DNA from: Deltaproteobacteria bacterium
GTDB lineage: Bacteria; Desulfobacterota; GWC2-55-46; DRQE01
Direction of reading: 5' to 3'
NCBI GenBank assembly: GCA_023134165.1
Contig: JAGLUZ010000066.1
Location: forward strand, 1 to 33,113
DNA: 33,113 nucleotides
Positions within the stretch are counted from its first letter, which is position 1, and each line of letters opens with the position of its first letter. Made by a program: the position numbers and the translations under genes. Of the stretch, positions 1 to 33,113 are shown in pieces. Below the pieces are notes generated by a model. The model had not been told where the DNA came from and made no database searches. It was given only the letters and a program-made list of their open reading frames with translations.

Positions 1-155
1 CAGCCAAACATACCTAAACCCTCTGATATTATTCATTAAATCAACCCTCAAAAACAAAAAAACGACGCCGACTTACCTATCGACCCCGTTACTTACCTTA
101 TTATTTATTACGTTAAATCCAGCCTCTTTAAAGGTTTTTCTATACTGCTTAGACC

Positions 156-536
156 TTATAATCCTAAAAGATTTTTCGCAGTAGTTACCAATTTGAGCGT
201 ATTTATAGGTTTCGTGAGATAACCTTCGGCACCAAGTTCTTTGCCCTTTGCTATATCATCGGCATGACCTTCGGTTGTAAGCATTACCACCGGTATATTC
301 TTGATGGCACTATTCTTCTTGACCTCAACTAACAATGTAAAGCCATCCATAATCGGCATATTAACATCCGATAATATCAAATCGAACGCAGAGCCTGATT
401 CGGTAAGTTTCTTTAGAGCCTCAACGCCATCGTTTGCCGTCTCTACAACCGCCCCTTTAAGCCTCTTTAGAGAGAACCCTATGAATTGTCTCATAGTCGG
501 CGAGTCCTCTACCACCAATATCTTCTTATCGGACAT
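156..536 (-). CDS. cheY: CheY-like single-domain response regulator
   Basis: Receiver signature KILVVEDSPTMRQFI...DLILSDVNMPIMDG...VVMLTTEG...YLTKPI; 126 aa. Confidence 0.93.
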   Translation of the reverse strand: MSDKKILVVEDSPTMRQFIGFSLKRLKGAVVETANDGVEALKKLTESGSAFDLILSDVNMPIMDGFTLLVEVKKNSAIKNIPVVMLTTEGHADDIAKGKELGAEGYLTKPINTLKLVTTAKNLLGL

Positions 537-603
537 ATCAAGTAAACCTTTCTTCTAATATTGAGTATAGCACATACAGGAATCTATACGAGTAAGAATT
601 AAC

Positions 604-1638
604 TCAGCCAGCTTTAAGTATTGCTTCGGGAATTTTATCGAGCGGAATAACCTTACTTGCCGCTCCAATCTTAACGGCCTCTTTGGGCATACCATAGACA
701 ACACAGCTGTCTTCATCCTGTGCTATAGTGCGGGCTCCGGCCTCCTTCATCTCCAAGAGGCCCTTTGCGCCGTCGGCTCCCATACCGGTCATTATCACGC
801 CCGTAGCGTTACGTCCTGCGTATTCAGCAACAGAGTTAAAGAGCACGTCAACGCTTGGTCTAAGCGGTTCATTTGAGGGTTCTGTATCAAGATGGATAAC
901 AACGTCATTCATAGCTGTTCTAAGCGTCATATGAAAGCCACCAGGGGCAATGTAGACGTTACCAGGAAGGAGAATATCCCCCTCCTCACCTTCCTTTACC
1001 TTTAAGGCACTCTCTGAGTTCATGCTATCAGCCAGTGATTTTGTAAAGAGCGGTGGCATGTGCTGAACAATTACAACTGGCATTGGAAAATGTGCTGGTA
1101 ATTTTGGTATAACCTCATGGAGAGCTTGAACCCCACCTGTAGAGGAGCCAATGGCAAGGATTGATTTTCTTGGGTATGAGACTCTAAGTTCGCTAAGTTT
1201 TGCATTTGGTGTGAGAGGACGAAGGGGCTTCATCAGAGACCGACCCCTCATAGCAACTCTAATTTTTTTTATTAATTCGTCCCTTACGACCGTAAGGTCC
1301 ATGGAAATAGAGCCAGATGGTTTTTCCATAAAATCCACAGCACCAGCTTGAAGAGCTTTTAGCGTAACCTCAGCACCGTTCTTTGTATGTGCAGAGAACA
1401 TTATTACAGGGGTCGGACATGTAGCCATAATTCTTTGAAGTGTGGCAAGGCCGTCCATCCCGCCCATCTCAACATCCAGGATAACAGCACTTGGTTTTAC
1501 CTTTGGAACCTCGCGAGCTGCGTCCTCACCATTAGAGTAAGTAGCAACAACCTCAAAACCAGGCTCGCTCCCTATTAGCTTGCTAAGGGCTTTACGCATA
1601 AAATTAGAGTCATCAACTACAACAATTTCAAAGGGCAT
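604..1638 (-). CDS. cheB: Protein-glutamate methylesterase CheB (receiver + methylesterase)
   Basis: N-terminal receiver (VVDDSNFMRKAL, ILDVEMGGMDG) and catalytic GSSTGGVQAL, QHMP, MTGMGADGAKG motifs. 1-bp overlap with the upstream gene. Confidence 0.96.
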   Translation of the reverse strand: MPFEIVVVDDSNFMRKALSKLIGSEPGFEVVATYSNGEDAAREVPKVKPSAVILDVEMGGMDGLATLQRIMATCPTPVIMFSAHTKNGAEVTLKALQAGAVDFMEKPSGSISMDLTVVRDELIKKIRVAMRGRSLMKPLRPLTPNAKLSELRVSYPRKSILAIGSSTGGVQALHEVIPKLPAHFPMPVVIVQHMPPLFTKSLADSMNSESALKVKEGEEGDILLPGNVYIAPGGFHMTLRTAMNDVVIHLDTEPSNEPLRPSVDVLFNSVAEYAGRNATGVIMTGMGADGAKGLLEMKEAGARTIAQDEDSCVVYGMPKEAVKIGAASKVIPLDKIPEAILKAG

Positions 1639-2114
1639 TATTTTTTAAGTCTCCTAGAAAGTAATGATAGTGTTTCTGCGTGCTTGGTCGTATCGGTAGT
1701 AAGTTCGGCAAAAATTTTTTTCAAGGCCGAGGACTTTAGATTTATAATAGATGCATATTTTTTTTCGACTATCTCATTTTCTAAGGTGATCGCAATATTT
1801 ACGGCCTCTATGAGGGTGATATCGGTATTTTTAATCCTATCCTCTATCTCACTTATTTTTTCCTGGGTCTTGTTAAGTGATTCAATCCCAATGGTGAGAT
1901 CGCCAAAGGACTCTGGGGTGACCTTCATCATTGCAAGTTCATTTAACAGAAAATCCGCATGAGTCGCTTCTTCCTCAGCCATGCTGTGCCAAAAAGGGCC
2001 AATTCTATCATCAGCAGAGAAGCGTTTATTAAAGTCCCTATAAATATCAGCAAGTCGTTTTTCAATCTCAATAGCAGTAATGATTATCTTTTTCACAGTA
2101 CTTTTTTCAGTCAT
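1638..2114 (-). CDS. Ferritin/rubrerythrin-like four-helix protein
   Basis: 158 aa, helical, with EIEKRLADIYRDF, MAEEEATHADFL, ITLENEIVEKKY and TDTTKHAETL segments resembling the four ligand helices of rubrerythrin-like proteins. Confidence 0.65.
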   Translation of the reverse strand: MTEKSTVKKIIITAIEIEKRLADIYRDFNKRFSADDRIGPFWHSMAEEEATHADFLLNELAMMKVTPESFGDLTIGIESLNKTQEKISEIEDRIKNTDITLIEAVNIAITLENEIVEKKYASIINLKSSALKKIFAELTTDTTKHAETLSLLSRRLKK

Positions 2115-2116
2115 AT

Positions 2117-3211
2117 CTATACCTTACCTGTTATTGGAAAGGAAAAATAAAAAGTTGTACCGCTTCCTTTCTTACTCTCTGCCCAGAGCCTACCGTCGTG
2201 AAGTGCAATAAGTTTTTTGCATATGGCGAGGCCAAGCCCAGTTCCACTCTCTGAGTTCTCACCTTTATAGAATTCATCAAAGATTCTATCTAGCTCTTGC
2301 TCTGATATTCCGTTTCCACTATCAGCAATACTAACGGTAAGATCCTCATCAATTTTCTTAGCAGTAACTGTAATTGTACTTTCCTTGGGAGAGAATTTAA
2401 TTGCATTACCAATTAGATTAGAGATGACTTGGTTAATCTTTATTTGGTCAAATATTCCTATTAAAGGTTTTTCATTAGGGGTGAACTCAATAGAGACATC
2501 TTTTTTTCTAGCCATTATATTTAAGGACTCAACACTTTGTGCTAGTAAGTTTGATAGGTCTAATTTTTCAGCCTCTAGCGGAAGTTGCCCGGCCTCAATT
2601 ATTGATAAACTAAGCATATCCTTTATGGTCTTTGTCATACCCTCAGATGTAGAAAGCATAACCTCTAAAATTTGCCTTGAACGCGGGTTAAGTTCTTCAA
2701 TAGAATTATCAAGGAGAATCTCTACGTAGCCAGTAACGATATTTAGGGGCGTCCTTAATTCGTGAGAAGCCATCGCAATAAAATTATTTTTTAAGGTATC
2801 AAGCTCCTTTAGTCTGGAGTAGGCATCTTCTAGCTCGTCGTAGAGAGCTTTTGAACGAAGGTGAGTATTAACCCTCGCACTGAAGACCTTTGTACTAAAT
2901 GGTTTTTCCATATAATCATCTGCACCTGCATCTAGGCCTCTAACAATATCCTCGTCTTTACCAAGGGCTGTTAGCATTATTATAGGAATACCTTTTGTAG
3001 TTGGTTCGGCTTTTAACTTTGCTACAGCAGTAATACCGTCCATAACAGGCATCATAACGTCAATGACTATTAAATCTGGTAAAATCTTCAGAGCAGCCTC
3101 CAGACCACTCTTTCCATTATCACAAGTAATTACCTCGTGTTCATTACCGAGTATATCTTTTACAAAATCGGTAATAATGGGATTATCATCTATTGCAAGA
3201 ATCTTTGACAT
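2117..3211 (-). CDS. Hybrid receiver-histidine kinase (REC-HisKA-HATPase)
   Basis: REC (ILAIDDNPIITDFV, VIDVMMPVMDG), H-box MASHELRTPLN, ATPase motifs NLIGNAIKFSPKE, DSGNGIS, GTGLGLAICKKL. Confidence 0.95.
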   Translation of the reverse strand: MSKILAIDDNPIITDFVKDILGNEHEVITCDNGKSGLEAALKILPDLIVIDVMMPVMDGITAVAKLKAEPTTKGIPIIMLTALGKDEDIVRGLDAGADDYMEKPFSTKVFSARVNTHLRSKALYDELEDAYSRLKELDTLKNNFIAMASHELRTPLNIVTGYVEILLDNSIEELNPRSRQILEVMLSTSEGMTKTIKDMLSLSIIEAGQLPLEAEKLDLSNLLAQSVESLNIMARKKDVSIEFTPNEKPLIGIFDQIKINQVISNLIGNAIKFSPKESTITVTAKKIDEDLTVSIADSGNGISEQELDRIFDEFYKGENSESGTGLGLAICKKLIALHDGRLWAESKKGSGTTFYFSFPITGKV

Positions 3212-3230
3212 GAGACGACCTAACCTTGTT

Positions 3231-5234
3231 TTAGTTTAAAGAGTCTGTTCTCTGTTGTTTGGGCAGTAGTACGGTAACAGAGGTTCCTTTGCCTTCTGTA
3301 CTTTTTACCGATATCTCACCGTAGTGTGTATCAATAAGTTTCTTTACTAAAAAGAGGCCAAGCCCAACACCCTCATGGTGTCGTGAGGCCGAAGAGTCTA
3401 CTTGATAAAACCCTTCAAATATTTTCTCTAGCTTGTCCTCTGGAATTCCAATACCTGTATCTGTGATAATTATCTCAACATTCTCAATATGGTTTTTTAC
3501 AATGATATCAATTTTACCGGCTTTTTTATTGAACTTTACAGCGTTACGCATAATATGGGTGAATATTTGATGAAGTTTTCTGTCATCGCCGATAATGATA
3601 AGAGGCGGCTCAGGGGCAGTCATGGTTATAGTCATATTAACTTCATCAGTATATCGTTTGATATCTCTAATAGTATCATTTATTAGGGTAATTAGGTCTA
3701 TTTTGATAAAATCCAAGAATAGACGTCCAGCTTGGATTGATGCCGCCTCCAAGAGTTCATCAAGAACCATCTGTAGATTTTTTCCGCAGATGAACATCTC
3801 TTTTATTACATCAGACTGAGTCTTGCTGAACTCACCAAGGTCGCCATCCTTCATTAGCTCAAGGTAGCCGAGTATCGGGGTAAGCGGGCTTCTAAGTTCG
3901 TGAGAAACGGTTTGGAGAAATTCAGTCTTTAATCTCTCAAGGCCTTTTAGCTCTTCATTTACAAGTTCCAAGTCTTTGGTTTGATTCTCTAGAGTATTAT
4001 AAGCCTCACGAAGCTCGCTATTTGCACTAACTAGAGCATTATTTGTTATGACAACTTCTTTGGTTTTTTCCTGAACCATCTCCTCCATCTTTTCATAATA
4101 CATCTTTAATCGCTGACCCATCTCATTCATTGCTATTGCTATCTTACTGATATCGCTATTTGAGGTTATCCTTACCTGATAGGTAAACTCACCTTCAGAT
4201 ATTTTTTGAGCGGCCTTTACGAGTTTGCCAACAGGGGAGGCAATTGATTTTCTTATTATTATAAGGGCTATGGCAATGAATAGTAAGGAGCCAAAGATTG
4301 AAGCTGTGATGATAGAGTTTGAGCGATTTAGTGTTGCCACCTCTTTGTTTAGGTTCATTATCACGATTAATTCACCGATGTGTTCGTCTGTAGAAAAAAG
4401 TGAGTTAAGAGGAAAACCACCGCAAGCAAGTCCAGCCTCTAAGAATTTTAAATTTTTTATGTAAGAGGGCTTTGATTCAATTACATCAATATTTTCCTCA
4501 GTAAAGCATCTTTGTGCAAGGTCGCTTGTAGAGGTTTGGGCTATAATGACGTGTGAGTTCATCTTGTTCCAGTTTGAAGTCTTCCCTGCTCTATCACGTA
4601 TGAGTGTCCACCAGTCTTTATCAAGGTGAGTCTTCTCAACGACGAGAGCGTAATCATCACCGGTTGAGGACTTTAAAATCTCAAGAAAGTGATCAATATT
4701 CATTCCAAGCTCAATAAAACCAATTAGAGTTTTATCTTCATAAACAGGGGTTAGAGCCCGAAGTGCAAAGGCTGTGGTGCCAGCCTCCATCGCACTTACG
4801 ACTTTACCACTCTTGCGTGCTTTCTCAAGGGTTGCTCTTTTTATATGGTCGCCGTGAAAGTCTTCTGCGTGAAATCTGGCAAAGTTTGTGCCACCTGGAA
4901 AATGAAAATCAAAGTGATCAATGCCGTAATTTTTTTTAAATTCTTTAAATAATTCAGTACCATGTTTGTATAGTAGTTTGCGGTCTTTTCTAGAAAGTGC
5001 GGTTTTAAAGGTCTTGTCATTTGATATAGTTTTAAGTAGGGCAGAGAGCATGTTAACGTCACGTTTTTCTAGGTGCTCTAGGGTTGCCTCGGCATCCTTT
5101 ATTCTGTTATTAAAAAGTGCGGCTACGTCGGTAGAGTAATTTTTTTGGGAATAAAAAAAGAGTCCTGCAAAAAAAACGAGAGCAGAGAGGAAGATAATTA
5201 GAAGCTTTGAATTTATAGTAAGATTTTTATACAT
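3231..5234 (-). CDS. Membrane sensor histidine kinase (periplasmic Cache-like sensor, HAMP, HisKA, HATPase)
   Basis: N-terminal TM, ~270-aa extracytoplasmic region, second TM (ITASIFGSLLFIAIALIII), HAMP-like linker, H-box VSHELRSPLTPILGY, GVGLGLFLVKKL. Confidence 0.93.
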   Translation of the reverse strand: MYKNLTINSKLLIIFLSALVFFAGLFFYSQKNYSTDVAALFNNRIKDAEATLEHLEKRDVNMLSALLKTISNDKTFKTALSRKDRKLLYKHGTELFKEFKKNYGIDHFDFHFPGGTNFARFHAEDFHGDHIKRATLEKARKSGKVVSAMEAGTTAFALRALTPVYEDKTLIGFIELGMNIDHFLEILKSSTGDDYALVVEKTHLDKDWWTLIRDRAGKTSNWNKMNSHVIIAQTSTSDLAQRCFTEENIDVIESKPSYIKNLKFLEAGLACGGFPLNSLFSTDEHIGELIVIMNLNKEVATLNRSNSIITASIFGSLLFIAIALIIIRKSIASPVGKLVKAAQKISEGEFTYQVRITSNSDISKIAIAMNEMGQRLKMYYEKMEEMVQEKTKEVVITNNALVSANSELREAYNTLENQTKDLELVNEELKGLERLKTEFLQTVSHELRSPLTPILGYLELMKDGDLGEFSKTQSDVIKEMFICGKNLQMVLDELLEAASIQAGRLFLDFIKIDLITLINDTIRDIKRYTDEVNMTITMTAPEPPLIIIGDDRKLHQIFTHIMRNAVKFNKKAGKIDIIVKNHIENVEIIITDTGIGIPEDKLEKIFEGFYQVDSSASRHHEGVGLGLFLVKKLIDTHYGEISVKSTEGKGTSVTVLLPKQQRTDSLN

Positions 5235-5252
5235 TATTATAAAAAAAAGGGC

Positions 5253-6650
5253 TTAATTTACTGTAAGAAGAAGTTTGTCCTTAGTAATTACACGCGTAGC
5301 AACCTCAACAATAGCTGGGTCAAATTGCAATCCCTTATTATCTTCTAGTTCCTTTAGTGCATGCTCTAGTGGCATGCCGTCTCTATATGGTCTCGAAGAG
5401 AGCATGGCGTCAAGTGCGTCAGCTACACAAATAATTCGTGCTATGAGTGGTATCTCTTCACCTTTTAGACCGTCTGGATATCCAGAACCGTCGTATCTTT
5501 CGTGGTGATGTTTTATCCCTGGAATGTACTCCTCCATCAATTTTACAGATTTAAGGATAAATGCACCGACCTCTGGATGGCGAGAGACAGTTTGCATCTC
5601 TGAGTCAGTGAGAGGGCCTTTTTTGTAAAGATGGGTGTCTTCTGTGCCAATCTTGCCGAGGTCGTGGAGTCTGGCAGAGTGATGCAAGGTATCAATAACT
5701 TTTTTATGTAGCTTCATCCCATTTGCGATGGAGAGAGCGTAGCTTGTTACCCTTTCAGAGTGACCACTAGTGTAGGCGTCTCGTGCCTCCAAGGCTCGAA
5801 TGAGTGCCTCAACAGTGCCTAGCATAAATTCAGTTCTCTCTGCGTCTTGAGATCTTTGTAATTCAAATTGATGTTTAAGGTTGTTAAAGGTATCCCTACT
5901 CCTTACGATAAGGAGCTCTGCTATGGTTTCGCGTATCTCCTCAGGCGTAAAAGGTTTATTAAGGTAGTCGTAGGCACCGTGGCGCATTGCCCTCCTGACG
6001 GTATCCATCTCTGTGGAAGATGTCATTAGGACAATACTAGCTGAAGGGGCAAGAATCTTGGCCTTGTGAATAAGCTCTAAACCATCAAAATGTGGCATGT
6101 AGTAGTCAGTTAGGATGATGTCATAACTAGTTTTTTCAATCATAGAGATTGCCTCTCTAGGGTCTGTTGTTGTCTCAATCTTACAAAGGCCTGTAAGGGC
6201 ATGTTTGATAAGCTTAAGTACAGGTTTGTCATCATCTACAACAAGAATCATTGGATCTGATAAACTTGCACCAAAAGCAGTTCTTGCGGAGAGTACACGT
6301 CTAACAGTATTTATAAAGTCATTTTTTCCAAATGGTTTTTGTAAATAATCAGCAGCACCAAGCTTCATCATCTCTACGGCAATTTTTTCACTACCGTGAC
6401 CAGTTATGACGATTACGTCAATTGAGTTAAAAGAGACCTTTAGCTCTTTTAATATCTCAATTCCATTTGTACCTGGAAGCATATAATCTAGAATAAGAAG
6501 GTCTGGAATATTTTGTTCTAGTTTTTTAAATGTCTCATCTTCATTGCCAGCGATATCAACAATAAAACCTTCAGTCTCAAGAATGGTCTTGAGAAATTTT
6601 TGCATATGCGGATCATCATCTGTAACGAGGACTCTTTTTTGTGTTGTCAT
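5253..6650 (-). CDS. REC-REC-HD-GYP response regulator, predicted cyclic-di-GMP phosphodiesterase
   Basis: Two receivers (LLILDYMLPGTNG; IILTDYYMPHFDG) then GHSERV, HDLGKIG, HHERYDGSGYPDGLKGEEIP, ADALDAM: complete HD-GYP motif set. Confidence 0.96.
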   Translation of the reverse strand: MTTQKRVLVTDDDPHMQKFLKTILETEGFIVDIAGNEDETFKKLEQNIPDLLILDYMLPGTNGIEILKELKVSFNSIDVIVITGHGSEKIAVEMMKLGAADYLQKPFGKNDFINTVRRVLSARTAFGASLSDPMILVVDDDKPVLKLIKHALTGLCKIETTTDPREAISMIEKTSYDIILTDYYMPHFDGLELIHKAKILAPSASIVLMTSSTEMDTVRRAMRHGAYDYLNKPFTPEEIRETIAELLIVRSRDTFNNLKHQFELQRSQDAERTEFMLGTVEALIRALEARDAYTSGHSERVTSYALSIANGMKLHKKVIDTLHHSARLHDLGKIGTEDTHLYKKGPLTDSEMQTVSRHPEVGAFILKSVKLMEEYIPGIKHHHERYDGSGYPDGLKGEEIPLIARIICVADALDAMLSSRPYRDGMPLEHALKELEDNKGLQFDPAIVEVATRVITKDKLLLTVN

Positions 6651-6748
6651 AAATGTAGGTTGTTTTATCTTTAATTTTTTTTTAAGGCTAGCAACTGTGT
6701 CTGTAAATATTAAAGAGTTACTCTGAGACGCGGATTTTTAAAAGTGCT

Positions 6749-7261
6749 TTAATCAAGCTCAAGCCACTCAAGAAAATCAGTATACGAAGAGAAAGTGAGG
6801 GTGCGAAGGTTGCTAAATATCTCAATCCTTACAATATCTTTGTGATAGGTCTCAATTATTTTTTCATGCACTACGTTAAATGGCTCTAAGGTTTGTATAG
6901 AGCCAAACCCCTCTTTATCACCCTTAAGTGCAAATTCGCGGTTATCAGATAATAAAAATCGTGTCTCAAAAGTAGAGCTTGCATCGGAATTAAGCAAAAC
7001 AATCCAAACCTTTTCAGCAACAACCTTTGGGTCAAAGCGTACAGGAATAGCCGAAAGAGGCTCTGTTAAGGATGAAGTACCTTCCTCAGGACTAGTTAAG
7101 CCCTTTGACGGCGGTAGCGGAGGCGGCGTTAGTGTATCTGATATCCTCGATCGCATTGCTTTTTTTAAATTAAGCTCTCCGCCTGCTTTGCCAAGGGCAC
7201 TACGTGTGACCTTTTTTTTAGTTATTTTTTTAGTCTTTGTTTTCTCTTTTTTCATTGTCAT
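6749..7261 (-). CDS. Uncharacterised protein with Lys/Arg-rich N-terminus and proline-rich linker, directly downstream of parA
   Basis: ORF track extends to 7369, but AGAGG precedes ATG codons at 7261/7255; this start avoids a long overlap with parA. N-terminus MTMKKEKTKTKKITKKKVTRSALGK; acidic C-terminal domain. Confidence 0.7.
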   Translation of the reverse strand: MTMKKEKTKTKKITKKKVTRSALGKAGGELNLKKAMRSRISDTLTPPPLPPSKGLTSPEEGTSSLTEPLSAIPVRFDPKVVAEKVWIVLLNSDASSTFETRFLLSDNREFALKGDKEGFGSIQTLEPFNVVHEKIIETYHKDIVRIEIFSNLRTLTFSSYTDFLEWLELD

Positions 7262-7293
7262 CAGCATACCTCTGATAAAGTTACTGGTATTTA

Positions 7294-8067
7294 CTAATTT
7301 TTTTTCTTTGCTTTTTTGATAACCTCTTTTGCAACTTCCAAGTAATCTGAGGCACCGCGCGCACTCCATGAATATTCTAGGGCACTCTTTAGGTGGCTCG
7401 GTGCTTCGGCAAGTCGAATGTCTCGGCGAATAGGTGTCTTAAAGACAAGATCCTTAAAGGCGGCCTTAACTTTACCGAGTATCTCTTTGCCAAGTAAATT
7501 TCTCTCGCTATAGAGGGTAATAAGAATGCCAAGTATCTCTGGCTTTGAATCAGTGAAGTCGCTACTTTTGCAGACGTCCTCAATACGGGCTAGAAATTGT
7601 TTAATCCCAACAAGAGAGTAAAAACCAACATCAACCGGGATAATCACACTCTCTGAGGCAACAAGGGCATTTGTTGTTAAAAGCCCAATACTTGGCGGGC
7701 AATCTATAATAATAAAATCGTAATGGTCTCTAACAGTCTTTAGTTTTTCTTTAAGTCTGCTAACCTTACCCTCCATTGTGTGGAGGCGTTCCTCAGCGTA
7801 ATTTAAATTTGGGTTTGAGGGTGCGATATGAATATTGCCTTTTTTAAAGATGTTGTATTTGATATCAAGGTCTGGGTCAAGGAGTACCTCGGACATTGAC
7901 ATCGGGATGTCCTCAATATCAATACCAAAGGTCATAGATGAGTTCCCCTGAGGATCCATATCTACAAGCAAAACTCGGTGGCCAAGAACGGCTAAAGCCG
8001 CAGAGAGATTAACGGAAGTTGTTGTCTTACCGCAGCCACCTTTTTGATTTCCAATTGTTATTATCAT
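7294..8067 (-). CDS. parA: ParA/Soj-family ATPase
   Basis: Deviant Walker A GNQKGGCGKTTTSVNLSAALA, VLLVDMDPQGN, DFIIIDCPPSIGLLTTNAL, RRDIRLAEAPSH. Confidence 0.95.
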   Translation of the reverse strand: MIITIGNQKGGCGKTTTSVNLSAALAVLGHRVLLVDMDPQGNSSMTFGIDIEDIPMSMSEVLLDPDLDIKYNIFKKGNIHIAPSNPNLNYAEERLHTMEGKVSRLKEKLKTVRDHYDFIIIDCPPSIGLLTTNALVASESVIIPVDVGFYSLVGIKQFLARIEDVCKSSDFTDSKPEILGILITLYSERNLLGKEILGKVKAAFKDLVFKTPIRRDIRLAEAPSHLKSALEYSWSARGASDYLEVAKEVIKKAKKKN

Positions 8068-8203
8068 TGATGTACCGTTTGTAGCTTCCCTAGAGATTAC
8101 GGACTACAAAGTCTTTTTTAATTCTTCTAAAAAGTCCAAGCCCCCGCAGACAATCAAACGGGGGAAGATGATAAACTAAAAATATTATAATTAGGGTCTA
8201 ACC

Positions 8204-9013
8204 CTAAATCTTAAATTCTTTTAAGACCTCACCTTCAAGTTCTATCTTTAGGTTGCCGTTGTCTAGTAATATAGAGACTTTTTTATTTTTTTGTTTTTTA
8301 CCAACAAAGTATGATTTTCCTCTAAACTCAATCATTCCGTCGAGAGAGACCTCAGCTTCTAAAAGATCGGGAGCTTGCCCTTCTTCCTCTTTTGTGTCAA
8401 GAGGGGTTGGTTCTGGGTTTTTGTCTACAGGCTTAGAAGCCTCGTTTTCTTCAAGGGCATCTTTCTCTGAGTTGTCTTCATTATTTTCACTGTAATCCTC
8501 ATCCTCGTCATACTCTTCCTCGTCATCAAAGTCAGATAAGATTAATCGTTCTGAGGTTGAGAAGATTCTATCAAGATCAAGTACGGTAAGGAGGTATTCA
8601 TTAATCTTTGCAACCCCTTGGAGGTAATCAGCCCTTAGCCCAGATACGAGTGGAGGGGGTGGCTCAATTGAGTCTTTATCAAGTTTTATAACCTCATAAA
8701 CCTTATCTACTTGGATGCCAATTGAGAAGTCACGCAGTTCAATTACGATGACCCTGATATCAGGATTTTTCTCTATAGGAGGTAATTCAAAACGCTTTCT
8801 AAGATCAATGACAGGAATGATATCTCCCCTAAGTGAGATAATGCCGTCAATAAAGTTCGGGGTTCGAGGGAGAGCAACAGTTTTGTACTTAGCAATTATC
8901 TCTCGTGTTTTTTCAACCTCAATACCATAGCGTTCATTGCCAAGTCCAAGGGTGACGAATTTTTTAAGCTCTGTGGATTCTTTTTTGGTAGTTAAATTTT
9001 TCTCTGTACTCAC
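8204..9013 (-). CDS. cheW: CheW-domain protein with acidic linker and additional C-terminal beta-rich domain
   Basis: CheW core FVTLGLGNERYGIEVEKTREII...TPNFIDGIISLRGDIIPVIDLRKRF; then DDEEEYDEDEDYSENNEDN linker and ~47-aa C-terminal domain. Confidence 0.92.
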   Translation of the reverse strand: MSTEKNLTTKKESTELKKFVTLGLGNERYGIEVEKTREIIAKYKTVALPRTPNFIDGIISLRGDIIPVIDLRKRFELPPIEKNPDIRVIVIELRDFSIGIQVDKVYEVIKLDKDSIEPPPPLVSGLRADYLQGVAKINEYLLTVLDLDRIFSTSERLILSDFDDEEEYDEDEDYSENNEDNSEKDALEENEASKPVDKNPEPTPLDTKEEEGQAPDLLEAEVSLDGMIEFRGKSYFVGKKQKNKKVSILLDNGNLKIELEGEVLKEFKI

Positions 9014-9024
9014 TTAAACCTCCA

Positions 9025-10620
9025 TTAGACCTTAAACTTTGCGACCTGCTCTCTGATGTTATCAGCTAGTTTTGCGAGCTCTTGAGTGGTGCGTGCAATC
9101 TCTTCGGTGCTTGAAGCACTTTCCTTTGTAATCGCGCTGATATTTTCAACACTCTTTGCAACTTGGTCGCTCACAGAGGCTTGTTGTTTGCTTGTCTCAT
9201 TCATATCAGTTATTAACTCAGAGGTGTCACGAACAGAGGTAGTTATTTTTTGTAGTGATGTGCCTGTCTCATCTGAGAGCTTTGCACCTTTCTCTACTTC
9301 CTCAATTACACCACCCATTGACTCTGAGGCGATATCTGTTGTATTTTGTATCTCTTCAATAATCGTTGTTATCTGAATAGTTGCATTAGCACTTTGCTCT
9401 GCAAGTTTACGTATCTCACTTGCAACGACCTCAAAACCTCGACCATGTTCTCCGGCTCTGGCCGCCTCAATTGCGGCATTTAGTGCTAGGAGATTTGTCT
9501 GGGCAGCAATCTCATTTATGACACCTACAATCTTGCCAATCTCTGTGCTTCTAGCCCCAACCTCGGCAACTTTCCTGGCACTCTCATTAACAGTACCTTC
9601 AATCATGCTCATACCAGCCATGGTTTTTTGTATAATCTCGCTGCCTTCTTCTGCAAGCATATTTGTTTTATTGGCGGCCTCTAGTGATTTATTTGAATTT
9701 TCAAAGACAGTATGAACAGAATTTGCCATCTCTTCCATGGCACTTGCTGTCTCTGAGGCTTGCCGGGCCTGACTATCAGCACCACTTGCAAGCTCCTCAG
9801 CTCCGGAATTAATCTGCTCTGTTGCACTGGCGAGGTTAATAAATGACTCATTAATATTTTTTATCATTGTCCTTAACTTTGAGGTCATATCGTTAAAGAC
9901 ATCAGTCATCTCGCCTATTTCATCACTGGTTGTTCTCTTAATAACAATGCGAAGATCGCCTTCAGCCATTTGCTTGGCTCCTTTGGCAAGAGCACGAACA
10001 GGGCCAGTTATTGCTCTTGTAATTGTTAAGGAGAGAATAAGACCAATAATGACAGAGAGCAGGGAGACAATAATTATAAGTGTATTTGCTTTACTTGCAG
10101 CACTTTTTGCAGAGGCAAGGTTTTCATCTGCGATTGCTTCAGCAAGAACCTCTATGCCCTCCATAATCTCCTCAAGAATCTCTACATTTGCATCAAAGGA
10201 GATCATTAATTTGTTGCCGTCGCTTTGGTTGCCTGATGCGTAGGCTTCTACCATTTTTATACCGACTGTAAAGAATACATCATATGCTCGGTCAAGAGCC
10301 TCTATCTCTTGACGTTCTTCACTTGAGGTGGCCATGGTTAAGAGTCTTTCATACTTTGCGTGAAAATCTTTTTTTTGCCCTGCTACTCCCATCCCTTCTT
10401 CACTGCCAGTTAGAGAGAGATCTGTCATCATTCCTTGCATCTTTACAACAGAGATGATGGTACTCATAATAGCGTCGTCATATTCAGCAGAGAAGTTTAT
10501 TTTATCTGCACTCCTGCTGACATTACCAAGGCTTATAAAAGAGATGGCTCCAACAACTATAAGGAGAAAGATAAGGATTAAAAAAGATCCAACTAATTTT
10601 TTACCAAGATTCATCTGCAT
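9025..10620 (-). CDS. Methyl-accepting chemotaxis protein (TM, periplasmic helical domain, HAMP, signalling domain)
   Basis: N-terminal TM, second TM at [24 protein letters not shown], tip [41 protein letters not shown]. Confidence 0.96.
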
Positions 10621-10884
10621 AATAACCTTCTATTTAAGGCTTAGAAGTGAGACGTGCAATACTTAAAGAATAGATATTACTTTACGTCTGGATAACAAAC
10701 TAGAAGAGGCAAATTAAAGTCCCTCAATGCTAAAAGTTTCACAACTTTCCGCACCTCTCCTTTTCGCCTCTTTCAGCACGTCTTCCCTTTTGCCCTTTTG
10801 CCTCAACTTGACCCTATTCACCTCTTTAAAGCCTGATTGCCTGACTCTCCCCAACTCGCTCCTTTTAGCCCTTCAATTTGGTTC

Positions 10885-12882
10885 TTAGAGTTTAAATTGA
10901 CCAACAATTCTTTGTAGGTTGTCGGCTAGTTTTGCAAGTTCTTGAGTGGTGCGAGCAATCTCCTCTGTACTTGAGGCACTCTCTTTTGTAACGGTGCTAA
11001 TATTTTCAACGGTCTTTGCAACTTGATCACTTGTTGTTGCTTGTTGACTGGAGGCCTCATTCATGTTGTTGATGAGCGAAGAGGTCTCGTTAATAGCTCC
11101 AACAATCTTTCTAAGTGACTCACCTGTCTTATTTGAGAGGTCTGTGCCTTCTTCAACTTCCTTTGTAACAGCACTCATAGAGTCTGCGGCAAGCCCTGTT
11201 TCTTTTTGAATCTCTTCGATAATACCTGTTATTTGAATGGTACTTTTAGCACTCTGCTCAGCTAGTTTTCTAATCTCTTCTGCTACGACTTCAAAACCGC
11301 GTCCGTGCTCTCCGGCTCTGGCGGCCTCAATTGCGGCATTTAGGGCTAGGAGGTTTGTCTGTGAGGCAATCTCATTTATTACGTCTACAATCTTGCCAAT
11401 CTCTTTACTTCTCTCACCAAGCTCTTTTACCTTATTTGAACTTTCCTGAACTGCACCCTCAATCCTAGACATACCTGACATGGTTTGTTGTACAACAGTT
11501 CCGCCCTCTTCGGCCTGATTGGTTGCTTCAGTAGCGGCCTCAAGGGATTTCTTTGAGTTCTCAAAGACCATCTGAACTGAACTTGCAAGTTCTTCCATGG
11601 CACTTGCGGCCTCGGAGGCTTGTTTGTGCTGACTATCAGCTCCTCCAGCAAGTTCTTCAGCTCCAGAGCTTATCTGCTCTGAGGCACTTGAGAGTTGAAT
11701 AGCGTTATCGCTGACTTCTTTTATTATGGAGTGAAGGCCTTCAATAAATTTATTAAAGGCAATGGAGGTATCTGCTATCTCATCACTACCCTTTACCTCT
11801 AACCTTGCTGAGAGGTCTCCTCCACCTGCGGCAAGTTTATCCATTGAGTCATTAAGAGAGCCAATTGCGGCAGTAATGCTCCTTGTAACGATAAGAGCAA
11901 AGACAATGGCTATGCCGATAGCTACAAGTGTTAAGAAAAGAATGAAGACAAGGGCATTTTTAGCATCTGTACGAAGTTCTTCAGCTCTGCTATAAAGGTC
12001 ATGAGAGAGTTTATCTTCAATGTCCTTTAAAATATTTATCTTGGTTGTGATGGTGCTAAACCACCTGGTGGCATCAATGCCAAAATTGCCAGATGTTGCT
12101 TTTTCCATAGCAACCTTTCTCATTGAATCAACCTCGCCGATTGAACCACCACGCATGGATTTTTCGTAATAATTTATATGGCTATCTGTTGCAGTATTTA
12201 AGAAGACATTTGCATATGTGTTTTGCTCAGTAACGAGGTTTAGAAACTTGATATACATACCACTTGCGAAGTTATCACGTGCAAAGGTATTTGATAGTAC
12301 TGCTCGCTCTATTCCGGCTCTTTCCTTGCCGAGCAAAAAGTTAACGTAGGATGTGGCTTGAAGTGTCATCTCGGCATTATCACTAAGTCTTGCTATAAAA
12401 CCGATGGTATCAAGCATCTCGCCGTTTAGGCGAGTATAGTAGCCAATAACCTCAGATGTTGAGGCACTTAGGTTTGAGGCCTGACGCCTTAGGTTGTCCA
12501 TTGCGTCAAGGGTAGAGAGTGCTCTACTTAGGGTTGCATTAAATTCTGAGTCAAAATGAGAAGTGTCAAAGCTCTCTAAAAAATTAGAGAGGTCAACTTT
12601 CTTTTGGTCAGTATCATTTCTTTGTGCGCCAAGTTCGCTTGAATATTTATTACCTTTACTTCCCATGTAAAGGGCTGATTGACCACGTTCTTTTTGTTGT
12701 TCGTGAACAAGAGCACTTATCTTAACTGCAAGCTCTGAGAGTTCTTCTAATTGCCCCATACCTGTAAGGATATTATTTTTTTCAGATATTGCAGTTACTG
12801 AAAAATAAAGTGCCGCTAGGATTGGCAGTATCAGCATTAGGATAAGCTTACTGCGGATTTTCATATTGGATAAGATATTCAT
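10885..12882 (-). CDS. Methyl-accepting chemotaxis protein with NIT (nitrate/nitrite-sensing type) periplasmic domain
   Basis: NIT-like segment [23 protein letters not shown]; second TM; HAMP; tip [41 protein letters not shown]. Confidence 0.93.
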
Positions 12883-13035
12883 GGTTACTCTCCTTTTTTT
12901 TAAGACTTTGGTAATTTTTTATGTTGTTAATATTTAAATATTAAAAAAACATGTTTATCTTTAATTAAGCTGAAATTATTTAAGTCGCCTATAATTGCAA
13001 AAGTTTCGCCCCAAATTTTTTTCAAGAGAAATTTT

Positions 13036-14715
13036 TTATGCCTCTATGACATTAAAGATGCCTGGAACGTCGAGGACAATGACAATCTCTCCTGTACCAA
13101 GGATACTAGCACCAGAGACACCTTCCACTCGTTCCGGTAGTGCGTCAATGTATTTACCGAGAGGTTTTATGACGGTCTCAACCTTACCGAGAAAATCATC
13201 GACAATAAAACCAACACGTTTTTGGAGAAGCCGAACTAAGATAACAGAGTAAAACTTATCTTGATTCTCTTCTTTTTCCATGCCAAGTACTTCAGAAAGA
13301 CCAAGTATGGGGATTGCCTGACCTCGTAACATATAGACGAATTGTCCTTTAATGGACTCAATATCCTCAGTCTTTATGCGAAGTGTCTCGTCAACATAAT
13401 TTAGCGGGATGCCGTAGGTTGTAGGGCCTTCTTTTAAGAGAAAGAGCTGAACAATTGCAAGTGTGAGTGGCATCTTTATGGTAAAACGTGTCCATGAGCC
13501 AACTTTATAGGCAACCTCTACATTACCGCCAAGTTTTTCTATATTTGTCTTTACCACATCCATTCCAACGCCTCTGCCTGAGAGGTCGTCAACGACCTTG
13601 GAAGTTGAGAAACCAGAGTGGAAGATTAAATTTATACTTTCTTTATCATCAAGAAGTTTTGCCTCCTCCTCTGTTATTACGCCTTTTTTTACAGCAACCT
13701 CTCGTAAGGTCTCAGGGTTTAGCCCTTTACCGTCGTCCTCAACAACAACATAGACATGGTTGTGTTCATGGTACGCCTTTAGTATTACAGTACCAACCTC
13801 GGGTTTTCCAGCAAGTTTACGTTCTTCTGTACTCTCCAGACCGTGGCTAATTGCGTTACGTACCATATGGAGGAGGGGATCATTAAGTACCTCGATGATG
13901 GTCTTATCAAGTTCAGTTTCCTCACCAATTATCTTAAGCTCAACTTCTTTTAGTAGGGGTCTAGAGATATCACGCGCAAGGCGGTAGAACTTGTTAAATA
14001 ATTGTTTTATCGGTACCATTCTAATAGATAGCACCTCACTTTGAATCTGTGAAGAGATGGAGGCTATGAATGAGGTAACATCCTCAAATGCTTTGTTCTG
14101 AATCTCGCTCTTTAATTGGAGGAGCCGAGAGCGTCCAGCCGCTAGCTCTCCGACAAGGTTTACGAGTTTATCAAGTCTTCCCGTGGAGACGCGCATGTAG
14201 GAGGATTCAATAGCCTCTGCTTTTCTTCTTCCACGAGCCCTGCGTACATCTTTCCTTCTATTTGTACCACCATCTGTGTCATTTAAAAATTCTTCATCTG
14301 AGCTCTCTTGACTTGGCACAGGAGCCCCTGATGCAAGTGCGTCTATTTCATCAAAAAGTGAGGAGGTGTCTCTTGTTACCTCAACACCCTTTATAAAGTC
14401 AGCAAGAACACCTCTGGCCATATCTAGACCACGAAAGAAGGTATCATTAATCTCAGGGAAGTAAGATATCTCTTTATCCCTAAGTTTTCCGAGGATATTC
14501 TCCATCTTGTGGGCAAGGTCAGATAGCTCGGTTAGCCCAATAAACCCGGCATTGCCCTTTAGGGTATGCATAGAGCGAAAAACTTTTTTTATAAGTTCCT
14601 CGTCAGTTGGGTTCTTCTCTAGGGTAACAAGCTCTTTGGCCGTAGTCTCAATAAGTTCTTGAGACTCGTCAACAAACTCGCCGTATAGTTCTTTTAGGTC
14701 TAGATCATCGCTCAT
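13036..14715 (-). CDS. cheA: Chemotaxis histidine kinase CheA (Hpt, dimerisation, HATPase, CheW-like; no obvious P2)
   Basis: Hpt site RSMHTLKGNAGFIGL, STGRLDKLVNLVGEL, LLHMVRNAISHGLE, GRGVGMDVVKTNI, C-terminal CheW-like domain. Confidence 0.97.
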   Translation of the reverse strand: MSDDLDLKELYGEFVDESQELIETTAKELVTLEKNPTDEELIKKVFRSMHTLKGNAGFIGLTELSDLAHKMENILGKLRDKEISYFPEINDTFFRGLDMARGVLADFIKGVEVTRDTSSLFDEIDALASGAPVPSQESSDEEFLNDTDGGTNRRKDVRRARGRRKAEAIESSYMRVSTGRLDKLVNLVGELAAGRSRLLQLKSEIQNKAFEDVTSFIASISSQIQSEVLSIRMVPIKQLFNKFYRLARDISRPLLKEVELKIIGEETELDKTIIEVLNDPLLHMVRNAISHGLESTEERKLAGKPEVGTVILKAYHEHNHVYVVVEDDGKGLNPETLREVAVKKGVITEEEAKLLDDKESINLIFHSGFSTSKVVDDLSGRGVGMDVVKTNIEKLGGNVEVAYKVGSWTRFTIKMPLTLAIVQLFLLKEGPTTYGIPLNYVDETLRIKTEDIESIKGQFVYMLRGQAIPILGLSEVLGMEKEENQDKFYSVILVRLLQKRVGFIVDDFLGKVETVIKPLGKYIDALPERVEGVSGASILGTGEIVIVLDVPGIFNVIEA

Positions 14716-14720
14716 GTTTT

Positions 14721-15086
14721 TTAACCTATCGCACCTTCAACAGCCTCTAGTAGCTCTGGTGGCTGAAAGGGCTTTGTTAGGAATTTAGTTGCACCAAGTT
14801 CCATGGCCTGTTTCCTGTCCGCGTCTCCCTTCTCACTCGTAAGCATTATGATTGGAACATCTTTAAAAGGGGTTTTGGTCTTTATCTCTTTAAGCACCTC
14901 TAGTCCGTTCATCCTAGGCATCATGATATCAAGGATGATGAGGTCAAATGTTCCTAGAGCCAACTTCTCTAAAGCCTCAATGCCGTCATTCGCTGTTGTT
15001 ACTTCATAACCCTTGTATTTCAGGGTAAAACTTATGAATTTCTGTGTGGCTGGCGAATCCTCGGCGCTTAGTATTTTTTTTGGCAT
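14721..15086 (-). CDS. cheY: CheY-like response regulator
   Basis: KILSAEDSPATQKFI...DLIILDIMMPRMNG...IMLTSEKG...FLTKPF; 121 aa. Confidence 0.93.
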   Translation of the reverse strand: MPKKILSAEDSPATQKFISFTLKYKGYEVTTANDGIEALEKLALGTFDLIILDIMMPRMNGLEVLKEIKTKTPFKDVPIIMLTSEKGDADRKQAMELGATKFLTKPFQPPELLEAVEGAIG

Positions 15087-15165
15087 CTCAGCCCTCCTTG
15101 TTTGTAAACCCTAAATCTGTAGTAGATAATTAGTCTTAAATCTTAAGACCCTCTGTGGGGCAAGT

Positions 15166-16029
15166 TTATTTGAGTTCGGGTTTTTGGTAGATCATCCCGC
15201 CGGGTTGAAAGGTCATCTTAAAAGGTACCTTTCTAACATCCACACTCTCGGCATTGCCAAGGAGGAGGTAGCCACCAGGGGCGAGCATATCAAAGATGCT
15301 CTTTGATATTTTCTCTTTAACTTCATCAGGAAAATATATAAAAACATTTCTACAAAAAACAAAATCGAATTTTTTTCTTCTATCTGCCATAAAGCCACCA
15401 ATACCAGTAGAAAGGTTAAGCTGGCTATAGGTGATGTCATTTTTTATGGAATCTATTACCTCTAAATTTGAACCGTTATTTTTGAAGTATTTTTGACGTA
15501 AATTTACGGGAAAATTCTCCATTCTATAGTCTGGAAAGATGCCTGTTTTTGCGGTCTTTAAAATATTTGTTGAGATATCTGTTGCAAGCAGTTCGTGTGT
15601 CCAACCAAGCAGGGTTGGGAAAAGTTCATTTAAAATTATAGATAGTGTTACGGGTTCTTCACCAGAGGAGCAGGCTGCACTCCAAATTCTAAAGGTTTTA
15701 TCCCCTTCTTTGGCCTTTCTCTCGCCAGCCTCTTTTAGGAGTATATTCTTAAAAGACTCAAGTTGCTCAGGGTTTCTAAAGAAGCTAGTCTCATGAACAG
15801 TAATGAGATTTATGAGTTCTTGAAACTCCCCAGAGGTTGTTGGGCTATACTTTAGATAATAATAATACTCCTCAACATTAGTAAGAGAGTTTGCAATCAT
15901 TCTCTCTCTAATACGGTACTCTAGGTAATCATTTCTAGTATCTCTGATATATATACCAGTTCTCTCGGAGATAAGATCTCTTATGATGGTAAAGTCTCTT
16001 TGAGGAATTCTAATTTCAATATCAACCAT
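15166..16029 (-). CDS. cheR: Chemotaxis protein methyltransferase CheR
   Basis: TVHETSFFRNPEQL, IWSAACSSGEEPVTLSI, LLATDIS, FDFVFCRNVFIYF, LLLGNAES. Confidence 0.95.
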   Translation of the reverse strand: MVDIEIRIPQRDFTIIRDLISERTGIYIRDTRNDYLEYRIRERMIANSLTNVEEYYYYLKYSPTTSGEFQELINLITVHETSFFRNPEQLESFKNILLKEAGERKAKEGDKTFRIWSAACSSGEEPVTLSIILNELFPTLLGWTHELLATDISTNILKTAKTGIFPDYRMENFPVNLRQKYFKNNGSNLEVIDSIKNDITYSQLNLSTGIGGFMADRRKKFDFVFCRNVFIYFPDEVKEKISKSIFDMLAPGGYLLLGNAESVDVRKVPFKMTFQPGGMIYQKPELK

Positions 16030-16031
16030 TC

Positions 16032-18029
16032 TTAATTAGCCCCGAGTGCTGTTTTTGCGGCTTCTTTAACAAACCTGTTAGTATCAGTTAATAGCACCTC
16101 AATATCTTTTTCAAAACCCTTAATCTCACCAGCACTCTTTGCTGCGGCCTCACGAACCTTCCAGGAATTATCACTAAGCAAACGTCTAAGGGTGTCGTGA
16201 GATTTTTGAGAACTAAATGTGTGGAGAGCTTCGGCAAGTGTTTTTCTAACGTCCTCGTCTTGGTCAGTTACTAGCTCAATTAGGGCTTTCTCGCCAGCTG
16301 TGCCACCGATACTTACGAGTGAGCGAACACAAGCTAATCTTACACCACCAATCTCGTCCTGTAGACCATCTATCAGGCGCACGGCCGAGCGTTCGTCACC
16401 GATTGCACCGAGTGCGAGTGCAGAGTAATATCTGACCCAAATATCATTATCATTTAGGGTGATGCAAAGTGGCTCAACCCCACGTTTGTCTTTTAGGTCT
16501 CCAAGGACAATGGCCGCACTTTTTCTAAGTACTGGGTCTTCGCTTCCAAGGAGCATTATTGGGAGTGAGCCTACGTTTATGTCTTGAACCTTTGCAAGGG
16601 CAAAGACACCAGCTTGTTTTACACCTGGGTCTTCGTCCTTTAAGAGTAGTTCCAGGTCTTTGGCCGCGCGCGTTTCTTTTGTGCCACCAAAGTACTCAGC
16701 CGCTGATTTTTTTTCTTGAGAAGTACCAGTGCTAAGAGCTTCATCAAGTTTTTCAAAGATACTCTCATTCTTTGGGTAGGCAGCAAGTGAGATGACAGCG
16801 GCTTTTCTAACTAAATCAGATTCATCATTTAGGAGGCCAAGGAGGATCTCTATTCCATTATCAGGGGTTTTTTTGCCAATAACCGAGACAATAGCCCTGC
16901 GTGCTTCGTCGTCAGTTTCATCTTTAAGTCTTGATAGAAGTGGGGCGAGGTCTTTTCTGGTTGCAACCTCATTAATGGCTTCTATGGCAAAGATGCGGGT
17001 CATTTTTTCATTTGCAGAGAGTTGTTCAATTAGGACAGGTAATGCGGCCCTGCCAATACTAGATAAGGCACTACGTGCTACACTGCCAACGTCTTCAAAG
17101 CTATCGCCTAGCATATTTGCAAGTGGGACAACGGCCTTCTCTGATTTTAACCAGCCAAGCACTCTTGCCCCGCTTTTCTTTAAAAAACTCTCTTCTTCAT
17201 CTAACGCCTTTAAGCAAGCCTCTTCTATAACCTCAATATTTAGAGATTTATCAAATTTTACATCACCTTCACCGTGACGCTCAGTGATGCTGACAGTTGC
17301 CGTAAGGATTGCTTTATTTAGTTCATTATTTTCTTTGTCCATGGCCTTTAAAAGGTCGATTATGGTGCTGGTATCAGCAAGTTTACCAAGAGCCTCAGCC
17401 ACTTGACCCTTGATAAATGTATCAGTTAAGAAAAGCTCAGTTAGACGTTTTGAGGCACGAATATCACCTATAATTCCAAGAGCCTCAACAGCACAGCTCT
17501 GGAGCCACATCTCTTCGTTATCAAGGAAAGTAAGTAGTGACTCTGTTGCTGTCTTATCGCGAAGTTTACCAAGGGATTGGATTACGTAGTACTGAACATC
17601 AATTGAGGGGTTCTCTAGTGCGGTAATGAGGTGCCCAACAGCTTTTTTATCACCAACGTCACCAAGGACATCTGCGGCGTAGCGTACTGTATTTTCATTT
17701 TCATCACGAAGTGCCTCAATAACAAGGTCTATTGCAATCTCGCCGAGTCCGGTTAAAATCTCTACAGCCGCACTCCTAACTCGAGCGTCTTTGTCTTTCA
17801 GTACGGAGAAGAGGAGTGAGAGCCCGCGCTCGTCACCAATCTTAATTAGTGCCTCAACGGCAGCTTCTCGAACGAGCCATGAGTCATCACTAAAAGCACC
17901 AACAAGTGATGTTAGTGCTTCTTTTGCGCCCATCTCTCCGAGCATTCTACAGGCCTCGCGTCTGGCAAATTCATCACTACTCTTAAGTTCTTCAATTATG
18001 GCTTTTACACTCATTTTTTTCACCTTCAC
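16032..18029 (-). CDS. HEAT-repeat protein
   Basis: About 30-aa helical repeats throughout, e.g. DDSWLVREAAVEALIKIGDERGL, DNDIWVRYYSALALGAIGDERSA. Confidence 0.93.
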   Translation of the reverse strand: MKVKKMSVKAIIEELKSSDEFARREACRMLGEMGAKEALTSLVGAFSDDSWLVREAAVEALIKIGDERGLSLLFSVLKDKDARVRSAAVEILTGLGEIAIDLVIEALRDENENTVRYAADVLGDVGDKKAVGHLITALENPSIDVQYYVIQSLGKLRDKTATESLLTFLDNEEMWLQSCAVEALGIIGDIRASKRLTELFLTDTFIKGQVAEALGKLADTSTIIDLLKAMDKENNELNKAILTATVSITERHGEGDVKFDKSLNIEVIEEACLKALDEEESFLKKSGARVLGWLKSEKAVVPLANMLGDSFEDVGSVARSALSSIGRAALPVLIEQLSANEKMTRIFAIEAINEVATRKDLAPLLSRLKDETDDEARRAIVSVIGKKTPDNGIEILLGLLNDESDLVRKAAVISLAAYPKNESIFEKLDEALSTGTSQEKKSAAEYFGGTKETRAAKDLELLLKDEDPGVKQAGVFALAKVQDINVGSLPIMLLGSEDPVLRKSAAIVLGDLKDKRGVEPLCITLNDNDIWVRYYSALALGAIGDERSAVRLIDGLQDEIGGVRLACVRSLVSIGGTAGEKALIELVTDQDEDVRKTLAEALHTFSSQKSHDTLRRLLSDNSWKVREAAAKSAGEIKGFEKDIEVLLTDTNRFVKEAAKTALGAN

Positions 18030-18152
18030 ATTAAAAAATTAAAAAACTGGTATCACAACTAGCAGAGGTCTTTAAAGTACGAAATCAGAAACCTCTTAAC
18101 CACTCAAGCTCCAAAAAAATGTATTAATCTTCTGGAGTACTTATTCTTTTTC

Positions 18153-19796
18153 TTATAGACCTGTGTCCTCAAAAGATGTATTAAATTCGCTTATTTTATT
18201 CTTTAACTCACCTGCACCACCGGCAAGTTCTTTAATAGCACTGATATTTTCTGCAGAGATATAATTGATAATTTCAATTGCTTGGAGGATTTGATCTGAA
18301 TCACTTTTCTGCGTTCTTGTGATATCAAACATAGAACGAATCATCTCCTTTACTTCTTCAATGACCTTAGTTACCTCAGAGTTTGCTTTTTCTTGTTCAA
18401 TGTTAGACTTAGCCACATCTCTCGTAGTGTCGACCATCTTCTTAACGGTCTCGCTAATCATCTCGCTTAGGCGAGCGTCATCCTTAATAAGTGTATCTAC
18501 TTCATGGATTATAGCAACCTCACTTTGAATGGCCTCAAGTACAGTGACGGTTTCTTTGGACTGACTAATGGTTGAGGCTGCAATGAGATTGCTCATTTCA
18601 GCTGATTTTTTTGTACTCTCAAGAATTTTTCTAAGAGCTTCACCTGCTTCGTTAGAGAGTTTAACCCCTTCCTCAGCACTCCATTTGCCCATCTCATTAG
18701 CCTGAATAACGTCATTTACCATGCCCTGAATACCGAGGACAATATCTCCAATCTCAACAGTTGATTGTGCTGTTTGATCTGCAAGTCGTTTTATCTCATC
18801 AGCTACAACGGCAAAACCTTTGCCGTGTTCACCAGCCTGAGCCGCAATTATTGAGGCATTTAAGGCTAGGAGGTTGGTTCTGTCAGTAATATCGTTAATT
18901 ACATTAATAATATCTCCTACTTCGCCAGATTTTTCACCTAGACGATGGATTACCTCAGCAGAGTCAACAACAATCTCACGGATACGTTTCATTCCGTTTA
19001 TGGTTTTTGAGGTTACAGTAGCACCAACCTCAGCGTCTGCCCGAACCTGATCAGCTAAGTCTGAGGAGAGGCCAGCCTTTTCATTAATATCTTTAATAGA
19101 GACGTCAATCCTTTTTATGGAACGAGAAGTATCCTCTGAGGACACAGTGAGTTTTGTGAAACGTTTCTTTACGCTATCAACGGAATTGACCATGGTCTCA
19201 ATGTTTGCAGAGACATCCTTGACTTGGTTAAAGAGTTCTTGGGTTGAGAGGCTTATTTTTTTATTTGAGGCAACCATATCAAGGATGGATTCAGTTGCTT
19301 TCTCTGCATTTGGGAATAATCTCTCGACCATATCAACAAGGACTATGATAGAGGCAGAGATACCTTCAATAGAGGTCGAGGTCTCTTCCATGGAAAAGGA
19401 CTGGGCCTCTGTGCCAAGGGATATTTGATCTGCTGTGGTAGATACTTTTCTAGAAAAATTAACAATATCTTCAAGTGAGGCAGTGAGGGATCTGAAGTTT
19501 AATGCAAGCTCATCGATTATGGCCGCCAGCGTTTCATCAGCGTTTTCTTTGGCCTCTCTAATCTGAGGGGAGTACTTACTCTTTGCAAGTGCATTAGAGG
19601 CCTTGATTACGGCACTGCTGGTTTTTTCCCCGCGTAAGTATAGGCTAAGTAAGACAGCACTGACTGTCATCAAGATTAAAAGAATATCAAGAATAACTAT
19701 ATCCACATAAACTCTGCTAATAAGGAGGAGACCAAGCAAAGCCAGAACGAGAATGTTCTGTAGAGGGATTTTTTTAAGTTGAGCCTTGAGATTCAT
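18153..19796 (-). CDS. Methyl-accepting chemotaxis protein with N-terminal TM hairpin, no sizeable periplasmic domain and atypical hairpin tip
   Basis: Tip [48 protein letters not shown]; two closely spaced TM segments in the first ~55 aa. 1-bp overlap with upstream receiver gene. Confidence 0.93.
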
Positions 19797-20188
19797 TAAG
19801 CGTCTCCGATGTCCTTATCAAGGATGTTGTATATGCATTCAATTACAACAGAAGGGCTAAAGGGTTTTTCTATATACTCTGTTGCTCCAATCTCTTTTGC
19901 TTTATCTTGTTGCTCTCTATCAGAGATGGCAGAGACCATTATTACTGGGATATCAGAAAGTTCTGGGTTTTTTTTGAGTTGTGCCATAGTCTCAAAACCA
20001 CTAAGTCCAGGCATCATTATGTCCATTAATATTATTACTGGTTTTGCAAATTCACCAGAGGCAAGTTTTTTTATAGCCTCTTCACCAGAGAGGGCGTAAG
20101 AAGGCTCAAATCCCTTAGAGAGCAAAAGATAGCTCATCATCTTATCGTGCCTTAAGTCGTCATCAATAATTAAAATCTTCCTCATCAT
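19796..20188 (-). CDS. Single-domain response regulator
   Basis: [19 protein letters not shown]...[14 protein letters not shown]...IMVSAISD...YIEKPF; RBS-like CGGAGG upstream. Confidence 0.92.
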
Positions 20189-20428
20189 TTAGTAACCTCC
20201 GTTGTTGGTAAATCAAACTTTTAAGAAGCATCTCTAGCTGAGTAAATTAGAGTAAAAAGTTAATATTTTATTGCTAGAATCCGTATCTTAAACTATGTAG
20301 AGTATAGCGGTTTTTTCTAAATTTTAAAGGGGGTTAGGTAATTTTTTCTATCTTTTTTTAAATACTTCAAAACATAAAAAAATCATAGGGTACTTAACCT
20401 AAAAAACCTTTCTACTATGTATAAAATT

Positions 20429-20452
20429 AAAAAACCCACCGTTCTTGGTAGG
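20429..20452 (-). terminator. Intrinsic (rho-independent) terminator in the leader of the receiver-MCP operon
   Basis: Minus strand CCTACC-AAGAAC-GGTGGG then TTTTTT: 6-bp stem (one G-U), U-tract at 20429-20434. Confidence 0.75.
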
Positions 20453-20476
20453 CTGTTTTAAAATTACTGCTCTTTC

Positions 20477-20499
20477 CTCGGACGACCCCTCTATCCGAG
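20477..20499 (-). other. RNA hairpin between riboswitch-like element and terminator
   Basis: Minus strand CTCGGA-TAGAGGGGTCG-TCCGAG: perfect 6-bp stem, 11-nt loop. Confidence 0.5.
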
Positions 20500-20519
20500 A
20501 ATTAAAAAGATTTAGGTTT

Positions 20520-20600
20520 TAAAACTTGCTACTAAATCCTTGTACTCCCTGGCAGGTAGCTTTGCGCCCCATAGTTACCTATGGTTTGCCACTAGGTATT
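20520..20600 (-). promoter_or_regulatory. GEMM-I (cyclic-di-GMP) riboswitch-like aptamer
   Basis: Minus strand AGTGGCAAACCATAGGTAACTATGGGGCGCAAAGCTACC matches the GEMM-I core: GGCAAACC, 6-bp stem CCATAG/CTATGG capped by GNRA loop GTAA, then CGCAAAGC; followed by GCTAC...GTAGC stem. The 3' part is less canonical. Confidence 0.72.
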
Positions 20601-20667
20601 ACTTTTATTTAACACTTAACCTTGTGCGTCCCCTTTTTATAGTTAAATATTTTAGTAAGACAGTAGC

Positions 20668-21045
20668 TTAGGCTATTCCAAGTAATTCTTTTGCCGTACC
20701 AATAAGATTTACAGAATTAATTGGTTTGGTAATATATGAGTTAGCCCCAAGTGACATTGCACGGTCACGGTCTTCTTGACCACCTTCGGTGGTTATAACA
20801 ACGATTGGGACTTCTTTATTATTTGCGTCCTGCCTAATTAGACTTACGAGTTTTATCCCATCCATAATAGGCATATTAATATCAGTAAGTATTAGGTCAA
20901 ATTTTCCGCCAGAGATTTTTTTTAGCCCATCAACACCATCGTTTGCCTCTAAGATTTCTACATCTGGAAGTCTCTTTAAGGTAAAACTAATGAGTTGTCT
21001 CATTGTAGGAGAGTCCTCGACGATAAGTATTTTTTTGCTTGCCAT
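20668..21045 (-). CDS. cheY: CheY-like response regulator
   Basis: KILIVEDSPTMRQLISF...DLILTDINMPIMDG...VVITTEGG...YITKPI; similar to the CheY at 156-536. Confidence 0.93.
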   Translation of the reverse strand: MASKKILIVEDSPTMRQLISFTLKRLPDVEILEANDGVDGLKKISGGKFDLILTDINMPIMDGIKLVSLIRQDANNKEVPIVVITTEGGQEDRDRAMSLGANSYITKPINSVNLIGTAKELLGIA

Positions 21046-21218
21046 AGTATGGTTTCCCTAGTATAAAATTATTTTTTATTATTAGGCATCTTTGCCGGTT
21101 ATTCTTTTTGTACTTTTTATATATCTAACCCAAGTAGCCCCAGCGTCATTCCAACTTCGCCCCTTTATAGTACATGTTCTCCGTTTCTGTTCAAGCTCAG
21201 CCCAAGTAGCCCCAGCCC

Positions 21219-22094
21219 TTACTTGGTAAGGAGGTCAATAAAACCTTGTACTGTGGAGAGTTTTCTCTCACTCTCGGAGTACAGTTTGGCACTGAAAACA
21301 GCTGTAGCAGTCTGACCACCGAGGAGAGTGAAGAGTTCGTAGTCGAGTTTTGAAAATCCTTCTTTTTGTTGAAGTAGGCTGTAGATAGAGATAACGCCGA
21401 TAATTCTGTCTTTAATCTTCATTGGGACGCAGACAATTGGTAGGGCAGGGTTAAACTCAGTCTGCGCACCTGGATTCTCAGCAAAGTAATTCTCTCCAAC
21501 TTCGCCGCATTTTCCTATAACCCCTTCACCGAGTTTTGAAGCAGGTACGTCTTTAATCTCGACTCCTTCTGTTGCAACGGTACTTAGCATCTGGGTTTTT
21601 TCATCAAGTAGCATAATGGCAAAGCGTTCAGCACCGATGAGGTTAATGATAATCTCAAGGATGATTCTTATAACTTCATTAAAATTAAGGGTGGAGTGGA
21701 GTTGGTAGCTTGCGACGTAGAGATTTGCGAGGTTATTATTTTCAGTTTCTATATCAATGTATCTATTGGCAAAGTCTTTATTTTCGTCCTCTACTGCCTT
21801 GTATCTCTCTAAAAGTTTACTTCTTTCATCCTCTAGGCTATTTAGCTTTTCGCGAAGTATCTTGAGTTCAGCCTCTTCATTCTCTCCACCTTGTGAGCCA
21901 TGGCCAAGCTTTACATTCATCTCTTCGAGTTGAGCCACCCTGAAGCGTAGTTTTTCATTTTCTTGCAAAAGCTCGTGGGTAAACTCCGCACCTTTTTGAA
22001 CAATGTTTAGTATCTCTTCACCCTTCTTTGAGACATCTGTTGGAATAGCTGTCACAGGTTTGGGTGTAGTATCTTTAGGATCGTTATCTGTCAA
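21219..22094 (-). CDS. GAF-domain protein with N-terminal coiled coil
   Basis: Coiled coil EEAELKILREKLNSLEDERSKLLERYKAVEDENKDFANRY, then GAF-like YQLHSTLNFNEVIRIILEIIINLIGAERFAIMLLDEKT. Likely TTG start at 22094 preceded by AGGAGG; the longer ORF start at 22154 lacks this support. Confidence 0.82.
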   Translation of the reverse strand: MTDNDPKDTTPKPVTAIPTDVSKKGEEILNIVQKGAEFTHELLQENEKLRFRVAQLEEMNVKLGHGSQGGENEEAELKILREKLNSLEDERSKLLERYKAVEDENKDFANRYIDIETENNNLANLYVASYQLHSTLNFNEVIRIILEIIINLIGAERFAIMLLDEKTQMLSTVATEGVEIKDVPASKLGEGVIGKCGEVGENYFAENPGAQTEFNPALPIVCVPMKIKDRIIGVISIYSLLQQKEGFSKLDYELFTLLGGQTATAVFSAKLYSESERKLSTVQGFIDLLTK

Positions 22095-22192
22095 TTTATA
22101 TCTACCTCCTGAATTCTTACGTAAGACATTAGAAAAAACATATACATCGCACACTTTACCACGAAGTTTCGCACTTTACAAGTCCATTCAAT

Positions 22193-22230
22193 AAAAAAAT
22201 TGCATCTTTTTATGGCTGTGAAAAAATGCA
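22193..22230 (-). terminator. Candidate low-GC intrinsic terminator after the 622-aa protein gene
   Basis: Minus strand TGCATTTTTT...AAAAGATGCA inverted repeat followed by ATTTTTTT; low GC stem. Confidence 0.4.
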
Positions 22231-22255
22231 TTTACAATGTAAATAGTAAATTTTT

Positions 22256-24124
22256 TTATCTCTCTGTTTCTTCATTCTCATTGTCTTGCGTAAGTCCAGC
22301 CCTATCTACGAGCTCTTTAAATTTCTTCACCTTCTCGGCTGGAATTTCAGTCTTCTCTAAGTATAGACGTTCAATATCCTCAATAAAAAATCTATCAAAA
22401 CCACTGTTGTGGAGGAAGTCCTCACGCATTGGCATATCCTCGGTCTCGATAATCTTTGGCAGAACCTCATTACTATAAAAGCCCTCCATCTTCAGGGAAG
22501 TAAAGACTTTTTTCATAATCTTCTTAGGTATTTTTTCAACAGGGCTGTCCTTAAGGAGGCTCTTTAGAACTTCTTTTAGGAAGCTATCATCGTCGTCCTT
22601 GCCACTCATTGCACCTGGAATATCACGAAGCCTTTCTTTGGCAGTATTATAGAGGATGTTATAGATGCGGTCTTCTTCATTGGCTAGGGCAATTTCTTCA
22701 GCAACAATATTTAGTGCCTTATAACCTTCTTCCACATCAATTAGACCCTTTGAGAGGGTATTAATCTTCTTTTTTCCAGCGTAGGTGAGGTACTTGTTTA
22801 TGACAAGGTCTTTAATAAACAGTGTATCAAAAAGTCCTTCTTCAATATCCTCAAAGGCACGTTTGTTGCCGAGGATGCTCCTAAGGGTCTCAACAGTGAC
22901 GTCTTCGGCCATAAATGCAAGGTGGTTTATCATCGAGCTTGTGGTATCAAAGCGGTCAAAGAAGGTGATGAGTTCACTGAACCGCTCAAGGGAGTTGGTA
23001 TCACCACGCTGGAAGTTCTCATCGCAGGACTTTCCAACCTCAAGGAGAAGGCCGTCAAAGTAATCACGTTTTTCCATGGAGCGTTTTTTATCAGCTAAAA
23101 GTTTTACAATATCAGCCTTATCAATTACGGTCTCAAGTGAGCCGTCCTCTAGGGAGAATAACCCGTCAAGAATTGCTCTGCATTGTTTTATATAATCTGG
23201 TTCATCCCCGTGTACTAGTTTTTTATCTTTTAGGAGAACCTCATCTAGGAGGTCAAAGAGGTAGTGGGGAATATTATTCTTTATAGCTAAGGCTCGTAGT
23301 CTGTTAAGGGAGGCCGTATCTGTGCTACCAAGTTCTTGCTGAGCCTCAAAGGAGATGAGAACGTCTTTATATTCGTCAACAACACGTTTGTTCTCGGCAT
23401 GGTTGTATGTTACGTCAAGTTTTATGCGTTCTTGTTGGTAGTGGTTTATATTAAATTCATCTGCAAGGGACTGAAGCAAGAGTTGACCCTCAGGGGTGAG
23501 TTCCTTTTTCTCACCGTAGAGTTCTTTAAAGAGGTCGTAGTAGCGTTTGTGATAACGGTTCTCAATTCGGAAGAGAAAGATAACAGGCTTATAACCATCA
23601 AGGTCAGCACCAAGCTCGGAGGTTAGGGCAGAGTCGTCGCCTCTGGCAATTGCACGAGTGTATTTAAGTGTTTTCCCTGTTAACTTTAATATTTGTTCTT
23701 GCTGATCCTTTACCTCTCCCTTAAAATTAAAGTCCATAAAAAAGTAGTAATTGCTAACGGCATTCCCCTCTATAAAGATGCGATTAAAGTCAAGGTGACC
23801 ATCACTGCTATTTGTAAAGGTAAGGCCAGACTCTTTATCAGATTTAGCTCCGTACATGGCAAGCCTATTCTCAACGTCTTTTCTGATAAGATCTTTAAGT
23901 GGTTGCTCAACACCAAACATATACTTACAGAAACTACCGCCGTTTCCTTTGTGCGTTATACCGTCTTCGTCAATGACGAATTCTTTGCCACCGTAAAAGA
24001 AGCGGTCTAACTTACCGTCCCTAGACTCATAGAAGTGCTGGTGCATGAGGCCAGTGCCAAGTACTGTTGCATAGTACTCAATGTCATCGCCTATTTTTCC
24101 GTGAAACCGTATTTCTTGAATCAT
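22256..24124 (-). CDS. Uncharacterised 622-aa protein embedded in the chemosensory cluster
   Basis: Long ORF starting MIQEIRFHGKIGDDIEYYATVLGTGLMHQHFYESRDGKLDRFFYGG; no domain recognised with confidence. From memory it may belong to a TIGR-style family of ~600-aa proteins; not verifiable here. Confidence 0.85.
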   Translation of the reverse strand: MIQEIRFHGKIGDDIEYYATVLGTGLMHQHFYESRDGKLDRFFYGGKEFVIDEDGITHKGNGGSFCKYMFGVEQPLKDLIRKDVENRLAMYGAKSDKESGLTFTNSSDGHLDFNRIFIEGNAVSNYYFFMDFNFKGEVKDQQEQILKLTGKTLKYTRAIARGDDSALTSELGADLDGYKPVIFLFRIENRYHKRYYDLFKELYGEKKELTPEGQLLLQSLADEFNINHYQQERIKLDVTYNHAENKRVVDEYKDVLISFEAQQELGSTDTASLNRLRALAIKNNIPHYLFDLLDEVLLKDKKLVHGDEPDYIKQCRAILDGLFSLEDGSLETVIDKADIVKLLADKKRSMEKRDYFDGLLLEVGKSCDENFQRGDTNSLERFSELITFFDRFDTTSSMINHLAFMAEDVTVETLRSILGNKRAFEDIEEGLFDTLFIKDLVINKYLTYAGKKKINTLSKGLIDVEEGYKALNIVAEEIALANEEDRIYNILYNTAKERLRDIPGAMSGKDDDDSFLKEVLKSLLKDSPVEKIPKKIMKKVFTSLKMEGFYSNEVLPKIIETEDMPMREDFLHNSGFDRFFIEDIERLYLEKTEIPAEKVKKFKELVDRAGLTQDNENEETER

Positions 24125-24273
24125 ATTTTGATATCCTTTGTGATAAGCAATAAAATTTTCAGTACCTCTTACTTAAAGAGTATATACTTAAAGGGTTATG
24201 AATTGAAAAAATATTAAGATAAGCCCAATGAGTAGAGGAGTTAATTTTCTAACTTTAGAGTAATCTTAAGATA

Positions 24274-25410
24274 TTATTGCTTTACCATCAAGAGTCTTTT
24301 TTTTCGGCACTGGTTATCAACTTCATTTGCAATCCTTTCAAGTGAGAGTATGCTGTCAATAGCTCCAGTATTTATGGCCTCTCTTGGCATACCAAAGATA
24401 ACAGAGCTTTGCTCTGATTGTGCTATTGTGACGCCGCCGTGGCTCTTTAGGTTTTTTATTCCTTTTGCACCGTCATCACCCATGCCAGTCATTATGACAC
24501 TGATTGTTCGGTCTCCAAAGATCTCAGCCCCAGAGGTAAACATTAAATCCACAGAAGGTACGTACTTGTGATCTTTGTTTTCAGTGAGTACGGCCTTAAC
24601 CTGGTTACCGCTTTTTTTAAAGGACAAGTGATATCCGCCTGGAGCGATAATAACACTTCCGGGATGGATGATGGCTCCGTTAGTTGCCTCAGCTACTCTA
24701 AGTGGGCTGATTTTATTAAGTCTATCTGCAAAACTTTTGGTAAATCCCTTTGGCATATGTTGAGAGATGGCAATACCAGCACCGATATTGCCTGGAAGAA
24801 TCTTAAAGATTGTTTGAAGTGCAGGGGGTCCGCCCGTTGAAGAACCAATTAAGACCATAGGGAATGCGGTTGAGGAGCTAATAACCTCTTCCTTTGAGGG
24901 TTGATCCTGTGTTGGGGCTTTGCTAGCGCGGGCAGTCATTGGTGAGGGTTTGGTCGTCTTGGTACTTAATGAATCCTCATCACCCTCTTCTTCTGTTCGA
25001 AGCACACCCATATTGACTTTCTTGACCATCGAGATTTTCTTGATAAGTTCACTTTCAATACTAAAGAGTGCACTAGATATGTGGTGCGTTGGTTTTGCAA
25101 GGAAGTCAACTGCACCAAGCTCTAGGGCTTTAAAGACATTTTCATCCTCATCCCTTGAGCTAATTACAAGTGTTGGGGTTGGAAAATTTTTCATCATAAT
25201 GCGAAGAAAGGTAAAGCCGTCCATTCTTGGCATCTCTAGGTCAAGGGTAATTATATCAGGCTTAAGCTCAACAACACGTTTTAGTGCGTCTTTACCGTCT
25301 GTTGCCGTGCCAATTACAGTTATATCATCACAGTGACTGAGCATCTCAGAGATGGTCTTCCTGTTATAGGCAGAGTCGTCAATGACGAGAACCTTTATTT
25401 TTTTTCCCAT
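24274..25410 (-). CDS. cheB: Protein-glutamate methylesterase CheB
   Basis: Receiver VLVIDDSAYNRKTI...ITLDLEMPRMDG; catalytic IGSSTGGPPAL, SQHMPKGFTKSF, MTGMGDDGAKG. ORF opens at 25422; the MGKKIKV start at 25410 is equally plausible. Confidence 0.95.
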   Translation of the reverse strand: MGKKIKVLVIDDSAYNRKTISEMLSHCDDITVIGTATDGKDALKRVVELKPDIITLDLEMPRMDGFTFLRIMMKNFPTPTLVISSRDEDENVFKALELGAVDFLAKPTHHISSALFSIESELIKKISMVKKVNMGVLRTEEEGDEDSLSTKTTKPSPMTARASKAPTQDQPSKEEVISSSTAFPMVLIGSSTGGPPALQTIFKILPGNIGAGIAISQHMPKGFTKSFADRLNKISPLRVAEATNGAIIHPGSVIIAPGGYHLSFKKSGNQVKAVLTENKDHKYVPSVDLMFTSGAEIFGDRTISVIMTGMGDDGAKGIKNLKSHGGVTIAQSEQSSVIFGMPREAINTGAIDSILSLERIANEVDNQCRKKRLLMVKQ

Positions 25411-26429
25411 ATCTTGCTCCATGATAATGATGAAGGTTCTTCAGTGCTCTGCTCATCTTCTTTATTGGTTGTAGGCTCGTTCTCAGAATTATTTGTCTCA
25501 GCTACCTCAGAGGTAAAAAGGGAAGAGAAATCAGTTATACGTTCTCTTTCTTCAGGAGCCGTATCCTCAACGGTATTCTCACCCCCGGGCTTTTGGTAAA
25601 CCATATCGTTCTTTAGGTGCTTTAATCCAAAGAGCGTAGAGACATTCATAAGAGATTCAGAGTGACCAAGAAGTAGGTAGCCACCCTTATCAAGGGTTTC
25701 GTGAAAACTTTGAACAACTTTTTTCTTGGCCTCTACATCAAAGTAGATAATGACATTTCTGCATAAAATAACATCCATTGTCTTTAGTAGCCCAATGCGT
25801 TTTTTATCAAGGAGGTTTAAGTGTATGAAGGAGATGTTTTTACGAAGTTCGTCCTTTACCCTGTACCCGCTAGAGACTTTATCAAAGAAGGAGAGGTAAG
25901 ACTCATCAGTCTCTCTGAAAGAAGACTTACTGTAGACACCTTCTCTGGCAACGCTTAGCACGCGGTGGCTTATATCACTTCCGAGGATTTCTATATTCCA
26001 GTCCTCAATACCAAGTTTTACTGTGGCATTACTTATGAGCATCGCAAGGGTATAGGGTTCTTCACCAGTTGAACAACCTGCGCTCCATATGCGAATGGTT
26101 TTGTCTTTCTTTTTTTTTACAAGTTCTGGGATAATCTCTTTAATAAAGGCCTGAAGCTGGTAGTTTTCCCTGAAAAAATAGGTCTCGTTTATGGTTAAGA
26201 GATCTACGGCAATGGCTACTTCTTCGTCAGCGTGTTGGTCATACTTTAAAAAGAGAAGATAGTCGGTAAAGGTTGGGATTTGATTAATGACAAGTCGCCT
26301 TGAGAGGCGTTTCTCAAGGAGGTATTTTCTGTCTTTTTCAAAGTACATACCACAGTGGTCATATACAAAGTTTCGAATAGAGACAAACTCTTCATCGCTC
26401 ATCGGCGTTATGTTCTCGGTATCAAACAT
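25395..26429 (-). CDS. cheR: Chemotaxis protein methyltransferase CheR with low-complexity C-terminal tail
   Basis: TINETYFFRENYQL, RIWSAGCSTGEEPYTLAML, DVILCRNVIIYF, LLLGHSES; acidic/Ser-rich tail of ~65 aa. Confidence 0.95.
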   Translation of the reverse strand: MFDTENITPMSDEEFVSIRNFVYDHCGMYFEKDRKYLLEKRLSRRLVINQIPTFTDYLLFLKYDQHADEEVAIAVDLLTINETYFFRENYQLQAFIKEIIPELVKKKKDKTIRIWSAGCSTGEEPYTLAMLISNATVKLGIEDWNIEILGSDISHRVLSVAREGVYSKSSFRETDESYLSFFDKVSSGYRVKDELRKNISFIHLNLLDKKRIGLLKTMDVILCRNVIIYFDVEAKKKVVQSFHETLDKGGYLLLGHSESLMNVSTLFGLKHLKNDMVYQKPGGENTVEDTAPEERERITDFSSLFTSEVAETNNSENEPTTNKEDEQSTEEPSSLSWSKIWEKK

Positions 26430-26439
26430 AGGTATACTT

Positions 26440-28374
26440 TTAAATGCGTTCCTTTATCTCTCGAAGTCTTGTCTTGGCAAGCTCACTTACTTGTGGCTCT
26501 ACGTGTGAGGTTGCCTCAAAGATTGTACTTGTAATGTCTTCAAAGGTATTTTTATTGGACTTTATTTTTGCGTCTAAAGTAAGTCTTGATAGTGCCTCAA
26601 TTGCATTTATAGCAACAGGGGCGGCCGGGTCCTTTGCACCCGTATAGAGGGTCTTTAAGGCACTTGGAGTTGAGAGGCTACCAAGCCCTTTTATTGCCGT
26701 ACTCCTGACCCAGATATCTTCATCAGTAACAGCAAGTTGAAGGAGCTCTTCCCTATCACCATTAGAGAAGTTTGTAAGACTTTGAACAGCGGCAATCCTA
26801 ACACTTGTTTCTTCGTCAGCTAGGGCAATCCTAAGTGCGTCAAGGCCTTCAGAGAAACCAAGCGAGCCAAGGGCCTTGGCCGCGGCCTTTCTAATCTCTT
26901 TGTCTGCATCTTTCAGTGAAAGTTCAATATCTGGAAGAACCTCTTTTATTCCAAGGCCTCCGTATATAGTAGTAATATTTCTCCTTGTACGGGCGTCTTT
27001 ATCTGTAGAGTAATTTTTTAGAGCAGACAAGACCTCTTCTGGGTGCTTGCTTCCAATCATTGCAATGGCCTTTACAGCGGCCTCCTCAACATCAACATAC
27101 TTATCGTGGATGTGTTTGATTATATCAGGTAAGGCAGAGACGTCTTTTAGACGACCAATGGCAGTTAAAGAGCACTGGCGCGTATGACCGTAAGGGTCTT
27201 CAGCACCTTTTATAAGGGTTGGTAGGGCAGATTTGTCTCCTACCAAACCGAGTACGTGAGAGATAAAAGAGCGTGTCTTATCATCAGCACTCTCAAAAGC
27301 AAGAGAGAGAATCTCAATATTATCAGTACAAATTCTTATAAATGTCTCGGTAATTAATTCTTCAAGAGCCTCGTCATCTGAGTTGGCAAGCAAGGCACTT
27401 GCAGTCTCACTGCAACATGCATTTGAGCCCATGATACCGATAATTACAATAGCACCTTTCTTTACTTCTATTAGGGGCGAGTCCAGAAGCTCTACAATTG
27501 GCTCAAGGGTGACCCCTTGGCTAATAATCTTGCGTGCTTCTTCTTGCTCAGCTTTGGTTAGGTTCTCATAGATGTGAATAATATTTGTTAGAGCTGAGGT
27601 TCTTGTGCGACGCCCTTTATCACCAAGGGCATCTGTTAGGTGGGCAATGGCCTTAATATCAAGCGAGGAGCCAAGGGCATCGATTACGGCCTTCCTAAGG
27701 ACACTGTCAGAGAAAAAACGAATGAGCGGCTCAACAGGAACGCCTCTACCAATCTTACCAAGAGCCTCTAGGGTTGCAAACCTTAGCCACAGATTATCAT
27801 CATTATCACTCTCACCACTCTCACTGTGTAGGGCTTTTATTAGGGCGTTTATAACCTCCTGGCCGCCTATCTTACCAAGAGCCTCAGAGGCAGAGCCACG
27901 AACATTATCATCGGTGTCTTTTAGCAGTTTTGTTAGAGTGCCTATTACGTAAGTTATGGCCTCCTTAGAGTCTTCGTCGTCTTTTCCTGCACAGATATCG
28001 CCTATTATATCAACGGCAAATTTTCTAATATTTTCATCTTCATCGCCAAGGGTGGCTACGAGCTCTCTAAGTGCGGCTGGGCCAAGTTTTGTTAATAGTT
28101 CGGCGGCAGAGTTCCTGACCCCTGCATTATCCTCAACCCTAAGTGCCGATATAAGACCTTCAGCAAGATTTGATTTATTAAAGAAGGCCTCTTCAATTAC
28201 CTCAGTTGCGGCCTTCCTAACCCGCCAGCTCTCATCACCAAGTGCGCGCACAGCAAGCATAAAGGCCTCATTCTCTGAGTCCTTGCCCTTAAAGGCAAGA
28301 AGAGCACTAATACCACTTCTGCGTTCTTCCTCATTACCGTCTAGGATATTTTTTTTAAGTTCGTTAAGGTTCAT
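26440..28374 (-). CDS. HEAT-repeat protein
   Basis: Repeats such as DESWRVRKAATEVIEEAF, DEDENIRKFAVDIIGDIC, DEDIWVRSTAIKGLGSLS. Confidence 0.93.
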   Translation of the reverse strand: MNLNELKKNILDGNEEERRSGISALLAFKGKDSENEAFMLAVRALGDESWRVRKAATEVIEEAFFNKSNLAEGLISALRVEDNAGVRNSAAELLTKLGPAALRELVATLGDEDENIRKFAVDIIGDICAGKDDEDSKEAITYVIGTLTKLLKDTDDNVRGSASEALGKIGGQEVINALIKALHSESGESDNDDNLWLRFATLEALGKIGRGVPVEPLIRFFSDSVLRKAVIDALGSSLDIKAIAHLTDALGDKGRRTRTSALTNIIHIYENLTKAEQEEARKIISQGVTLEPIVELLDSPLIEVKKGAIVIIGIMGSNACCSETASALLANSDDEALEELITETFIRICTDNIEILSLAFESADDKTRSFISHVLGLVGDKSALPTLIKGAEDPYGHTRQCSLTAIGRLKDVSALPDIIKHIHDKYVDVEEAAVKAIAMIGSKHPEEVLSALKNYSTDKDARTRRNITTIYGGLGIKEVLPDIELSLKDADKEIRKAAAKALGSLGFSEGLDALRIALADEETSVRIAAVQSLTNFSNGDREELLQLAVTDEDIWVRSTAIKGLGSLSTPSALKTLYTGAKDPAAPVAINAIEALSRLTLDAKIKSNKNTFEDITSTIFEATSHVEPQVSELAKTRLREIKERI

Positions 28375-28422
28375 GTTTTAATATTTATTTATGAGTTTTA
28401 TTTGAGACTAAAATAAAAAAAT

Positions 28423-29604
28423 TTAAAAAGATTGATCTATATCAAGTTCTACTTTCTTTTTTTCTATGAATTCTTCAAGTGCCTCTTTGAGGTAGGTCTC
28501 AGCTGGAAGCTCCTCTGGCACGCGAGTTCTAATAAAGCTTAGGCCGTCCTTTATGTCATCTTCTAGTAGGGTAAAGACAGTGCCATTTTGGAGGCCTTCG
28601 GTAATCTCTTCGGCATTATAGAGAAGAATATCAGAGACAATTATACGTGCAAGCCTTCTGGCTTTTTCCTCACCTTCGGGGTCAGTGCTGGTAATTGGAG
28701 CTTCAGAGACGGCCAAGACCTCTTGCTCAGCCTCCTCACTTATTGCCATTGTATGGAAAGAGGGCTTAAAGTTTGTTGTATCTAGGGGCTTTCCAGTCTC
28801 TACCAAACACTTTACCTTATCTGGCAGTAGGTCGTGAATATGGTGTTTTTCAATATAATCATCAGCACCGTAAAGTGAGACGGGTTTTCTTTTATACCGC
28901 GTCTCGTCATAAACAGAGGCAGATAAGATTATCTTTGTATGGCTAAGCTCTGGATTATCTCTTATATGTTCACAGACCTCAAAGCCATACAACCTAGGGA
29001 GTGAGACATCGAGGATTACAACATCTGCGCTTTGGCTCTCTGCGGCCTCTAGTGCCTCAACACCGTCATGGATTCTTGTTACTTTCATTCCAGCCTTTGT
29101 TAGAGCATCACTAATAGCACCTGTAATGCTTTCATCACTATTGGCGGCAATAACCACTATCTCTCCGTTTTCTTTTTGTTTGGGTGCTGGAGACCTTTCT
29201 TTAACCGCAGGAGTCTCAGGTACAGCAGGGGTTGGCACTTGAGCGTTTTCAGGCGCAGAGAAGGTAGAGAAATCTGTATCTGGACTAAAATCCGCCTGTG
29301 GTTCTGTACCTTGCTCAGGTGCAGAAAATGCAGGCTCTGGTGGTGTTGGAGCTTTTTCTACGCTCTGTTCAACCACAGGACTCTCAACCTTTGGAGCAAC
29401 CGGCGACGGGGTGGCCTCAGGTGGCTGCACAGGTGTGGTTGGTGTAGAGGTTTCAACCTTTGGTTTTGCGTTCGTTGTTTTCTTTGTTATAAGGAATATC
29501 TCCTTACACTTTGAACACTTAAGCCTTGATTGACCAACAGGGACGCGTGAGTCATTTAAGCTGTATCTCGTGTCGCAGTTAGGACACGTTGCGAGGAATG
29601 CCAT
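28423..29604 (-). CDS. MJ0042-type zinc ribbon + Pro-rich linker + receiver + C-terminal helical domain
   Basis: CPNCDTRYSLNDSRVPVGQSRLKCSKCKEIF; Pro/Thr/Glu-rich linker; receiver VVILDVSLPRLYG; C-terminal ARRLARIIVSDILLYNAEEITEGLQNGT. Confidence 0.9.
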   Translation of the reverse strand: MAFLATCPNCDTRYSLNDSRVPVGQSRLKCSKCKEIFLITKKTTNAKPKVETSTPTTPVQPPEATPSPVAPKVESPVVEQSVEKAPTPPEPAFSAPEQGTEPQADFSPDTDFSTFSAPENAQVPTPAVPETPAVKERSPAPKQKENGEIVVIAANSDESITGAISDALTKAGMKVTRIHDGVEALEAAESQSADVVILDVSLPRLYGFEVCEHIRDNPELSHTKIILSASVYDETRYKRKPVSLYGADDYIEKHHIHDLLPDKVKCLVETGKPLDTTNFKPSFHTMAISEEAEQEVLAVSEAPITSTDPEGEEKARRLARIIVSDILLYNAEEITEGLQNGTVFTLLEDDIKDGLSFIRTRVPEELPAETYLKEALEEFIEKKKVELDIDQSF

Positions 29605-30122
29605 TATACTTGATCCCCCTGAGGAGCCTTCTTGGCCTTCTTTGTCTTGACAATATTATTAATATTACCAAGGCTTATCTTTTCTTTTGAGGTTAAGAGT
29701 TTTTGAATATTTAGAATCATAATCATCTCGTCGTCATATTTTGCAACACCTTGGATGTACTCAGTGCCAAGGTCTGAGGAAAGGTCAGCTCTGTTATCAA
29801 TATCACCTTTTTCAACTGTTATTACGTCATCTACGGAATCAACAATAATCCCAATCTCACGCGTATCAATTGAGACAATCATTATCCGAGCTTTTTTTTG
29901 AAGAGCGTTTTTACTTACAGGGATATCAAGTCTTTTATGCATATCAATTACAGGGATTATCTTTCCCCTAAGATTTATAATGCCCTCCATAAAATCCGGA
30001 GCTCTTGGAACCGAGACAATCTTCTTACAGAGAATTATCTCTTTTATCTGTAAGATATCTGCGGCGTACTGCCCAGGCCCAACCATAAAGCAGGCAAGTT
30101 GAATTCCAGTCGTTGTAATCAT
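29604..30122 (-). CDS. cheW: CheW
   Basis: LACFMVGPGQYAADILQIKEIIL...APDFMEGIINLRGKIIPVIDMHKRL; 4-bp overlap with upstream cheW. Confidence 0.95.
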   Translation of the reverse strand: MITTTGIQLACFMVGPGQYAADILQIKEIILCKKIVSVPRAPDFMEGIINLRGKIIPVIDMHKRLDIPVSKNALQKKARIMIVSIDTREIGIIVDSVDDVITVEKGDIDNRADLSSDLGTEYIQGVAKYDDEMIMILNIQKLLTSKEKISLGNINNIVKTKKAKKAPQGDQV

Positions 30123-31021
30123 ACTTTCTCCAAAAGTTGCTCTATATCAATTAGGATAAAAGTAGAGTCACCGTGACGTCCAATAGCACTAATAAGATCC
30201 TCATTTATGGTATTGAGAGAGGGAGCATCCTCAAGGTGGCTGGCCGTGAACCTTATGACGTGCTTTACCGTATCAACAAGGAGTCCGAGGAGTTCGTCCT
30301 TATCATTGACGATTATTATCCTATTTCCACTTTCATCTTGGTTAAGACCAAGTCGGCTCTTAAGGTTCATTACAGGGATAACTGCACCGCGCAGGGAGAG
30401 TACACCCAGGATGCCTGGAGGTGCCTTTGGTACGTCTGTGAGTTCTTTTATGGTGATAATCTCTTTTATGTGTTTTACCTCAATTGCGTACTCCTCATCG
30501 TCAAGTGTAAAGCTGATTGCTTGAAATTCCTCTTCTCTCTCTTCATCGTCGCCATCTTCTTCAGACTCGGCACTCTCTTCTGTGGCCTCTTCAATTAGGG
30601 CGGAGAGTTCATCTATAGGGTTAATTGAGCATGCCTCTGCCTTTAGTTTAGCCTCAATCTCTGCTTCTTCTGCGGCCTTGGCCTCAAGCTCCGCCTGCAT
30701 TTGCTCAAGTTCAGCTTCATCATCGGCCTGAGTTGCTTCGGCCTTTAACTCGGCCTCAATCTCTTCTGCGGCCTTGGCCTCAAGCTCAGCCTGCATTTGC
30801 TCAAGTTCAGCTTCTTCATTGGCCTGAGTTGCCTCGGCCTTTAACTCAGCGGTAATCTCTTCTGCGGCCTTGGCCTCAAGTTCTGCCTGCATCTGCTCAA
30901 GCTCGGCTTCCTCAGAGTTGTCTTTCTCAACTGTGCCTTCTTTGACAAAGGTAGAGACCTCGACGTCAGTGGCTTCTTCTTTAAGCTTCCGGGCTTTTTT
31001 TCTAATCTCTGCGATATCCAT
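30119..31021 (-). CDS. cheW: CheW with N-terminal Glu/Ala-rich tandem-repeat helix
   Basis: ISFTLDDEEYAIEVKHIKEIITI...APPGILGVLSLRGAVIPVMNLKSRL; N-terminal EAELEQMQAELEAKAAEEI repeats. Confidence 0.94.
   Translation of the reverse strand: MDIAEIRKKARKLKEEATDVEVSTFVKEGTVEKDNSEEAELEQMQAELEAKAAEEITAELKAEATQANEEAELEQMQAELEAKAAEEIEAELKAEATQADDEAELEQMQAELEAKAAEEAEIEAKLKAEACSINPIDELSALIEEATEESAESEEDGDDEEREEEFQAISFTLDDEEYAIEVKHIKEIITIKELTDVPKAPPGILGVLSLRGAVIPVMNLKSRLGLNQDESGNRIIIVNDKDELLGLLVDTVKHVIRFTASHLEDAPSLNTINEDLISAIGRHGDSTFILIDIEQLLEKV
30629..30913 (-). repeat. Three tandem coding repeats of ~32 aa (~96 bp)
   Basis: Three copies of (E/D)EAELEQMQAELEAKAAEE(I/A)xAELKAEATQA(N/D), third diverging at its end. 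Confidence 0.9.
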
Positions 31022-31055
31022 AATAATAAGTGTAATTCAAAAAATCGTATTTTAT

Positions 31056-31871
31056 TTATGCGTGCAAGCGAATAAGGCCGTAGTCCTTTGCAACACTGAG
31101 GATAATGTCTCTGTCTATAAATACAGCACCTCGGCCAAAACCCTCAAGTAAGGCACTTGAGGCCAAGTTGTTTATCTTCCTTGGCACTCCGTTTGAAAAA
31201 CGGTGAAGCTCCTCCATGGCTGGCTCCGTAAAGAGGGGTTCCTCCCGGCCTGCCTTTGTTAGGCGAAAACGAAGGTACTCACGAACCTCTTCATAGTTAA
31301 GCACGCCTAGATGATACTGCACCCCGATTCTTTGACGAAATGCTTCGTTATATCCAGAGAGAAGTCTCTCCCGTAGCTCTGGTTGACCAAGAAGTACGAG
31401 GGAGAATAAATTCTCATCATCAAGTTGTAAGTTGGTGAGGAGCCTTAGCTCATCAAGACCCTCTCGCCCAGGGATTAATTGCGCCTCGTCAATTATTATC
31501 ACAGGGCAGAGGCCTTCTTGGTATAGTTCAAAAAATTTTGAGCCAATCTGCTCCATAAGCTCAATCCTAAGCAAAGACGGCTCTGTTACATTTAGCCTGT
31601 GAGCTAGGTGAGTTAAGAGTTCGCCTGGTCCAAATAAAGGGCCAACCATTACAATAGGAATATAGGTCTCATCAAGGGCATCCATAAGAGCCCTTGAGAG
31701 GGTTGTTTTTCCGCACCCAACCTCACCTGTTAGGAGTATAATCTCTCTTTCCTCTACAGCGTAATGCAACCGTGCGTAGGCCTCCTTATGGCCTTTGCTA
31801 TAGTAGAGAAAGCTTGGGTCAGGTGTCTTTTTAAAGGGATTTTTCTCTAGTCCGTAAAAGCTCTCGAACAT
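31056..31871 (-). CDS. ExeA/MshM-like AAA ATPase
   Basis: MFESFYGLEKNPFKKTPDPSFLYYSKGHKEAYARL, Walker A LTGEVGCGKTTLSRAL, Walker B PVIIIDEAQLI, RISNL-type C-terminus VPRKINNLASSAL. Confidence 0.93.
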   Translation of the reverse strand: MFESFYGLEKNPFKKTPDPSFLYYSKGHKEAYARLHYAVEEREIILLTGEVGCGKTTLSRALMDALDETYIPIVMVGPLFGPGELLTHLAHRLNVTEPSLLRIELMEQIGSKFFELYQEGLCPVIIIDEAQLIPGREGLDELRLLTNLQLDDENLFSLVLLGQPELRERLLSGYNEAFRQRIGVQYHLGVLNYEEVREYLRFRLTKAGREEPLFTEPAMEELHRFSNGVPRKINNLASSALLEGFGRGAVFIDRDIILSVAKDYGLIRLHA

Positions 31872-31880
31872 ATTTTTGTC

Positions 31881-33113
31881 CTAATTGCTAAGGGTCGATT
31901 TAAGGCCACTTTGCTCGCCCATGCATTCTTCAATTATTCCACCTACGTCTATTGTAAGGATTGTTTTTTGTCTGTACTCAGTAGCACCAGCAATGGCAGA
32001 GACACTGCCAAGTCTTTTGCCAACGGATTTGATAACAATATCTTGTTGCCCTAGAAGGTCATCAACAACGAGGCCGAGTTTTTTCTCTGCGAGCCCAACA
32101 ACGACTACGTATTTTTCAAAGCACCTAACGTCTCTTTTCTCGGTACTATTCTCTGGAAGGTCAAGTAATTCACTGAGTCGTATAATGGGTATGGTGGCAT
32201 TTCTAAGGTGGACAAATTCTTTTGTCTCTATGGTCTCAACCTGGGTGTCCTCAAGGAGAAAGCTCTCAACAACGGTATTTAGTGGTACTGCGAAGTGCCT
32301 TCCGTTGACCTCGGCTATAAGGGCCTGAATAATAGCAAGCGTCATTGGGAGGGTTAGGATTACCTTTGTGCCTTGACCCTCCTTACTCTCAATCTCTACC
32401 ATGCCTGAGATGGCGGCAATGCTCTCTTTGACTACATCCATCCCAACACCACGGCCAGAGATATCACTTACCTCATCGCTTGTAGAGAATCCAGGTAGGA
32501 ACATCAAATTAATTATCTCTTCCTTTCTTGGAAGGTGTCCGGGTTCAACGAGGCCTTTTTCAACGGCTTTTTTAAAGATTTTTTCGTGATTTATTCCGCC
32601 CCCGTCATCAGATACTTCTATTAGGACGTGACCACCGCTTTGGTACGCATTAAGGGTTATGACACCTTTTGCTGGTTTCCCTTTGCCCTCTCTAACCTCG
32701 GCACTCTCAATTCCGTGATCCATAGAGTTTCTTATAATATGCATGAGTGGGCCGGAGAGTTCTTCTACAATTAATTTATCAAGTTTTGTATCCCCTCCGA
32801 AGACCTCTAGGGAGACTTCTTTATTAATATCACGACCAATCTTTCTAACGTTTCGTGAGAGTTTGTCAAATATCTGGGTAAGAGGAACCATGCGAGCCTC
32901 CATAAGGCCTTCTTGCAGGGCAGTTAGTCTTTTATCCAAGCTCTTTAGAGGTTTTTGAAGTTCTAGTGAAAATTTTGCACCTTCAAGTTGATTCTTCATA
33001 TTTGCGGCAATTGATATAATCGAGCCTTTAGTAATGATTAGCTCACCGACCAAGTTCATTAGGCTATCTAGTTTTGCGATATCAACTCTTACGGTCTGGG
33101 TGATGCTCTTTAG
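31881..33113 (-). CDS. cheA: CheA, partial (5' end beyond the window)
   Basis: Frame is open from 33059 to the window edge (LKSITQTVRVDIAKLDSLMNLVGEL...); LMHIIRNSMDHGIE, GRGVGMDVVKESI, C-terminal CheW-like domain. Confidence 0.97.
   Translation of the reverse strand, partial: LKSITQTVRVDIAKLDSLMNLVGELIITKGSIISIAANMKNQLEGAKFSLELQKPLKSLDKRLTALQEGLMEARMVPLTQIFDKLSRNVRKIGRDINKEVSLEVFGGDTKLDKLIVEELSGPLMHIIRNSMDHGIESAEVREGKGKPAKGVITLNAYQSGGHVLIEVSDDGGGINHEKIFKKAVEKGLVEPGHLPRKEEIINLMFLPGFSTSDEVSDISGRGVGMDVVKESIAAISGMVEIESKEGQGTKVILTLPMTLAIIQALIAEVNGRHFAVPLNTVVESFLLEDTQVETIETKEFVHLRNATIPIIRLSELLDLPENSTEKRDVRCFEKYVVVVGLAEKKLGLVVDDLLGQQDIVIKSVGKRLGSVSAIAGATEYRQKTILTIDVGGIIEECMGEQSGLKSTLSN

Follow-up and report, generated by a model that had tools for sequence, protein, structure and literature searches.

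The minus strand of the 33-kb window (the whole stretch of DNA analysed) carries a chemosensory operon that runs from a receiver gene through MCP, HEAT-repeat, CheR and CheY-like genes to CheA, and ahead of it lies a leader containing a GEMM-I aptamer and an intrinsic terminator (Table 1). The operon starts 240 nt past the terminator, on the same strand as the aptamer, so that the position given in the preliminary description, upstream of the receiver-MCP-HEAT-CheR-CheY-CheA genes, is borne out by orientation and by Pfam domains. The window contains two similar chemosensory modules, and two long HEAT-repeat proteins (16032-18029 and 26440-28374), each adjoining a CheR gene. A rubrerythrin-like (ferritin-like) protein at 1638-2114 sits between CheB-like and response-regulator kinase genes in a signalling cluster.

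Table 1. Features of the leader and of the operon behind it, in window coordinates.
Feature	Position	Strand	Basis
GEMM-I aptamer, corrected (P1 region, P2, lengthened P3, J3-1)	~20475..20607	-	R1 + RF01051
G20 equivalent, predicts c-di-GMP type	20590	-	alignment with 46 elements
P2 stem CCAUAG/CUAUGG, GUAA (GNRA) loop	20569..20584	-	sequence; pairs covary in relatives
P3 5' strand GCUACCUGCC	20551..20560	-	common to six relatives
53-nt insert lengthening P3, imperfect hairpin	20498..20550	-	fold -12.2 kcal/mol, 20/500 shuffles as good
True aptamer 3' half: P3 3' strand GGAUAGAGGGGU, then J3-1	20476..20496	-	weight matrix + R1
C92/C93 equivalents in J3-1	20481-20480	-	alignment
Alternative hairpin CUCGGAU...GUCCGAG	20477..20499	-	-12.6 kcal/mol for 28 nt
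Intrinsic terminator AGCCUACC-AAGAAC-GGUGGGUU + U run	20429..20454	-	pattern scan
Receiver protein, first gene after leader	19796..20188	-	Pfam Response_reg, 76 bits
MCP	18153..19796	-	Pfam MCPsignal, 129 bits
HEAT-repeat protein	16032..18029	-	Pfam HEAT_2
CheR	15166..16029	-	Pfam CheR, 166 bits
Single-domain receiver (CheY-like)	14721..15086	-	Pfam Response_reg, 109 bits
CheA	13036..14715	-	Pfam Hpt, H-kinase_dim, HATPase_c, CheW

The element is a GEMM-I aptamer, albeit a divergent one by its sequence. When the full Rfam library was run against the window, RF01051 (c-di-GMP-I) was the sole RNA family above threshold, matching minus strand 20600-20517 with 38.6 bits (cut-off 35, E 2.7e-4). A second covariance model, R1, was built from the six elements nearest in sequence, with the window sequence left out; all six, which share a GCUACCU...GAGGGG core with one another and the window, are G20 elements of two same-family genomes (G003:C155, C203 and C112; G004:C204 twice and C100). 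R1 matched 20607-20467 with 45.0 bits and E 2.1e-12, E-values from this model being rough because its calibration was shortened, and found no other site in the window with an E of 10 or less. The GEMM-I core GGCAAACC-AUAGGUAACUAU-GGGGCGCAAAGC occupies minus-strand positions 20590-20559 and includes a perfect 6-bp P2 capped by GUAA, as the preliminary description had claimed of its conserved core with a GNRA-capped stem. That description had proposed searching with Rfam GEMM models and looking for covariation among relatives, and both bear out its identification of a GEMM-I-like riboswitch: across 46 aligned GEMM-I elements the structure covaries, with 87% standard pairs and none of 500 shuffles reaching the observed value on any measure, in an alignment that was fitted to the structure and so is biased that way, and whose count is inflated by kinship among the sequences. 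It might be argued that the likeness arose by chance, the Rfam score being merely 3.6 bits above cut-off and the 3' half of that match misplaced. We regard this as vanishingly improbable and, indeed, already refuted, by the R1 match from a model that never saw the window and by a scan in which the true 3' half was independently the top match in the window, in the correct place and on the correct strand.

That scan used a weight matrix derived from the six relatives' 3' part, with one inserted base permitted at a penalty of 4 bits. Among 66,184 positions scored, the best site was 20496, with 21.9 bits against 13.5 at the next distinct place, and R1 picks the same 3' half. Within the shared core, the 5' part in the window is 20560-20551 and the 3' part 20496-20476; by this comparison with relatives we reject the 3' half placed by Rfam at 20540-20517. 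Rfam scores above threshold with the wrong half because the 53-nt insert in P3 displaces the true one. The length of the P3 arm is highly variable among GEMM-I elements of the class, and comparable inserts occur in other members.

With aptamer positions named after PMC3764141, the window retains G20, C22, A23, A25, C44, G45, A47-A49, the GNRA loop and G83. The GC-AAA...GC inner pairs of P2 accompany its loop, and the six pairs of the stem are intact while its sequence differs from the relatives on both sides. The P3 receptor side is present, as are both nucleotides of the C44-G83 interhelical pair, with GCUACCUG...GGAUAGAGGGG common to the relatives. Other positions have diverged. The P1 helix with G14-C93 is lost, with C standing at position 14 and three of the four P1 pairs of the model failing, and a CCU/AGG pairing is a possible substitute; we have not treated P1 as defining, since Cd1 does not require it. 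The A18 equivalent is G, as in one other element, and the CC of J3-1, in register in 42 of the 46 elements, is shifted by one inserted nucleotide beside C92, which pairs with the ligand and is, with A47, one of its contacts.

The preliminary description recorded a separate hairpin at 20499-20477. The hairpin exists, and only two of 500 shuffles were as stable in a comparison made post hoc, but it is not separate: since the true 3' half lies at 20496-20476, it is another fold of the aptamer's own 3' strand, and since it would use part of P3 and C92/C93, it excludes the ligand-binding fold. Imposing the aptamer fold costs 11.2 kcal/mol in the window as against 0.4-4.5 in the six relatives, energies that leave out tertiary contacts and ligand; by these figures the window copy has the strongest competing fold of the seven.

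Position 20 is G in 19 of the 46 elements and A in 27. We take A20 as the mark of GEMM-Ib, and on that basis the genome's three remaining GEMM-I copies, a tandem pair at G000:C31:1484-1676 (L073) and one at G000:C79:16621-16715 (L072), all having A20, are predicted to be of the cGAMP type. The window aptamer is predicted to be of the c-di-GMP (GEMM-Ia) type instead, a prediction because position 20 is a selectivity factor and no hard filter (PMC9262584), and would presumably bind c-di-GMP. The genome encodes GGDEF proteins with the canonical Asp. Two other loci, G000:C112:7482-7952 (L085) and G000:C115:9411-9929 (L087), encode GGDEF domains with Ser, in the motifs GHLCGS and GHLVGS; we assume that the Hypr Ser belongs in the GHxxGD motif, making it GHxxGS. 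The Hypr signature has been described (PMC6456294), and the sequences of these Hypr-like domains suggest cGAMP synthesis in the same genome. With canonical and Hypr-like GGDEF proteins both encoded, both messengers are plausible.

The terminator, a stem followed by a U run as first described, is real: it has eight pairs and a T run, with a hairpin of -10.7 kcal/mol. It is separate from the aptamer strands, the aptamer ending at about 20475 and the terminator starting at 20454, some 20 nt behind. A duplex search of the whole leader for an antiterminator gave a best duplex equalled by 56% of shuffles; the best structured candidate, the P3 arm against the linker and terminator arm, was equalled by 18%; and folding transcripts that end at the terminator 5' arm gave no antiterminator that beat shuffles. 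Terminator pairing was near 1 whether the aptamer was imposed or left free. Pairing of the P3 3' strand with the terminator is possible in three G20 relatives, but shuffles equal it in 8-20% of trials, so that even in these it is suggestive only. Since no significant antiterminator was found, it is from the family that we infer ligand-controlled readthrough, reasonably in our view. Of the proposal that c-di-GMP sets readthrough into the operon, then, the terminator and its position stand, but the control itself is putative, the terminator being predicted to form equally well with or without the imposed aptamer. The A20 copies are built differently, in that the P1 3' strand GCCAAAG of the second C31 copy and of the C79 copy is part of the terminator 5' arm and the aptamer leads directly into the terminator. 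The pilM ON switch is arranged in this way, its terminator taking in the 3' strand of the aptamer itself, whereas Cd1, an OFF switch, keeps terminator and aptamer apart (PMC9262584), the arrangement also seen in the window. No sigma-70-type promoter was matched just upstream of the aptamer; two such matches lie between terminator and gene, at 20328-20301 and 20350-20321, within chance expectation.

Synteny was considered as support for the riboswitch and rejected. Two same-family genomes have an orthologous operon, with MCPs 56% and 62% identical, and they are the sole genomes of the class found with one; a scan of genome contigs returned the same two (the Deltaproteobacteria MAGs CSMAG_1753 and CSMAG_1414) and distant MCPs. 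Both orthologous operons have the same GAF and receiver genes upstream, and in neither does the aptamer occur in the interval separating the two receiver genes, Rfam giving no GEMM-I match there even at E 1; matches to lysM-TM7, mir-459 and snoRNA fell far under their cut-offs and were dismissed. Consequently the riboswitch either was acquired here or has been lost from both relatives. The orthologous cluster of G003 has one more gene between GAF and receiver (L064 8111-8521), judged by eye to be a Fur-like regulator. Conservation in related genomes, another check proposed at the outset, is seen for the family, which is kept across the class, but not at the syntenic site in the two operon-bearing relatives. 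GEMM-I elements are present in 30 of 63 genomes of the class, the widening of relatives to that rank having added four genomes. Among the downstream genes listed, which were mostly judged by eye from sequence, the window has the sole GEMM-I ahead of chemosensory genes, the recurrent downstream proteins being secreted, TPR-like and, once, LapG-like (Peptidase_C93). The last of these follows a G20 GEMM-I at L074 2271-2358 (G001:C110), adhesion of this kind being a typical c-di-GMP-regulated function. At L066 6336-6661 (G004:C204), two G20 GEMM-I stand in series, each with its own strong terminator, before a small PepSY-like secreted protein.

In proposing a function for this leader we probably have before us a divergent G20 GEMM-I aptamer with a long P3 that acts as a transcription attenuator, ending transcription of the chemosensory operon through the terminator some 20 nt behind it. 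For this speak the two covariance models, the unique 3' half, the covariation over 46 elements, the retention of G20, A47-A49, C44, G83 and the GNRA loop, the terminator, the same-strand operon, the canonical GGDEF proteins, the Cd1 and pilM layouts and the place of Bc1 before MCP genes; against it stand the want of an antiterminator beyond chance, terminator pairing that does not respond to the imposed aptamer, the 11.2 kcal/mol cost, the loss of P1, the G at A18, the J3-1 insertion, the absence of the aptamer from the syntenic gap of both orthologous operons, and promoter matches that lie behind the terminator and not ahead of the aptamer. High c-di-GMP would lower expression of the receiver/MCP/CheA module, since a separate terminator like that of Cd1, and unlike that of pilM, makes an OFF direction the likelier, if only marginally so. 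The same attenuator might nevertheless work as an ON switch, in which the bound aptamer would lower termination, for instance through a pseudoknot between the exposed P3 loop and the terminator arm. In the known example ahead of MCP genes, Bc1, transcription is switched on (PMC11218506), and the P3 loop is able to pair with the linker and terminator arm; but that pairing is equalled by 18% of shuffles, and the terminator includes no aptamer strand, in contrast to the ON-type copies elsewhere in this genome, where the P1 3' strand serves as a terminator arm. We therefore think an ON switch rather unlikely. More doubtful is a reading that makes the lengthened P3 arm the switching strand of the expression platform. 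Without ligand the hairpin at 20499-20477 would close, the P3 loop would pair with the linker and terminator 5' arm, and the operon would escape termination; with c-di-GMP bound, P3 would form and the terminator would be released.

A different explanation denies the aptamer any such role: it would be a relic, in decay or very weak; the terminator would end the transcript of the upstream receiver gene, and the operon would be served by its own promoter between 20429 and 20188. The divergence of P1 and J3-1, the strong competing fold, the undetectable antiterminator, the two promoter-like sites and the lack of conservation at the syntenic site are all consistent with decay. Yet the window retains G20, A47-A49 and C44/G83 together with the GNRA loop and its receptor side in P3, P2 keeps six pairs though both of its sides differ from the relatives, the promoter-like sites are no more than the chance number, and Cd1 binds c-di-GMP although it lacks a canonical P1 (PMC9262584). 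On balance we consider a relic unlikely, if still worth serious attention, and prefer the attenuator.

An attenuator of this kind would not be without analogues. The Bc1 riboswitch of the Bacillus cereus group is an established case of GEMM-I ahead of chemoreceptor genes: it likewise precedes MCP genes, uses intrinsic termination and has a long leader of ~220 bp, but its action on transcription has been experimentally shown and it has two terminators (PMC11218506); the window differs in its lengthened P3, the absence of a canonical P1, its one clear terminator and the whole che operon downstream. Cd1, of the Clostridioides difficile flagellar operon, shares the separation of aptamer and terminator strands, the dispensability of a canonical P1 next to the pocket and the OFF layout, but has a demonstrated antiterminator, in which the aptamer 3' strand pairs with the terminator arm (PMC9262584), where none was found in the window. 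The Geobacter GEMM-Ib (cGAMP) elements, such as pilM (PMC9262584, PMC6456294), belong to the same aptamer family, and three copies of that type occur elsewhere in the genome; the window aptamer differs from them in carrying G20, where they have A20, and in a terminator separate from P1. Closest in sequence are the G003 and G004 elements, most of which have a separate downstream terminator like the window, but which for the most part retain P1, carry a shorter P3 loop and stand before genes for secreted or surface-type proteins. What is added here is the corrected anatomy and a prediction of ligand subtype set against the copies of the same genome. For annotation, the case is a caution that an above-threshold Rfam match can carry a wrong 3' half. 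If the element is functional, a complete chemosensory operon would be tied to c-di-GMP in an uncultured lineage where 27 of the 46 GEMM-I RNAs surveyed are predicted to be of the cGAMP type; and were the P3 arm indeed the switching strand, one genome would use one aptamer family to control chemosensory genes by c-di-GMP and others by cGAMP.
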